Shown: positions 1 through 64,000 of the stretch, one piece after another
How the letters are laid out: each line of letters begins with the position of its first letter
How positions within the stretch are numbered: position 1 is the stretch's first letter
From: a virus
Virus record (IMG/VR): IMGVR_UViG_3300012920_009134
Coordinates: 35,732-99,731 of that record
Reading direction: 5' to 3' (one strand)
DNA: 64,000 nt
Position numbers and translations under genes: made by a program
Notes under the pieces: model-generated
The model's input: only the letters and a program-made list of their open reading frames with translations
The model's database searches: none
Told to the model about the DNA's origin: nothing

Positions 1-222
1 TCTGGTAAACTTAAGGTAGGTTTTAGGATAGGTCGTGCAAAAAATACTTCTCTGATCATGGAAGAGGGGGATGTTATACATCTAAAACCTGGTCTTATGC
101 ATATGAGAATGGCATTAGAAGACACAATTATTATAGAATGGTCTAATAAGGATGATGATTCTGACTCGCACATCGTAGAAGATGGGAAAACATACATACA
201 CATAGATGATGAGGAAATATGA
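1..222 (+). CDS. Cupin-like protein, C-terminal part only
   Basis: An open frame enters from the left edge and stops at 220-222, giving 73 residues. It contains a good second cupin motif, GDVIHLKPGLMH, matching the family pattern G-x5-7-P-x-G-x2-H, followed by a strand-like DTIIIEWS. Small cupins in sugar clusters are often sugar isomerases, epimerases or sensors, but the metal-binding first motif would lie outside the window, so no activity can be stated. The acidic tail ends in an ATGA overlap with the next gene, which points to translational coupling with the sugar operon. The cupin fold is fairly safe; the substrate is unknown. Confidence 0.6.
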   Translation, partial: SGKLKVGFRIGRAKNTSLIMEEGDVIHLKPGLMHMRMALEDTIIIEWSNKDDDSDSHIVEDGKTYIHIDDEEI

Positions 223-896
223 GAAAACTATACATTGATACAGCAAATCTAAAAGATATAAAAAAGATAAACTCTTTGGGAGTAATTCAAGGAGTGACCA
301 CAAACCCCAGTCTTATCTCTAAAGAACCAAAGCAAAATTTTGATGCTCTTATTGAGGATTTGGCAAGGTTTTGCGACAAGGCAAAACTGTCTTTAAGCGT
401 CGAGGTATTTGCCTCAGAACCGGATGAAATGCTAAACCAAGCGCGTGATATCCATGCTTCTTTGACTAAGATAATCGATCCATCTTTGTTGAGGATAAAG
501 ATTCCTGTTGGGTTTGAAGAGTTGAGGGTAATAAAAGAACTGTCTGGTGATGGTATAAGCGTAAACTGCACCTGCTGTTTTACCGAACAGCAGATGCAAC
601 TTGCAGCAATGAGTGGAGCAAAGTATGTATCTCTATTTTACAGTAGATTAAGAGATACATCGGGTAACCCGTCAGAAGTGTTAAGAAGAACTAGACAGTT
701 TATCGATGATAATAATCTCGACTGTGAAATCATCGCCGGTAGCATAAGGTCTCAGGGAGATGTATCGGGTGCCTGGGCGAATGGGTGCGATATAGTAACT
801 TGTAGTACAGCGATTATTAAGAGTATGACTAGTCACCCCAAGACAGACTCTTCTGTAGAAGGGTTTTTAAAAGATTTTAACAACTGGATTAAGTGA
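219..896 (+). CDS. talC: Transaldolase / fructose-6-phosphate aldolase-like (TalC type)
   Basis: A 225-residue class I aldolase of the short TalC/FSA type, usual length about 215-225. Visible signatures are an N-terminal YIDTA strand, TTNPSL at residues 27-32, the Schiff-base lysine K94 in RIKIPVG, and a C-terminal AGSIRS phosphate-binding segment. Members move three-carbon units between sugar phosphates or cleave fructose 6-phosphate. talC is a known auxiliary metabolic gene in marine cyanophages, where it is linked to the pentose phosphate pathway. Here it sits at the head of a nucleotide-sugar block, so supply of sugar-phosphate precursors for glycan synthesis is an equally good reading. 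It overlaps the cupin gene by 4 bases. Which of the two reactions it performs cannot be decided from sequence. Confidence 0.88.
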   Translation: MRKLYIDTANLKDIKKINSLGVIQGVTTNPSLISKEPKQNFDALIEDLARFCDKAKLSLSVEVFASEPDEMLNQARDIHASLTKIIDPSLLRIKIPVGFEELRVIKELSGDGISVNCTCCFTEQQMQLAAMSGAKYVSLFYSRLRDTSGNPSEVLRRTRQFIDDNNLDCEIIAGSIRSQGDVSGAWANGCDIVTCSTAIIKSMTSHPKTDSSVEGFLKDFNNWIK

Positions 897-897
897 T

Positions 898-1224
898 ATG
901 ATTTATTGCTTTGATATTGATGGTACCGTGTGCACACCCTACAGCGGTGACTATGAAAAATCTCAACCAATAAAAGATAGAATTGAAAAGGTCAATCAAC
1001 TCTATGATGAGGGCAATACCATATTCATGCTAACTGCTAGAGGTATGGGTAGGACTGACAACGATCAGATTGGTGCTTATAAATGTATGTATACGTTCAC
1101 CGAAAACCAGCTAGACAAGTGGGGTGTTAAGTATCATAAGTTGTTTTTGGGCAAACCTAACGCAGATCTCTACATAGATGATAAGGGAATGAAAGATTTA
1201 GATTTCTTTGGTGGCGGTGAATGA
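898..1224 (+). CDS. Small HAD-family phosphatase
   Basis: A 108-residue HAD-superfamily protein. Motif I is DIDGT at residues 6-10 with the nucleophilic aspartate, motif II is the threonine in MLTARG near residue 45, a conserved lysine lies in LFLGKPNAD, and the acidic motif III/IV is YIDDKG near residue 92. There is almost no cap domain, as in the minimal HADs found in capsule and LPS clusters that dephosphorylate sugar or nonulosonate phosphates. Those are known family roles; the substrate here is inferred only from its position between talC and a glycosyltransferase. It starts one base after the talC stop and overlaps the next gene by 4 bases. Confidence 0.75.
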   Translation: MIYCFDIDGTVCTPYSGDYEKSQPIKDRIEKVNQLYDEGNTIFMLTARGMGRTDNDQIGAYKCMYTFTENQLDKWGVKYHKLFLGKPNADLYIDDKGMKDLDFFGGGE

Positions 1225-2126
1225 AGGTATACATCAATAGACAACCAAAACACGGACCTTGGGGCGGAGGTGCTAAGACAGTTAATAAACTTGTAGAACT
1301 ACTACTACACAAGGGTCATACTGTTGTCTACGAACTTCAAGAAGGTATTGATGTTATCTTTTGTATGGATCCTCGACCAAATCATAGAGGCGAATGGTAT
1401 CAACATTTTTTAGATTATAGGTTTGAAAATAAAAACACTAAAATAGTGCAGCGAGTAGGGGACGTTGGTACTCACTCAAAACCACATCTAACTGATATGG
1501 TAAGGCAGACTCTACCACATTCAGATCATTTTATATTTCCTAGTAAATGGGCCAAAGAGTGGATAGGTTTCGAATCAGAAAACTTCGATATAATCAATAA
1601 TGCCCCAATGCAAATATTTTATGAAAACAGAAAACTAGACCTAAAACTATCAGAACAAGTTAGTGTTGTTACGCACCATTGGTCTACCAACCCTAAAAAG
1701 GGATTCGATATATATCAAAAATTTGAAGAATGGTGCAAGGATCAAAATATTAGTTTTCACTATATTGGACAAGTCCCACCAGGAGTTGTTTTTGAAAACT
1801 ACACAAAACCAATATCAGCAGAACAACTTTCTGTAGTTTTACCAAAACATGACATATATTTAACCGCTTCACAAGAAGAAGCGGGTGCCAACCATGTCCT
1901 GGAAGCACTTGCAGTAGGACTTCCGGTAGTTTACAGAGATACCGGAGGCAGCATAAATAACTATTGCCATCCTTATGGAGAAGAATATTCTACTTTTGAT
2001 GGTATGGTTGATAAAGTGCAGAAGGTTATAGGGCATTATGATACTTACAAAAGTGAAGTATTAAAGTATGTCGACAACAATGATAACGTTATTGAGAGAT
2101 ATTGTGACATTATAGAGAAAATCTAA
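1221..2126 (+). CDS. GT-B glycosyltransferase (GT4-like)
   Basis: A 301-residue protein with GT-B features. The N-terminus has a glycine-rich loop (GPWGGGAKTVNKL) ahead of a helix. The C-terminal half carries EEAGANHVLEALAVGLPVV at about residues 219-237, the GT4 nucleotide-sugar site with its conserved acidic residues and the G-x-P-V-V strand, followed by a TGGS loop. The usual GT4 length is 350-400, so the N-terminal domain is compact. It would transfer a sugar from an NDP donor to a growing glycan in the cytoplasm. Donor and acceptor are unknown. Neighbours are a HAD phosphatase and a polysaccharide deacetylase. Confidence 0.75.
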   Translation: MKVYINRQPKHGPWGGGAKTVNKLVELLLHKGHTVVYELQEGIDVIFCMDPRPNHRGEWYQHFLDYRFENKNTKIVQRVGDVGTHSKPHLTDMVRQTLPHSDHFIFPSKWAKEWIGFESENFDIINNAPMQIFYENRKLDLKLSEQVSVVTHHWSTNPKKGFDIYQKFEEWCKDQNISFHYIGQVPPGVVFENYTKPISAEQLSVVLPKHDIYLTASQEEAGANHVLEALAVGLPVVYRDTGGSINNYCHPYGEEYSTFDGMVDKVQKVIGHYDTYKSEVLKYVDNNDNVIERYCDIIEKI

Positions 2127-2127
2127 T

Positions 2128-2826
2128 ATGAAAGTTAATATAAGCATAGACGATGTAAGTCCGCACCCTTTTTCATCCACAAGAGTATTGGAGAGGTGTG
2201 GAGAATTAATAGAAGTATTTCCAGATATTAAGTTTTCTTTGTTTATTCCCCTTGCTTATTGGAGAACAATGAAATCGGGAACAACCACAGCAAAACCAAT
2301 GTACATTTCTGAGTTTCCAGAGTTCTGCGAAACTATACTTGAACTTCCAGAACAAAACTACGAGATAGGTTTTCATGGGTATTATCATGGAATCCCCGGT
2401 AAAAGTGATAATGATGAGTTTCAGTACTTGAATTATGATGACGCACTTGTTAAAATAGATCTGATGTTCGATGAGGTGGATAAGGCAGGTTTGCAGAATA
2501 AGTTTAGAAAAATATTTAGACCACCAGCGTGGCGGTTAAGTCCAGACTCATTTAAAGCACTGTCTGACAGGGGGTTTGAAGTGTTTGCATTAACTGATCT
2601 GCCTTATACAAGAGAAGTGTATGCCGGAGAAGAGGACAATCATCCATGTACTTATTCCAATCAATTTCCTCCATTTAAAGATCTACACGTAGAAGATAAA
2701 GCAGGTATTGTGTATCATGCTTGTGAGTGGGATAAGAACTTTCTTACTATAGAAAAGTCTCACGATTTAACAAACTTTCTTGAAGACAAAGAGAAAACGT
2801 TCGTATTTCTAAAGGGATTGTTGTAA
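2128..2826 (+). CDS. Polysaccharide deacetylase-like (NodB fold)
   Basis: A 232-residue NodB-homology protein. Motif 1 is SIDDVS with the aspartate pair D8-D9, the zinc motif 2 is H83-x3-H87 in GFHGYYHG, and motif 3 is FRPPAW at residues 130-135. A late ALTDLPY segment corresponds to the hydrophobic pocket strand. Family members (CE4) remove N-acetyl groups from GlcNAc- or similar sugars. No signal peptide is visible, so it would act in the cytoplasm on a lipid- or nucleotide-linked sugar, unlike secreted chitin deacetylases. It lies two bases after a glycosyltransferase. Fold assignment is strong; substrate is unknown. Confidence 0.78.
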   Translation: MKVNISIDDVSPHPFSSTRVLERCGELIEVFPDIKFSLFIPLAYWRTMKSGTTTAKPMYISEFPEFCETILELPEQNYEIGFHGYYHGIPGKSDNDEFQYLNYDDALVKIDLMFDEVDKAGLQNKFRKIFRPPAWRLSPDSFKALSDRGFEVFALTDLPYTREVYAGEEDNHPCTYSNQFPPFKDLHVEDKAGIVYHACEWDKNFLTIEKSHDLTNFLEDKEKTFVFLKGLL

Positions 2827-3530
2827 TGGGAATGACAGATGGGTATTTGATTCCAAAAATGCCTCAATATATAGCAAAAAAGATTAACAGTCTAGATAGT
2901 GGTTCAAGAATCGCATGGTTAGGTCAAATTCATCCTGATATGAATGACACATGTGATATGTACAAGGCAATAATGAATCTTGTTGAGGTTGAAGATTTAA
3001 GGTGTGACTTTTACGATCTGAATAATGATGACAGCATTGCTGAAAACTCTTATGTTTGGGATGTGAATACTGAATGGGATTTTACAGGTTACGATATTAT
3101 TGTTGCAGTGAGGATATTTTATGCCTGTAACTCTGCTAGTCAGTTAATAAGGAACATTAAAAAAATGGTATCTACGGAACAAAACATAGTAGGTGATTTG
3201 ATGTCCGGTAACACCGGTGCTCACATAACAAATCCAGAATCTGGTATTTATCGCCAGTATTACTCTACGATGGTAGAGGATTGTGAAGTTTTTATGAAAC
3301 CAGCAAACAGCAAGGCAATCATTCCAATGCTTCCAAAGATGTGGATTGATCATGATATCAAAAATCCTGTCGGCAAATTCGGTTTCGGTGTAAAGCAAAA
3401 CCACAAAGATCAAGTTTTGACAGAAGAGATGCTTGCAGAAAGCGGAATTAAAGTTACACCAATATCAGTTTTTAGAGAACCGACAAAATATAGAATATAT
3501 TCAATATGTGAGTTTACAAATGACGTTTAA
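2826..3530 (+). CDS. Unknown protein, possibly methyltransferase-like
   Basis: A 234-residue soluble protein that I do not recognise with certainty. The order of predicted strands resembles the second half of a class I SAM methyltransferase: YDIIVAVRIFY near residue 90, NIVGDLMSG near residue 120, and a final antiparallel pair around VTPISVF and YRIYSICEFT. The N-terminal SRIAWLGQIHPDM lacks the classical glycine-rich SAM loop, so it could be degenerate or not a methyltransferase at all. It is co-directional with the sugar genes. It begins on the last base of the deacetylase stop and its 3' end overlaps the next gene by 11 bases. Confidence 0.5.
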   Translation: MGMTDGYLIPKMPQYIAKKINSLDSGSRIAWLGQIHPDMNDTCDMYKAIMNLVEVEDLRCDFYDLNNDDSIAENSYVWDVNTEWDFTGYDIIVAVRIFYACNSASQLIRNIKKMVSTEQNIVGDLMSGNTGAHITNPESGIYRQYYSTMVEDCEVFMKPANSKAIIPMLPKMWIDHDIKNPVGKFGFGVKQNHKDQVLTEEMLAESGIKVTPISVFREPTKYRIYSICEFTNDV

Positions 3531-4548
3531 CTTTTTGCTTAGAGAAATGACACACCTTAGATATTTTATCCCGATTGTTGAAGAGGGTAATGCAAGAGGT
3601 GTTAAATCTAACTTCTATATCACGCATTCTGGAAAGTATAACTGCCCAACAATCCACCGTGATTTTCTTAACAAAATCAAAAAAAAATATAACATCGGAA
3701 CTCTTGAAGAGTATGATCTAGAGTCTATCGAGGGATTTTGGTTTGCAAACGAATCATCTGGTTTAGATATAACAAAAAAAGTTGCAACGCAAAAAAGCGC
3801 GAAAGTAATCATCACAACATATCAAACAGATTTTACACAGTGCTATCCCAAATATTCAGCAATAGCAGATTACATTATGATGCCAAGTGAGAAAGTTGCT
3901 CAGTACTATAACCTTGAAGGTGAAAAAAATATTTATGTTGGTATACCAAAGTATGATATAGAAATTGACTCAAGTAAGGTGTTGGAAAAGTATGGACTTG
4001 ATCTCAACAGAAAGAAAGTTCTACTTATGTGGCCAAAGTCAAGAGATCTGGCAAAGTTTCCTATTGATATAATAAGTAACTTCCAACAGTTAGGGTGGCA
4101 AGTTTTAGTAAAGGCAAGAGGAAAGGATCCAATATCTAAAAATACGGCAAACTACTTATTGTCTGGTGGACATAAGTTTTTTTACGATGGTTGGTTTCCA
4201 CACACTTCGCAAGAACTTTTGGAAGTGAGTGATTTAGTCGTAAACTGTGGATCTACAACGATTGAAGAATGTGTTATGCACGAAGTTCCTTTAATCAATT
4301 TCGATATAAAACCGGAAGTACGTCATGGCAAAAAACAAAAACACAGAGTGACTCATGATTATTTGTACAACTATAAATTCTGTATAAACATTCCATCGCT
4401 TAATAAAAACTTTAACACCGCAATGTTAAACGCCATGATTCAATCGCTACTACAGAAAGATCTAAAATCAGAGTTTAAAAAGTGTAAGCAAGAATGGTTG
4501 TATGATCATAAAAATACTTGTAAAAACTTATTAGATATGATACTATAG
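3520..4548 (+). CDS. GT-B glycosyl/glycerophosphotransferase-like protein
   Basis: A 342-residue protein starting at the ATG at 3520; the open frame extends further upstream, but only inside the preceding gene. The C-terminal half has the signature of GT-B enzymes of the CDP-glycerol glycerophosphotransferase or UDP-GlcNAc 2-epimerase kind: a GWQVLVKARGKDP strand-turn, a YDGWFPHTSQELLEVSDLVV segment, then CGSTTIEECVMHEVPLINFD with the Ser/Thr-Thr-x-x-E donor site, and a RHGKKQKH basic patch. The N-terminal half is a Rossmann-like domain ending in VGIPKYD. Likely role: transfer or modification of an activated sugar or polyol unit in glycan assembly. It precedes the CMP-sugar synthetase-like gene by 4 bases, so a CMP- or CDP-linked donor is plausible but unproven. 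Confidence 0.62.
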   Translation: MTFNFLLREMTHLRYFIPIVEEGNARGVKSNFYITHSGKYNCPTIHRDFLNKIKKKYNIGTLEEYDLESIEGFWFANESSGLDITKKVATQKSAKVIITTYQTDFTQCYPKYSAIADYIMMPSEKVAQYYNLEGEKNIYVGIPKYDIEIDSSKVLEKYGLDLNRKKVLLMWPKSRDLAKFPIDIISNFQQLGWQVLVKARGKDPISKNTANYLLSGGHKFFYDGWFPHTSQELLEVSDLVVNCGSTTIEECVMHEVPLINFDIKPEVRHGKKQKHRVTHDYLYNYKFCINIPSLNKNFNTAMLNAMIQSLLQKDLKSEFKKCKQEWLYDHKNTCKNLLDMIL

Positions 4549-4552
4549 TGGC

Positions 4553-5104
4553 ATGAAAGTTGTTGCTATTATACCTGCTCGTGGTGGTTCTAAAAGACTT
4601 CCAAGAAAAAATATATATCCTATCTGGGGAAAACCAATGCTCTATTGGTCTGTCTTGGCAGCAAAGCAAAGTAGATACATTGATGAAGTGTGGGTAACCA
4701 CAGAAGATAAAGAAATAAAGAAAGTTGCTCTAGAATGCGGTGCCCGAGTTCACGATAGGGATCCGATACTGTCTGGTGACAAGGTATATAAGATGGAAGC
4801 AATAAGAAGTTGTTTCGGTGATATTGATAACGGAGAGGATATAGTTATTTCATTACAGGCAAACTCTCCCGAAATGACCGGCGAAATACTTGACAGTGCC
4901 ATTGATTCTTTTATACAAAACGATAGACACGAGTTATTGAGCGTTTCGCCAAACCTTATGCAGAATGCTGCTTTCAGAATTATGAAATCTTGGTATGTCT
5001 TTCAGAAAGATCTAAGTACCAAGTGCGGTGTGTTTGTTTGTGATATACACGACGTTCATACAAAGGAGGATATTGAGATGATAGAAGAGAGGACCAACCG
5101 ATGA
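4553..5104 (+). CDS. CMP-nonulosonate cytidylyltransferase-like (NeuA family)
   Basis: A 183-residue nucleotidyltransferase. The N-terminus PARGGSKRLPRKN at residues 8-20 is the CTP-binding loop of CMP-sialic acid and CMP-KDO synthetases, followed by GKPMLYWSV and a WVTTEDKEI segment typical of the NeuA branch. SLQANSPEMT near residue 97 matches the SLQ/LQPTSP motif. Bacterial NeuA proteins are usually 220 residues or more; this one is about 40 shorter and lacks part of the dimerisation region, which may mean a minimal viral form. It overlaps the NeuB-like gene by 4 bases, the classical pair for making and activating nonulosonic acids. Sugar identity (Neu, Leg, Pse or another) cannot be read from sequence. 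Confidence 0.78.
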   Translation: MKVVAIIPARGGSKRLPRKNIYPIWGKPMLYWSVLAAKQSRYIDEVWVTTEDKEIKKVALECGARVHDRDPILSGDKVYKMEAIRSCFGDIDNGEDIVISLQANSPEMTGEILDSAIDSFIQNDRHELLSVSPNLMQNAAFRIMKSWYVFQKDLSTKCGVFVCDIHDVHTKEDIEMIEERTNR

Positions 5105-5814
5105 AGATTATTGTAGATCTTTGTAACCAACATTTTGGAAGTCTAGAAGAGTTAAAAAGAATGTCTTTGAATGCTTTTCTTTCTGGCGCTGATGCTGTAA
5201 AAATTCAACTTTTAGATTCTGAAAAACTATTAGGCACAACAGAAAAAAAGTATAGAGATATTTGCTTTCAAGATGCTTACGAGTTGTCAAAATATTGTGA
5301 TGACATTGGCATTGAGTTTATGGCATCTGTATTCGATGCAGAGAGATTTGAGTGGTTGGAAGATCTTGGAGTTCAAATGCACAAGATAGCTAGCAGAACA
5401 TCAAGGCGCGATAAGGCACTGTCCGAACTTATACTTTCAGATGGAAAACCCACAATCATATCAACAGGTATGCATGATTTTGCAGAGTTTCCATTTGGAC
5501 ACTCTGATCAGATTGAATATTTGTTCTGTGTATCCAAATATCCTACATATCTAGATGATGAAAAACTAGCAAAAATGCCGCATTTTAAGCGCCCTGGTTA
5601 CTCTGGGTACAGTGACCATACGATTGGCATCGCGGCAGCGTTACGCGCCCATTCTCGCGGCGCTACGATACTAGAAAAGCATTTTTCTAATAACCTTGGT
5701 GCCCAAACAAGACTGGAAGGCGGGCACATAGGGTCTTTTGATCAGGACTCATTAAGAAACTTTGTTAATATCGTAAAACAATTTGAGATTATGGAGAAGA
5801 AAAGTGAGTATTAG
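5101..5814 (+). CDS. Nonulosonic acid synthase-like (NeuB family), without SAF domain
   Basis: A 237-residue TIM-barrel protein of the sialic acid synthase family. Motifs in order: VKIQ at 33-36, FMASVFD near 73, HKIASR at 94-99, STGMHD at 121-126, GYSDHTIG at 169-176 and LEKHFS at 191-196. These cover the PEP, metal and ManNAc-binding residues of NeuB. The family is normally about 340-350 residues with a C-terminal antifreeze-like SAF domain that completes the partner active site; that domain is missing here. It condenses PEP with an N-acetyl hexosamine in known members. The adjacent NeuA-like gene supports nonulosonate synthesis. No NeuC-type epimerase is evident in the window, so the precursor must come from the host or from outside the window. 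Confidence 0.8.
   Translation: MKIIVDLCNQHFGSLEELKRMSLNAFLSGADAVKIQLLDSEKLLGTTEKKYRDICFQDAYELSKYCDDIGIEFMASVFDAERFEWLEDLGVQMHKIASRTSRRDKALSELILSDGKPTIISTGMHDFAEFPFGHSDQIEYLFCVSKYPTYLDDEKLAKMPHFKRPGYSGYSDHTIGIAAALRAHSRGATILEKHFSNNLGAQTRLEGGHIGSFDQDSLRNFVNIVKQFEIMEKKSEY
5793..5799 (+). promoter_or_regulatory. Shine-Dalgarno site deciding a GTG start
   Basis: GGAGAAG lies 4 bases before the GTG at 5804, inside the end of the NeuB-like gene. It favours GTG 5804 over an upstream TTG at 5783 for the family 2 glycosyltransferase. Confidence 0.55.
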
Positions 5815-6430
5815 GAATCCTGATGTATCGGTCATCATCACAAACTATAACTACGAAAAGTATATTGCTCGCGCTGTCAGGAGTTGTTTGAACCAATCTC
5901 ATGTTAATCATGAAGTTATAGTTGTTGATGATTGTAGCACCGACGATTCTGTAAAGACCTTAAATCCATTCAAGGAACAGGTTAAAATTATTTCTACTGG
6001 GACTAATGGTGGCGTTGCTGTTGCTGCAAATATGGGAGTTAGAGAAGCGAGAGGTCAGTTTTTTATTCGTGTTGATGCAGACGATTACGTTAACTCTGAT
6101 ATGTGTTATATGATGAAAACATACCTTGAGGCAAATCACGATGCCTTTTGTGTGTCATGTGATTATCTTATGGTAGATAACTTTGAAAACACACTAGAAA
6201 GGAAGTATGCAGAAGTAGAAAATATATCATGCGGCATCATGTACCGAAGAGATCCTTTCCTCGCAGTTGGCGGGTACAACAACAAAATGAGACACAGAGA
6301 GGAAGAGGAACTTCGAAAAAGATTGGGACAAGACTATAAAATACATCATTTGAAGATTCCGTTTTATAGATATAGGATGCATAACACAAACAAAACAAAA
6401 GAACCAGAATACAAAACGTGGGAGATATGA
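5804..6430 (+). CDS. Family 2 glycosyltransferase (GT-A)
   Basis: A 208-residue GT2 protein read from GTG 5804. The N-terminus has the standard VSVIITNYNYEKYI strand-helix, then VIVVDDCSTDDS for nucleotide binding, then NGGVAVAANMGV and the DxD-type metal motif VDADDY near residues 91-95. A further FLAVGGYN loop and the EEEEL segment supply the usual acceptor-side and catalytic acid region. It is shorter than most GT2 enzymes (250-300) and has no membrane segments, so it would work on the cytoplasmic side. It overlaps the NeuB-like gene by 11 bases. Donor and acceptor are not predictable. Confidence 0.85.
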   Translation: MSIRNPDVSVIITNYNYEKYIARAVRSCLNQSHVNHEVIVVDDCSTDDSVKTLNPFKEQVKIISTGTNGGVAVAANMGVREARGQFFIRVDADDYVNSDMCYMMKTYLEANHDAFCVSCDYLMVDNFENTLERKYAEVENISCGIMYRRDPFLAVGGYNNKMRHREEEELRKRLGQDYKIHHLKIPFYRYRMHNTNKTKEPEYKTWEI

Positions 6431-6433
6431 AAG

Positions 6434-7120
6434 ATGAGTAAAAAGATTTTTATTACAGGGTGTGCAAAATCAGGCACCACATTGTTACTGAGAATGTGTT
6501 ATGCATTCAAGGACACGGAAGTTTTATACAGAGAGGGGTTTGACGGACACGAACTACCATTCAATGATTTCGTTGATCATAAAAGTGAAAACAAGTTTAT
6601 TATTGGAAAGAGACACCCACCAGCACTTTTGAGTAACGTGTTGATTCCTGAATTCGCTGAACAGGCAGCAACCGTTATTTCACAAGACATTGCGATTATA
6701 AATGTTGTTAGGGATGGACGAGATGTAGTGCTCTCTGATGGCAACTATGTAAAACCAAGAAGATGGATCGATACTGTGAAACAGAGAGATAAAGAAGTGT
6801 TCGGTGCTTTGATCGATTTAGAAGTCAGGTATGAAGATTTAGTTAGAAATCCAGAGAAGATTCAAAAACAAATGGAAGAGTTGTTTGGATTGGAGTCGGA
6901 ACATAGTTTTGCAAAATATCCAGAGTACGTAGAAGATTGGGTCTACGAGTGGAATGTTTCTGTATTGGGTCGTGCAGGCAAGGGAAATGATTCTGATTAT
7001 GGTAAACGAAAGTTGAGTGACAAAGGTGTTGGCAAAGACCCAGAAGCATATAAGGACATATGTTCAGAACTGGAACTTCCTGAGTTTGAAAAATGTTTGA
7101 AGGAGTTGAGATACATATGA
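6434..7120 (+). CDS. PAPS-dependent sulfotransferase family protein
   Basis: A 228-residue P-loop sulfotransferase. The 5'-phosphosulfate loop is CAKSGTTL at residues 10-17, near the N-terminus as in carbohydrate sulfotransferases. The 3'-phosphate site is VVRDGRDVVLS, giving R93 and S101. A later VRYEDLVRNPEKIQKQMEELFGL segment is the typical YEDLVxNP region. No membrane anchor is present, so the enzyme is soluble and cytoplasmic. It would move sulfate from PAPS to a hydroxyl or amine, probably on a sugar given the neighbours. An APS kinase that makes PAPS is encoded 2 kb downstream in the same operon, which is a strong contextual match. Confidence 0.82.
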   Translation: MSKKIFITGCAKSGTTLLLRMCYAFKDTEVLYREGFDGHELPFNDFVDHKSENKFIIGKRHPPALLSNVLIPEFAEQAATVISQDIAIINVVRDGRDVVLSDGNYVKPRRWIDTVKQRDKEVFGALIDLEVRYEDLVRNPEKIQKQMEELFGLESEHSFAKYPEYVEDWVYEWNVSVLGRAGKGNDSDYGKRKLSDKGVGKDPEAYKDICSELELPEFEKCLKELRYI

Positions 7121-7986
7121 GAGCATTGGTTACAGGTCATGAAGGATACATTGGCGGTAATTTTGTAAAAGAATGGGTGAAGAGAGGTCATGAGTATCTT
7201 GGATATGATATGAAGAATAATCATGAGTTTGATCTCTCAAAAAGAATAAAAGAACTTTACATTAATCACAAAAACAAACCTATTGATGTTGTGATACATT
7301 TTGCTGCTATACCGAGAGTTGCTTTTAGTGTAGAACAACCAGTTTATGTTATGAATAACAATATAAACTCGACAACTAGAGTGTTGAATTGGGCAAAAAA
7401 AGAAAATATCCCAGTTGTTTATAGTTCGTCTTCTTCTGTTGTCGGTAACGGAACTGGTCCCGCTAGTCCATACGCGCTGTCTAAGTATGTTGGAGAAATG
7501 GAGACCATACTGTATAATCAGTTATATGGTCTTAAGACTGTAGCGTTGAGATATTTTAATGTCTATTCTTACGACCAACAGGCAGACAGTGAGTATGCCA
7601 CTGTTGTATGCAATTGGAAAAAGTTCATTACAGAGGGTCGGACTCCTTTTATTACCGGTGATGGAGAGCAGAGGAGAGACATGACTCATGTTGACGATAT
7701 CGTTTCAGCAAATATTTTCTGCGCAGAGAACATTGATAATGATGAACTTTGGGGGCACTGGTATGATATTGGATCTGGTGAAAACATTTCTTTAAATGAA
7801 TTGAAAGAAATTGTGTTACAATATTTCCCAGAGCAAAGATTTGACTATATAGACCCCAGACCAGGAGATGTAATGTATACTGAGGCAGATTTGTCTAAGT
7901 TCAAAGCACATGGGTGGGAAAGCAAGGTACGACTTCAAGAAGGTCTAAATCTTGTTTATAAGACATTAAAAGAGGAGTTGGGATAA
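7117..7986 (+). CDS. NAD-dependent nucleotide-sugar epimerase/dehydratase (extended SDR)
   Basis: A 289-residue extended short-chain dehydrogenase starting at ATG 7117, which overlaps the sulfotransferase stop in an ATGA; an upstream TTG at 7093 has no need to be used. The NAD site is GHEGYIG at residues 7-13. The catalytic YxxxK is Y119-A-L-S-K123, preceded by a YSSSSSVVG serine strand. RYFNVYS and the later GDGEQRRDMTHVDDIV are the standard substrate-loop motifs of UDP-glucose 4-epimerase and related enzymes. It acts on an NDP-sugar in the cytoplasm. Epimerase and dehydratase roles cannot be separated by eye. The next gene, a UDP-sugar dehydrogenase, starts on its last stop base. Confidence 0.88.
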   Translation: MRALVTGHEGYIGGNFVKEWVKRGHEYLGYDMKNNHEFDLSKRIKELYINHKNKPIDVVIHFAAIPRVAFSVEQPVYVMNNNINSTTRVLNWAKKENIPVVYSSSSSVVGNGTGPASPYALSKYVGEMETILYNQLYGLKTVALRYFNVYSYDQQADSEYATVVCNWKKFITEGRTPFITGDGEQRRDMTHVDDIVSANIFCAENIDNDELWGHWYDIGSGENISLNELKEIVLQYFPEQRFDYIDPRPGDVMYTEADLSKFKAHGWESKVRLQEGLNLVYKTLKEELG

Positions 7987-8852
7987 TGAAGTTAGGTATT
8001 ATTGGAAATGGTTTTGTTGGTAACGCAATTGCACATGCTTTTATTCCATGCATGGAGGTAAAGATATATGACAAAAATCCAGATAAGTGCTTTAACGAAC
8101 TTGCTGATGTTGTTAATGATTCAGATGTGGTGTTCATATCGGTTCCAACCCCAATGACTCAAGAGGGGTTGATAGACTTGTCGATTGTACATGGCGTCTT
8201 TGAGGAAATCGAGTCTGTCAAGACTAATGAATCTAGACCTATTTTTGTTTTAAAATCAACAGTTGTACCAGGTACTACGAGAAAAATAAAACAAAAACAT
8301 CCCAATTTGCAGATCGTTTTTAATCCTGAGTTTTTGACAGAGCGACATGCTCGATTCGACTTTTTGAATCAAAGCAGGATTGTTCTTGGTTTTGAGGAGG
8401 ATCTTCAACCTGGACAAAGAAATCTTACAGTTGATAAGGTTAAGAAACTGTATGATCTTAGGTTTTCTGGAAACAACTTTATTACAACAAATTACGAGAC
8501 GGCAGAAATGATTAAGTATTTTAATAACCTCTTTTTTGCGGTAAAGGTATCTTTTATGAACGAAATGAAGTTAGTTGCAGACAAACTTGAAACAGTAAAC
8601 TGGGACAAGGCGGTAAGGGGTTTTGTTTCGGATGGGCGCGTGGGAGATTCGCATTTGCAAGTCCCTGGTCCAGATGGTAAGTGTGGTTTTGGTGGTTCGT
8701 GTTTCCCTAAAGATATAAACGCATTCATGACATTTGCTGATTCTATTGGATTAGATTTGGCAGTGTTGAAGGGTGCGTGGAAAACAAATCTAAATGTAAG
8801 ACCAGAGAAAGACTGGGAAAATCTAAAAGGAAGGGCAATATCGGATGACTAA
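7986..8852 (+). CDS. UDP-glucose/GDP-mannose dehydrogenase family, short form
   Basis: A 288-residue nucleotide-sugar dehydrogenase. The NAD Rossmann motif GIIGNGFVGNA is at residues 4-14, followed by ISVPTPM, the FNPEFLTERHA stretch, and AEMIKYFNNLFFAVKVSFMNEM, the central helix with its conserved lysine. The catalytic cysteine is C239 in GFGGSCFPKD. Typical Ugd proteins are 390-450 residues; here the third, NDP-sugar-binding domain is missing. Known members oxidise the C6 alcohol of UDP-glucose, UDP-GlcNAc or GDP-mannose to a uronic acid. Whether the short form is active alone is uncertain, although the active-site residues are intact. It overlaps the next gene by 8 bases. Confidence 0.85.
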   Translation: MKLGIIGNGFVGNAIAHAFIPCMEVKIYDKNPDKCFNELADVVNDSDVVFISVPTPMTQEGLIDLSIVHGVFEEIESVKTNESRPIFVLKSTVVPGTTRKIKQKHPNLQIVFNPEFLTERHARFDFLNQSRIVLGFEEDLQPGQRNLTVDKVKKLYDLRFSGNNFITTNYETAEMIKYFNNLFFAVKVSFMNEMKLVADKLETVNWDKAVRGFVSDGRVGDSHLQVPGPDGKCGFGGSCFPKDINAFMTFADSIGLDLAVLKGAWKTNLNVRPEKDWENLKGRAISDD

Positions 8853-9243
8853 AAGAGCAATGTTTATTGGTAGATGGCAACCATTTCATAATGGCCATAA
8901 GTGGTTGATTAACCAAAAACTAGGAGAAGGCAAACCAATCTTGATCGCGGTTAGGGATATCCCACCAGATGAAAAGAATCCGTTTACGACGGAGCAAACT
9001 GTAGAAATGATACAAAAGGTATACAGTGAACAAGATGTGGAGGTAGTTTGTATCCCAGACATTGAAAGTGTTAACTGGGGTCGTGGCGTTGGGTATGGAC
9101 TTAACGAGCACGTACCACCACAGAACATTGGATTCATTTCGGCAACAGGAATCAGAAACAACATCAAGGATGGTGTGGATTCTTGGCGAGAAAACGTAGA
9201 TCCGTCCATCCAAGAGATGGTCGTAAGGTATTTAGGAGAATAA
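8845..9243 (+). CDS. HxGH nucleotidyltransferase (NMN adenylyltransferase-like)
   Basis: A 132-residue protein of the nucleotidylyltransferase alpha/beta-phosphodiesterase superfamily. The ATP-binding GRWQPFHNGH at residues 9-18 carries the HxGH signature, and ISATGIRNNI near residue 99 matches the ISxTxIR triphosphate motif. This layout is closest to NadM/NadR-type NMN adenylyltransferases and to cytidylyltransferases, and is about 40 residues shorter than most NadM. Phages often carry NadR-like genes for NAD salvage, which would feed the NAD-dependent dehydrogenase next door. The APS kinase gene begins two bases after it, so a link to sulfate activation was considered, but ATP sulfurylase-specific motifs are not visible. 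Confidence 0.72.
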   Translation: MTKRAMFIGRWQPFHNGHKWLINQKLGEGKPILIAVRDIPPDEKNPFTTEQTVEMIQKVYSEQDVEVVCIPDIESVNWGRGVGYGLNEHVPPQNIGFISATGIRNNIKDGVDSWRENVDPSIQEMVVRYLGE

Positions 9244-9244
9244 A

Positions 9245-9787
9245 GTGAGCGGTATTTTTATACAAATGACAGGAATGAGCGGTGCTGGTAAGTCTACTAT
9301 GACTTTTCTTGCACAAACCAGACTCAGAGAAATGGGTCACAATGTAGAGGTGATTGATGGTGATGAGTATAGGGAAGGATTATGTAAGGATTTGGGATTT
9401 TCAAAAGAAGACAGGAATACGAATATTAGGAGATTGTCTTTCGTTGGGAAGGTGTTGTCTAGAAATGATGTGGTGTGTATAATGTCCGCTATAAATCCAT
9501 ACGACAGCGTCAGGAGAGAAGTTCAAGCAAACAATCCCTTGTCCAAAATAGTGTATGTTAAGTGTGAAATAGACACACTGATAGATAGAGATCCAAAAGG
9601 ACTATATCGAAGAGCACTTTTGCCAAAGGGTGATCCTGACCACATTCCAAATTTTACAGGTATTTCGGATCCTTTCGAGGTTCCAAAGAATGCAGACTTG
9701 GTTATTGATACAGAAAAGCAAACTGTAGATAAATCAGTTGATGTGTTGGTGGATTTTATATTAAAAAACTTAGGAGAAAAAAAATGA
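9245..9787 (+). CDS. cysC: Adenylylsulfate (APS) kinase
   Basis: A 180-residue APS kinase, close to the usual 180-200. The Walker A loop is GMSGAGKST at residues 10-18. VIDGDEYREGLCKDLGFSKEDR and NTNIRR follow, the hallmark APS-binding region, with DPKGLYRRA near residue 116 and FTGISDPFEVP near 137 forming the lid and second APS site. CysC phosphorylates APS to PAPS, the universal sulfate donor. The start is GTG 9245, preceded by TTAGGAGAATAAA. In context it should feed the sulfotransferase at 6434-7120. No ATP sulfurylase is evident in the window, so APS would come from the host. Confidence 0.9.
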   Translation: MSGIFIQMTGMSGAGKSTMTFLAQTRLREMGHNVEVIDGDEYREGLCKDLGFSKEDRNTNIRRLSFVGKVLSRNDVVCIMSAINPYDSVRREVQANNPLSKIVYVKCEIDTLIDRDPKGLYRRALLPKGDPDHIPNFTGISDPFEVPKNADLVIDTEKQTVDKSVDVLVDFILKNLGEKK

Positions 9788-9984
9788 AATTATCAAATCA
9801 AGCATTGGGTGCTATTATGTTGGCGTTGCAAAACTCTTTAATGAAACAGACAGATATTGTTCCAGTGTTGAGAGATTTTGATTTAATGTTGGGGGAAAAT
9901 GAGGAGATTATTGTTCTTAATCCGCCAACCTTAGATGCTAGTGATATGCCCGTTGAAAATAAAAACACAGTTGGGAGCGACTAG
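9784..9984 (+). CDS. Small hypothetical protein
   Basis: A 66-residue protein overlapping the APS kinase stop by 4 bases, with a strong GGAG 8 bases upstream. It begins with a predicted amphipathic helix (LSNQALGAIMLALQNSLM) and then an acidic stretch with a conserved-looking VLRDFDLML. I do not recognise a family. Position at the boundary between the sugar block and the small regulatory genes suggests a phage accessory function, nothing more. Its reality rests on the RBS, tight spacing and + strand placement. Confidence 0.65.
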   Translation: MKLSNQALGAIMLALQNSLMKQTDIVPVLRDFDLMLGENEEIIVLNPPTLDASDMPVENKNTVGSD

Positions 9985-10238
9985 TGCCAATTTATCAATA
10001 TCTTTGTTTAGATTGCAAAAAATCTTTTAACGCATTTCACTCTATGAACAAAGAATATGAGGGTACTTGCGGGTTTTGTGAATCTGGCAATGTTGAAAAG
10101 GTCATATCAGACATTTCAGGTATTGTAAGTGAAGATAGGTTTGAGACAAAAGCGGGTGATCTAGTAAAATCTCACATTGAAGAGGCAAAACAGGACATTA
10201 GAAAACAAAAGAAAGAAATGAAAAGAGGGTTCGAATGA
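9984..10238 (+). CDS. FmdB-type zinc-ribbon protein
   Basis: An 84-residue protein starting at GTG 9984, one base overlapping the previous stop. The N-terminus MPIYQYLCLDC followed by a second CxxC gives four cysteines, C8, C11, C29 and C32, the zinc ribbon of the FmdB/regulatory-protein family. After the ribbon comes a charged helix rich in lysine and glutamate. Such small ribbons are common in T4-like marine phages upstream of the gene 55 region and may bind nucleic acid or protein. The zinc ribbon is visible; function is not known. Confidence 0.75.
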   Translation: MPIYQYLCLDCKKSFNAFHSMNKEYEGTCGFCESGNVEKVISDISGIVSEDRFETKAGDLVKSHIEEAKQDIRKQKKEMKRGFE

Positions 10239-10540
10239 TATTGGAAATACTTTTAGTTGTATTTGCTATTTTAATTTTATTTTTAGGATTTTATTCTGTC
10301 AGACTTGCTAGAAGGTTGTTTGTTGTTGGCACCAATCTTGAAGCAGTATACAATATTATATACGCTTTTCGTGCACATGTTGAACAGATCCACGAATCAG
10401 AAATGTTTTATGGGGACATGACGCTTAAATCGTTGATAGATCATTCTAAAGAAGTGTTAGATGAACTCGATAAATATGAAGATTTAATGCAAATCGTAGA
10501 ATCAGAACAGGTTGGAGAGGATGCCGAAGAAGAAGAATAA
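10235..10540 (+). CDS. Small membrane-anchored protein
   Basis: A 101-residue protein with an N-terminal hydrophobic segment at residues 2-22 (ILEILLVVFAILILFLGFYSV), then basic residues, then a soluble mostly helical region ending in a run of acidic residues. This suggests a single-pass inner-membrane protein with its C-terminus in the cytoplasm. It overlaps the FmdB-like gene by 4 bases and the gene 55 homologue by 20 bases. No family recognised. The tight overlap with the sigma-factor gene implies co-expression. Confidence 0.65.
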   Translation: MILEILLVVFAILILFLGFYSVRLARRLFVVGTNLEAVYNIIYAFRAHVEQIHESEMFYGDMTLKSLIDHSKEVLDELDKYEDLMQIVESEQVGEDAEEEE

Positions 10541-11216
10541 AAATTATTATTTCACTAGTGTGCACGAAGAAGCAATAGTGGAATACTGCTCTACTGAATC
10601 TAGAGATGAAAGAGAGAAGTTATATATAAATTACATACAACCCGCCTTTAGTGAGATGGTTGATAAGATTATCTACACTTACAAGTTCACTAACATACCC
10701 AATATCGATGTTCTCAAGGATGATTGCAAGGTTTGGTTGACAACTATCCTTAGCAAATACGACCCCAATAGAGGATCGAAAGCATTTTCATATTTTTCGG
10801 TTATTACAAAACACTGGTTTATACATCAACTTAAAAAGAACTCTACCAAAATTAAAAGAGAAGTTGCATATGAAGAGATTGTAAAAGAAAACCAGCACGA
10901 AAGATTGATATACAATGATGATACGTATTTGAGAGAAAGACAGAAAGCAGAGTTTTGGTATCACTTAAAAGGTGAGGTTGATAGGTGGGCAGATTCTAAT
11001 CTCTTTACAAAAGACAACGAAAAGAAAGTCATCCAAGCAGTAAAGATTTTGCTTGAGAGTGTGCAAGATATAGAAATCTTAAACAAAAAGGCGGTATATT
11101 TGTACCTCCGCGAAATGACTGGATTGAAAACTAAACAGATTGTAAATACACTAAACAAGATGAGGACTAGATATAAGTTCTTTATTTTAAAATATGATCG
11201 CGGAGATAAATTTTAG
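10521..11216 (+). CDS. 55: T4 gp55-like late transcription sigma factor
   Basis: A 231-residue protein read from ATG 10521, with a GGAG just upstream; a TTG at 10512 is possible but unnecessary. The central region contains VWLTTILSKYDPNRGSKAF followed by SYFSVITKHWFIHQLKK, the sigma region 2-like segment that recognises the -10 element in T4 gp55 and its marine homologues. The C-terminal part is helical and basic and ends in an acidic-to-hydrophobic tail. gp55 directs host RNA polymerase to late promoters and needs the sliding clamp and gp33 for activation; neither was found in this window. It would control the large virion block that follows. Confidence 0.82.
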   Translation: MPKKKNKNYYFTSVHEEAIVEYCSTESRDEREKLYINYIQPAFSEMVDKIIYTYKFTNIPNIDVLKDDCKVWLTTILSKYDPNRGSKAFSYFSVITKHWFIHQLKKNSTKIKREVAYEEIVKENQHERLIYNDDTYLRERQKAEFWYHLKGEVDRWADSNLFTKDNEKKVIQAVKILLESVQDIEILNKKAVYLYLREMTGLKTKQIVNTLNKMRTRYKFFILKYDRGDKF

Positions 11217-11233
11217 AAATTGATATTTAGATT

Positions 11234-11536
11234 ATGGAAAAAGATTTAGACAAATACCTAGAAGATGCAACAAGAAATGTGACAGAAGATCGCGCCGCGA
11301 CAAAAGTCTTGTTAACCAACATAATGAAATACATGCAGTCGACTGATGATAGACACAGGGAAGTCGGATTGATAGCGGCAAAATATTTAGAAACACTTCA
11401 GAGATCTAACGAACAGTTGGTTAAGATTGCATCATTAGTTCAGAAAGCAACTAAATCTAGTCTTGATAACTCTATCAGTGATGATGAGAAGGATGAGTTA
11501 TTTGATTTAATCAATAACAACACTGAGGAAGACTGA
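11234..11536 (+). CDS. Hypothetical helical protein
   Basis: A 100-residue acidic, almost wholly helical protein. It begins MEKDLDKYLEDATRNVTEDRAAT and continues with heptad-like leucine/isoleucine spacing through LVQKATKSSLDN. No cysteine motifs, signal peptide or membrane segments are seen. It sits between the late sigma factor and the baseplate peptidase, touching the latter in a TGATG overlap. I considered a gp16-type small terminase or a tail chaperone, but neither is supported by sequence. Function unknown. Confidence 0.6.
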   Translation: MEKDLDKYLEDATRNVTEDRAATKVLLTNIMKYMQSTDDRHREVGLIAAKYLETLQRSNEQLVKIASLVQKATKSSLDNSISDDEKDELFDLINNNTEED

Positions 11537-13266
11537 TGGCGAAACTATCACTTGAAGAAACAGTAAGAAGGTTTATTGATTCTGATGTAACGGGTACTGA
11601 ACTGGATGATTCTGTAAAACCGACCCCAATGACCGGCAAGAGTATTTCTAATTTAGAAGATCGAACATCTTCCGCTACGAGTCCATCTAAGAAGGATGGC
11701 GGTCTTGGCAAAAGAACAGCGATTATTATTCGCTCCATAACGTTGAAGGGTATTCACGAGATTCAAGATCCAAATATAATAGATGTAGGAAAACAAGTTT
11801 CAACTAATACCAATTTTATGGAATGTGTTTTGCATTTCGGGATTCCTGCTGGTTCTACATCTATTACTGTCGATGAACTTGAAAACATCACTAAATTATA
11901 TAGATTTTACCAACTAGGGTCTCACCTTGCAACGGTCACTCCACAGGCGTCTGCAGGAGAGGGATTTGTTGCAGAAGTTGAAATGAGGGGCGTCAACTAT
12001 GGTGTTATAACGGGCATTTTGAATGAAAGTCTTCAGTATGAAGAATCTAAGAGGACCCCCGCAAAGAAACTACACTCTGGTGGTCCCTCATCTAAGCGAA
12101 AGACCGGTCAAAAAACTGGATCTGTCGAGGCACATAAAACTGGTAAAAAGGAAGTAATAGGTGGAGAAAAACCACTTCCAGGAAATACTCAGGATTTCAA
12201 CGATCCCAAATCTTGGGAAGGTCCAGGTCCACCACATACAGAGAAAAGAAAGAAAGCACTTATTGAATTAAGAAAACTCGACAGATCGAACATATTTCCA
12301 ATCGTCAACAATAAGTATGGCATAGTTTATCCCAGTGCAGGAAGCAAGTATAAAACAAAAATGTATAAAGATAAGAGCGATATTCCTTTTCTTGAAGCAC
12401 GTAGAGATAATATAGAATCACATTTTCAGTTAGTTTCAATACCGTTGAAAAATTATAAAGATGAGCAGTTTTATAAATTTAAAGCGAAAATAGGTGCTTA
12501 CGTTGGAGATCTAGTAGAACTGAGAGGGTCAGGCACTTCAACCTGGGGTGCACCTCAAGCAGTGATTGGAACAGAGCGTACTATGAAATCCCTGCGCAAT
12601 ATAGAAAAGATATGGACTGATTTGAGAATCGAAGCACTTAAAGCAGGAAAACCCGATCCAGGGTCTGCTCTTGAGGTTATATCAAACGGTTATAGAAGTC
12701 GTCAAGTTAACTTTTGGAGGTCGATGTCATCAGCCGAACGCAAAACGTTCGAGGATGGGTTGTATTGGATAAGACATGGCAATAAATATACACCTAAGCA
12801 ACTTAATAACTGGGATCATTCCCACACACTCGGACAAGCAGTAGATATACATGCAAATTATGGATTTTTTCAAAGTCAACCAAGAGCATTACGAAAACTT
12901 CACAACATTAACTGGAAAAGAATGATGGTCATACTCTCAAGACTAGTGTGGGCAGGTGATTTTTCTCAAGATGATAAAAAAACAGCCATGGTTGGTTTTG
13001 GGTACGGACTCTATCATTTCCATGTAGGTTTAAGAAGACCAGGATTAATAAATGGAAGACCAGGAACTCACTGGGCATATAGTTCGCCAATAATCCCACC
13101 GGAGTGGAAACAAACAAAACCAGACGCCAAAAAACCAGTTGTTTATCCTTATTTTTCATATGTTGTAAAATATGGAGTGTCTAAGTTTACTGAAGAGATG
13201 AATAAGACTTACCCCAATTGGACGAAAGTTTTAAAAAAACACGGAGTCTATCCGAAGGAATTTTAA
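11536..13266 (+). CDS. Virion protein with C-terminal M15-like peptidase domain
   Basis: A 576-residue protein. Residues 1-60 are Ser/Thr/Lys-rich and probably flexible, and 60-170 form a beta-rich region. Residues about 375-510 look like an M15 (VanY/DD-carboxypeptidase) zinc peptidase: SNGYRSRQVNFWRS at about 383-396, then DHSHTLGQAVDIH at 427-439 supplying H430 and D437, and YHFHVGLR at 493-500 supplying the third histidine. The order GYRS, SxHxxGxAVD, HxH is diagnostic for this clan. It would cut peptide cross-links in peptidoglycan. Placement at the head of the baseplate genes suggests a tail-associated lysin used during DNA injection rather than an endolysin, although the latter is not excluded. 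There is no signal peptide. Confidence 0.72.
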   Translation: MAKLSLEETVRRFIDSDVTGTELDDSVKPTPMTGKSISNLEDRTSSATSPSKKDGGLGKRTAIIIRSITLKGIHEIQDPNIIDVGKQVSTNTNFMECVLHFGIPAGSTSITVDELENITKLYRFYQLGSHLATVTPQASAGEGFVAEVEMRGVNYGVITGILNESLQYEESKRTPAKKLHSGGPSSKRKTGQKTGSVEAHKTGKKEVIGGEKPLPGNTQDFNDPKSWEGPGPPHTEKRKKALIELRKLDRSNIFPIVNNKYGIVYPSAGSKYKTKMYKDKSDIPFLEARRDNIESHFQLVSIPLKNYKDEQFYKFKAKIGAYVGDLVELRGSGTSTWGAPQAVIGTERTMKSLRNIEKIWTDLRIEALKAGKPDPGSALEVISNGYRSRQVNFWRSMSSAERKTFEDGLYWIRHGNKYTPKQLNNWDHSHTLGQAVDIHANYGFFQSQPRALRKLHNINWKRMMVILSRLVWAGDFSQDDKKTAMVGFGYGLYHFHVGLRRPGLINGRPGTHWAYSSPIIPPEWKQTKPDAKKPVVYPYFSYVVKYGVSKFTEEMNKTYPNWTKVLKKHGVYPKEF

Positions 13267-13269
13267 TAA

Positions 13270-14694
13270 ATGATAGCACACGTAAACGTTAAAGGAGATC
13301 AGTATGAAGTAAAGTTGACTGAGGATACCACCGGCGAGGTGATTGAAAAACTTAACCTACAGGGGCAAACATACGAAGACTGGAAGCAGTCTGCTGAGTC
13401 TTCAGGCACGACTGTTATAGAATACAATAACGCACCACTTGTGAAAGAATCCATTCCGGACGAAGGCGGAGTACAGTCTACACAGTCTTCACCACTTCCA
13501 AGTATCCCAGAAAACAAAGAGGACCCTACGCAAGTAGAGGAATATAAGAATTCCTTAAGTGAAGCAAGAAGACTCTATGCTGGTATTTCTGTTGTTCCAC
13601 CAACACCAGGGGAGCAAGACCTTGATGTTGGTCCCAATATAATAATGGAAGACAACAAGGACGGCGAAGGCGGAATAGATGAGACTGATGAAGAAAAATC
13701 TAGTAGAACCGACACTGCAAAGAGGGAGCAAGAAACAACAGAAACGGGGAAGTCTTCACAAGACAAGACCAGTTTATCTGACGAAGAGAAAGAACTCTCT
13801 CAAAACGCAGAAAACTCGGGACTACTGAATAGTGCTCTAGTTGAACCAGTACCAGAGTTTAAGCGCTGCGAAGGGGACTATGTGTATAATGGAAAGAATA
13901 ACCAGTGGATAGTTCTCGGTAGGGACCGCCCTGGTGGGTATAAGACCGGTTATGGTCCTGGAGAGGGCGATACTCAAGCAGGCGCTATTGACATAGTTGT
14001 TGGCAGAATGTCCCCACACCCCAGAATTAAAAACAGGGGCGGATCAAAGGTTAGGGTTAGTCCAATCTTTAACTATGCTTTACATGAAGGTAATCAGGTT
14101 TGCGATGCATCAAGAATATACATTTCACAAAAAACAGATATCGATCAGAACTTCAAACTTGCTAACGGACGTATTGGTAGCAGCATAGCACGAGCAGGAA
14201 TAGCATTAAAATCAGACGCAGTTAGAATCATCGCCAGAGACTCGGGCATCAAATTGGTAACTCAATCTCGCCAGTTAATGAACTCGCAGGGTGGCAAAAG
14301 TTCCAGAGCACCATCAGGCATTGATATTATTGCTGGTAATGATGACGCCAATCTGCAACCAATGGTTTTGGGAAATAATCTTGTTGAAGTGCTTAGAGAA
14401 TACGGAGAGACAATAAATCAGGTAGTTGGTACGGTTACGTCAATAATAGAGAATATAGCAAAACTTGACGTAGCGCTTGCAACTCACTTTCATCCACAAG
14501 CATTTCCCGCAGGTGTGCCAAACATACCATCGCCAAGTCTTGCTCCAGTTGCAGTTGAATCTATTACAAAGTTGATATCTCTCGATACTTTCTCAGCGTA
14601 TGCTGAAAAGTTTAAGTTAGAAAAGATAGAAAAACAGTATTTATCTGCAGGTGCTTTGCAGTCAATAAGAAGTTCGTTTAATAACGTGAATTAG
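13270..14694 (+). CDS. Putative baseplate spike/hub-associated virion protein
   Basis: A 474-residue protein. Residues 1-200 are mostly low-complexity and rich in Glu, Ser, Thr and Asp. The ordered part begins near residue 200 with CEGDYVYNGKNNQWIVLG and continues through DASRIYISQKTDID and SIARAGIALKSDAVRIIARDSGIKLVT, a beta-repeat pattern in which short strands alternate with glycines as in spike beta-helices. Near the C-terminus LATHFHPQAFPAGVPNIPSPS resembles the His-Pro metal-binding end of spike proteins. It lies between a tail peptidase and a giant baseplate protein, which supports the spike idea. The gp5 lysozyme domain of T4 is absent; the peptidase in the previous gene may replace it. 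Confidence 0.55.
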   Translation: MIAHVNVKGDQYEVKLTEDTTGEVIEKLNLQGQTYEDWKQSAESSGTTVIEYNNAPLVKESIPDEGGVQSTQSSPLPSIPENKEDPTQVEEYKNSLSEARRLYAGISVVPPTPGEQDLDVGPNIIMEDNKDGEGGIDETDEEKSSRTDTAKREQETTETGKSSQDKTSLSDEEKELSQNAENSGLLNSALVEPVPEFKRCEGDYVYNGKNNQWIVLGRDRPGGYKTGYGPGEGDTQAGAIDIVVGRMSPHPRIKNRGGSKVRVSPIFNYALHEGNQVCDASRIYISQKTDIDQNFKLANGRIGSSIARAGIALKSDAVRIIARDSGIKLVTQSRQLMNSQGGKSSRAPSGIDIIAGNDDANLQPMVLGNNLVEVLREYGETINQVVGTVTSIIENIAKLDVALATHFHPQAFPAGVPNIPSPSLAPVAVESITKLISLDTFSAYAEKFKLEKIEKQYLSAGALQSIRSSFNNVN

Positions 14695-14701
14695 GTTTAG
14701 T

Positions 14702-17700
14702 ATGGCAAATAAAGAATATATATACACTTACACAAATACTTTTTATGAAGTCAACGGGGAACCGATAAAAGATCAGTATTCTTTTAATATTCCAAAGAGA
14801 CAGGGAGATGAAGGTGCAGAAGTAGAAATACTCAAGATGTATTTAGGTATTGATTCTCAACCAGGTCAAAGCAGTGCTCTGTTCGACGCTGAACTTATTA
14901 ATCGAATTCGTATTTGGCAAAATGACCACTTAGAGGATATCGCTGCTGAGTCTGGTGCAAACGTAAGAGTTGACCCAAGTTTTGGTCTTTTTGATATAGA
15001 CTTGGGTGTTGCATTTGTCCTTGAGGAGCAAGGATATTTAGGCGAGTTTACTTACAAGGCAATGATTAGAAAGGGTTTTGCTGTCGCTGCAAAAGAATAT
15101 CTTGAATCTGAATATTGGGCGCGTACGTACCTAGAAGAAACTGTTGGTGGTCTAATGTCGTCTGACTATGGATTTCCAACACAAAATGACGCGGTTCAAC
15201 AAGAACCCAGATATGCCAATAAGAGTTGGATCGAGTATAGATACGTTACAAACTATGCTGCGAATAATGTCGAAGGCGAAATATCAGAAAGATTAGATAT
15301 ATTGTCAGAAGCAGCAAGAGACGCAGTTAACCAAGTGTTTGACTTTTATGGTAAACCTAAAACTTGGGTAGTTACGGGCGTCACACAAAAAGAAATGGAA
15401 GGAGAGTTTAATTACATAGCAAACTATCAATCTCTTTTGAAAGATCAGGGTCGTATTGTTGATAAATTCCGCGAAGGTCAGAGATTCACATTTACGGTAG
15501 AAGATCCTGGAAGTGTGTATGAGCAATTAAACGGCACTAAGGTTGACATGCTTTTTGGTATGGACCTTTCAGTTAACTCTGGAGGAGTATCAGACGGATT
15601 TTGTATTATTAAAGAGATATCTCCACCTTCCTTGAGACCAACTTCAACCTATAATATAACTTTTTGGATTAGTAGAACTTTCTTCGAACAAATAGAGGGA
15701 GGATCATTAACATCAGGTGGAACTTTTGATGTCACTGACCCAGACGTCTACCGAGAAGCGGCGCAGATATACAGCGAAAAAAAACGACAAGCAAAAGAAT
15801 TATATAAAAAGGCAGGCAGGGTTGTAGGTGATCTGAACGATCCTGGAAAAATGGCAAAGCAGGTTGACAAGTTTGCAAAAGGGCAATCCCGAAAAGCAAC
15901 CGCTGCAGCACGAAATCTCGGAAATAATCTTTGGGATCAAGCAAGATCAGGTACCGGTGGACCTAGTGATTTTGAACGTCAAGAAGCAACAAAAGAAGCA
16001 CTAGAAGAGGCAGCATTTTTTGGTAGAGACATACCATCCTCGGTTAGGATTGAATTAAGAGACTTCAAGCAAATGATCGACGATGTTTCTGCAAAGTTAG
16101 AGGAATATCATGCCAACATACAGAAGTTTAAGGATGAAAACGACACTAGTAAATCACAGAGTAGGTTTGAGAAATCAAATAGACCCATAGTTCCAGATCT
16201 TGCGCCGAGGGAAGAGGCGCGAAAATTAAGAGAAGTATACGTCGCTCTTGAAGACTTTATGAGGGTCAATGGTTATAGGTTAGCAGCATCTGCACCAGAC
16301 AAGCAAGATAACTTAGTTATAAGTTTCGAACCAGTTCGAGGAGTTGTATATAAACCAGGAATACAAGATCCATCTCTATCTCCAAACTTAGATGAGGTTA
16401 CTGTAAATCCAACTGAAACAGGTGTTGAGGAAATAATCGGTTTTCAAATTTCTGACATCCAGTATACAGTTGATGTCGCTGAAGATTCTAATAGACCACT
16501 GCCTTCTGGCCGAACCCGTTTTAACAGAGATAACGGTAAGCGACCATTTGTATATCCTTCTACAATGGGATATTTGGCACAACTAAATGACATTGCAGAA
16601 TGGATTCAGCAAAATCCATGTGATGATTTAGAGCAGGGTAATCCAGCAGTTGTATTTTTTGCTCGCTGGCATTGGCCTGAAATATCATTTAATTTCACAA
16701 CTAAGAAATCTGAGAGTATCATAAACTTAACAGAACCCTCAGTAACCTTGACAACAAGAAATGAAAGAAAGGGTGAAACTAAGGTAAGGACTGTCAAAAA
16801 TCTTGTTGATCTAAAAGAAGCAGCAATACTAACTGCTAGAGACGAGATTAAAGAACAGAAAGCGCTGTTAGACGAAAATATCAAAGCAATAAAAGAAAGC
16901 ACTTTGTTTGAGAAAAAGGGCAAGATAATAAACACTGCTGATGTATATCCGGACTTCGGTAAGATACCATGCGACATTGAAAAGATGTGGGAAGAATTCT
17001 TAAATCAGTGGGACATGAGACTTGTTATGTGTGATTTGCAAAAATGTATTCCACAACTACCAAGATTCAATCTCAAATTTGACTGGAAACTTCCAACACT
17101 GCCAAATATACCGACATTTGATCCTATGCACTTTGTACTACCTCAGTTGAGGATCGCAATAAATGATATTATAATGTCTTTTATATGTAAGTTGATTCAG
17201 AGCATTTTAGACACAGTAAGAAGACCTGATTGTACAGAGTTGCTTGCTTTTGGTGCCCTTGTGTTGGATGATGTTCTCGCTAAGGTGAATGCTTTTAGGA
17301 ATGAAAGAAGGGCAAGAAGAAAGAATCCAGAAGAAGAACAGGCAGTTATTGATTCGGTCGGACAAGCAAATGAAGCATTAAACGCTATGGGCGTCGTCGG
17401 TCCTGAGTTAAATTCGGATACGGGCGATCTATTGAATGCAATAAGTGCCGTGCTAACTCCAACAGAACTCTGTTCTCTCTTTGAGGGGCAAGCAAGTGAT
17501 AATGTTTTGGGTATCGTACTAAAAGTTGTGCAGACTTCGACTTCTACACTTAAGGAATATTTAACAACCATAGACGAAGTAGAAAAGTTTTTCTTCACTA
17601 TCGGCACTGTTATATCACCAGAGATTTGTGATGCAATCAAAGAGTTAAGTGATATTGTCATATCTCAAGAACTTTGCACTACAGATAGGGATCTAAGAGC

Positions 17701-20700
17701 ATTGCTTGAGGATGTTGGTGCAACCCCCGAACAAATAAGAGATGAGATGTCTGCCCTGGACCAAAAGAGGAAGATATTAAACGAACTTTCAAAGAAGGGG
17801 GACTTTTCAGGACTTTTGCCAGGGATGACACCCGCCCAGTTAGCAGAAGCAGGGTTGCCTGGACCCTACAATAATGCATTTGCCAACAAAATGGTAAAGT
17901 ATGGTGCAGCATCTATTTTTACAAACCTCAAAACCTATTATTCAATTGAGGCAGCGGCATTCCCGTCTAAATTTATTGATGAGATTTTTGAGATGGTAGA
18001 GCCTGGAACCGCAGGGTTCAATCCAATACATTACGCTAAGTATATATATTATAAAAAACTTTCAGACGAATTAGCGGACAAACTCGAAGAAAACGAAAAT
18101 TATCGTCCTAGAAGAATGGGGCGTCTCATTTCTGCAAAAGAGTCTTTTATCGTTCCATTTGTTGATTTTGAATCTGGTGTTACATCGTCCAGACCTGCAA
18201 GCGAAGTATACACACAGGAGTATGGAGTCGAGAGAATGTATCTTCCGTTCATGAGGGTTATGCCAGTTGCCAGCAGTACTGACGAAGGAAAGGTTGAATT
18301 ATCTGAGTTTGCTGACTTGGTTGAAGAGAATGTCGTAGGTTATATGGAACGGTACGCAACAACCAAATTGGTTGTAACTCAAACCTTAAAGAACATTTTG
18401 GATTCTGATGTCTCTACTATGGTTAGAAAGTTTCCAAGTTTCGATGGTGCTTTAAGAGAGTTTCATGTTAGGTTAGCAACAGAAAGAACGGAAATAGAGC
18501 CATTTGACTTATCAGGATTGTCAAAAGCTTCGGTGGGTACTTCTGTGGGAATCACAGATTTGTCATTTTTCGACTCAGAAGTTAAGGATTGCTACAGATT
18601 TTCTTATGACATTCCGGGAACTAGAGAAATTATAACAAGAATATATAATGAAAAGATACCAGAGGAGTATGTGAACTTTAGGTCCTCTGGTGTAGACGTT
18701 TTATCTTCAAGGCATAGGGATAAACTTTTGCGTCCTGGTGGATTTGCAACGTTGTTGATTCAAAAGTACACTGAGTTAGCAGAAGGTAATCCGGGACCAA
18801 ATACTTTTACAGATTATTCAGACGGCAATGAAACAAATATGTTGCCTAAAATATTAGGATATATTGAAAACCCCGACATGGACGCTGCCCGCGCTGCGTT
18901 TAATGCTGTCTTGGATGAGGAGGAGGGTAATTCTCTTGGAGAGTTGCTCCTTGCTTTGATCGTCGGCGCTATAGCGGCCGCCGGAGAGATACTTGAAACC
19001 TCTAATGGACAACCTCTTTATTCTTCCGTTGTGGATTCTTTTAACTTTCAGTTATCAGATATCACAAAAAATTCTAGATTCTTCAACGTTGATGCGATGT
19101 TGGAACTGGAAGATTCTCTGTCTTCAGAGTATAACGTAGACATAGATAGGGAATGTTATGTTAAGAATAGTAGTATTTTGGACTTTCAAGCAATGGTTGA
19201 AAGATTTGCGGAGAAGTTCAATGAAAAGATATCTGAAGCAAAACACGATCCAAGCGAGAGAGATTTTAACAAGATGGGTCCTTATGAAGAGGCCGCAATA
19301 GAATCACTGTTCAAGAGTTACGTAGATTTTTATTGTTTAGAGATAATGTTTAAAAATATCTTTTTGTTGTCAGAAGTTGGAGCAAAAAGAATATTCAAAT
19401 CAGAGTTTGTTATTGACTATATTGTCGATTCTATTGCAACTGAGATGCAAGGAAGTTTATTCAGTAGAACAAATATAACCAAGTTTAACGAAATATTAAA
19501 ATCAATAACCAAGTTAGACGACCCGAAAGAATCTATCAAAACCCTTGTTGTTAAAAACCTGGATGTAGAAGAAATGGCGTCTTTTATAGATGATATATAT
19601 CAACCCAAATATTCATCATTCAAAGAGAGAGTGTATAATGAACTGGTAGATAACATGAAAGATGTACCAAGTACAGAAGATTATCCAAAAGTAACTGTCC
19701 TAACTGACATCAGCGCCCTTTCGGGTCCTCGCGATGCCTCTCGACAGGCAGCATTTTTAGAAAATTATGGAGGATTCCAGGATGTTCCAGTCTCGGCAAG
19801 ATTGCCAAACTTGTACGACAAATTTAAATTCAAGGGATATTCTGAAGAATTGATAGAAAAAAAGATAAACTCAGGACACTTTTGGGTAGAGAAATTCTAT
19901 AGAATAGACAACTTTGCATCTTTTAGGGCGAAATATAACAAAATTCAGGAGTATGTTGCATTAAATCCTGCGTACAACAGACTTCAACCCTTGTCATCGC
20001 TCCATAAGGAGTACATATCACCTGAAGATCTAGAAAAGATGTTGTTTGGTTATCAGTCTTTCGATAAACTTGAAGAATATAATCAAACTATAGAAAACAA
20101 TCTAGAAAGGATTGAGACTGAGTACAAGTATATAAAGACTATATTTTTAGCGTTGCTCTCCAATTTTTACACAGGTTCTTCATATAAGAAAGAATCTTTG
20201 GCGTCAAAGATTATGATTGATCTTGGCATGGCAGAAATGTCTGCAGAGACTGCAACAAGAAAAATCAGAACCTGGAGACAAATCGAATCAGGAGTTCTTC
20301 ATACGGTTGAAACTGTGCCGTATAATGATAATCAAATTGAAACAGATCTGGCATACAGAAATGGCAACGTAGATATCGAAGAACTATATAAGAGAATGAA
20401 ATCTAGATTCGAGATCGGTAAAGCAGTTGCAAACGGACAAATAAATGGAGACAATCTTATATCTAAGTCGTGGGACACTATTCCGGATGATAACAAGCAT
20501 GATACAGAATTTGGAACCCTTGCAAAACATTATGACTGGGTTAACTATTTTGATTTTCTTGTTCGTGGAGCAACAGATTTGTCAGTAGAAAGAAAATCTC
20601 AAATGATTGTAGATTGTTTGACTAGGTTTGTAGAACTCTCACACAACTGGGTACCCAGAAGGCAGTCATCTGGAAATGCGACAGACTTTTCACCAGTATG

Positions 20701-23242
20701 GAGAGATTACAGCGAAGTACTGAACTCAGGATATTCAGAAAATAAGTTTGAAACATTAAACATTATATCTAAAGTGAAGTCTGCTTTTCGAAGTTCGAAA
20801 TACGGCATGTCGACCCAAGGCACGGCCGCTCAATACAATTTCGCCAAAGCAGCGTACCAATCTTCCTCGGAAGTTTTACTGCATGATCAGTGGACAGATA
20901 CATTTTACCACTTTACTCAACCCAGAACTAATAATAGGGATGTTGCAGGCAGTGTTGTTTATGAGGAGGGTGACAAATACCAAGAGATGGTGTTGTCCCT
21001 GTATGTGAGTGAAGTGTTTTCTCCAACGACCGATATTTCTTATGAAGAGAGTCGCGTTGGAATATTAAACCTTGCAAGTAGCGGAATTGCTGCTGCTGAT
21101 GTATCGTTTCCAAACATAAATATTCCTGGTTTTGGTAACATTGACCTTGATCGCTCCGCAAACAATGAAAGTGATATTTTTTCAAAACAGGCAGAACTTT
21201 ATGACCATTTAAAAAATAACCTTAAAGTTGGGTGTCGTTTGATGTTTGGGCATAAGGTAAGAAGACAAGAGATTAATTTTCAAGGAGAGGGCGTCAATAG
21301 GATAGATCCAGAACATATATTCAAAAACTTCAAACTTAGGGATGGCACAACAGGCATGGGTTTGCCTGGAAAATCTGGATTGTTTTCAACTAAAAAAGCA
21401 TTCTTGGGACACGCGGACTCAGAACCGCTAATCCTCGGTGTTCAAGGTGAAGGGACTAGTTTAAATTCTAGATCTGCCTTTTATTCAAATGCAATGCAGG
21501 TGGTCGGATCGAGAAATGCGGGACTCTTTTCTACACATCTAAGTCCGGAAGTTGATGAAAAGAATAAGCGTATTGATGAACTCCTTGGTCAGATATCCAA
21601 TCTAGAGGAGACTATTGCTTCTTTGAGGGAGAGTTCTGCAAGACCTGCACCCAACACACCCAATATTCCTGGATTTGGGTTTCCAGGAAACAACTCCGGA
21701 CAAGGTGTTGATCTTGCTGCTGTTTATGAAAACGACCTTCAATCAAAAAAATCTGAAGTTCAAAGACTGGAAGATGAAATAAAAGAAATTGTATCTGTAA
21801 GAATCGCAACAGATGATGAAATAGATCTAATAACACCAACGATAGATGACGTCTTGGTTTATTCAATACCAATGGATGAATACGTTATAGACGTTGATTG
21901 TTTTGAAGAACTGTTTGCAGAGTTTGAAGAAAAAGAAAAAACCAAAGTAAGCAAAAGGATCGAACAAACAGAGCAGAGGTTGGAAGAACTTCAAGAGCAA
22001 AATGAGGAAGCATCAGAAGAGGCGCTAGAACAAGTTGTACTTGATTCTGAAGAAAGGTTGTCAACATTAAATGAAGAACTATCACACCTCCTATCTCTCC
22101 CACAATCCCAGCGAGATAGTTTTAGATCCTTGATATCTCTGAAACGAAAACAAATAGCAGATACTGAAGCAAGTTTGGCAGCAGTAAGAGTTAACCCACA
22201 AGCATTTTATGATCAGCAAACAACCGAAAGAATACAAGAGTTAACCGAGCAAAACAAAACATGGCAAGAAAGTGTGGAGTTTGAAGGATTTTTTCAGAGA
22301 GGGGAAAACCAAACTAGTACGACTGGGAAGGTTATTAGAAGAAATTTTCTAAGAAAGCATCTTTTTGAAAAGTACAATGACAAAATAGTTAGTGAGTTGT
22401 TGTCAATGAACAAGCAAGCAAGTGGAAAATGGGTTATTGACCCAGATGCTGATCCAATGAAACCACACAAGATGTTGTTTGACTTTTTGTTTCCTCTAGA
22501 CAGGTATGCCCCATTGCACTTTTTGCAGAATTTGGAAATATTTCAGAATGAAAAGGGCGATGTAAACATCTTAAAGGCAACAAAACTGTTTGTAATGCAG
22601 CATATGTTACAAATGCACGGCATAGGAAACACAGACCCCAAACCAGAAGATAGCGCCGTTGACGACTCTCACGCACTACTATCCCAAAACGTGGGAGCGA
22701 TGGAGTTAACGGCCTCTGAAATCATGAATATGATATGGGAAGCGATCTTAAACGCTGCAAAAGATGCAGCCTCTGCTGCTGTGAGAGAGATAGTCAGACT
22801 AGTAGATCCGGGATATAGAGATATGCGTAGAGGATATCTTAAGGATCCTTGCGCCATGAAAGAGGGTCTGAAAGATGGACTCGTTGGAAAACAGAGTATT
22901 AGGAGATATTCTGGCGGCAAACTTGACGAAGGTTTTGGCAAACGTCAGGGATGCAAGTATTTTATACCAGTTAATAACTTTCCTGTTGATCTTTTGGAGG
23001 GGTCATTCGAGTTGGACTTTAGAAGAGTTAGAGACGCATCTTTGAATTTTGCAGGGTTGTTGCAGAATAAAAAGAGAAGGTATGGGTTGCCACTTACCCC
23101 CATGAGCGGATTAGCGTTTGGAGTTCGGGAAGTCAAGGGTGAAAAACACAGCAAACTAAAGAGAGACAACAATTGTGAGGATGATTGTCAGACAAAGCCT
23201 ATAGTTAAACCAAAGGGCAAGTGTGAGGATACAGATACGTAA
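14702..23242 (+). CDS. Giant baseplate/tail protein, N-terminal peptidoglycan-binding-like domain
   Basis: A 2,846-residue protein in one uninterrupted frame. Residues about 30-130 resemble a PG_binding_1 fold: GDEGAEVEILKMYLGI, then FDAELINRIRIWQNDH and EFTYKAMIRKG, a helical repeat that grips peptidoglycan stems. Residues 270-330 are beta-rich. A hydrophobic stretch near 1,414-1,434 (LGELLLALIVGAIAAAGEIL) could be a buried helix. Residues about 2,284-2,310 and 2,409-2,500 are strong coiled coils rich in Glu, Leu and Arg. The last 30 residues are Lys/Asp/Cys-rich. It ends one base into gp25, in the position where T4-like phages keep large wedge proteins such as gp7, but no direct gp7 similarity could be read. 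A tape-measure role is possible but less likely. Confidence 0.6.
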   Translation: MANKEYIYTYTNTFYEVNGEPIKDQYSFNIPKRQGDEGAEVEILKMYLGIDSQPGQSSALFDAELINRIRIWQNDHLEDIAAESGANVRVDPSFGLFDIDLGVAFVLEEQGYLGEFTYKAMIRKGFAVAAKEYLESEYWARTYLEETVGGLMSSDYGFPTQNDAVQQEPRYANKSWIEYRYVTNYAANNVEGEISERLDILSEAARDAVNQVFDFYGKPKTWVVTGVTQKEMEGEFNYIANYQSLLKDQGRIVDKFREGQRFTFTVEDPGSVYEQLNGTKVDMLFGMDLSVNSGGVSDGFCIIKEISPPSLRPTSTYNITFWISRTFFEQIEGGSLTSGGTFDVTDPDVYREAAQIYSEKKRQAKELYKKAGRVVGDLNDPGKMAKQVDKFAKGQSRKATAAARNLGNNLWDQARSGTGGPSDFERQEATKEALEEAAFFGRDIPSSVRIELRDFKQMIDDVSAKLEEYHANIQKFKDENDTSKSQSRFEKSNRPIVPDLAPREEARKLREVYVALEDFMRVNGYRLAASAPDKQDNLVISFEPVRGVVYKPGIQDPSLSPNLDEVTVNPTETGVEEIIGFQISDIQYTVDVAEDSNRPLPSGRTRFNRDNGKRPFVYPSTMGYLAQLNDIAEWIQQNPCDDLEQGNPAVVFFARWHWPEISFNFTTKKSESIINLTEPSVTLTTRNERKGETKVRTVKNLVDLKEAAILTARDEIKEQKALLDENIKAIKESTLFEKKGKIINTADVYPDFGKIPCDIEKMWEEFLNQWDMRLVMCDLQKCIPQLPRFNLKFDWKLPTLPNIPTFDPMHFVLPQLRIAINDIIMSFICKLIQSILDTVRRPDCTELLAFGALVLDDVLAKVNAFRNERRARRKNPEEEQAVIDSVGQANEALNAMGVVGPELNSDTGDLLNAISAVLTPTELCSLFEGQASDNVLGIVLKVVQTSTSTLKEYLTTIDEVEKFFFTIGTVISPEICDAIKELSDIVISQELCTTDRDLRALLEDVGATPEQIRDEMSALDQKRKILNELSKKGDFSGLLPGMTPAQLAEAGLPGPYNNAFANKMVKYGAASIFTNLKTYYSIEAAAFPSKFIDEIFEMVEPGTAGFNPIHYAKYIYYKKLSDELADKLEENENYRPRRMGRLISAKESFIVPFVDFESGVTSSRPASEVYTQEYGVERMYLPFMRVMPVASSTDEGKVELSEFADLVEENVVGYMERYATTKLVVTQTLKNILDSDVSTMVRKFPSFDGALREFHVRLATERTEIEPFDLSGLSKASVGTSVGITDLSFFDSEVKDCYRFSYDIPGTREIITRIYNEKIPEEYVNFRSSGVDVLSSRHRDKLLRPGGFATLLIQKYTELAEGNPGPNTFTDYSDGNETNMLPKILGYIENPDMDAARAAFNAVLDEEEGNSLGELLLALIVGAIAAAGEILETSNGQPLYSSVVDSFNFQLSDITKNSRFFNVDAMLELEDSLSSEYNVDIDRECYVKNSSILDFQAMVERFAEKFNEKISEAKHDPSERDFNKMGPYEEAAIESLFKSYVDFYCLEIMFKNIFLLSEVGAKRIFKSEFVIDYIVDSIATEMQGSLFSRTNITKFNEILKSITKLDDPKESIKTLVVKNLDVEEMASFIDDIYQPKYSSFKERVYNELVDNMKDVPSTEDYPKVTVLTDISALSGPRDASRQAAFLENYGGFQDVPVSARLPNLYDKFKFKGYSEELIEKKINSGHFWVEKFYRIDNFASFRAKYNKIQEYVALNPAYNRLQPLSSLHKEYISPEDLEKMLFGYQSFDKLEEYNQTIENNLERIETEYKYIKTIFLALLSNFYTGSSYKKESLASKIMIDLGMAEMSAETATRKIRTWRQIESGVLHTVETVPYNDNQIETDLAYRNGNVDIEELYKRMKSRFEIGKAVANGQINGDNLISKSWDTIPDDNKHDTEFGTLAKHYDWVNYFDFLVRGATDLSVERKSQMIVDCLTRFVELSHNWVPRRQSSGNATDFSPVWRDYSEVLNSGYSENKFETLNIISKVKSAFRSSKYGMSTQGTAAQYNFAKAAYQSSSEVLLHDQWTDTFYHFTQPRTNNRDVAGSVVYEEGDKYQEMVLSLYVSEVFSPTTDISYEESRVGILNLASSGIAAADVSFPNINIPGFGNIDLDRSANNESDIFSKQAELYDHLKNNLKVGCRLMFGHKVRRQEINFQGEGVNRIDPEHIFKNFKLRDGTTGMGLPGKSGLFSTKKAFLGHADSEPLILGVQGEGTSLNSRSAFYSNAMQVVGSRNAGLFSTHLSPEVDEKNKRIDELLGQISNLEETIASLRESSARPAPNTPNIPGFGFPGNNSGQGVDLAAVYENDLQSKKSEVQRLEDEIKEIVSVRIATDDEIDLITPTIDDVLVYSIPMDEYVIDVDCFEELFAEFEEKEKTKVSKRIEQTEQRLEELQEQNEEASEEALEQVVLDSEERLSTLNEELSHLLSLPQSQRDSFRSLISLKRKQIADTEASLAAVRVNPQAFYDQQTTERIQELTEQNKTWQESVEFEGFFQRGENQTSTTGKVIRRNFLRKHLFEKYNDKIVSELLSMNKQASGKWVIDPDADPMKPHKMLFDFLFPLDRYAPLHFLQNLEIFQNEKGDVNILKATKLFVMQHMLQMHGIGNTDPKPEDSAVDDSHALLSQNVGAMELTASEIMNMIWEAILNAAKDAASAAVREIVRLVDPGYRDMRRGYLKDPCAMKEGLKDGLVGKQSIRRYSGGKLDEGFGKRQGCKYFIPVNNFPVDLLEGSFELDFRRVRDASLNFAGLLQNKKRRYGLPLTPMSGLAFGVREVKGEKHSKLKRDNNCEDDCQTKPIVKPKGKCEDTDT

Positions 23243-23628
23243 TGTATGGGATAGGACCAAAACTACCAATCAGATTTACTAAGCAGGGTACACCACTCAA
23301 TACGCTTACTATCAGAGAGAATACGCAACAAAATTTGAAAAACTTAATCTTAACTTCTCCTGGTGAAAGAATAATGGATATTGATTTTGGCGTTGGACTT
23401 AGAAGATATTTATTTGAAAACAACACCCCTGTTGTACGACAAAAACTAGAAAACAGAATAATCGAACAAGTTGAGAGGTATATGCCGTTTGTTAACATAA
23501 AAGGAATTGATGTTGTATATTCTGATAACAACCCGAATGTAATGGACATAAAATTAAGATATGGAATAAGTGGTATTGCTTCTGAGGAATTATTGTCTCT
23601 ATCACTAGATCCAAAAATAACTTCATAA
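23242..23628 (+). CDS. 25: gp25-like baseplate wedge protein
   Basis: A 128-residue protein of the gp25/lysozyme-like wedge family (usual length 110-135). Recognisable are NTLTIRENTQQNLKNLILTSPGERIMDIDFGVGL, where the LILTSPGER and FGVGLRRYLFE motifs define the family, followed by a RIIEQVERYMPFV helix and the final VMDIKLRYGI strand. gp25 sits in the inner wedge next to gp6 and helps trigger sheath contraction. The gp6-like gene follows 26 bases downstream, the conserved order in contractile tails. Start ATG 23242 overlaps the previous stop by one base. Confidence 0.9.
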   Translation: MYGIGPKLPIRFTKQGTPLNTLTIRENTQQNLKNLILTSPGERIMDIDFGVGLRRYLFENNTPVVRQKLENRIIEQVERYMPFVNIKGIDVVYSDNNPNVMDIKLRYGISGIASEELLSLSLDPKITS

Positions 23629-23654
23629 CTATTTAATATTGAGGAAAATCGCAA

Positions 23655-25442
23655 ATGGCCAAAAAGAAAATACCAATATCATATACAGACAGAGATTTTA
23701 ATTCGATAAAGAATTCACTAGTTGAGCATGCTAGGAGATATTATCCAGACACATATAAAGATTTTAACGAAGCATCTTTTGGTTCATTGATGTTGGATAC
23801 GGTCGCTTATGTTGGTGATGTGTTGTCTTTCTATTTAGATTATCAAGCAAACGAAAGTTTTTTAGAAACTGCAATCGAAAAAGAAAATATTATTAACCTC
23901 TCTAGGAACATGGGTTATCGGTATACTGATGCAGTTACTTCTTTTGGCGAATGTGACTTCTATATTACGATACCTGCTCTAAATGGAGCACCAGATCTTC
24001 AGTATGCACCAGTGCTTAAGTCTGGTGCAGAAATAACTAGCGAAACCGGCGGGAGATACACCTTAATAGAAGACATCAATTTTGCAGACCCTAATAATTT
24101 GGTTGTTGTTTCTAGTGTTAATGATTCAAACGGAGCGCCCTCTAACTATGCTGTGAAAGCAACAGGGATGATCAAGTCAGGATTTGTAGAGGAAAAATTT
24201 ATAGAAGTTGACGATTACGAAAGATTTAAGAAGATTAGAATAGAAGAAAGCAACATTTCAGAAGTTGAAAGTGTGGAAGATGCAGAAGGTCATGTCTACT
24301 ATGAGGTAGATCATTTATCACAAGATGTTATATATGTCAATGTTACAAATAGAAATCCAGATAAATTTAGAGTAAAGAATATACTAAAACCAATGTCAGT
24401 ACCGAGAAGGTATGTGGCGAATTACTTTCCGGGTGCAGTTGAGATTCAATTTGGCCAAGGCAGCGATTTAGAAATACTGTCGAGTTCTTATGTAGATCCT
24501 TCCAGTGTGGTTATGAAGCAGTTTGGAAAGCAGTACGTTTCAGATACATATTTGGATCCAACGAATTTCACCCAAACCGAGAAGATGGGGATATCCCCCT
24601 CTAATACAACTTTGTCTGTTAAACTTAGAAGAAATGAAATAGAGAATGTAAATGCTCCTGCCGGTGCGATAACAACTGTTATTCAGGCCGAGTTTGAATT
24701 TGAAGACGAAAACAGTTTATCTGCTGCCAGCGTAGAGGGGGTTAGAAACTCGATCGAGTGTGAAAATGAAAACCCAGTTGTGGGGGATCTATCCTTACCC
24801 GAAGAGGAGGAGATAAAGATAAGGGCAATGAACTCGTTCTCCTCGCAAAACAGGGCAGTTACGATGCAGGATTACGTCGCTATGGCATATGCGATGCCTT
24901 CAAGGTTTGGAGCAATAAAAAGAACGAGAGTAGAAGTTGATAAAGATTCATTTAAGAGAAACCTGAATATGTACATTATGGCAGAAGATGAGAATGGAAA
25001 ATTGATACCTGCTAGTATCACACTTAAAAACAACCTCAAAACTTGGGTGACAAACTATAAGATGATGGCCGACACCTTCGACATACTCGATGCTCGAATA
25101 TTAAACTTGGGAATTGATTATACAGTGGTAGTTGCTGACAACGTCTCTAGTGTTGAGACTATTGCTTTGTGCAATGCAGAGTTGGAGGAACTCTACAAGA
25201 TTCATCCTGAAATAGGGGAGTCTTTAATGATTAACGATATCTACAAAACATTAAACCAGTTAGATCAAGTGGTTGATGTGACGGATGTTACAATAAGAAC
25301 AATAACGGGAGGGCAGTATTCTACAGTGCCATACAACATAGATGAAAACTTGAGTTTGGATGGTCGTGTATTGATGATGCCTTCTGATTTTGTTTATGAG
25401 ATTAAATTTCCTATATCGGATATTAGAGGTTCTGCGACATGA
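23655..25442 (+). CDS. 6: gp6-like baseplate wedge protein
   Basis: A 595-residue protein matching the gp6/gpJ baseplate wedge family. The N-terminus has ISYTDRDFNSIKNSLVEHARRYYPDTYKDF and the hallmark ASFGSLMLDTVAYVGDVLSFYLDYQANESFLETA. The middle holds beta-rich insertions and the C-terminal half has NSFSSQNRAVTMQDYVAMAYAMPS, the conserved gpJ-like segment, then a ferredoxin-like AVTVEN-type end. T4 gp6 is 660 residues. Two copies per wedge form the iris that holds the baseplate together. GAGG at 23641-23644 is a likely RBS. It overlaps the following gene by 4 bases. Confidence 0.88.
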   Translation: MAKKKIPISYTDRDFNSIKNSLVEHARRYYPDTYKDFNEASFGSLMLDTVAYVGDVLSFYLDYQANESFLETAIEKENIINLSRNMGYRYTDAVTSFGECDFYITIPALNGAPDLQYAPVLKSGAEITSETGGRYTLIEDINFADPNNLVVVSSVNDSNGAPSNYAVKATGMIKSGFVEEKFIEVDDYERFKKIRIEESNISEVESVEDAEGHVYYEVDHLSQDVIYVNVTNRNPDKFRVKNILKPMSVPRRYVANYFPGAVEIQFGQGSDLEILSSSYVDPSSVVMKQFGKQYVSDTYLDPTNFTQTEKMGISPSNTTLSVKLRRNEIENVNAPAGAITTVIQAEFEFEDENSLSAASVEGVRNSIECENENPVVGDLSLPEEEEIKIRAMNSFSSQNRAVTMQDYVAMAYAMPSRFGAIKRTRVEVDKDSFKRNLNMYIMAEDENGKLIPASITLKNNLKTWVTNYKMMADTFDILDARILNLGIDYTVVVADNVSSVETIALCNAELEELYKIHPEIGESLMINDIYKTLNQLDQVVDVTDVTIRTITGGQYSTVPYNIDENLSLDGRVLMMPSDFVYEIKFPISDIRGSAT

Positions 25443-27721
25443 GTATAAAAAGATTTTTTGCAAATGCAGACAATACAATTACGAATGCTTTCGCTTCAAA
25501 CCTCACAACGAGAGGTACAGGTTCTAATATGGGTGCTTCTGATATTTTAGAAGTATTTTCAATATATGGACAAGGGTCTAGTACATCTCTTGAAAAAGCA
25601 AGATCATTAGTTCAGTTTGATGTGTCAAAAATCAAAGCAGCGCGAGATGCTGGTACCATCGCACAATCTGGCAGTGTTAAATTCTTTTTGAGACTTTATA
25701 ATGCAGAGCACGGACAAACCTTGCCAAAAAACTATTCTTTATCTGTGCTACCAATATCCCAGTCATGGAGCGAGGGTTCTGGATTAGATATGGAAGAATA
25801 TTCAGATTTGGACATATCTAACTGGATTTTTGCAAGTGATACAAAGGTGGCAGACGTTACCGATGTCAAGTTTGTATCAACCACTCCGTCTGACTATGAT
25901 GGTAAATATTTCATTTTGCAGGTTGTTAATGATGACAAAACAAAAACAAGATTGAACTTTTGGTTTGATGACGACGGTGCAGGTTCGGCACCAAATGTAG
26001 ATGGTACTGAAGTTGAAGTTCAGATAAATCAGGCAAATGCAAACACTGTAAAGAGATTTGCAAGAGAAGTTAAAGTGGCAGTAGATGCTTTGGCAAGTAC
26101 AAACCTTTCTGCGTCTATATCAGAAGATGACACAGGGGATGCTACCGGCGCTACAGTTAGATTAACCAATACCGTAGTAGGCGGAACCTCTGGATCCTTT
26201 ATTCCAACTGTTCATAATGATGGAAATGTTTTTACTTTAACAATAGACCAAAGGGGTGGACCAAAGAGATGGTCTGCTTCTGGTGGTGACTATCATGAAG
26301 TAACTTACGTTCCAACAAAAACACTTCCAAATTATACCTATGCTATTAATGATGGAACTGAAGATATTGAATTGAATGTAACGGCACTCGTGGAAGAGTG
26401 GATACTAGCGGAGTCCACTGTAGACCCAGACAGAGAAAACTACGGCGTCATGATAAAGATGGCGGATCAGTTTGAGGATGGAAGTCAAAAAAGATCATAT
26501 TACACAAAAAAGTTTTTTGCAAGAGGTACTGAGTTCTTCTACAAGCGACCTTGCATTGAAGCAAGATTTGATAATCACATTGGCGATGATAGAGCAAACT
26601 TTTACAAGAGTTCTTCTTTAGCGACTGGACCTGAGAACCTAAACAAACTCTATATGTACAACTACACGAGACGTGGTTTGACTAACATGCCGACCTTAAA
26701 GACAAACTCTGATGGCACAGACCAGACAACTGGAGAATCTTTAATCAAAGTCAGATTATACCCAGATCAGAAGAGTTCGACAAAAGCACTTGTCTTGCCT
26801 ATTGGCGGCGGCGTAACAGATGGTCGAGCAAAAACAAAGATAACAGTATCAGGCAATCCGGGCAATGGTGAAACTTTTGTGGTTACTGATTATGAAGGTA
26901 CCGCTGTGACTTTTACAATCAACACAGCATCTGATAGTGTTGCCGATGGTGTTGTTGGGATACAATCCAATACAGGTAACAACACTCAGATAGCAGGAAA
27001 AATAAAGTTGTCCATCGAAGCAACGGCGTTGAAAGTGACAGTTACAGATAATAACGACGGAACAGTAGACATTGTACAGAACGCTATTGGAACTGATGGT
27101 AACAAGGCACTAAGTATGGCGGGTGTCACTAATGTGGCAGCAGAAAACAACGCTTTTACAACGGGACACGCTCAGGATTTCGCCGTAGGGTATCTGCACG
27201 AAACTGGAATCTACAGTGCATCTCTAGCATTTACAGGTTCTCAAACAAAAGTTTTTGATGTTTGGTCGGACTTAAGTGACAATCAACTGTTCACAGGTTC
27301 TGCAATATATACCAAGGAACATAAACCATTGCCGTTTAGCAATGCTGATGAAGAGTACGTTGTCTCCATTGCAAATTTGAAACCGTACTACAGAACAAAA
27401 GATAAACCATGTTTAAGAGTTAATATAAGAAAAAAAGATTATCAACCGAATATTTATACAGTAGCTAGTAACAAAATACAAAACGAAGTATTGTATAATG
27501 TATACTACAGGGCGTATAGAATAGTTGATGAAGAGGAAGTAATATCATATGGATCAGGAAGCATTCCACATACAAAGATGTCATATGACTCTAGTGGAAG
27601 TTACTTCAAGGTAGATATGTCACTTTTTGAACCAGGTTATATGTACGCTTTAGAAATATCAACTGACTCTTACGAACAGAATATTGTTAACAAGAGTGAG
27701 TTCAAATTCAGAGTTGAGTAG
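25439..27721 (+). CDS. DNRLRE-like virion structural protein with two inserted domains
   Basis: A 760-residue virion protein. The N-terminus (ADNTITNAFASNLTTRGTGSNMGASDILEV) and the SLVQFDVSKI strand resemble the DNRLRE beta-sandwich found in phage and surface proteins. The expected motif SNW...W.ASGGDYH is split by an insertion at about residues 138-275. A second insertion of similar style lies at about 461-580. Both contain an alternating pattern of a beta hairpin, an alanine-rich helix (VKRFAREVKVAVDAL and IAGKIKLSIEAT) and a TVRLTN/TVDIVQN strand followed by GTxGN. C-terminal residues 600-760 form a beta domain ending with YEQNIVNKSEFKFRVE. It follows gp6 by 4-base overlap and belongs to the baseplate or fibre set. 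Confidence 0.55.
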   Translation: MSIKRFFANADNTITNAFASNLTTRGTGSNMGASDILEVFSIYGQGSSTSLEKARSLVQFDVSKIKAARDAGTIAQSGSVKFFLRLYNAEHGQTLPKNYSLSVLPISQSWSEGSGLDMEEYSDLDISNWIFASDTKVADVTDVKFVSTTPSDYDGKYFILQVVNDDKTKTRLNFWFDDDGAGSAPNVDGTEVEVQINQANANTVKRFAREVKVAVDALASTNLSASISEDDTGDATGATVRLTNTVVGGTSGSFIPTVHNDGNVFTLTIDQRGGPKRWSASGGDYHEVTYVPTKTLPNYTYAINDGTEDIELNVTALVEEWILAESTVDPDRENYGVMIKMADQFEDGSQKRSYYTKKFFARGTEFFYKRPCIEARFDNHIGDDRANFYKSSSLATGPENLNKLYMYNYTRRGLTNMPTLKTNSDGTDQTTGESLIKVRLYPDQKSSTKALVLPIGGGVTDGRAKTKITVSGNPGNGETFVVTDYEGTAVTFTINTASDSVADGVVGIQSNTGNNTQIAGKIKLSIEATALKVTVTDNNDGTVDIVQNAIGTDGNKALSMAGVTNVAAENNAFTTGHAQDFAVGYLHETGIYSASLAFTGSQTKVFDVWSDLSDNQLFTGSAIYTKEHKPLPFSNADEEYVVSIANLKPYYRTKDKPCLRVNIRKKDYQPNIYTVASNKIQNEVLYNVYYRAYRIVDEEEVISYGSGSIPHTKMSYDSSGSYFKVDMSLFEPGYMYALEISTDSYEQNIVNKSEFKFRVE

Positions 27722-27723
27722 GT

Positions 27724-30700
27724 ATGAGTCTTAAAAGTTTATTTGGTAAAGATAAAAAAACAACTAATATATCGTCTTTAGTTTCTTTTGAAGGCGCACT
27801 AGATGATGTCGAGTCCGTTGGGTATATCGAACAGTTCATAAGGGACAGGAAAAGATATAAGACTCACACTGATTATTTAACAGCGTCAAACTTTTGTGCA
27901 TACGGATCACTTGAGGAGTACTACAGGTCGGGTGTAGATCGTATAATCAATACTTATCCATATGACGGATCCCTAAAAGAAAAACTTCAGTGGTTTAATG
28001 ATTCGAGTGGTTTTGATTTGCATTTGTTCGAAAATGAATACCCAAGAACGAACGGATATATTCAATTGGGGTCAGGAAACTGGGGAGATGTATCTTCAAC
28101 CTCTGGTTCGTACGGAAATCCACTGACTAAGGAATACATCTTCATAAAGGGTGGCCCGAATGTTGGTAATGTATATGCCACTGCATCTCATCAAACTTCA
28201 AATCTTGAGATCAATGGTCGCACTGGAAACACTGTAGAGTTCTGGTTAAAGAAAGGTTCTTACGAAACAGCAAAAACGAGCAGAGAAGTAATCTTTGATA
28301 ACATCGCGTCGGGTTCTTATGAGAGTCTGTCAAACGCTCAGTACGGAAGATTGACGATTGAGTTAGACAACACTGATAATACAAAATCCCCATTCCTTTT
28401 GACATATAGATCTGGTTCTGATGGTTTTTCTCAACAAAGGGTTGGCGCAACACAACTTTATGCCAGTGCATCAGATGATAGTTGGCACCATTATGCTTTT
28501 TCATTTAAAAATGTTAATAGCAAGGTTAGGGTCAGCACGTTTGTCGATGGTGTTTTAAATGAGACAATAGAGGTTGGAACATCAATAGGTGCAAGAAACA
28601 ATACTATGGTTGCATCTATAGGCGCACTTGTGGCAGCATATGATGCGGCCGCCGCAAGTTCAGACGCCCCTGGTCAGGGACACGGCAAGTTATCTGGATA
28701 TTTAGATGAGTTTAGGTACTGGAAAAAAGAAAGAACTGCAAAGGACGTAGGTAGGTTTTGGTTCACCCAAGTCGGCGCTGGTTCCAACACAGACACTGCA
28801 AATAGTTCTCTGGGTTTTTATTACAAATTTAACGAAGGAAAAGTTGGAAAAACCAACATCGATAAAAGAATTTTAGACTACAGCGGCCGCGTATCTAACG
28901 GACTTTGGGTAGGATATACTGACACTGGAAGATATAACAACTCTGCAATGATAGAAGCATCAGCGTCTTTATCTGAGTTTAAAGATCCCATTATATACAT
29001 AGAACACCCAGAGGTATCATCATTCAGACAAGATGCTTTGGAGCGCGGTTATGCTTACGACTTAGAGAACGCATCTAGCATGTACTACTCTTACCCTGAT
29101 TGGATTGTGGACGAAGACGGACAAGGTAGCGAAGATTTAAAAAGAGTCACTCAGGTAGTTGCTAGTTACTTCGATAGTCTATTCCTTCAGATTAAAGATT
29201 TAGGTGAGTTGCGTCATATAAAGTATCATGACTTTGAAGACAAACCTTATCCATTTAACAATATCAAACTAGAGTCTCTAGGTCTTGTAACTCCGGAACT
29301 ATTCATGGATGCAAGCAATCTCAATATTCTTGCCAATAGGGATGAAGATAAAGACTTTAAGCAAGATACAGCAGACATAAAAAACTTTATTTATAACAAC
29401 ATCTATAACAATCTTGAATCAATATTCAAATCTAAAGGAACAGAAAAATCATTCAGAAACCTCTTTAGATGCTTTGGTATAGACAATGAGTTAATAAAGA
29501 TAAATCTATATTCGACAGATTCAACATACCCCATTGAATCAAGTTATCAAGCATCATCTGTAAAAACAAAGTATGTTAATTTTGCAGATGCAATAAATAA
29601 AAAAGGGTCAGTGTATCAGACCAAAGATGGACTAGAGGGCGAATATAGACTGGTCGATGCGCGAGGATTCCTAAAAGGAACCGATGGTGCAGTTACGGAT
29701 GAGGATGCTATTCACATAGGTTTTACAACAGAGACACAGGTTTTTCTTCCAAGACTTTACTCAATCAATCATCCGTTTCATTTCCCAACAGAAATAAGTT
29801 CAAGTATTTTTGGTTGCCATAGAGTCGTCGACGAAAACGACGATGAAAATTTAAATTGGCAATCAACAGCGACAAATGATCACTCATTCCAGGTTTATGT
29901 AGCAAAAGAAAAACTCGGATCTAGAACGGGTAGATTCGTTTTAAAGACTCGCTCTGGTGATTTTGCTGCAATGGAATCTGAGAACATAGTGGACTTGTAC
30001 AATTCTAATCGATGGAATCTTGCAGTTCGTTTAGCAAATACGGCCGGTGCCCCAGTAAGTGGTTCAACTTATGAGATGCAGTTCTATGGAGTTAATACAA
30101 TATCCGACTCTATAAATCAGTCATTCTATGTTGCAGAAGCAATCAGCGAAGTAGATGCTAAGAACTTCATGAAATATTCAAAGAGATTTTATGTAGGCGC
30201 TGAGAATGAGAACTTTATAGGAGATATGCACTACAACTCAGACGTAAAGGTTTCTAACTTTAGGGTGTGGTTGGATACATTATCTAATGAGGAAATCAAT
30301 GCTCATGCCATAGATCCGAGATCATATGGCCTGTCATCTCCTTCTGCACACATAAATCCTCTACAGGAACTCGGTGATGCACCAACAAAAAGAATCGACC
30401 GCTTGGCGATTAACTGGGATTTTTCAAACTTAACAGGATCAACTTCGAATGGTGACATGTGGGTTACTGATGTGTCTTCTGGGTCTATCGAAGATCAACA
30501 TACTTTTGGTAAACTAGCACCTATCACAAGAAGACTACATCCAGGCAAAGGTATAAACTTTGCGTCAGCAACTACATCAAGTGTGGACGTTGAGTACGAT
30601 CAGGCAGCAAGACTACAAACGTTTGAAAATGTAAAAGCAACCGATATGGTAAGCATTTTATCCAACGATGACATTACATTTACCAGAGAAACTAAACCGA

Positions 30701-33700
30701 CTGACTTTTTCTTTTCTTTTGAAAAGTCTATGTATGCAGCAATAACTGATGAAATGATAAACTTTTTTGGCGGCATTAACGACTTTAGCAACCTCATCGG
30801 CGCACCAGTAGAGAGATATAGACCTCACTACAAGAGGATGGCGAAACTGCGACAGACGTTCTTTAATAGAGTTGAAAATACACCAGACATAGAGAGATAT
30901 ATAGAGTATTACAAGTGGTTAGACTCTTCGCTGTCTGTGATGATTGACCAACTAGTACCTGCCTCAGTTGCAGCATCAGAAGATATTAGAAATGTAATTG
31001 AAAGTCACGCACTTGAGAGAAGCAAGTACTTCAACAAGTTTCCAACTATGGAGTTTAAGCAGTCAGATCCTTTGGGTCAAATTCGAGGCATTAATGAACT
31101 TCTTTACGATTGGCAGCACGGACACGCTTCAATAAACAAGGGCCCAAACGATAACTGCCTGTGGGCAAGGGAGCGAGCACAGAGAAGTACTGATCTTCAC
31201 GTTACCAGCAGCGGCAACCACGAAGAAACTACAATAGCAGTGGACAGAGATAGAGAGGTTATTAGAAGAATATCAATAACTTCTGTTTCGGGGTCTACAT
31301 ATGCAACAAGAAGATTGTCGAGACCGTATAGATTATCAGTAGAGGACCAAAGGCATCTTAAGGGTGGAGACAATTCTTTTGGTAATAAGAAGAAAAGACT
31401 TTTTACTGGTATTTCAACAGCAGGAAGATTATCACATATTGTAATAACAGGATCTGAAGCATCTGCTGATTCTTGTAAAGATCCTATACATCCAAGTAGA
31501 AAAAAGAAAGTACACGCTCCAGCAGATATTGCTTTTACCAGTAGGGACATGGATGTTAATGATATTGCACCATTCACTCTGTATAGTAGTTCTTTAGATC
31601 CGATATCGGGATATCAGGGACTGTTACACAGGGATTTTAAAAAGGGTGTTGATATAACAAACATCCACACAGATGAGTATGGTGACGACAGAGAAGTTAC
31701 ACTACAATCACCGTTTACTGAGAGGTGGGTTGGCGGAAATCAACATAGGCATCAAGACCTATCCGGATCGCTTCTGGGCAGTATTGAAGCAAAAAAGGAT
31801 GGGAGAAGCAGATTAGAAGCATTCAAGTTATTGGCAGAAGATGGTAAACTTTACGTACTGCCGCCCAATGCTGTTGATTTTACTTCAGATAAGCATCCGA
31901 TTATCGATCACACAATTCAAAGCGCTCAAATGCTGAGAGAAGATCTTGCAAAGAGACCTGTAAACATTAGAAACATCAGAACCACAACTGGCAGCATTTC
32001 TTTGGGCAACTTTAATCACCCTTATGATATTGTGCAGTATACATCTGAAGATCAAAGAAAAGACTTTCTTGTTGATAATGATCAACCATTAGCGCCCGTA
32101 AACTCTCTTGGTATCGCTGGCGTTCAAGAGACTGCAAAGTTTCCAAGACCTGGTAGAAAACATGTGTTTAACGCTCGATTCTCTGCTCCAGGCGGACCTG
32201 AAACCGCTGGTGACAGTCTTGGTGGACAGAACTTAGATAGAGCAACAAACCAGTATTCAGTGTATAACTCCTTGAACTATAGAAATCTAGCAACTCGTGG
32301 ACCACTAGATCAGTTAAGTATCATACCACAAACTGCAAGCACAGACTCTAATAGTCTTGTTACAAACCATAAAGTAAATGCTAATCCAAGATATCGAAGA
32401 AAGTTGGATAATAGCATGTATAATGGTGAAGTAGATGTGAATCAAGATAATGTTTTTGTAAGACACCCAATCCCACAAAACGATTACCAATATGCATGGA
32501 TTACTGCATCGCTCGCAACCGGTAGAGAACCTGTTGAGATCGCTGGTCACCTTCATTCTTTCACTCAGGCGTCAGTAGGAGATGCAACCGGGTCTCTCGC
32601 TTACGAAAGGACATACGAGTTTTTAACTGCAAGTAACAGAGAAGGGACTATACCGATTGATTTTGTTGGATTAAACACGCACATCCGTGATGATATAAAC
32701 GTCGTAACAAACACCGTCACTGCAGCAGAAACGTATGACCTTACCGGAACAATCCACCACAGACAAGGACCATATGGTTGGCCAAGTTGGAAACAAATCA
32801 GAGTAGGTGACTCTGCTCTTGGTAGGTATTTTAGAAAGAACAATCTATATTCTATTCCTGTCCTTGATAGGGGCAATGAAAATGTACAGTTGCAGTTTTC
32901 GACGCTTGGCAACTATAGTTGGCCTGATCAAATCGACCACCAGACAGCAACAGAATCGAGAGCGGTTGGTAATACAAACTATAGATTTACTGATCCGCCA
33001 GTATCATCTAATAGAAAACCGATTGCTCTTAGGGGCAACACGAGAAGACCGATGAGGTTGAGAAGGTCCCCAGTCGATTTTGGTATACCTAGAATTCCAA
33101 GCGTAATAATACCGGGACCCATTGTACCTTTCAAAAAGACATATACCTTTGCCAATAACATTGCAAGATTTGCAAACGATAAGTTGTCAAAGGTTCTTGG
33201 TATTGTCCCAATTCAGGAAGAAGTAAAAAGAAACTTCACTTCTGATGAACTTTTAAGTTTTGACTTTACAAAACCAAGTGCGGTGGCAGATTATTCAATA
33301 AATATTTTTCCAAAAGAAGAGAATACATATCTTAAAAAATCTAGAGAAAGATCTCAATACACTGCTGAAGATTTTTGGCGAGACAATAGAAAGGATAGAA
33401 CGCAACCAAACGTAAAGAATTCACAAGGATTTACAGTTCCAAGATTGTCAGTTTGGCCTCTAGATGGACCAGAAGATTTTAGTACTGTTTCTTTGAAGAG
33501 AACAGTTGATTCGTTAGGTACAGACGGTTCAGGTGAATTGCTTGCAAACTATTCTATATTTCACAACAATTTGACAAAACCAGTGCCAAGTGCGCTTTAT
33601 GCTAGACCGTTCCCAATGCAGTCAACATCGAGTTTACCACATCAGGGAGACTTCAAAAAGTTTAACTTAGCACTTAGTTATAATAGAAAATCTATATTTA

Positions 33701-36700
33701 GACAAGATTTTAAACTAGTTGCAGGTCAAAAAACTATAAATGTTAGTAGCGGTAACAACAGGCGCGGCCGCGGGGCAGCATTTCAGTTTGCAGTGCCAAA
33801 TAGTAATGGTTTCACGCAGGGTGGCACTGCAAACCAAAAAAATAAAATACCTCACGGATGGAGAAGTTATGTTGCTAATAATACACCAAGGACTATAGCA
33901 GACGCCACAACTGGACCTAGACTTGCTAACTTAAACGGATCTGCAACAAACCTAGAATATCCTCACGTAATCGCTTTGGTTGGAACGGACAACAATGCTA
34001 ACGCGCACTCAAATAAAGGAACGGTACCGCGTTCACAGATTCCCGGTGGTGACGGAACAACCTATAGCACTAATATCTGGCGTCACATAGAGACAACCGG
34101 ATCTGCGATTAGCGTCACAAAAGGTGCTGTTGTGCAGGTTCATATAAGGACAGGAAATCATGCATCGAATATAGATAGTTGGGGGATGTTAAAGGCTTCA
34201 AGTGACTTGTTTGTTCAGATTGGCACTGGCACCACTTGGACAACAATAGGAAAAGTTACGGCGTTTCAAAATCCAGAATGGGATTCTTGGCCGGACAACA
34301 AGTTTAGAAGATATGTGTTTGGTGTACCACCAAATGCCACTGCTGCTTTTGCTAGTGGCGTAGATCTTAGGTTCCTGCAAGCGTCAAGTCTCACTGCTGA
34401 TTTCAGGTCGGGTTGGTTGATTGCTATGCCAACTGTCTTTCATTGTCTTGAAGAGGTAGGTAACAATGAAGCGTTAAACGATCAATATAAGTTTGCGAAA
34501 GATTTTGTTGGACTTGCAGAGTTGGATACACCGGTAAAATCATATACATCAGCAAGAGTTCCGGCATCAAAACGAAGATATTATTCTCCACAAAATTTTG
34601 AACCCTCCTTATTGTCTTTGGGCGCTTTAGATAAATACGGTGACGAAATTGAACCAAGATTTTTTGGATCAGCAAAACACCATAGTGCATCGTCCATATC
34701 TTCAGATTATTTAGAAACTTATGATCAAATAGTAATGCAAGATGCTCAAAAGCAGTATGTGTCGTACTACCAAAAAGACGATAAAAAAGATCACCATCTG
34801 TATGGTTCGCAGTTCTTTAGGACGCCTGAGCACGCTTCTAGGAATCCTTTTAACTTTAGCAACTATGCCGACTTTAGAGAACAATCTAGATTGCTGGCAA
34901 AAGATTATGCACTGGTGCCAGAATTTAGAATTAGCGAGCACATGGATTTTTATCTCAACACTATTGGAGGTGAAGATCCGTTCTTTAGTTGTAATGATAC
35001 TTTTTTAAATATAACTGGTTCTGATGTAGAATCGCCCGATAATAGTGCTGTTGACAACTTTTATGAAGTCTACAGTCATACAGATTTTCTAAAACATTTT
35101 AGTGTTGTAGAGGATGAGTTTAGAGAGGTAAAAACTGTTAAACCAACAAAGTTAAAGTTGGAGTGTAGAGCGTTTAAGAAGTTCTTACCCTACAGAGGAT
35201 TGTATCCAGCAGACAGGATGACGCAATTGGCATCAGATTTCAGTTCATCTTATTCTGCTTTCATTACTGGCGGACACTTTAGAAATGTATTGGCACCTTA
35301 TTACGCACCTGGAATTGGATTTAACTCTATAAAATCTGGTCTTGCAGTCGACTATCCGATTATAGAACCTCATAAAGATAGAATTTATAATCAGTATGCT
35401 GTTATGTTTCAGTCAGCAAGTCTTGCAATCGATGAAAATTTTGGCAATGCTAATGGAGCAGGTCCTCACTCGAACGGAACAAGATCTGACGGAACTCCGT
35501 TAATCGCTGGCGCTGCTTCTACAAGTCCAAAACTATCTAGAAACAGAGTAGAGATAGGCAAACCAGCAGACTGGGCAAAGGTTATTTCTGGAAGTCTTGC
35601 ACCAGGCGGCCCTGGCGTATCTGGAAAGGCAATCACCGTTTCTTTGTGGATGTACTTTCCAAAGGTTTATAGTGGTCATGGATCACTCGACGGACACTCT
35701 CCAACTTCTATTGGACTCTATAGACAAAAAGGAAATATAATATCTTTTGGTGGATCCCGAAGAAACATCCCCCTCTTCGACGCGTATTGGAGGAGTGGTG
35801 TTAATTTTGGTTACTTTATCGGCGTGGATTCTATGGGTGGTAACTTTGATAGGCGAACGTATGATGCAAACTTATCTGTAGCAGGACACAATTCATCTCT
35901 TATGGTAGGCAAGGGTTTTACTAATGATAGGATGTATACCATAGGGTTTACTTGCACCGGCGGTGATGGCATCACCAACCTCGGTAGCACCGATGGTTTC
36001 TTTTCTTTTGTTCGAGTTTCGAACGCTTATAACTCTACAGAAGATTTGAAAGCAATACATCCAGGTTGGAATCACATATTATTATCCTTAGAGTTAGACA
36101 ATATTGGTATATCGTTTGCGGGACCTGGAAATACTAACGGATCAGTCAAAGGTTTTAATGCCTGGGTGAATGGAGAAAAATACACTGGCGCAGGCGTAAT
36201 AAAATGTAGTAGCGATTATTTTAACAATGGACAGTCAAATTTTACAAATACATCTTATCCGGTACTTGATGAGGGCACCAAAACAACAGGTGAAAATGAA
36301 GATTTTGTTTGTATTGGACAGAATGTCAAAGCAGTTGAGTACTACAATTCTGTTGCAACGGGATCTTTACTGTCACCAACCCATAGGCATATTAATTCAA
36401 CAGCGCTGCATTTGGAAGATTACATTTTCGATGATGGTACTATTGATGGCACGAATTCTGCGCACACAAGCAAACTTAATACTTACACAGATGCACGCAC
36501 TGTGGATGGTGATGCTATTGACATTAGTGATAATATTATGAATGATTTTGTGTATCCGGGTGAAAATATGATGTCAGAGGTAATCATACTAAACACACCC
36601 GGTACAGATCAAATGGCAAGAACTTTAAGTGGATACGTAAAAGGAACACCTGACTTTAGGGCGATGATACCAAAGGTATCTCCATTCGTGTTGGGACAAT

Positions 36701-39600
36701 CTGATAATCAAGAGTGGCAAGATTTGAGATTTTTTGATACCATAGGTGACACTCTTGGTCCTAGAAACCCATACACATGTTTACCAAGTACACAACACAG
36801 CAGAATCATAGGTTGGTACAGGATGGGCGGCGATAGTGGATATACCAATCACGCTATTAACAAGATGCATATGTTCAATCATGCGCAAGATCTGTTTAGT
36901 GGAAAAATACTGAACAATACGACTGGTAGTGCCGTAGCATTTAATCAATACAATATGCCGACAAAAGACAACCATCTATCGGGCGCATTTTACGGGTTCA
37001 CAGAATGGTCGGGATCCTTGACAAATGATCTAAAATATTCTGATAAGAAACGCCAGCGTTGGAACGGCATTGTAGATATTACAAATCCTTCACAATACAC
37101 CTGTAAGTACACAGCAGGTAATGCAGACTATGGAACCTATGTTGATCCTGGTGTGGATGATTACAGAACCTGGTATGGATCTATTGGAACTAGTATATAC
37201 TTTGAAGACACAACAACAACTCCTGAAAAACTCTTGGTTGATAATAATGAATTTTTAAGCAGTTCTTACATGACAGCAACAGGATCTGTAAGAATGCCCT
37301 CTTTCATAGTTGGCACTAAATCCAACTTCACGAATGATACGTCAATACCAAGAATCGGTTCGGCAAGTTATGGAACTTACAACTTCACAGGATCAGGTCC
37401 TATTGCAGACGATGAGTTGGGTTCACACGGTTGGTTAAATGATTATCAAGAATCAACAGGAGTTAGAAAGATTACAAGAGTGCCGTTTGAGGCAATCATA
37501 AAACCAGAAGAGTTTACGCCAGAAATGAAGGATGATGGAAAAATAGCATCTGCTTTATTTTACGAAGCGGAACCCCACCCCAGTTCTAGTTTGTTGGGAG
37601 CACTAACAAATACCTTGAGGTATGTTGGACAAAATGATCATAACCAACAAACTTTTAAATGGTCAGGAACTGATTATCAAGAAGTTTACAAGACAGATGA
37701 AAATTTTCATTTTGGTATACCAACTAAGTCAGGTTCATTGTTGACAGAGTTTGATTTAGGTTCTGCTAGATCAAGGGTAAGTAATAATGTTTACACCATG
37801 GCAGCAAGCAATTTTTATGCAGAAACTATTAACTTTTTTATTGCTAATAAAAAAGGAGTAACTATACGATCAAGTGATACTCCAAGTTTTATACCGGAAG
37901 TTGGAAAGACCTATCAAATGTCAATCGACTTAAACTCTGGTGTACTTGCTGCTCTCGGTGTAAAGACAGATAACCCAATGTATAACAACCCATCTGCATT
38001 TGGCATGCCCTTCGACGCAGGTAAATTTAGAAAACTGCACTCTGACGGCGTGTATTACCGCCGCGCCGCTGACCTTGTTGGGTATGGATTCTCTCCTTAC
38101 TTGCCACCACATTACGACGGACAGGCCAGAGCAGTATTTACTTTTACACCACAAGATGGACCAGCATATTCCACGATAGAGGGTATCTTGCAGGACACTG
38201 AAATATCTTATATTAGAAAAGTATCTGCTACTGGATCTATAATGACAAGATCAACAGGTTTTGCGTCTAATGAAGACGCAACAACTAACGAGGTTGTTCC
38301 GTCATATAATCGAAGATATGCAATGCATTTAAGTTCAAGTTTCAATGGACTGGACCAACAGAACACCAATTTAGTACAATCTTATGATTCGCAAGGTGAT
38401 CCTATTGCAGATAGAAAGTCGTTGGTTATTCAAACTAAATTTGAATGTCCTACCTTTGACTTTTCTAAGGTCGATGCTCATCAACCAAAGACTTTAGAAA
38501 CCATACAACACTTGCCAAGGGTGAAGGGTATCTGGCACCAAACAGGATCATTTAAATCTTTGGGTCGACCATTCGTCTCTGTAACCTCGCCAAGAAACAT
38601 AGAAGGTGTTGAAGATTTAGCTAAACTCCTTGACGTAAAGGTGGAAAGTGGATACGCTCGGGTTGGAGAAATGCCTAATAACTTAAAGGTTTATGAGGGC
38701 GTGATTGCTGTGCCTTTTAAAACATTAAATGGAGTTAGAAGTTATTACAACTTACCACCAGAAGAAGTTTATCAAGCAGTAAGAAATCTTGGATATTCCG
38801 ATTATAAACTAAAAACAGAAGAGGAAATAAGAAGATTTAGGGAAGTAGCAAACATTCTTGATGCAGCAGAAGCAAGTCGCTCAGGAGGCACAATACCGCA
38901 ACAAGATGCAACAAGAAGGGTCATTGATGACTTGCCAAGTACAATAAAGGTTAGACCCTCAATACAAAATATGGTTAGGTCTATGATGAGGTATAACATC
39001 CCACCTCAGTTTAACTTTTTAAAGTATAACGATCCAGATGGAAAATTTATTAGACCATTTGCAATGTATGTATTTGATTTTTCTGTTGTGTTACCAAAAG
39101 AAGATATCGCTAAAATCTGGCAAAACGTAACTCCCGATATCGGACTTGACATGTACGGTTCAAGAAACGGGTCCAGGAGTGTGATATCATCTCAGATAGT
39201 CGAGCATGATTTATTTAACTTGAATGACTTGTTGGATCCAACCGCAGAAGTTGTAACAGAGCAGATTCCAGGCATTGCTGGCACCACAACCGGTTATAGA
39301 ATTGAGGATTGGCGAGGTGGACTATCAGAAGATACTCAGTGGATGGTGTTTAAGGTAAAACAAAAAGCAGAAACAGATTACTTTAGAAAGAAAGAAATAG
39401 ACAGATTACCGGAAGGACATCCAGAACGAAACTTGTCTGTTGAGAATGATATTTTTAAGTACGGGTTCAACTGGCCATACGATTATTTTTCAATCGTAGA
39501 ACTAGTTAACTTGAATGCGTCTGTTTCTTTTACAAGCAAATCTGAAGTCATAGACGAAGAAACGGCAAGAATATTAAAAACCAGAAGGGATAATGAATGA
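27724..39600 (+). CDS. Giant virion protein with several ConA/LamG-like domains
   Basis: A 3,958-residue protein, 11.9 kb of open frame. Three concanavalin-type jelly rolls can be read. The first covers about 165-346 (TVEFWLKKG, SWHHYAFSF, FVDGVLNETIEVG, GYLDEFRYWKKERT). The second covers about 719-866 (SFQVYVAKEKLG to NFRVWLDTLSNEEI). The third covers about 2,635-2,821 (ITVSLWMYFPKV, GWNHILLSLELDN, FNAWVNGEKY). A GWYRMGGD segment near 3,030 recalls a fourth, degenerate one. Residues 955-1,110 are helical. The rest is beta-rich with frequent Thr-Gly-Ser turns. ConA-like folds bind glycans, so adhesion to the cell surface is likely, but a structural baseplate role is also possible. It overlaps the next gene by 4 bases. 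Such a length needs one intact frame, and no break is seen. Confidence 0.6.
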   Translation: MSLKSLFGKDKKTTNISSLVSFEGALDDVESVGYIEQFIRDRKRYKTHTDYLTASNFCAYGSLEEYYRSGVDRIINTYPYDGSLKEKLQWFNDSSGFDLHLFENEYPRTNGYIQLGSGNWGDVSSTSGSYGNPLTKEYIFIKGGPNVGNVYATASHQTSNLEINGRTGNTVEFWLKKGSYETAKTSREVIFDNIASGSYESLSNAQYGRLTIELDNTDNTKSPFLLTYRSGSDGFSQQRVGATQLYASASDDSWHHYAFSFKNVNSKVRVSTFVDGVLNETIEVGTSIGARNNTMVASIGALVAAYDAAAASSDAPGQGHGKLSGYLDEFRYWKKERTAKDVGRFWFTQVGAGSNTDTANSSLGFYYKFNEGKVGKTNIDKRILDYSGRVSNGLWVGYTDTGRYNNSAMIEASASLSEFKDPIIYIEHPEVSSFRQDALERGYAYDLENASSMYYSYPDWIVDEDGQGSEDLKRVTQVVASYFDSLFLQIKDLGELRHIKYHDFEDKPYPFNNIKLESLGLVTPELFMDASNLNILANRDEDKDFKQDTADIKNFIYNNIYNNLESIFKSKGTEKSFRNLFRCFGIDNELIKINLYSTDSTYPIESSYQASSVKTKYVNFADAINKKGSVYQTKDGLEGEYRLVDARGFLKGTDGAVTDEDAIHIGFTTETQVFLPRLYSINHPFHFPTEISSSIFGCHRVVDENDDENLNWQSTATNDHSFQVYVAKEKLGSRTGRFVLKTRSGDFAAMESENIVDLYNSNRWNLAVRLANTAGAPVSGSTYEMQFYGVNTISDSINQSFYVAEAISEVDAKNFMKYSKRFYVGAENENFIGDMHYNSDVKVSNFRVWLDTLSNEEINAHAIDPRSYGLSSPSAHINPLQELGDAPTKRIDRLAINWDFSNLTGSTSNGDMWVTDVSSGSIEDQHTFGKLAPITRRLHPGKGINFASATTSSVDVEYDQAARLQTFENVKATDMVSILSNDDITFTRETKPTDFFFSFEKSMYAAITDEMINFFGGINDFSNLIGAPVERYRPHYKRMAKLRQTFFNRVENTPDIERYIEYYKWLDSSLSVMIDQLVPASVAASEDIRNVIESHALERSKYFNKFPTMEFKQSDPLGQIRGINELLYDWQHGHASINKGPNDNCLWARERAQRSTDLHVTSSGNHEETTIAVDRDREVIRRISITSVSGSTYATRRLSRPYRLSVEDQRHLKGGDNSFGNKKKRLFTGISTAGRLSHIVITGSEASADSCKDPIHPSRKKKVHAPADIAFTSRDMDVNDIAPFTLYSSSLDPISGYQGLLHRDFKKGVDITNIHTDEYGDDREVTLQSPFTERWVGGNQHRHQDLSGSLLGSIEAKKDGRSRLEAFKLLAEDGKLYVLPPNAVDFTSDKHPIIDHTIQSAQMLREDLAKRPVNIRNIRTTTGSISLGNFNHPYDIVQYTSEDQRKDFLVDNDQPLAPVNSLGIAGVQETAKFPRPGRKHVFNARFSAPGGPETAGDSLGGQNLDRATNQYSVYNSLNYRNLATRGPLDQLSIIPQTASTDSNSLVTNHKVNANPRYRRKLDNSMYNGEVDVNQDNVFVRHPIPQNDYQYAWITASLATGREPVEIAGHLHSFTQASVGDATGSLAYERTYEFLTASNREGTIPIDFVGLNTHIRDDINVVTNTVTAAETYDLTGTIHHRQGPYGWPSWKQIRVGDSALGRYFRKNNLYSIPVLDRGNENVQLQFSTLGNYSWPDQIDHQTATESRAVGNTNYRFTDPPVSSNRKPIALRGNTRRPMRLRRSPVDFGIPRIPSVIIPGPIVPFKKTYTFANNIARFANDKLSKVLGIVPIQEEVKRNFTSDELLSFDFTKPSAVADYSINIFPKEENTYLKKSRERSQYTAEDFWRDNRKDRTQPNVKNSQGFTVPRLSVWPLDGPEDFSTVSLKRTVDSLGTDGSGELLANYSIFHNNLTKPVPSALYARPFPMQSTSSLPHQGDFKKFNLALSYNRKSIFRQDFKLVAGQKTINVSSGNNRRGRGAAFQFAVPNSNGFTQGGTANQKNKIPHGWRSYVANNTPRTIADATTGPRLANLNGSATNLEYPHVIALVGTDNNANAHSNKGTVPRSQIPGGDGTTYSTNIWRHIETTGSAISVTKGAVVQVHIRTGNHASNIDSWGMLKASSDLFVQIGTGTTWTTIGKVTAFQNPEWDSWPDNKFRRYVFGVPPNATAAFASGVDLRFLQASSLTADFRSGWLIAMPTVFHCLEEVGNNEALNDQYKFAKDFVGLAELDTPVKSYTSARVPASKRRYYSPQNFEPSLLSLGALDKYGDEIEPRFFGSAKHHSASSISSDYLETYDQIVMQDAQKQYVSYYQKDDKKDHHLYGSQFFRTPEHASRNPFNFSNYADFREQSRLLAKDYALVPEFRISEHMDFYLNTIGGEDPFFSCNDTFLNITGSDVESPDNSAVDNFYEVYSHTDFLKHFSVVEDEFREVKTVKPTKLKLECRAFKKFLPYRGLYPADRMTQLASDFSSSYSAFITGGHFRNVLAPYYAPGIGFNSIKSGLAVDYPIIEPHKDRIYNQYAVMFQSASLAIDENFGNANGAGPHSNGTRSDGTPLIAGAASTSPKLSRNRVEIGKPADWAKVISGSLAPGGPGVSGKAITVSLWMYFPKVYSGHGSLDGHSPTSIGLYRQKGNIISFGGSRRNIPLFDAYWRSGVNFGYFIGVDSMGGNFDRRTYDANLSVAGHNSSLMVGKGFTNDRMYTIGFTCTGGDGITNLGSTDGFFSFVRVSNAYNSTEDLKAIHPGWNHILLSLELDNIGISFAGPGNTNGSVKGFNAWVNGEKYTGAGVIKCSSDYFNNGQSNFTNTSYPVLDEGTKTTGENEDFVCIGQNVKAVEYYNSVATGSLLSPTHRHINSTALHLEDYIFDDGTIDGTNSAHTSKLNTYTDARTVDGDAIDISDNIMNDFVYPGENMMSEVIILNTPGTDQMARTLSGYVKGTPDFRAMIPKVSPFVLGQSDNQEWQDLRFFDTIGDTLGPRNPYTCLPSTQHSRIIGWYRMGGDSGYTNHAINKMHMFNHAQDLFSGKILNNTTGSAVAFNQYNMPTKDNHLSGAFYGFTEWSGSLTNDLKYSDKKRQRWNGIVDITNPSQYTCKYTAGNADYGTYVDPGVDDYRTWYGSIGTSIYFEDTTTTPEKLLVDNNEFLSSSYMTATGSVRMPSFIVGTKSNFTNDTSIPRIGSASYGTYNFTGSGPIADDELGSHGWLNDYQESTGVRKITRVPFEAIIKPEEFTPEMKDDGKIASALFYEAEPHPSSSLLGALTNTLRYVGQNDHNQQTFKWSGTDYQEVYKTDENFHFGIPTKSGSLLTEFDLGSARSRVSNNVYTMAASNFYAETINFFIANKKGVTIRSSDTPSFIPEVGKTYQMSIDLNSGVLAALGVKTDNPMYNNPSAFGMPFDAGKFRKLHSDGVYYRRAADLVGYGFSPYLPPHYDGQARAVFTFTPQDGPAYSTIEGILQDTEISYIRKVSATGSIMTRSTGFASNEDATTNEVVPSYNRRYAMHLSSSFNGLDQQNTNLVQSYDSQGDPIADRKSLVIQTKFECPTFDFSKVDAHQPKTLETIQHLPRVKGIWHQTGSFKSLGRPFVSVTSPRNIEGVEDLAKLLDVKVESGYARVGEMPNNLKVYEGVIAVPFKTLNGVRSYYNLPPEEVYQAVRNLGYSDYKLKTEEEIRRFREVANILDAAEASRSGGTIPQQDATRRVIDDLPSTIKVRPSIQNMVRSMMRYNIPPQFNFLKYNDPDGKFIRPFAMYVFDFSVVLPKEDIAKIWQNVTPDIGLDMYGSRNGSRSVISSQIVEHDLFNLNDLLDPTAEVVTEQIPGIAGTTTGYRIEDWRGGLSEDTQWMVFKVKQKAETDYFRKKEIDRLPEGHPERNLSVENDIFKYGFNWPYDYFSIVELVNLNASVSFTSKSEVIDEETARILKTRRDNE

Positions 39601-40649
39601 CATTCTTTAACAAAAAAGAGGAAGTACTAGATGTTCAGTTGACTCAACTAGGAAAGTATCTTTTATCAAAAGGAAAACTAAAACCAAAATTTTACGTATT
39701 TTCTGACGATGAAGTTTTGTATGATGTTTCGTATGTTAATTCTGGCAAGGTAGAGGTTGCAAGAGATACCTCAAACAGAATCCAAAAAGAAACTCAAAGA
39801 ATGAAAGCACTCTATGAACATGATGGAGTGGAAACAAGGGTCAAGGCACTTAATGGGCATAAGGTTGAAAAACCAAGAGGTCATGGTTGGCAAGCAAGAA
39901 TAAGGGGTAGAACAGAGGAGATGCCGCTTGATCAAGCGTATGGCAACGATACTATAGAAGAAGAAAAGATGGGTTCTGATGACCGAAACCTAGTTAGAAA
40001 TTTTCTTGGAAACTCATCTGTTGGTGTTAGGGAGGTCCCAGCATGGGATATACAATCTCACTTTGATGGAGAAATACAGAGCGTTATCATTAGTTCTTCC
40101 TCTCCGAACGTAGGAATAAAAAGACCGGTTCTTAATTTCGAGGTAGATTATTCTGTTAACGGTTTTGAACTAAGTGTGGCAGATGACGATGATCAAATCA
40201 CACCAGAAGAATATCGAGATCAACTTGGGTTAGAAAAGAATGTAACATTTTTAGATAATTTTAAGGCATCAGTTGACAGTGATGCTATAGTTTTTAGTAT
40301 TGTAGAAGACAATGTGGACTATGATTTAACCAACTTTGAGTTTGAATTTTATGAAGTAGAAAAGATTGAGACAAACGAAAAGGCAAATAATGCTGAGACA
40401 GAACGTTTAAGAAGACTTTACTTTGCAGATAATGCTTTAGAGTCAAAGAAAGATCGATATATAGACCATTACTTTGAGGTAGAAACAGATGCCAGCGTCG
40501 CATCTTTTTATGGATTTGACATACATGGAACAAACAGAAGTAAGTTGATATCAGGACTAAACAAAGCGATAAATAAATTTAAAGATTCGACCGCAGGCAT
40601 TGATGATGCAAGCATATCTCTTGGTGACTTGGGTGAGGATTGTGACTGA
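39597..40649 (+). CDS. Virion structural protein sharing an N-terminal module with the 47,658 gene
   Basis: A 350-residue acidic protein. Residues about 5-45 (EEVLDVQLTQLGKYLLSKGK followed by a DDEVLYDV end) align without gaps to the N-terminus of the protein at 47,658-48,656, with the shared pattern LDxxLTxxGxxxxxxG...DDExxY. The middle region is beta-rich and low in cysteine, and the end is acidic (LGEDCD). No catalytic motif is seen. It overlaps the giant protein by 4 bases and the next gene by one, so it is produced with the tail assembly. A role as a small baseplate or fibre-connector subunit is inference. Confidence 0.5.
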   Translation: MTFFNKKEEVLDVQLTQLGKYLLSKGKLKPKFYVFSDDEVLYDVSYVNSGKVEVARDTSNRIQKETQRMKALYEHDGVETRVKALNGHKVEKPRGHGWQARIRGRTEEMPLDQAYGNDTIEEEKMGSDDRNLVRNFLGNSSVGVREVPAWDIQSHFDGEIQSVIISSSSPNVGIKRPVLNFEVDYSVNGFELSVADDDDQITPEEYRDQLGLEKNVTFLDNFKASVDSDAIVFSIVEDNVDYDLTNFEFEFYEVEKIETNEKANNAETERLRRLYFADNALESKKDRYIDHYFEVETDASVASFYGFDIHGTNRSKLISGLNKAINKFKDSTAGIDDASISLGDLGEDCD

Positions 40650-43600
40650 TGGCGATTAAAAGGTACGAAAGCACATCCGAGATCGTAGGTCAGTTTCTTC
40701 CTAAAGTTTACACGAGAAGGATAACACTTGAAAGTATAGGCAACGATCCAAAAGAAGGCAAAACAGCAGTTACTGTAGATTATCAAATAAAAGATGTTCT
40801 TGATCAAAATGGGTTAGGTATCATAACGCAAACTAGAAAAGATGTTGTAGAAGGCGGCCGCATGGCAGAAGAAGATATGCAGGATGACGTTCTCAAGGCA
40901 CTTAAGGTGATCGTGGTGGCAGTGGATGGAGCAGAAACCGGCAACACTTTGTCAAATCAAATATACAACCTGTCTAATTTTCCAAACGCAAGAGGAAGGA
41001 ACTTCGAACAAGCATTGGAGATATTGACAAGGGGATACAGAGGACTTAGAATACCGATCGAAAAAAGTGTTAATCTAGCTAGACCCGCTGCTCTTGGGTT
41101 TGAGTTTCGAAACACAATATATCAAGAATATGATATTAATAACAATGTTGTTAATATCATTCCTGGAGAGCAAACATTTATTCTTGAGAATAAAGAGTGG
41201 GATAATCTCAATAATCTTAGCATTATCTGCTTTAGTTACTTTGACTTTGAGTCTTTGGGACTAACAACTGATAATTTTTCTGAAGAAGATGCTAGAAAAC
41301 TCTCCTATACAGTAGGTGATCTAACCTTGGACGCGGTTACGAGAGGGGGTCGTATAGTTTCAACAGCAAGTATATACAAACTAGCAGATAACGGACAACC
41401 TTACTATGGACCAGTTCACTATCATGGAAGCGGAAACCCCGGACCAGGTGGATATACGGGATATATGGCAGGTTATGCTGGCGCAGATATGGGACCAAAG
41501 TTGAACAAAGAGCAAGTACCGATCACAAAAATACAAGACTTTAGAGTAATGCAAAGAACAAAACTCGTAAACTATCAACCAGATCAATTGGAGTATTTCA
41601 ACAATAGAAAACCAGACCTTTCCTTTTTAGATAGGGGAGACAAGAACTATTTTGGATTAGATCGAGTTATTGTCAATTATGATAAGGAAGAGCAAGAGAC
41701 AAATATCGAATTTACAGCAAATATGTTTGACATCTATAAAAGAAACTCAAGATATTATCCTCTTCTTAAGAGCGCTCCAATATTGAGTTGGGCAGCACCC
41801 ACAGTGCTGATGAGCATCCTGGAAATGAAGATTGTAAGAAGGAGGATGACTACCGGATTGCCTGGTACTGATAGACTCGGAAGTAAAAAACGAATAGCAT
41901 TTATGCCAGAGTCAGAGGCGGAACACATTGTTATAGCGTCTTCTGATGGTGGACCTGGATCCTTAAACCCTTCTTCAGATGACTATTATGGAGCAGTTGA
42001 ACAAACAGGAAGGGGTTTTTCAACTAGATCCTTTAAAGCAAGTGATTTTCAAATAGGGGACTATCATGGAACAAACGGAATATATCAATATGGTGTAGAG
42101 TTGAGGGTAGTAGATAACACAAAACCATTCATGTTAACTAAACTTGAACGCGCTCGCCGCGCTATAAAAAATCTAAAAATATATTCTCAAGAATCAAAAA
42201 TACCAGTTTTTGATACGTACAATGTCAAAAAACCAGAGGAAAATCTTCCGATTGGTTTGTCCGAAGACCCCATTTACACCGAAAGTGTTTCAACAATTGG
42301 AAATTATGACTCTAGAACAAGAACGTTTACAAGTAAATTTATAGCAGACTCAAGGCGTAAGTATGATTTTCGAGAGTATGTTGATAGTTTCAGGGACTTG
42401 CTTTTCTTTTCTTTTGGAAGAAGTGAAGTACAGAGAACAAGAAGAGCAACAGAAAATGTCCAGTTAGAAAATCAGTTGCAAACTCCTCTGAGTGCTTTGG
42501 AGTCGCTACAGAACGATGGGTTTTTACCAGACCCAGAGTCTATATCTCGAACAGAGTTGTATAATATGATTAATCCCTCAAATACGAACCCAGAAACAAT
42601 AGATTCGTTTATTACGTCTTTTGAAGATTTGGTGCTTGAGATGGAAGAGTACTTTGGGGCAAAGCATAATTTGTATATATCAAGCGAAGGTTCTGGTTAC
42701 TCTGCAAAATCTGGATATACTTTTACTGTAAAAAGGTGGTTAAACTCAACAAATTTTGATATTGATATAGACACGTTTGTTCATCTAGAACCATTTAGGG
42801 ATGAGGTTTCCTTCGATTATGACATCGCAAGACCAACCTACACTGGACCTAGAACGGCGACATTTCCCATATTTCTAAGAAGATTAGAAGAAGAGGCAGT
42901 TCGTTATGATATACCTCCTGGTAATCCAGTGGCACTTTCTCCAAGATTTTTAAATCTTGGAAACTGGGTCATGTGTTTTGATAGGGAAATGATCAAGATG
43001 AAAAGAGACCAATTTGAGTTAGAGAAAAAAGAAGCAAGTAAAATGCAACTAAGGGCATCTCGAAGAAGGAGAAATAGAGGTCGACGCCAAAGAGGTATGT
43101 CAAAGTGGCAAAGAAAACTGAAAAGATTAAGCAAGAAAAAATTTATCTTCCTAGATCCGGCATCATCAGTAGATTCGAATGCAGTAAGCAACTATATCAC
43201 TGGGTTAAGAAAGTTGGTGAGAGTTAGGGGCCCCGCCGCTCCAACTAATTTCTTAAGAAGTATTGATAACTTGGACACTTCAAACTTTTTTGAAGGTCTT
43301 CGTGCAATAAATGATCAACTTTCTAACAACATAACGAACTACGGGTCTTTGACGAACGCGACCACCCTTGTCGACATCACGAGAGAACTACCGTTCCCAG
43401 AGAATCCTAACGAGTGTGGGTTAATAGATAATACCCCAAAAGACTTTAGACTACCACTTATTACCGATTTTCTTGATAGGGAGGATTTCTTTTTTGGATT
43501 TGGATTCGCTCAGGAGGAAGTTATACCGGAGGTTTTACCACTTGATTTGCCGACAGTTGAACCACCGACTCAAACAGTTCCGCCGATTACAACAGTAGAA

Positions 43601-44203
43601 GTCCCAACAGGACCTACTATACCTGGACCAGTGCTGCCTGCAATACCAACGATGCCTACTTTGGATATTGGAACAACTATTGAGGACCTCATACCCCAAG
43701 TTAGATCAACTTCCTTTCCAACCGGCGGAGTGTTTGAAGAAGCGATGGTGTTTGCAACAGATTCAAACTCCGGCGGCGTTCTTACGTATGGTGGGGTCAA
43801 TAGTGGTGCAACCGGAACGGGAAAAATACAACTAGTTTCGGCAGATATTGCAACGGGTAATGGTGTTGGTAAACCGATGGGATCACAAACAAGAAGTTCA
43901 AACCCCAAACCAATGCCGACCCATAGGGAATCAGGCGCATCACCGACGCCAACATATTCAGTTTTAGAGGTTGGTCTCGGAACAACTGTCGCCACATCTG
44001 GCGCTACGTCGACATCACAATCACCAACATCACCAGGTCTTACTGCTGGCGCTGCTATGAATGTTGGTACATCTGCCGTAGGACCTGTTGCGAGTGCCGA
44101 TTTTACTGCGAGCCCTGCAATGCAGTCAGCAGGCGGTATGGGTAACTTTGGCGGTGGAACAGGCGCATTCGCTGGAGCATTTGGTGGATTCGGCGGTTAC
44201 TAG
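40649..44203 (+). CDS. Large virion structural protein with Pro/Thr- and Gly-rich tail
   Basis: A 1,184-residue protein of unrecognised family. Residues 1-780 appear folded, with many beta strands (for example YESTSEIVGQFLPKVYTRRI and TAVTVDYQIKDV). A highly basic run at about 794-830 (RASRRRRNRGRRQRG) may bind nucleic acid or an acidic partner. From about 950 the chain turns proline/threonine-rich (PPTQTVPPITTVEVPTGP) and then glycine/serine/threonine-rich, ending in a Gly-Phe-rich run. Such tails usually form flexible linkers. It starts one base into the preceding stop. No fibre or enzyme motif is visible. Confidence 0.5.
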   Translation: MAIKRYESTSEIVGQFLPKVYTRRITLESIGNDPKEGKTAVTVDYQIKDVLDQNGLGIITQTRKDVVEGGRMAEEDMQDDVLKALKVIVVAVDGAETGNTLSNQIYNLSNFPNARGRNFEQALEILTRGYRGLRIPIEKSVNLARPAALGFEFRNTIYQEYDINNNVVNIIPGEQTFILENKEWDNLNNLSIICFSYFDFESLGLTTDNFSEEDARKLSYTVGDLTLDAVTRGGRIVSTASIYKLADNGQPYYGPVHYHGSGNPGPGGYTGYMAGYAGADMGPKLNKEQVPITKIQDFRVMQRTKLVNYQPDQLEYFNNRKPDLSFLDRGDKNYFGLDRVIVNYDKEEQETNIEFTANMFDIYKRNSRYYPLLKSAPILSWAAPTVLMSILEMKIVRRRMTTGLPGTDRLGSKKRIAFMPESEAEHIVIASSDGGPGSLNPSSDDYYGAVEQTGRGFSTRSFKASDFQIGDYHGTNGIYQYGVELRVVDNTKPFMLTKLERARRAIKNLKIYSQESKIPVFDTYNVKKPEENLPIGLSEDPIYTESVSTIGNYDSRTRTFTSKFIADSRRKYDFREYVDSFRDLLFFSFGRSEVQRTRRATENVQLENQLQTPLSALESLQNDGFLPDPESISRTELYNMINPSNTNPETIDSFITSFEDLVLEMEEYFGAKHNLYISSEGSGYSAKSGYTFTVKRWLNSTNFDIDIDTFVHLEPFRDEVSFDYDIARPTYTGPRTATFPIFLRRLEEEAVRYDIPPGNPVALSPRFLNLGNWVMCFDREMIKMKRDQFELEKKEASKMQLRASRRRRNRGRRQRGMSKWQRKLKRLSKKKFIFLDPASSVDSNAVSNYITGLRKLVRVRGPAAPTNFLRSIDNLDTSNFFEGLRAINDQLSNNITNYGSLTNATTLVDITRELPFPENPNECGLIDNTPKDFRLPLITDFLDREDFFFGFGFAQEEVIPEVLPLDLPTVEPPTQTVPPITTVEVPTGPTIPGPVLPAIPTMPTLDIGTTIEDLIPQVRSTSFPTGGVFEEAMVFATDSNSGGVLTYGGVNSGATGTGKIQLVSADIATGNGVGKPMGSQTRSSNPKPMPTHRESGASPTPTYSVLEVGLGTTVATSGATSTSQSPTSPGLTAGAAMNVGTSAVGPVASADFTASPAMQSAGGMGNFGGGTGAFAGAFGGFGGY

Positions 44204-44236
44204 GTGAATATATTTTACTACGGAGATATTTAAAGT

Positions 44237-47200
44237 ATGGCAGAAAAAGATCCTTGCGAAGTAGTACTTCCAGAAGAACAAGAAGAAGTTAGTCCAGAGT
44301 ACCAGGAAACTTCGCCTGCACGCTTTGGTATTCCGGGACTCGGTGGACCCTCTGTATCTGCCTTAAGTAATCCAGCAGCAGCGTTATTTCGATCACCAGC
44401 ACTTTCTGGACCACAAGCAGCACTTCAATCTGGAATAGAGGCAATGCAAAATCCGACAGTACAGCAAGTAATGGAGGAAATAGAAAATGAAAGGACACAG
44501 GACCTTTTAAATAATAGTTTGGGAGAAGGTTTAGAAAACGATATCTCTCTAACACCAGTTTTTCAAAACAATTTATCTGCTGAGAAAAGCACTTGGGTTA
44601 TAACAAACACCTCTCTTTTAGATCTTGGAAACACCACGGGGGTCGACCCAGAGACAGGAGAAGGAAAGTTTAAATCAAAACCTGCCTACATGCTACACAG
44701 TTTCGTGGGCACGGACAAAAGAAGGTCCCCTTCTAATGTTATTGATAACTCTTATAGAATTGATCCACTAAGGTGGATTGGTGATAGGATGTGGTTTAAT
44801 GCTGGGCACATTGGCGGACCTGTCGAGTACGAGACCGCAGGTTCAGCAAAAAGTATACACGGCAACTCCCGAGGCCCTGATTTTTATTTTGTAAATTCAG
44901 AAAAGGGTAGGGGGTGGGCAAAATTATATATTGATGGATCAAAAAATCTGCACATTAGATCTGGCGGATCCGCAAACTTAGCTACATGGAAAAATAAAAA
45001 TGAAATATTACAAACAATAGCAAGCAACAACTCCGCAGGATTTAAGGTCAAGTACGAATATCATGAACTGGTGGGAGTAAAGAATGCTTCAAGCACTCAA
45101 GATTGGTCATGGAAAGACTATATTTATGGTCACGTAAGAAACGAAATTGCTTCTGAGATAGTCCCTACATCTGGTAGACCATCTGAAAAAAGAGAATCTT
45201 TTCGTGAAGCTGCCTTAAGACAAGATCAGAATGTGGGATGGAGAAACATAAGTGATAAGTATGCTGAAAGGTTGAACTATGCAAACTTAAACCCCTTTCC
45301 GGTCATTCCTTTTTATGGGGATGAGTTAACCTTAACAAAAGATACAGACCCTGCCAGATTAGATGCGCCTCCTACAGTGGGCAGGGTAATGTTTCAGGAC
45401 TTTACAACAAATGTAACTGACTTGCTATCTAAAGAAGAGGCAGACGTTGTCGACATCGGAAACAAATCATACTTTGATATTCGTACTGTATATTCTTACT
45501 TCGACTGCTTGTATGAAAGAATCTTCTCTCCTGTGCTTGATGAACTGGAGTTGCCATCTCCTTACTTGAAAAAACCCGAACTTGCCTTTGAGACTTCCGG
45601 TTTTAAAACGGAAGGATTGAGCAGAATACAGAAGCAAGACTTTGAAAAACTTATCTTTTCGAGACTGGAGATCGCTGACCTCCTAACAGGAACTGGGTTT
45701 TTTTCCGGCATGAGAGACTCTGTAGACGAGTCTGAGGCAGTCAGACCGTCACAACAAGTTGAATACATAGAAGACTTGATGAAGATTGGCAATAGAGATG
45801 CTAAACGAAAGATGGCAGGACTGATGAGAGAATATTATGGGTTCAATATCGATAACAATGATCAGGATGTGTACTTAAGCAAAAGAACACCAGAAGAACT
45901 GGACATCATATACAATGAAAGATATCTAAATCCAATGTTTGTTGAGATGGAATTGGGTAGTATAGAGAAATCACAACTCGCAGAAGCGCTAACCTTCAAT
46001 GGGGACAACACAATAGTTAGAAGCATGTTCGGTGCCCTCGTGAAGCGCCAGGATACAGAAACGACACAAAGGAGAAGTTACCTCTCGGGCATGTTATATA
46101 ACATAACAAATACGGATATAATCAATGCCAGTTATGTTGACCAACTGCTACAGTCCGGACTTAACGCAGATTCTGACTCGCTGTCAACTAACATAGAATT
46201 TTCAGACACAATAAAGATTGATGAGTCAAGGTCTCTCGACTTCTCTGAATGGTTTGATTCTATATTTGATTTTTACACATCAGGCGCTTTGGCACCGACT
46301 TCGCCAATAGAAAAGTTTGCAAATATCTTTAGACTCTTGACCATCAAGGCAAAGATAGCAAGATTTGTAAACTCTCGCGCGCGCACTTACCGGCAGATAA
46401 TGACTGGTGTACCCGCCAAGAGTGAGGTTTTGGGATTCACTGTAGATAAATATGAGATATCTAGAAACGGAGAAGAGTCGCACATAAACAGTTTTCATAT
46501 TCTATCAAATAACGATAGGGAAGTAGAGAGATTTATCGACAGTCAGGTAAAGTATGGTAAGGTTTACGAATACAAGATTAATAGGGTTGTTGCAATCGTT
46601 GGTAATAAGTATGCTTATTTAGATCCAGGTGTTCAAAGGACAGAAAAAGACAAGAAAAAAGAAGACCAAACAAAACAAGAACCAACAAACCCAGACTTTA
46701 GGCAGAAGTTTGGAATCGTAAATGTTCCTGTTTTAAAGATACTTAGCATCCCATCTACCTCTAAGAGAATCGCAATATCGGATAGACCTCCTATATATCC
46801 AAACATAGATTTTGTTCCTTTTAAGAATGTTCAAGACAAGGTGTTAATAAATCTTAGTTCAAATACTGGGGAGTACCTAGCACCTCCTGTTTTGCTGGAA
46901 GATGATGATAACGTTCAGTTTTACACAGTTGCCGCTAGTCAAGGTTTGCAAAGCGTCCAGGGAATCAGTTTACAGGAAGCAAGAAACCTTTCATTTTCTT
47001 TAAGTGAAGATTTGGCAGAATCGGAGATGATAAGATTTAGAAGTGATGATCCTGCAACAACTTTTGAGATTTTCAGGATAGAAGAGTATCCATCAAGTTA
47101 TGAAGACTTTGTTGGTAACAAAATAGCAAAGGAAGTACTAAAGTCGGACAACTTTGCTTTTATGGATAACCTCAAACCAGACAAGAAGTATTATTATACT

Positions 47201-47620
47201 TTTAGAGTGGAGGATGTCCACGGTCATGTATCTAATCCCTCTCACATATATGAGATAGAATTGATTACTTTCAATGAAGCAGTAAGACTTTCAGTCAAGG
47301 TTGTAGAACCAGAAGACTTGAAAAAAAAGATGAAAGATATGAGACAATCAAGTAAGGACCTTAGAATATTTATGTCCATCAAACCAACTCTGGGACAAAG
47401 AACACTGCAACTTCCAGAGAGTGGCCGATTTGCGGATCTGGTTGATCTTGCAGATAAGAACCAGATGTTTGGAGAACCTGGTCTAGATAAGTTGTGGGGT
47501 AAGAAATTTAAGTTGAGAATAAGAAGTAAAAACACCGGTAAAGAGGTGGACGTAAACTTTCGTTTTAACGGAAGGGCGAAAAAGAACGAAGAAAATAAAA
47601 AAGTAAATTTAATATGTTAA
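44237..47620 (+). CDS. Large virion structural protein with a FN3-like domain
   Basis: A 1,127-residue protein preceded by a 33-base gap containing GGAG at 44222-44225. The first 100 residues are Ala/Pro/Ser-rich. A large beta-rich body follows. Near residues 935-1,010, FEIFRIEEYPSSYEDF followed by FMDNLKPDKKYYYTFRVEDVHG has the strand order and tyrosine corner of a fibronectin type III domain. The C-terminus is basic (KFKLRIRSKNTGKE). No catalytic motif is visible. Position in the tail block makes a baseplate or fibre component likely; the exact role is unknown. Confidence 0.5.
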   Translation: MAEKDPCEVVLPEEQEEVSPEYQETSPARFGIPGLGGPSVSALSNPAAALFRSPALSGPQAALQSGIEAMQNPTVQQVMEEIENERTQDLLNNSLGEGLENDISLTPVFQNNLSAEKSTWVITNTSLLDLGNTTGVDPETGEGKFKSKPAYMLHSFVGTDKRRSPSNVIDNSYRIDPLRWIGDRMWFNAGHIGGPVEYETAGSAKSIHGNSRGPDFYFVNSEKGRGWAKLYIDGSKNLHIRSGGSANLATWKNKNEILQTIASNNSAGFKVKYEYHELVGVKNASSTQDWSWKDYIYGHVRNEIASEIVPTSGRPSEKRESFREAALRQDQNVGWRNISDKYAERLNYANLNPFPVIPFYGDELTLTKDTDPARLDAPPTVGRVMFQDFTTNVTDLLSKEEADVVDIGNKSYFDIRTVYSYFDCLYERIFSPVLDELELPSPYLKKPELAFETSGFKTEGLSRIQKQDFEKLIFSRLEIADLLTGTGFFSGMRDSVDESEAVRPSQQVEYIEDLMKIGNRDAKRKMAGLMREYYGFNIDNNDQDVYLSKRTPEELDIIYNERYLNPMFVEMELGSIEKSQLAEALTFNGDNTIVRSMFGALVKRQDTETTQRRSYLSGMLYNITNTDIINASYVDQLLQSGLNADSDSLSTNIEFSDTIKIDESRSLDFSEWFDSIFDFYTSGALAPTSPIEKFANIFRLLTIKAKIARFVNSRARTYRQIMTGVPAKSEVLGFTVDKYEISRNGEESHINSFHILSNNDREVERFIDSQVKYGKVYEYKINRVVAIVGNKYAYLDPGVQRTEKDKKKEDQTKQEPTNPDFRQKFGIVNVPVLKILSIPSTSKRIAISDRPPIYPNIDFVPFKNVQDKVLINLSSNTGEYLAPPVLLEDDDNVQFYTVAASQGLQSVQGISLQEARNLSFSLSEDLAESEMIRFRSDDPATTFEIFRIEEYPSSYEDFVGNKIAKEVLKSDNFAFMDNLKPDKKYYYTFRVEDVHGHVSNPSHIYEIELITFNEAVRLSVKVVEPEDLKKKMKDMRQSSKDLRIFMSIKPTLGQRTLQLPESGRFADLVDLADKNQMFGEPGLDKLWGKKFKLRIRSKNTGKEVDVNFRFNGRAKKNEENKKVNLIC

Positions 47621-47657
47621 AATCTATTTACAGGTGAAGTTTAAGGAGTGTTAGTAC

Positions 47658-48656
47658 ATGGCTTTTTTAGATAATTCAGGCGACATCATCTTAGATGCAG
47701 TCCTGACCGATACAGGTCGCTTCCGAATGGCGCGAGGTGACTTTAGAATTTCCAAGTTTGCATTGGGTGATGACGAGATTGATTATTCTCTTTTTAACAA
47801 AAATCACCCTAGTGGTTCTGCTTATTACGATTTGGAGATTTTAAGAACTCCGTTGTTAGAAGCATTTACAAACAACACTTCCACCATGAAGAGCAAACTG
47901 TTATCTATCACTCGAACCAATATTCTTCACTTACCTGTTCTAAAACTTCTCAATGGCGGAAACTCCGGCGGAAACTCAGAGAACTACAGTGATATCGCAA
48001 AGACAAAACTTAACACAAACACGGGTGGATTTATTGTGACTTGCGATGAAGATACGGAAGAACCTGCGGTTCTTACAGCGCTCAATGAGAATGGCATTAT
48101 GAAGGGTAGCACACAGAGTGCACTTGCTTCTGGTGATAATGCTTTTGTTTCAATAGAAAGAGGACTCGACACTACTGAAATATCTCCGCTAGTAAGAATG
48201 CCAGCGACTCTTCAAGAAACACAATTTATTATCGAAGCGGATTACAGACTAGGATTCATTACAGATCTTAATGCACAACCAGTGCCAGTATCATTCATTG
48301 ATGATGATCAGATTGCATCTTACTATGTCAGCGAAGGTACTACTGAGGGTGAGTCTCCGGTTGTTATTCCACAAGCAGATGACTTTAGGACAGATGCGAC
48401 ACTTGCAAGAGAAAAGTCTGTTCACAACATTAGAGGTCCTCGTGACCGTGTTGTGCAGTTTAAGATTCAACCAAGCATTAACCTTATTAGTTCAAACTTT
48501 TTGTTTGATAAGTTGGGGTCGACTTTAACAACTCCAACGATCGCAGGGTTCTCTTCTGGGCAGAACTATAGGATTATTGACTCGCTTGTTAGAATAACAT
48601 CTGCAACAACTTCATATTCTTTGGACATTCCAATAAGATTTATTAAGAAGGTATAG
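47658..48656 (+). CDS. Virion structural protein with repeated N-terminal module
   Basis: A 332-residue protein. It opens with GDIILDAVLTDTGRFRMARG and then FALGDDEIDYSLF, a strongly patterned segment shared in shortened form with the protein at 39,597-40,649. The centre is beta-rich with YYDLEILRTPLLEAFTNNTS, and the end (RIIDSLVRITSATTSYSLDIPIRFI) is a likely beta-barrel edge. The 37-base upstream gap holds the SD sequence AAGGAGTG. No catalytic motif. I recall this N-terminal style from large marine phages, but no specific family name can be given safely. Confidence 0.55.
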   Translation: MAFLDNSGDIILDAVLTDTGRFRMARGDFRISKFALGDDEIDYSLFNKNHPSGSAYYDLEILRTPLLEAFTNNTSTMKSKLLSITRTNILHLPVLKLLNGGNSGGNSENYSDIAKTKLNTNTGGFIVTCDEDTEEPAVLTALNENGIMKGSTQSALASGDNAFVSIERGLDTTEISPLVRMPATLQETQFIIEADYRLGFITDLNAQPVPVSFIDDDQIASYYVSEGTTEGESPVVIPQADDFRTDATLAREKSVHNIRGPRDRVVQFKIQPSINLISSNFLFDKLGSTLTTPTIAGFSSGQNYRIIDSLVRITSATTSYSLDIPIRFIKKV

Positions 48657-48664
48657 GATAAAAC

Positions 48665-49963
48665 ATGGCAACTACATTTAAGACATTTCTAAATAACGAC
48701 GTAACAACAACAAAAACTTTATTGCATGAAGCAATCCCAATCACTGGCGCTATCTTGTCAGGCACTTACAGTACTGGTAGAGCGGACGGCGGTGCAGGGC
48801 ATGGGATGGTCCCAACCGAGTTTAACATCAAAAACTATTCTCACGGAATGTTTCAATCAGTCTATGATTATCCTTTTTTGAGTTCTTCTGCAAATCACAT
48901 TCTTGATATTTCTGTTGGTATTTCATCTGAGAGTAACTTGTCGGGTACTGTAAATGGTGTTGCGGATGGACACGGCGGCGGCAACACTGCTGCAAAAAGA
49001 ACTACAAGAACTCAGCAAGAAAAGAAGATTGCAATGTACAACCAGATGGCACAGGTTCTAATGGGGCATGACAGAAATGGTAATGTGCAAAGATTTGACC
49101 GCGACGGAAATCTTGCTGAGACTGCTGACGACAAAATGGATGAAGTTGTTTTCTTAAACTTTTCTAGACTTCTTGTTAAAGACGAAATTAAGAAAGGGTC
49201 TTTTACGATTAAGTTTGGCACTGAACAGGAAATGGAGTCTGCAAACCTCAAGAAGGCATCGGGTATAGCACACTTATTAACAATCCAAGACACGAACGCT
49301 CAAAATGATTTTAGAATTAACTCTCCTGCAGGTGAGTATGGTATTCTGTCCGCTTCGCATACTGCAACAGCAGGACACCAAGGAATGGCTGGCGATACCA
49401 CTGGGCGATCTGATCCCTCAAAGGTCGGGTTGATTTTTTATCAGGCTGGCGTGGTTGTGCTTACTGCTTCTATATTTAATGGGCAAGGACCAACAGCAAC
49501 AGCGGCAGGTGCATCACCTGGTGGTGGACTTTTACACCAACCAGTATCAATGTCAATCGGTGGTGTTCCTGGTGGATTTAGTGCAGCACACAAGCACGGC
49601 GCACCAGGACAGGTTGATGCAAGTATCAACCAGATGCTAACAGGGTCTAAGATTCAGAATATTGCAAACAATATTAGAAAGAGATTGTACGATGTCTCAT
49701 TCAACAACACGACCGAACTTAACTCAACAGTGTATTTCTGTAGGGCGAACCACAATGAGTTTAACTATAGCGCTAATCCATCTTATCTCAACGAATCGAA
49801 GATTAGAGTAAAAGATGTTCCAAGCGATATGCCTATCTCATATGTTACTTCGGTTGGACTTTATTCGCCAGACAATGAGTTGATGGCGGTAGCAAAACTT
49901 TCAGAACCTTTGAGAAAGGATCCAACAAACGAACTTACACTGAGAGTAAGGTTAGATTACTAA
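48665..49963 (+). CDS. Virion structural protein, paralogue of the next gene
   Basis: A 432-residue protein rich in Gly, Ser, Thr and Ala. Its C-terminal half holds IKKGSFTIKFG, a GVVVLTASIF strand, the ANHNEFNYSANPSYL motif and the final VGLYSPDNELMAVAKLSEPLRKD. The same elements in the same order occur in the next gene (IKKGSVVLQVF, EGFMHMTGSWNI, HAPKGEFNNSTNPTVY, VGIYDDQKRLIGIAKLANPI). The N-terminal part has no counterpart there. The set looks like two related subunits of one tail assembly. Function is unknown; no enzyme motif is visible. Confidence 0.55.
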   Translation: MATTFKTFLNNDVTTTKTLLHEAIPITGAILSGTYSTGRADGGAGHGMVPTEFNIKNYSHGMFQSVYDYPFLSSSANHILDISVGISSESNLSGTVNGVADGHGGGNTAAKRTTRTQQEKKIAMYNQMAQVLMGHDRNGNVQRFDRDGNLAETADDKMDEVVFLNFSRLLVKDEIKKGSFTIKFGTEQEMESANLKKASGIAHLLTIQDTNAQNDFRINSPAGEYGILSASHTATAGHQGMAGDTTGRSDPSKVGLIFYQAGVVVLTASIFNGQGPTATAAGASPGGGLLHQPVSMSIGGVPGGFSAAHKHGAPGQVDASINQMLTGSKIQNIANNIRKRLYDVSFNNTTELNSTVYFCRANHNEFNYSANPSYLNESKIRVKDVPSDMPISYVTSVGLYSPDNELMAVAKLSEPLRKDPTNELTLRVRLDY

Positions 49964-49975
49964 GGGCGGTGTATT

Positions 49976-51283
49976 ATGCCGTTTAGAGAATTCGGAAAAA
50001 ACGATTTATTCTACAACCAAATCAAGACATTCCCAAAGTCAGACTTTATTATTAATAAAGGATTAGTTTATTACAATGGCAACAGAAATGTTGCTACTGA
50101 TGATGGCAATGGTACGATGAGAGATCGAGTTGCACCTCAAAACTTTATATCTCTTTTCGAACTGAATGTTAATAGGCAGATTGACACTGGTACAGATGCA
50201 CCGCCTAATGGCAAGTCAATCTATCCCTTTATCACTAAAGACGGTGCCAGAATAGCGTTCAAAACAGTGAGCACATCGGAGTTCGATACATCATCTCAGT
50301 TTGCATACGGAGACGTTATCAAGGGTGACTATCCTTTAACATCCAGTATAAAAAGAATATACTTTAGTGAAACTTCTGTTCCCTTCGCAGATATAAACAA
50401 TTCAGAGAGGTTTCAGGGAAGTTTCCTAAAATTAACAAATAACAAAAGATTTATAAACTCACTTAAAAACTCGTTTAATCAGTATGTTTATACAAGTCAT
50501 CACTTTTCTTTTGATGATACAACTAATCCATATGCGAGCGCAACTGATGATGAAGGTGTGCACGGTTGGGATAAAGCAAAACAATATGCTTCTCTTGTGG
50601 AAATACCGTCAATATTTTATGGATCTAGTATAAAAAAAGGTTCAGTAGTGCTCCAAGTGTTTTACACGGGATCTCTTGCGGCAGAATGTAGAGATATAAA
50701 GAAAGATGGAGAGTTGATTCAAGTCTCAGGAACTTTTGACGCAACAAAAAACAGTAACAAGGTTGCAGGTACCGTTTTGTATAACGAAGGGTTTATGCAC
50801 ATGACGGGCAGTTGGAATATCACAGATGGTCCTGCGGGCGCTACTGCTGCTGTCGACGGCGGCACAGAAGCGATAAAGTGGTATAACTTTGCCTTTGGTG
50901 CAAATGATGGCAATACAACAGATGAGAAAATATCCTTTAGACTTTCTTTTGAGGGAATAAACTTTGTGCCATCAATAACAATGATGGCACATGCTCCAAA
51001 GGGTGAATTTAATAATTCTACCAATCCCACAGTATACACAAAGGCACAAGTAAAAGATCCAGAAACATCAGCAACGAGATATCAGGAGTTTAAGGATTTG
51101 CAGTTTGTAAAACTAGACCATTCTGACTATGCATCAACAGGATCTTATGAAAAACAAACCTACATATCTAAAGTTGGAATCTATGATGACCAAAAGCGAC
51201 TTATAGGTATTGCAAAACTAGCAAACCCGATAAGAAAGACAGAAGATAGGGAGTATACATTTAAACTCAAGTTGGATATTTAA
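49976..51283 (+). CDS. Virion structural protein, paralogue of the previous gene
   Basis: A 435-residue protein that begins 12 bases after its paralogue. The N-terminal region (FREFGKNDLFYNQIKTFPKSDF) differs from the neighbour, while the C-terminal half shares the NEFN/GEFN...NP motif and the VGxYxxxxxLxxxAKLxxPxRK ending. It is beta-rich with no cysteine motif or membrane segment. Adjacent tandem genes with a conserved C-terminal half suggest duplication followed by divergence of the N-terminal domain, perhaps giving two partners of one ring or fibre. The stop overlaps the J-domain gene by one base. Confidence 0.55.
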   Translation: MPFREFGKNDLFYNQIKTFPKSDFIINKGLVYYNGNRNVATDDGNGTMRDRVAPQNFISLFELNVNRQIDTGTDAPPNGKSIYPFITKDGARIAFKTVSTSEFDTSSQFAYGDVIKGDYPLTSSIKRIYFSETSVPFADINNSERFQGSFLKLTNNKRFINSLKNSFNQYVYTSHHFSFDDTTNPYASATDDEGVHGWDKAKQYASLVEIPSIFYGSSIKKGSVVLQVFYTGSLAAECRDIKKDGELIQVSGTFDATKNSNKVAGTVLYNEGFMHMTGSWNITDGPAGATAAVDGGTEAIKWYNFAFGANDGNTTDEKISFRLSFEGINFVPSITMMAHAPKGEFNNSTNPTVYTKAQVKDPETSATRYQEFKDLQFVKLDHSDYASTGSYEKQTYISKVGIYDDQKRLIGIAKLANPIRKTEDREYTFKLKLDI

Positions 51284-51957
51284 TGAAAAATAGAAAAGAA
51301 ATACTTGATCTTAAGATACATGAACTTAAGTTTGCCATAAAGAAACTCGAAATACATCAAAAAATAAACCACGAAGCAATGACTAAGTTTTCTAAAATGT
51401 TCAAAGAATATATAGATTCTGTTGAGGACGGCAAAGTAAAGCACAAGTTAAAGCAGGCAGCAGGACTTGCTGGAGAAAACGAGAGAAGGTCATCCAAAAC
51501 TGCAAAAAGAGCAAAACAGCAAAAGCAGTACAAGAGAGGACAAACTAAAGTACAACCAGAAGTAGAACAAGAACAGGTCTACGAACCACCCCCTGAAAAA
51601 CCAAAGAAAGAACTCCCAAAAGAATACAAAGCGCTGTATCGCAAAATAGCGAGCAAGACCCATCCAGATAGAATAAAGGATGACGAAGATAAAAAAAAGA
51701 TCTTGCAAGAAGTAAACAAAGCAATCACAAACGAAGATTACTTTAAGTTAATCGAATCTGCAATAAAGTTGGACATTGATATACCGGAAGAAATTGGAAT
51801 AAATTTTGGTGCTATTCAACAAAAGATATCCTCAATCCTCAACCAGATCAAACAAATCACAAAAAGCGTTGCCTGGGAATGGTATCATCTAGAAGATGAT
51901 GAAAAAAAGAAGAAACTTATTGAGGGTTACGCTTCTTTCATAACCGAGCACAAATGA
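51283..51957 (+). CDS. J-domain (DnaJ-like) protein
   Basis: A 224-residue, very lysine/glutamate-rich protein. Residues 1-100 are helical and probably coiled. At about 114-148 a compact J-domain core can be read: YKALYRKIASKTHPDRI with the catalytic HPD at residues 127-129, then EVNKAITNEDYFKLIESA, the helix III/IV region. J domains stimulate the ATPase of Hsp70 (DnaK). Outside that core there is no zinc or glycine-rich region, so this is a class C J protein. It overlaps both neighbours by one and 4 bases. Likely role: recruiting host DnaK to phage assembly or replication; this is inference. Confidence 0.7.
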   Translation: MKNRKEILDLKIHELKFAIKKLEIHQKINHEAMTKFSKMFKEYIDSVEDGKVKHKLKQAAGLAGENERRSSKTAKRAKQQKQYKRGQTKVQPEVEQEQVYEPPPEKPKKELPKEYKALYRKIASKTHPDRIKDDEDKKKILQEVNKAITNEDYFKLIESAIKLDIDIPEEIGINFGAIQQKISSILNQIKQITKSVAWEWYHLEDDEKKKKLIEGYASFITEHK

Positions 51958-52484
51958 TATTAGGACTGGATATTTCAACAAGCATAACAGGGGCAACTGT
52001 TCTTGACAAGGACGGCGCGTGCGTATATAATGAATATTGGGACACGAGGAATAAGAATCATTTTCCGACAATATACCATAAGGCACAGCACGTAAAGGCA
52101 CACTTAGAAAGGTTACATAGTGAGTACAAGTTTGAACATGTCTTTGTAGAACAGTCACTTCAGTCCTTTCGCTCTGGATTCTCTTCAGCACAGACTTTAT
52201 CTACTTTATCTAGATTCAATGGTATGGTATCTTGGATGTGTTGGGATATGTTCGGACACGAACCTCAAATGCTCGCAGCAACCTCTGCTAGAAAGCAAGT
52301 TGGAATAAAGGTTTCGAAAGGCGAGAAAGGAAAAGAAAAAAGTTTTGATTTTGTTGTTGCAAACGAACCCACTTTTGTAGTAGAATATACAAAGAATGGA
52401 AATGTAAAACCAGGTATCATGGATAAGTCTGATAGTTGGGTAATAGCGAAAGCAGGTTACAATCTTTGTATAGCGAAAAACTAA
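51954..52484 (+). CDS. RuvC-like Holliday-junction resolvase family protein
   Basis: A 176-residue RNase H-fold protein. The first catalytic strand is LGLDISTSITGATVLD with D6, the second acidic residue is E69 in HVFVEQSLQSF, and the C-terminal helix carries D157 and D160 in MDKSDSWVIAKAGY, the DxxDA-like pair of RuvC. The length (176) fits bacterial RuvC (about 170). Known RuvC proteins cut four-way DNA junctions. In a phage it would replace gp49-type endonucleases in clearing recombination branches before packaging. It overlaps the J-domain gene by 4 bases and the primase gene by up to 49. Confidence 0.68.
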   Translation: MILGLDISTSITGATVLDKDGACVYNEYWDTRNKNHFPTIYHKAQHVKAHLERLHSEYKFEHVFVEQSLQSFRSGFSSAQTLSTLSRFNGMVSWMCWDMFGHEPQMLAATSARKQVGIKVSKGEKGKEKSFDFVVANEPTFVVEYTKNGNVKPGIMDKSDSWVIAKAGYNLCIAKN

Positions 52485-53392
52485 GTATCATAAAGCAGAG
52501 TCTTGGTGCCTATTATAAATCAAGCGATGAAATGCTCTTCTTTTGTCCAAAGTGCAATCACCATAAGAGAAAACTTTCAGTTAACATAGAGAAGAATAAG
52601 TTTCAGTGTTGGGTCTGTGAATATAAGGGAAGTAAAATAGACCCCTTGATCAAAGATAGAGATCTAAAACAAAAGTGGAGACAATTAACAAACCAAGTAG
52701 ATCTTAGTAGGTTTGAAGATTGCTTTGCGACTGAAGAAACTCTTGAAGTTGCTCAAACGCTTGAACTACCCGAGTATTACACAACATTGTCAACCCCCAA
52801 CCTCTCTTCTATCGGCAGGAAAGCGTTTGATTATTTGATAGATCGTGGAGTGACTAGATCTCAGATACTGATGCATCGAGTGGGGTTTTGCCATCATGGA
52901 CAGTATGCGAACAGGATCATTGTCCCATCTTTTAATCAAGAGGGTGATCTAAACTACTATATTGCGAGATCGTTTGGTGAAGACTATTTAAAATATAAAA
53001 ACCCTCCATGCTCAAAGGATGTTGTATTTAACGATCTTTTTCTTGATTGGTCAAAACCGATCGTTTTGGTTGAAGGGTTTTTTGATTCTTTAAAGTACGA
53101 AAACAGTGTTCCAATATTGGGATCGACACTTAGTATTAAAACTAAACTTTTTAACAAAATAGTTGACAACTGCAAGACGGTTTATATTTGCCTAGATCAA
53201 GATGCAAGAAAAAAAGAATTAAGAATAGTAAAGAATTTGCTTGACTTTGGCATAAATGTCTGTAAAATAAAACTATATGAATATTCCGATTTGGGAGAGG
53301 TTCCTGATTATTTGCTTGGAGAGTACAAGAATCGTGCCTCTATTGTTACAAGGCAAGACTATTTATTACAAAAACTTAACTTTGGAGGTTAA
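52436..53392 (+). CDS. DNA primase (CHC2 zinc finger and Toprim), gp61/DnaG-like
   Basis: A protein of up to 318 residues. Near residues 36-60 the zinc-binding motif CPKCN and CWVCEY, separated by a basic loop, forms a CHC2-type primase finger. The Toprim part follows: VLVEGFFDSLKYE with the conserved glutamate, and YICLDQDARKK with the DxD pair. No helicase domain is present, so this resembles T4 gp61 acting with a separate helicase. The start is uncertain: TTG 52436 and TTG 52466 are both in frame and lie inside the RuvC-like gene; no ATG precedes the zinc finger close enough. Either way it is translated from within the previous gene. Confidence 0.75.
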   Translation: MGNSESRLQSLYSEKLSIIKQSLGAYYKSSDEMLFFCPKCNHHKRKLSVNIEKNKFQCWVCEYKGSKIDPLIKDRDLKQKWRQLTNQVDLSRFEDCFATEETLEVAQTLELPEYYTTLSTPNLSSIGRKAFDYLIDRGVTRSQILMHRVGFCHHGQYANRIIVPSFNQEGDLNYYIARSFGEDYLKYKNPPCSKDVVFNDLFLDWSKPIVLVEGFFDSLKYENSVPILGSTLSIKTKLFNKIVDNCKTVYICLDQDARKKELRIVKNLLDFGINVCKIKLYEYSDLGEVPDYLLGEYKNRASIVTRQDYLLQKLNFGG

Positions 53393-53395
53393 AGC

Positions 53396-53584
53396 ATGAA
53401 GATAGAGAAAAACAAGTTAAAAAATTTGATCAATGAAGAAATAGAAAGATCTTTTGATACTTCTGATGATGGATTTGTTATGGCAGAACAGATCATCAAA
53501 CAATACGAACAACTAAACGCAGGACAAAAGATCAACTTTTTAGAAAGACTTTTTAATCACATCAACGAAAATACTGACATTTAA
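53396..53584 (+). CDS. Small hypothetical protein
   Basis: A 62-residue highly charged helical protein (KIEKNKLKNLINEEIERSFD and QYEQLNAGQKINFLERLFN) with a GGAGG 10 bases upstream that is part of the primase stop region. No motif. It lies between primase and the recombination nuclease and is presumably a small accessory DNA-metabolism protein, which I cannot identify. Confidence 0.6.
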   Translation: MKIEKNKLKNLINEEIERSFDTSDDGFVMAEQIIKQYEQLNAGQKINFLERLFNHINENTDI

Positions 53585-53598
53585 AAAACGGAGGATAG

Positions 53599-56500
53599 AT
53601 GAAGTTTGCCCATATTGCGGATACGCATATCCGCAACCTTAAGTTTCATTATGAATATAAAGAAGTATTTAAACAGTTGTACGCCTCTCTCAAAGAAGAG
53701 GGCGTAGACTACATTGTACACTGTGGAGATATTGCACATACAAAAACTCAGATCTCACCAGAGTTTGTTGATATGGCGAGAGATTTCTTTGAAAACCTTG
53801 CCGCTATAGCGCCAACCTACATAATTCTAGGCAATCATGACGGTAATCTCAAAAACAGCAGTCGTCAGGACGCCATATCGCCTATTGTGAAGGCGTTGGG
53901 TAATGAACGCATAGTATTACTCAAGAACGCTGGTGAACATCGCTTAGAGGGCGGGTTTTGCCTAAATGTTTTATCGGTGTTCGATGAAGAGAACTGGGTA
54001 GATCCTACCGACAGCGAAGCAGTGAACATTGCGTTATATCATGGCGCTATTGATAAATCTAAGACTGATCTTAATTGGACGTTAGGCGGAGATCATGATA
54101 TTGGAATCTTTGATAAGTTTGATTTCGCCTTCCTTGGAGATATTCATAAGACACAGATTCTCGATCGAGAGGGTCGCATTCGGTACGCCGGATCAACAGT
54201 ACAGCAAAACTTTGGAGAATCTTTGGACAAGGGGTATTTGCTTTGGGATATTGAAAATAAAGATGATTTTACATGTAAGTTGATCACGTTTAAGAATCCA
54301 CAACCATTTGTAACGATAAACCTTAACAAGGACGGATCACTCCCAGATGTTGATTTAGATCTATCAGAGGGATCTCGGGTTCGCTTAGTTGCAGACTCCA
54401 ACATATCTTTGGATGTTATGAGGAGGAGTGTTGATATTGCAAAGTTTAAGTTTAAACCAGAAAGCATAACATACCTGAATCGTGCGTCTAGCAAGGCATT
54501 GGATGTCGGTACCGAAACCGTAAAGCAGGAAGACCTCAGAAATATTAACGTGCAAAACAAACTCATAAAAGATTATCTTAAAGACTATGAGGTTGCGGAA
54601 GATGTCATGGAAAAGGTCGTAGCGATAAACTCTAGACTTAACAAGACGATAGAAGATTCCGAAGAGATTTACAGAAACATAAACTGGAGCATGCAATCTC
54701 TTGAGTGGAGTGGATTGTTTAATTATGGTGATAACAACAAGATAGACTTTACAAAGTTGGAAGGCATTGTTGGCATCTTTGGAAAGAACTTTTCAGGCAA
54801 GTCTTCTATTGTTGACAGTCTTTTGTATGCAGTTTACAACTCTACATCTAAATCAGTTAGAAAAAATCTCAATATGATAAATCAGAATATGGATGTTGGT
54901 TCTGCAAAAGCGACAATCAAAATTGCTGATAAAGAACTGAATATTGAGCGTATATCTGAGAAATACACCAAAAAACTCAAAGGTGTGGAGACCGAGGAAG
55001 CCAAGACGGATGTTGATTTTTATTCAAGTGATGCAATAGGAAACACCGAAAGTCTTAATGGCACATCCAGACAAGACACAGATAAAAATATTAGAAAGTA
55101 TTTTGGAAACCTAGATGATTTTCTGATGACCTCCATGGCGTCTCAGTTAGATTCTCTAACTTTTATCAATGAGGGATCAACAAAGAGAAAGGAAATACTC
55201 GCTAAATTTTTAGATTTAGAGATTTTTGATAGAAAGTTTAGGATGGCAAAAGAAGAGTCCGCTGATATTCGCGGAGCGTTAAAAAGATTAGAAGGTAATG
55301 ATTATGACGAACAAATTCAGCAAGCGACCGCTGTCTTGGTCGAAAAGAATAAGATTCTTAAGACAAATCAAGAAAGATGCACAAAGTTGGAGAGAGAAAT
55401 ACAACAACTCCAGGTCGAGATTTCTTCCATTCAGGTTAAGATTGACTCTGCACCAACTGAAATCATTGACCCCATCAAGATCAATATGGAGAAAGAAACT
55501 GCGTTTAGAAAGTTAAACAAACTTAAGAAACAGTTAGAAGAAAATAGAAAAGAAGACGCAAGTGCAAAAAGCAAATATGCAAAGATCTTAAAGTTCCTGG
55601 AAGAGTTTAATATCGAAGAGTACAAGCACAAGAGAGATCTTTACGCCAAAAGTAACGAAGAGTTACAAAGATTGATTTTAGAACTAGAAAAAGAATCAGG
55701 ACACAAGTCTCTCTTGATGTCAGAGCAGGATCGTGTCTGTTCTGACTGTCACCACATTATTGAAGAAACGATAAAAAAGAAAAGTTCAACCATTGGCAAC
55801 TTAGCGATGAAGATTAACACGATTGGTGAAGGTCATAACGCAGAAGAGCAAGCAAAGGTTATCGATTATCTTGACAAGTATCAGCAAGTAGAAGATAAGA
55901 AGATTGAGACATCTGAGCGCATTGCTAAACTGCAACTTATCATCGATAAGGGGATAAGTGATATTTCTGTTCAAGAATCTTCTCTAGAAAAGTTGAACTT
56001 GAAACTTAAAAAGTACAACGACAACAGAGAGGCAATAGAGAATCTGGAAGAACTTATACTGGAAAAGAAGAATCTAGAAAAACTTGCAAGCAAAAATAAG
56101 AGAGAATGTGATTTATGTAAGAAACAGACCAACAATCTTTTCAGAGAAGTTGGTTCTGCAGAACAACAGATTAAGAACCTGGAAAACGATAAAGAAGAAC
56201 TTGAGTCTTTGAGAACTGAGTTTGCTGCATACGAACTTTTTATGAGATGTTTTCATACAAACGGTATTTCGTATAACGTCATCAAAAACAGACTACCAGT
56301 TATTAACGAAGAGATCGCTAAGATCTTAACTGGTATTGTTGACTTCGAGGTGTTCATTCTTAACGAGGATAAAAAGTTAGACATCTTTATTAAGCACCCT
56401 AAGTTTGAACCTCGTCCATTAGAAATGGGATCAGGAGCAGAGAAAACCATAGCATCCATGGCCATCCGCCTTTCTTTGTTATCAGTTTCGAGTCTCCCGA

Positions 56501-56700
56501 AACCAGATATTTTTATTTTAGACGAACCTGGAACCGCTCTGGATGAGGATAATATGGAAGGTTTTGTAAGAATTATTGACATGGTGAAGTCATATTTTAA
56601 GACTGTTATCCTTATCTCGCACCTAGATACTCTTAAAGACGCAGTGGATACGCAGATCGTTATTGATAAGAAAAAAGGATTTGCCCATGTAAGTGTCTAA
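53599..56700 (+). CDS. Single-chain Mre11-Rad50 (SbcD-SbcC, T4 gp47-gp46) fusion
   Basis: A 1,033-residue protein joining two usually separate subunits. Residues 1-330 are the Mre11/SbcD nuclease: ADTHIRN at 7-13, HCGDIAHT at 41-48, LGNHDG at 77-82, ALYHGAID with H148, LGDIHKTQ at 179-186 and QNFGES at 203-208. Residues about 375-1,033 are the Rad50/SbcC ATPase: Walker A GKNFSGKSS at 395-403, long coiled coils from about 570, CSDC at 714-717, a second CDLC at 837-840, the ABC signature EMGSGAEKTIASMA near 942, and Walker B IFILDEPGTALDED near 972-985. The enzyme processes DNA ends for recombination-dependent replication in T4. SD GGAGGATAG precedes the ATG. The two CxxC motifs are unusual: Rad50 normally has one zinc hook. 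Confidence 0.9.
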   Translation: MKFAHIADTHIRNLKFHYEYKEVFKQLYASLKEEGVDYIVHCGDIAHTKTQISPEFVDMARDFFENLAAIAPTYIILGNHDGNLKNSSRQDAISPIVKALGNERIVLLKNAGEHRLEGGFCLNVLSVFDEENWVDPTDSEAVNIALYHGAIDKSKTDLNWTLGGDHDIGIFDKFDFAFLGDIHKTQILDREGRIRYAGSTVQQNFGESLDKGYLLWDIENKDDFTCKLITFKNPQPFVTINLNKDGSLPDVDLDLSEGSRVRLVADSNISLDVMRRSVDIAKFKFKPESITYLNRASSKALDVGTETVKQEDLRNINVQNKLIKDYLKDYEVAEDVMEKVVAINSRLNKTIEDSEEIYRNINWSMQSLEWSGLFNYGDNNKIDFTKLEGIVGIFGKNFSGKSSIVDSLLYAVYNSTSKSVRKNLNMINQNMDVGSAKATIKIADKELNIERISEKYTKKLKGVETEEAKTDVDFYSSDAIGNTESLNGTSRQDTDKNIRKYFGNLDDFLMTSMASQLDSLTFINEGSTKRKEILAKFLDLEIFDRKFRMAKEESADIRGALKRLEGNDYDEQIQQATAVLVEKNKILKTNQERCTKLEREIQQLQVEISSIQVKIDSAPTEIIDPIKINMEKETAFRKLNKLKKQLEENRKEDASAKSKYAKILKFLEEFNIEEYKHKRDLYAKSNEELQRLILELEKESGHKSLLMSEQDRVCSDCHHIIEETIKKKSSTIGNLAMKINTIGEGHNAEEQAKVIDYLDKYQQVEDKKIETSERIAKLQLIIDKGISDISVQESSLEKLNLKLKKYNDNREAIENLEELILEKKNLEKLASKNKRECDLCKKQTNNLFREVGSAEQQIKNLENDKEELESLRTEFAAYELFMRCFHTNGISYNVIKNRLPVINEEIAKILTGIVDFEVFILNEDKKLDIFIKHPKFEPRPLEMGSGAEKTIASMAIRLSLLSVSSLPKPDIFILDEPGTALDEDNMEGFVRIIDMVKSYFKTVILISHLDTLKDAVDTQIVIDKKKGFAHVSV

Positions 56701-56706
56701 GGAGGG
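56699..56706 (+). promoter_or_regulatory. Strong Shine-Dalgarno site choosing ATG 56714
   Basis: AAGGAGGG ends 8 bases before ATG 56714. A GTG at 56693 in the same frame lies upstream of it inside the end of the Mre11-Rad50 gene and is therefore unlikely to be the start. Confidence 0.6.
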
Positions 56707-56713
56707 TAACATT

Positions 56714-56911
56714 ATGACGGCAATTAAAGCATTTGCTGACAGACATGTGGAACGGTTTATTTCTAGAAAGTTTTTGGCGTGGTTGACTGCTACTGGATTG
56801 GCAGTTGCTGGTTCTCTTACATCTGGAGATTGGGTCGCCGTCACTCTTGCCTATATTGGTTCTCAGGCACTAGTTGACTTAGCAGTGCAGTGGAAGCACG
56901 GTCAAAAATAA
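56714..56911 (+). CDS. Small membrane protein, holin candidate
   Basis: A 65-residue protein with two hydrophobic segments, at about residues 20-36 (FLAWLTATGLAVAGSL) and 41-58 (WVAVTLAYIGSQALVDLAV), separated by SGD. It starts with a basic-aromatic stretch (ADRHVERFISRKF) and ends in a charged tail. Two membrane spans with short ends fit a class II holin, but many small phage membrane proteins look like this. The following genes encode an N-terminally anchored coiled-coil protein and an exported coiled-coil protein, which strengthens a lysis reading. No endolysin lies next to it. Confidence 0.55.
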   Translation: MTAIKAFADRHVERFISRKFLAWLTATGLAVAGSLTSGDWVAVTLAYIGSQALVDLAVQWKHGQK

Positions 56912-56918
56912 TCTCAAA

Positions 56919-57305
56919 ATGTATCACATAAAAGTCATATGGGTCTGGTTAAGACAGAACTGGAAGATTCCTTTTCTTGTTTTGTGGTCTATTGTTGTTT
57001 GGGCAATTTCTAGAAAGAATGCCCAGGCGGCGATGGATGTACTTGACGCAAGAAAAGAGTCGTATGAAAAACAAATCGTATCTTTAAAAGAGAACCACAA
57101 AAAAGAATTAACAAAGAGAGATTTATTAGTCAAGCAATATCATGACACCATTAAAAAAATAGAAGAAAAGCACAAAGAGAAAAGTGCTATACTTACTAAA
57201 AAGAACAAACAAAGAGTAAAGCAGATAATAGAGGAAACAGAAGGAGATTCGGATGCAGTTGAGAAAAGGATTGAAGAACTTTTTAATCTTTCTGATCTTA
57301 ATTAG
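56919..57305 (+). CDS. Membrane-anchored coiled-coil protein, i-spanin-like
   Basis: A 128-residue protein. Residues 12-29 are hydrophobic (QNWKIPFLVLWSIVVWAI), followed by a basic-to-acidic helical region from 38 to 120 full of Lys and Glu with heptad spacing. This N-in, C-out topology is that of inner-membrane spanins (Rz). The following gene overlaps it by 53 bases in another frame, also seen in Rz/Rz1 pairs. A spanin role is a hypothesis: the candidate partner lacks a clear lipobox. Confidence 0.5.
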   Translation: MYHIKVIWVWLRQNWKIPFLVLWSIVVWAISRKNAQAAMDVLDARKESYEKQIVSLKENHKKELTKRDLLVKQYHDTIKKIEEKHKEKSAILTKKNKQRVKQIIEETEGDSDAVEKRIEELFNLSDLN

Positions 57306-57693
57306 TTTTACTGCTGCCCAGGCGACACCTCACATACAGAAGGTTAATAAAGGCGACCCAGCACTTTTTGCGGGGTGGTGCTTGAGCAATGCAGCAATGG
57401 CAAAGATTATTGCAGACAAAGAGCAGGAAGAAGACCGCTGTCAACTAAAAATCGAAACAGAGGTTGATAAGTGGAAGGCAAAATATCACTTAGAGGTTAG
57501 TAACCTTGATCTAAGAATACAGAGTTTAGAAGAAGAGTTAGACACAACTATTTCAATAAAGAATGAAGAGATAAAGAAGTTGGAAAAAGTTGCACTTGAG
57601 AGACCAAATGATTATTGGTATTTGTTCACAGCAGGCGGTTTTGTTGTTGGCGCATCTGCTGTTTTGGGTATCTGGGTGTTGGTAGGCAAGTGA
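57253..57693 (+). CDS. Exported coiled-coil protein with C-terminal membrane segment
   Basis: A 146-residue protein with SD AAGGAGAT 6 bases before ATG. Residues 1-23 look like a signal peptide (basic RKGLK then NFLIFLILISFTAAQA). A coiled coil runs from about 55 to 110, and residues 126-145 are hydrophobic (GGFVVGASAVLGIWVLVG), ending in a lysine. One-chain exported proteins with a C-terminal span resemble unimolecular spanins, but those begin with a lipobox, and here the only nearby cysteine (C43 in FAGWC) does not fit it. It shares 53 bases with the upstream gene and 4 with the next one. Confidence 0.5.
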   Translation: MQLRKGLKNFLIFLILISFTAAQATPHIQKVNKGDPALFAGWCLSNAAMAKIIADKEQEEDRCQLKIETEVDKWKAKYHLEVSNLDLRIQSLEEELDTTISIKNEEIKKLEKVALERPNDYWYLFTAGGFVVGASAVLGIWVLVGK

Positions 57694-58097
57694 AAAAAAA
57701 TCAAGATCCAAACTTTATTGTAAAGTTAGAAAAAGCAATATCGCAGCGATGGGGAGAAGAAGCAATTGAAAATCCAAAAAAACATTGGACCCCTGAAAAA
57801 GAGCAAAAGCACGAAGAAGAAGTAAAAGAATTTTATAAAAGAAAGTTTTTTAAAGATGAGAAAAACTCGAAAGAAAACTACAAAGGGTTTTTAGTCACAA
57901 AAAAACTACTTACTAGAGAAAACGAAAGGGATTGTCCGGTTTGTCAATCTTACTCTTTCTCCACCAGAGACGATATGTATATGGCAAGATTTGATTGCTG
58001 TTTCAGTTGTTATGTACAGTGGGTAGAAGGAAGAGAAGATAGGTGGAAATCAGGTTGGCGACCCACAGAGGAGCAAATAAATGGCAACAACACTTGA
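57690..58097 (+). CDS. Small zinc-binding protein, unknown
   Basis: A 135-residue protein read from GTG 57690, which overlaps the previous stop in a GTGA; the longer open frame upstream lies in another gene and is not needed. Residues 1-75 are charged and helical. The second half contains CPVCQ and CCFSCY, a four-cysteine zinc-binding pattern, with aromatic residues around DDMYMARFD and WKSGWRP. No known family. It lies just before the packaging genes. Confidence 0.6.
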   Translation: MKKNQDPNFIVKLEKAISQRWGEEAIENPKKHWTPEKEQKHEEEVKEFYKRKFFKDEKNSKENYKGFLVTKKLLTRENERDCPVCQSYSFSTRDDMYMARFDCCFSCYVQWVEGREDRWKSGWRPTEEQINGNNT

Positions 58098-58629
58098 AAT
58101 TATTAACGGCATTTCGCATGTATTGGCAAAAGGTTACGATGGAGCACTCGACGAGAACGACGAACCTTTAAAGGTAGGTCTGAAAAGGGAGGAGGGGAAT
58201 CCACTCATTGATCCGAGAGTGGTTGATGGATTTGGAGTAAAGTTTGAATCAAACTGCATATGCATTACATACTCTAGTGAAGTAAAACTAAAGGAAGTGT
58301 ATGGTGGATCATTAGAGAACGATGTATCATCTAAGATTTCTGATGTCGCTGCATTTATTAAGAAAGAGTACAGAACACTAACGAAGAGTGGTTTGACTCT
58401 AACTGCAGACGGAGAAGTTAATGTCCTTGTGCAACCTGTTTCTAGGGTAAGAACTTTAGTCACGGCCGTTCAAAAGTTCAAGATTGGCGGTATTGAAGAA
58501 CAACCTAACGAAAGAGAAGCGATAGGCATTCCAACAACCCCTGAAGCAAAGAAGACACCTAACGATAAAAGAAAAGCAGACCCATTTGAGGTCTTTAAGG
58601 CATATGATTTCGCAAACAGGAAGAGATGA
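58081..58629 (+). CDS. Unknown protein upstream of terminase
   Basis: A 182-residue protein with a mixed alpha/beta pattern: ATTLEIINGISHVLAKGYDGA at the start, a GGSLENDVSSKISDVAAFIKKEY helix, a TLTADGEVNVLVQPVS strand pair, and a charged C-terminus (KKTPNDKRKADPFEVFKAYD). It directly precedes and overlaps the large terminase gene by 4 bases. A terminase small subunit would fit the place, but the fold expected for gp16 (coiled coil) is not evident. Reported as unknown. Confidence 0.6.
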   Translation: MATTLEIINGISHVLAKGYDGALDENDEPLKVGLKREEGNPLIDPRVVDGFGVKFESNCICITYSSEVKLKEVYGGSLENDVSSKISDVAAFIKKEYRTLTKSGLTLTADGEVNVLVQPVSRVRTLVTAVQKFKIGGIEEQPNEREAIGIPTTPEAKKTPNDKRKADPFEVFKAYDFANRKR

Positions 58630-60212
58630 GTTCGGTTCTATCTAAGAAAGAAATAATGCGAGAAATAGTTAAGTCGGGTCGTGATCCAAACTATTTCATC
58701 ACTAACTATGCAAAAATCACTCACCCACTAAAAGGATTGATACCGTTCAAGACTTATCCCTTTCAGAAGGATGCACTAAAGAATTTTGAAGATCATCGAT
58801 TCAACATTGTTCTTAAGGCGCGACAGTTGGGTTTATCTACTGTAACGGCAGCATATGTTGTATGGTTGATGATGTTCCACAAAGAAAAGAACGTGCTTGT
58901 ATTGGCAACAAAGTTTGGTACAGCAGCAAACCTCGTAAAGAAGGTAAAAACTATTATGAGGAACTGCCCAGATTGGATTAGGATAGCGCAAGTATCTGTT
59001 GACAACAGAACGTCATTTGAGTTAACAAACGGTTCGCAAATAAAAGCATCCTCTACTTCGGGCGACGCAGGTCGTTCAGAAGCGCTGTCTCTTTTGGTAG
59101 TGGACGAAGCAGCACACGTCGAAGGTTTAGATGAACTTTGGACCGGTCTCTACCCTACGCTATCAACAGGTGGTCGATGCATTGCTTTATCGACACCAAA
59201 TGGTGTTGGCAACTGGTTTCACAAAACGTATGTGGATGCAGAGAGTGGGACTAATGATTTTTTCTCCATGAACTTACCCTGGGATGTACATCCAGACAGA
59301 GATCAGGATTGGTTTGACAAAGAAACAAAGAATATGTCCCGCCGCCAGATAGCACAGGAACTAGAATGCAATTTTAACATGTCAGGCGAAACCGTTTTCC
59401 ATCCAGAAAAGATGGAACAGATAAGACAGTTTATGACTGAACCAAAATACAAGACAGGTTTTGATAGAAACTATTGGATTTGGAAAGAAGCAGAACCGGG
59501 AGTGCCATATTTGTTGAGCGCTGACGTAGCAAGAGGTGACGGAAAAGACTTTTCTGTGTTCCACATATTCGATACACTAAATATGGATATTGTAGCAGAG
59601 TATCAGGGTAGAGTGACACCAGATATCTTTTCGCAGATCCTGTTCGATGCAGGTAGAGAATACGGAGATTGCATGATAGTTGTAGAAAATAATACAGTTG
59701 GTTTCGCAGTTCTTGACAAACTCTTAGAAATGCAGTATCCTAATATATACCACTCAATTAAGTCATCGCATGAGTATGTAGACCAGGTTACTGCAGAAGC
59801 AGCATCAAACGCCGTTGCAGGATTTACTACAAGTCAAAAGACTAGACCTTTGATTGTGGCAAAGTTAGAGGAATTTGTAAGAAATGAACTAATTACGATA
59901 AATTCTCCTCGTCTTTATAATGAGATGAAGACTTTTATCTGGAACAACGGAAGACCAGAGGCGATGCGATCGTACAACGATGACTTGATTATGGCGTGCG
60001 CTATTGGATGTTGGGTGAGGGATACTGCTTTGATAGAGAATAAGAGAAACATTGAATACAACAAAGCATTTCTTGCTACAATGATGGCGGCAAAAACTAA
60101 AATGAACACTACAATAAAAGGTATGCATGGATATGAGGGCGATAGCGTTTTTGAGAAAAAGAAGAAACATTCTCAAACCTACGACCAATTTCCTTGGTTA
60201 TTTAAAGGATAA
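58626..60212 (+). CDS. 17: Large terminase, gp17-like packaging ATPase/nuclease
   Basis: A 528-residue terminase (T4 gp17: 610). ATPase: adenine/Q motif FQKDALKNF near 41, Walker A KARQLGLST at 64-72, a WLMMFHKEKNVLVLATKFGTA motor segment, Walker B LLVVDEAAH at about 156-164, and the ALSTPNGVGNWFH coupling motif. Nuclease (RNase H-like): SADVARGDGKDFS near 300, VVENNTVG near 351 and YNDDLIMACA near 451 supply the acidic metal site. It pumps and cuts concatemeric DNA at the portal. The portal gene begins 5 bases downstream. Assignment is firm. Confidence 0.95.
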   Translation: MSSVLSKKEIMREIVKSGRDPNYFITNYAKITHPLKGLIPFKTYPFQKDALKNFEDHRFNIVLKARQLGLSTVTAAYVVWLMMFHKEKNVLVLATKFGTAANLVKKVKTIMRNCPDWIRIAQVSVDNRTSFELTNGSQIKASSTSGDAGRSEALSLLVVDEAAHVEGLDELWTGLYPTLSTGGRCIALSTPNGVGNWFHKTYVDAESGTNDFFSMNLPWDVHPDRDQDWFDKETKNMSRRQIAQELECNFNMSGETVFHPEKMEQIRQFMTEPKYKTGFDRNYWIWKEAEPGVPYLLSADVARGDGKDFSVFHIFDTLNMDIVAEYQGRVTPDIFSQILFDAGREYGDCMIVVENNTVGFAVLDKLLEMQYPNIYHSIKSSHEYVDQVTAEAASNAVAGFTTSQKTRPLIVAKLEEFVRNELITINSPRLYNEMKTFIWNNGRPEAMRSYNDDLIMACAIGCWVRDTALIENKRNIEYNKAFLATMMAAKTKMNTTIKGMHGYEGDSVFEKKKKHSQTYDQFPWLFKG

Positions 60213-60217
60213 ATAAA

Positions 60218-62182
60218 ATGGCAGGCGGAAGAAAACAAAACCCAAAAAACGCACAAAGCACTCTGTTTAAGAAGTTAACTAGACTCTTATCTGGACCAAT
60301 TGTAAACTACAGAACTCAAACAGCAAGAAGACTCAGAAGACGCCAGTTAGATAAGTATGCTAATAAGTTTTTATCTACCAGCGGAAAGCAGTTTAAGAGA
60401 ATGGATTACAATCCGTTTGCTGGATTGTACTCTGGACAACAAGGCAATCAAAGTAGACTAGAGAGGTATGTAGATTTTGATCAAATGGAATACACACCGG
60501 AGTGCGCATCAGCACTCGATATCTATGCGGATGAAATGACAAACCACAGTGCAATGTCTCCGCTTATGACTATTGACTGCAACAATGAAGAGATTAAAGG
60601 TATCTTATCGGCGCTATATTTTAATATCATGAATGTTGAATACAACATTTTTGGTTGGTGCCGTACGATGGTTAAATATGGAGATTTTTTCTTATACCTT
60701 GACATTGATGATGTCCTCGGCATTAAGAGCGTTATAGGTCTACCAGGTCAGGAGATCGAAAGATTAGAAGGTGAAGACAAGTCGAATCCAAATTATTGCC
60801 AGTTCCAGTGGAACTCGGCAGGACTTACTTTTGAGAACTGGCAGATTGGACATTTTAGAATTCTAGGTAATGATAAGTATACCCCCTATGGTACTTCTGT
60901 TCTGGAACCCGCCCGACGTATTTGGCGACAAATGACTTTGCTTGAAGATGCGATGATGGCGTATCGTATTGTGCGATCTCCCGAGAGAAGAGTGTTTTAT
61001 ATTGACGTTGGTAATATACCCCCAACAGATATTGAACAGTATATGCAAAAAGTTATGACCTCTATGAAGAGAAACCAGGTAGTTGATTCTGCATCTGGTC
61101 GTGTTGATCTAAGATACAATCCAATGTCTGTGGATGAAGATTACTTTATTCCTACTCGCGCAGGGTCTTCTTCGAGAGTGGAAAGTCTACCAGGAGGTAC
61201 ATATACTGGTGATATTGACGACGTTAAATATCTTCGAGACAAGTTGTTTTCAGCACTAAAGATTCCAGGATCTTATTTAACCAGCACAAATGCCGAAGCA
61301 GGCGGTGGAGAAGACGCCACAACACTTGCGCAAAAGGACATTAGATTTGCCAGAACAGTTCAGAGACTTCAACGATCTGTAGTCACTGAGATGGAAAAGA
61401 TTGGTATTGTTCACCTCTACACCCTTGGGTATCGTGGAGAAGACTTGGTTAATTTTAAACTGAAACTCAACAGTCCATCCAAGATTGCTGAACTACAAGA
61501 ACTTGAACACTGGAAGACCAAGTTTGATGTTGCCTCTACTGCTACTGAAGGATTCTTTAGTCGTCAGTGGATTGCCGCTCACCTGTTCAACATGACTGAA
61601 GAAGAGTTTGTTAAGAACCAGAGGCAGATGTACTACGATAGACAGTTTGACGCAAGACTTGAGGCAGCAGCAGAGCAGGCACAAGCAGAAGCAACACCAT
61701 CGGGTGGTGAAGGTGAGGAAGACTTACTCGGTGGAGATCTTGGTACTGATGGCGAAGGCGGCGAAGGCATTGATCTTACGGGTGGCGAAGATGCTCTCGG
61801 TGGCGGCGAAGACCTTGGCGGTGATGTAGGGGGAGAAGAGGATACCGGCGCTCTACTCGCAGCACCAGGTTCAAGAGAAGATACGTTTGACGATAAGCAC
61901 AAGAGAGCAAAGGGCAAGATTCATATCACAAAACAAATGACTGGTGAGAGAGATAAACGAGATCACGGAGGTCGATCTCAGTCTTACAGGACTGTGCCGG
62001 GATATAAGAAACTAAAATCTTTATCAAGAGGAGTAGTAGAGGAGGATAAGCAGAGACTTTCAGAGTCTAACGATACTACTTACTATAGTGAAGAAGAGAA
62101 CATATTTTCTTTAAATAGGGAAGTATCGGATCTGATTAGCGAATTACAAAATAGGAAATCCAAAAATGAGACTGAAGCATAA
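60218..62182 (+). CDS. 20: Portal protein, gp20-like
   Basis: A 654-residue portal protein (T4 gp20: 524). Family segments: RLERYVDFDQMEYTPECASALDIYADE, the VKYGDFFLYLDID strand, the TPYGTSVLEPARRIWRQMTLLEDAMM stem helix, RSPERRVFYIDVGN, and KYLRDKLFSALKIPGSYL. The tail of the protein differs: residues about 490-550 are Gly/Glu/Asp-rich, followed by a charged helical end with HKRAKGKIHITKQM. This extra 100-150 residues sits where the portal crown would project into the head. The portal starts 5 bases after the terminase stop and overlaps the next gene by 17. Confidence 0.93.
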   Translation: MAGGRKQNPKNAQSTLFKKLTRLLSGPIVNYRTQTARRLRRRQLDKYANKFLSTSGKQFKRMDYNPFAGLYSGQQGNQSRLERYVDFDQMEYTPECASALDIYADEMTNHSAMSPLMTIDCNNEEIKGILSALYFNIMNVEYNIFGWCRTMVKYGDFFLYLDIDDVLGIKSVIGLPGQEIERLEGEDKSNPNYCQFQWNSAGLTFENWQIGHFRILGNDKYTPYGTSVLEPARRIWRQMTLLEDAMMAYRIVRSPERRVFYIDVGNIPPTDIEQYMQKVMTSMKRNQVVDSASGRVDLRYNPMSVDEDYFIPTRAGSSSRVESLPGGTYTGDIDDVKYLRDKLFSALKIPGSYLTSTNAEAGGGEDATTLAQKDIRFARTVQRLQRSVVTEMEKIGIVHLYTLGYRGEDLVNFKLKLNSPSKIAELQELEHWKTKFDVASTATEGFFSRQWIAAHLFNMTEEEFVKNQRQMYYDRQFDARLEAAAEQAQAEATPSGGEGEEDLLGGDLGTDGEGGEGIDLTGGEDALGGGEDLGGDVGGEEDTGALLAAPGSREDTFDDKHKRAKGKIHITKQMTGERDKRDHGGRSQSYRTVPGYKKLKSLSRGVVEEDKQRLSESNDTTYYSEEENIFSLNREVSDLISELQNRKSKNETEA

Positions 62183-62975
62183 CAAAAAAAGAAACACGGC
62201 GTTCTTATTCGAAACCTTGACTAGAGAATATATCAGGGCAGTCGTTAAAAAGAACACAGCAAGACAGACACTGGTTAAGAGGATTATTAAAGAGCACTTT
62301 TCAAAAGACTCAGTTCTTCACAAAGAACTTAACATCTATAGAGAAGTACTAGAAACAGAGAGACTTTCCCGAGAAGAAGCAGAAAAGATGCTCCAAGAGG
62401 CAAAAGTTCGACATGGGAATCTTGATGGTCAGCAGATTTTTAAATCACAAAACAAATTGATTAAAGAAGTAAATTATACTTTGACATCAAGTGTTTTTGG
62501 TAACTTTGTACCAAACTATAAGAACCTTGCAACAGTTCACGCCATCTTTAATGACAAGACTTCTATTAAAGAAAAGATGCTACTAGAGCAAAAGATTGTC
62601 GATTCTTTGATATCAGAGACGGATGAGGACAAGATTCACATCGATAATCTTACTTATAAGACTTTCGTAGAAAGTTTCAATAAGAAGTATTCAGATCTCC
62701 CAGAGAATCAAAAACAACTTCTCACCAACTACATCGCTTCCTTTTCGGATAACTCTCTGGGACTTAAGGTGTACATGAATGAGCAGGTTGCAGAACTAAA
62801 AGAAAAACTTTGTAATCTGAATGGAGACGAAAATCTGCAAAACGAAGAACTTAAGCAAAAGTACGACCAAATCCTTGATAAACTAGAGGCATATAAAAAC
62901 AAAGAGATTGATGATATAATGGTTGAAGAAGTCTTGAAAGTGCAAGAGTTGGTTAGGGAGTTGGAAAATGGTTAA
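62166..62975 (+). CDS. Head-associated helical protein, unknown
   Basis: A 269-residue, mostly helical protein. It begins MRLKHNKKRNTAFLFETLTREYI and continues with heptad-rich Lys/Glu segments and a long coiled coil at the C-terminus (KQKYDQILDKLEAYKNKE). Position directly behind the portal and ahead of the presumed prohead protease suggests a prohead core or scaffold-like protein, as T4 places gp67 and gp68 there. Sequence similarity to those could not be read. It overlaps the portal by 17 bases. Confidence 0.6.
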   Translation: MRLKHNKKRNTAFLFETLTREYIRAVVKKNTARQTLVKRIIKEHFSKDSVLHKELNIYREVLETERLSREEAEKMLQEAKVRHGNLDGQQIFKSQNKLIKEVNYTLTSSVFGNFVPNYKNLATVHAIFNDKTSIKEKMLLEQKIVDSLISETDEDKIHIDNLTYKTFVESFNKKYSDLPENQKQLLTNYIASFSDNSLGLKVYMNEQVAELKEKLCNLNGDENLQNEELKQKYDQILDKLEAYKNKEIDDIMVEEVLKVQELVRELENG

Positions 62976-63531
62976 GATCAATATTGTTCGCGGTGCAAAG
63001 GACCAAGAACCAGTAACAAAACAAATATCCTTTCGAGAAGCAAGAAAGGCAGTTAATGGTGATTTTCTTATTTTTGACCACGACCTTATTGATATTGTTG
63101 TATCTCGTGAGAAGTCTCGTTTATCTACCTTTCCAAAGAACAACATAACGGAAGAATGTTATCACGCTCAAAAAGACTTGCTAGAAGCGCTCGCCGGACT
63201 GGGAGTTTTAGATAGAGGTTCAATTAAATCTGGATCGGTTCATTCTTCGTTAGAAGCAGACATCCTTGACTCGAACGAGGAGACCATATCAGGTTTCCAG
63301 ATTACTCTTTTGGAAATATTTAACTTCTTGCAGGAGGAAGAACCAAATATGAAGTCAAGAGAAATGTATAAAGACAAACTACAGAACTTCTTTCTTGATC
63401 CTAGTGCAGAAGACTCGACCGAGTTGGGCGAAGTGCCCCACAAGGAAAAGAAGGGGTCATTGGATCATCAGGTTAGACCTTATGGATACCAATACATGTA
63501 CTCTATCTTGAGGGAAATGACGGAGAAGTAA
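62968..63531 (+). CDS. Unknown protein in the head gene block
   Basis: A 187-residue acidic protein. It begins with a beta strand (VKINIVRGAKDQEPVTKQISFREA), has a helical centre (EECYHAQKDLLEALAGLGVLDRG) and an acidic end with a PSAEDSTELGEVPHKEKKG stretch and a final YQYMYSILREM helix. No catalytic or zinc motif. It overlaps the previous gene by 8 bases and touches the next by one. Likely involved in head assembly by position only. Confidence 0.55.
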   Translation: MVKINIVRGAKDQEPVTKQISFREARKAVNGDFLIFDHDLIDIVVSREKSRLSTFPKNNITEECYHAQKDLLEALAGLGVLDRGSIKSGSVHSSLEADILDSNEETISGFQITLLEIFNFLQEEEPNMKSREMYKDKLQNFFLDPSAEDSTELGEVPHKEKKGSLDHQVRPYGYQYMYSILREMTEK

Positions 63532-63827
63532 TGCTTACCTTTACGATTGCCTGTATTGGCATGACTCAAATTATAGTTTTTGGAAAAATATTTAACAAAG
63601 TTCGACCAACTACTGGATGGTTTGGTGATTTGTTTAAGTGCCCTATGTGTACAGGGTTTTGGACCGGCATTATTTTGTGGGCGATAAGTCCTTACACAGG
63701 ACTATTTACGTTTGATAAGACGCCAGTTACGGCGTTTGTCTTAGGTTGCTATTCCTCGATGGTTTGCTACTTTGCTAGTATGCTCGTCACGGATTGGGGA
63801 CTTCAGATAAAGATAGAAAAGGAGTAG
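63531..63827 (+). CDS. Small membrane protein (DUF1360-like)
   Basis: A 98-residue protein with three hydrophobic segments, at about 2-18 (LTFTIACIGMTQIIVFG), 40-58 and 68-88. The loop KCPMCTGFWTGI matches the CPxCxGFW signature of a small membrane family (DUF1360) common in phages and bacteria. Role unknown. It begins on the stop base of the preceding head gene. Confidence 0.65.
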   Translation: MLTFTIACIGMTQIIVFGKIFNKVRPTTGWFGDLFKCPMCTGFWTGIILWAISPYTGLFTFDKTPVTAFVLGCYSSMVCYFASMLVTDWGLQIKIEKE

Positions 63828-63830
63828 GTT

Positions 63831-63881
63831 ATGAAGCGTTGGATGTTGCAGAGAGTTAGACGTTGCTGTAGCGGTAAGTAA
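63831..63881 (+). CDS. Possible 16-residue peptide
   Basis: ATG 63831 opens a 16-codon frame encoding MKRWMLQRVRRCCSGK, with GGAG 7-10 bases upstream. It is very basic with two adjacent cysteines. The RBS and spacing are good, but a frame this short can occur by chance. It may be a leader peptide for the next gene. Low confidence. Confidence 0.3.
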   Translation: MKRWMLQRVRRCCSGK

Positions 63882-63886
63882 CTGAC

Positions 63887-63901
63887 GCGGGTGACCCCCG
63901 C
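63887..63901 (+). other. GC-rich hairpin ahead of the last gene
   Basis: GCGGG and CCCGC form a 5-bp stem around a 5-base loop (TGACC) in an otherwise AT-rich gap, 14 bases before the next ATG. No T-run follows, so it is not a standard terminator. It might slow or regulate translation of the downstream gene. Confidence 0.4.
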
Positions 63902-63914
63902 TTGAGGATTTAAA

Positions 63915-64000
63915 ATGAGATTAATAAGAGAATATTTTGAACTGTGTGATGGCGGTGTATGCCAGGACCTTCTCACGGAAGATGAGAAAAGAAGAGTTGC
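63915..64000 (+). CDS. Start of probable prohead protease (gp21-like), partial
   Basis: ATG 63915 opens a frame that runs out of the window after 28 codons: MRLIREYFELCDGGVCQDLL and then TEDEKRRV. GAGG at 63904-63907 is its RBS. The position just after terminase, portal and core-like genes is where T4-like phages encode the gp21 prohead protease, and this N-terminal style (an acidic, cysteine-bearing leader before the protease) fits my memory of marine homologues. The catalytic region is outside the window, so this is a guess from place and style. Confidence 0.45.
   Translation, partial: MRLIREYFELCDGGVCQDLLTEDEKRRV

Follow-up and report, generated by a model that had tools for sequence, protein, structure and literature searches.

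A single-chain Mre11-Rad50 protein of a marine tailed phage, conserved among its relatives and likely T4 gp46/gp47-like in role

The window analysed here is a 64,000-nucleotide stretch (positions 35,732 to 99,731) of IMG/VR virus record IMGVR_UViG_3300012920_009134, and covers the right two thirds of this 99.7-kb fragment. On its plus strand, a single open frame runs from an ATG at 53599 to a stop ending at 56700, without internal stop, and encodes a protein of 1,033 amino acids (Table 1). An SD core precedes the ATG, as in most relatives of the gene. In the protein, Pfam detects Metallophos (calcineurin-like phosphoesterase) at residues 1-167 (6e-13), AAA_23 at residues 371-608 (2e-10) and SMC_N at residues 366-1024, while PHROGs assign residues 1-338 to the SbcD-like phrog_100 (8e-35) and residues 314-1031 to the SbcC-like phrog_77 (6e-48). 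The catalytic motifs of both halves are all found in the single frame, Mre11 first: a complete Mre11/SbcD-type nuclease occupies residues 1-354, and a complete Rad50/SbcC-type ATPase with its coiled coil and hook occupies residues 362-1033. An earlier note had read this frame as carrying all motifs of the nuclease and of the ATPase in one chain, and the 1,033 open residues, Pfam, PHROGs and the full motif sets all agree with that reading.

Table 1. Features of the fused gene and of its neighbourhood (positions in the window; AF2, AlphaFold model).
Feature	Position	Strand	Basis
RuvC-like Holliday-junction resolvase, neighbour	51954..52484	+	phrog_159; upstream in 77/81 relatives
DNA primase, neighbour	52436..53392	+	phrog_47; upstream in 80/81 relatives
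Ribosome-binding site GGAGG	53590..53594	+	upstream sequence; 4 nt before ATG
Fused Mre11-Rad50 gene, whole	53599..56700	+	open frame; Pfam; PHROGs
Mre11/SbcD phosphodiesterase (nuclease) domain, ~residues 1-230	53599..54288	+	Pfam Metallophos; conservation in 104 proteins; AF2 secondary structure
Mre11 capping domain, ~residues 237-294	54307..54480	+	AF2 model; phrog_100 match to 338; boundary inferred
Mre11 C-terminal helix-loop-helix (putative), residues 316-354	54544..54660	+	AF2 helices H316-330, H334-354
Joint EIYRNIN, residues 355-361	54661..54681	+	AF2 boundaries; alignment of 104 proteins
Rad50/SbcC ATPase N-lobe, Walker A GKNFSGKS, residues 362-560	54682..55278	+	Pfam AAA_23; K401 invariant
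Coiled-coil arm, ascending	55279..55737	+	AF2 helices; C594 conserved in 98/104
Hook C714-S-D-C717 (CxxC), predicted	55738..55749	+	motif reading, alignment
Coiled-coil arm, descending	55750..56250	+	AF2 helices, alignment; C840 conserved in 99/104
Rad50/SbcC ATPase C-lobe: signature SGAEK, Walker B/D-loop ILDEPGTALDE, H1008	56266..56697	+	archaeal Rad50 3qku match, 1.9e-13; conservation
Terminase large subunit (T4-type), neighbour	58626..60212	+	phrog_2; downstream in 67/80 relatives

The Mre11 half carries the motifs DTH, GDIAH, GNHD, H148 and GDIH, and fully matches the metallophosphoesterase set D-x-H, GD-x2-[DH], GNH[DE], H, G[HD]-x-H. Conservation was followed in an alignment of 104 distinct full-length fused proteins, those of the window, of Microcystis phage Mel-JY01 and of Listeria phage LMTA-57 included, in which the Mre11 active-site residues (D8, H10, D44, H47, N79-H80, H148 and D181-x-H183) are invariant or nearly so. 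Strict invariance was observed for D44, H47, N79, H80, H148 and H183 and, in the Rad50 half, for K401, G946, D975, E976 and H1008, and one gap is the only exception at D8/H10. D181 occupies the position of a metal-ligand His in cellular Mre11 and in T4 gp47. Several further fused phage proteins, as well as an unfused T5-like D12, have Asp at this position, so the substitution appears to be tolerated. Helices 316-354, preceded in the AlphaFold model by a low-confidence loop at residues 295-307, are assigned by their position as a putative Rad50-binding helix-loop-helix, by analogy with that of T. maritima Mre11 (PMC3175470).

The Rad50 half has its motifs at both ends of the chain, with the Walker A GKNFSGKS at one end and the signature SGAEK, the Walker B/D-loop ILDEPGTALDE and the switch SH at the other. 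Between them, long modelled helices flank C714-x2-C717 on both sides, suggesting an antiparallel coiled coil with a predicted zinc hook; the Pfam family Rad50_zn_hook is absent among the matches listed. The hook varies within the family, the window protein and a few close relatives having CxxC and most relatives C-x6-C in the context VPCG..[FY].xCKFIKDA. Two other cysteines of the arms, C594 (55378-55380) and C840 (56116-56118), are nearly invariant, eight proteins lacking one or the other and three of these eight lacking both. As they lie 120 and 123 residues from the hook, one on each side, they should face each other across the antiparallel arms, and could possibly form a disulfide or metal site.

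To model the window protein, AlphaFold was run with a 39-row alignment (mean pLDDT 80.7, pTM 0.46); a pTM of this size does not establish how the domains sit relative to each other. Along the chain, the model contains the nuclease, the capping domain, the low-confidence loop, a two-helix element, the joint and the first Rad50 strand. The last Mre11 helix stops at residue 354 and the first Rad50 strand begins at 362, leaving a joint of about 7 residues. The note had located the joint near residues 340-375, which is the right place, although the boundaries are slightly narrower (~355-361). This short segment is well conserved, with R359 invariant, N360 present in 102 of the 104 proteins and, just after the joint, W363 in 103. 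A PDB fold search with the model returned the Mre11-Rad50-Nbs1 complex and E. coli SbcCD, and the best full-length matches in the viral library were giant-virus DNA-repair proteins resembling Mimivirus R555, proteins of Tenacibaculum phages and the Listeria LMTA-57 protein, whose fused form is present in the BFVD library. One of the R555-type matches, the fused protein of Tupanvirus, shares 22% identity with the window protein over 1316 columns.

A fusion read from one assembled genome could be due to an assembly or sequencing error joining two adjacent genes in frame, and there seems to be one such case, that of Listeria phage LMTA-57 (3908-6937). Its annotated 1,009-aa "recombination exonuclease" is fused, but in some 50 Listeria phages nearly identical to it this stretch is one base longer and holds two genes; a one-base artefact, or else a fusion of very recent date, is the probable explanation of the LMTA-57 entry. 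For the window protein the situation is different. In two scans of IMG/VR this frame was seen at over 100 loci, uninterrupted wherever the contig holds the whole gene, and about 100 distinct intact fused homologues were recovered from independent marine virus contigs and assemblies, down to 48-50% identity. Retention of an unbroken frame in so many different full-length homologues excludes chance. More distant fused relatives occur in cultured phages. Finally, across the joint (residues 340-375) nine pairs gave pN values of 0.02-0.17 against pS values of 0.69-1.2, and the closest pair pN 0 against pS 0.29, which indicates strong purifying selection across the joint. An assembly error has thus almost no probability left. 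The search of viral proteins that the note had proposed found the same fusion with its frame intact, and the misassembly by a missed stop or frameshift that it had envisaged is excluded by these independent copies, without reads.

We also considered whether the mature enzyme could consist of two polypeptides, arising either by internal initiation near codon 365 or by proteolysis at the joint or in the 295-312 loop. The window gene has an internal ATG at codon 365, and the modelled loop at 295-307 is of low confidence. T4-like phages make processing proteases. However, only 11 of the 104 relatives combine a start codon and an SD core in the region of the joint, which corresponds to the background, since other windows along the gene gave counts of 1-15 and one gave 37. 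Moreover, the joint is conserved rather than loose, as R359 and W363 indicate. Production of two polypeptides consequently seems very unlikely, and a single chain is the reading retained here.

The gene lies downstream of RuvC-like and primase genes and upstream of the genes for a T4-type terminase and a portal. The terminase is closest to those of Flavobacterium phage immuto (45%) and Microcystis phage Mel-JY01 (43%). The record contains one match to the fused protein. Each of 12 large relatives (123-204 kb) gave a single SbcD-like match and a single full-length SbcC-like match, both corresponding to the fused gene; no separate Mre11/Rad50 pair was found in any of the 12, and all 12 carry a RecA-family recombinase gene at another site. 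In one of these genomes the SbcC profile matches a second time, weakly and over 82 positions. Small ORFs lie directly downstream of the fused gene (56693-57693): a 72-aa ORF that overlaps its end, looks holin-like by eye and is matched in 80/80 relatives, followed by 128-aa and overlapping 146-aa ORFs, which may form a lysis cassette. The phage record contains, by eye, a block of glycosyltransferase, heptose/sugar-nucleotide and sugar-kinase-like genes (left part; L142, 6611-15547), suggesting surface-glycan modification. As for a cellular home of the fused gene, three candidates gave no evidence of a cellular copy. They are a 24-kb contig with the same size and match as a viral contig, a 7.8-kb MAG contig, and the WOR-3 MAG "chromosome" CP070664.1, a scaffolding chimera with phage genes (RuvC, primase and a truncated Mre11-Rad50) between runs of N.

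Homology, co-occurrence with RecA and the gene neighbourhood together point to a likely T4 gp46/gp47-like role, that is ATP-gated resection for phage recombination and replication. Taking the mechanism of the T4 MR complex as a model (PMC13402864), we infer that two chains would pair (M2R2) both by their Mre11 parts and by their ATP-sandwiched Rad50 heads, the coiled coil with its hook tethering DNA. ATP-driven head engagement would control access to the nuclease, and hydrolysis would open it for resection of DNA ends. The resulting 3' single strands would feed recombination and recombination-dependent replication via a RecA/UvsX-type recombinase of the phage; breakdown of host DNA is a possible extra role. 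It could also be proposed that the fused protein has left the gp46/47 role and acts mainly in host-DNA degradation, anti-defence or defence, like SMC-nuclease systems. The PDB fold list does include the Lamassu and Jet/Wadjet SMC ATPases, which match the ATPase half in general, and Yoshida et al. suggested that the role of cellular fused forms may not be that of the canonical pair (PMC3175470). Such a change of role is nevertheless given little credence here, as the gene is the sole Mre11/Rad50 gene of the large relatives, has primase and RuvC genes as neighbours and is found together with RecA. We therefore favour, with a probability of roughly 0.87, a real single-chain Mre11-Rad50 of a marine tailed phage, vertically maintained and likely T4 gp46/gp47-like in role.

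The covalent link would secure co-expression, 1:1 pairing and joint inheritance. That the fusion fixes a 1:1 stoichiometry, as first claimed along with a possible effect on end-processing, does follow from the link, yet a 1:1 ratio is already that of the canonical M2R2 complex. In the T. maritima complex the Mre11 C-terminus is ~28 Angstrom from the Rad50 N-terminus (PMC3175470), so that the architecture is not expected to change by fusion, and the order and short joint of the window protein fit, by analogy, with this complex. It is unlikely that obligate cis pairing, each Mre11 acting only with its own Rad50 because of the short conserved joint, makes nuclease gating unlike that of two-gene complexes, with C594/C840 and the interchangeable CxxC and C-x6-C hooks regulating arm closure in the clade. 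The fusion alone opens no new mechanism, and a single-chain MR would be a handy construct for structural and single-molecule study of the ATP gating of the nuclease.

The note had contrasted the fusion with the separate genes of T4 and bacteria. This is right for T4 and model bacteria, but the implied novelty does not hold, Mre11/Rad50 fusions having been described in 2011 in Mimivirus (R555), Bacillus phage 0305phi8-36, plasmids, bacteria and eukaryotes (Yoshida, Claverie & Ogata 2011, PMC3175470) and occurring also in several sequenced phages, under labels such as "AAA domain protein", "DNA repair" or "metallo-phosphoesterase". The fusion itself is already known, and the window protein adds one further case. 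The same authors found R555 homologues to be strikingly abundant in aquatic samples of viral size fraction, argued that these are partly phage genes, and proposed a phage origin for many of those from marine metagenomes (PMC3175470). The marine "R555-like" fusion, predicted to be phage-borne in 2011 from short metagenome reads, is now placed in large marine phage genomes, of which it is the only Mre11/Rad50 gene.

In a tree of 25 fused and unfused rows, the window clade and Mel-JY01 group together with a support of 100/97. The other fused rows also lie on the same side of the tree, a split that is not firm (88/90), with the exception of LMTA-57, which is nested in the unfused Herelleviridae; the panel would thus include at least two joins if the LMTA-57 record is right. 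A single clade of the marine proteins with Mel-JY01 and the protein of the 735-kb phage LR756501 was rejected (AU p 0.002). The tree is consistent with the recurrent fusion already published, some branches being long and their placement unsure. Further fused single-frame proteins of the phage collection are those of Xanthomonas phiXF1 and Rhizobium RHph_TM61, and unfused pairs occur in T4, cyanophage ACG-2014f, Vibrio 1.081.O, Herelleviridae and T5-like phages. In the 484-kb phage LR756508.1 (4944-9169), an insert of ~1 kb with a 305-aa zinc-ribbon ORF, homing-endonuclease-like in looks, interrupts the fused gene directly behind the active-site motif GDIHKRQ; an Rfam search for a group I or II intron in this split gene gave no match.

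Among known systems, E. coli SbcCD shares the fold and the motifs, but has two genes, a much longer coiled coil and the canonical His ligand. The gp47/gp46 pairs of T4 and ACG-2014f have the same domains and motifs and likely the same role in phage recombination; they differ in being two genes with small genes between them and in their shorter Rad50 part. Tenacibaculum pT24/PTm1, Sphingomonas PAU, Chryseobacterium MA9V-1 and LR756501 also encode a single-chain Mre11-Rad50, although their proteins are longer (1,202-1,326 aa) and form a separate well-supported branch. The R555 type has the same order (Mre11 then Rad50), keeps the helix-loop-helix and the capping domain, and shares the short joint, the Asp for the Pf His206 ligand, the absence of a separate pair in the virus and the abundance in marine viral samples. 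The comparison made here with the window protein itself is a fold match to R555-type giant-virus proteins. R555 is a 1,351-aa protein of a eukaryotic giant virus, whereas the 1,033-aa window protein belongs to a tailed phage. The closest isolate is Microcystis phage Mel-JY01, whose fused protein WWT39521 ("AAA domain containing protein", 1,066 aa) is 34.5% identical over 79% and is likewise encoded next to a primase gene; it differs by its cyanobacterial host (Microcystis elabens) and its distant sequence.
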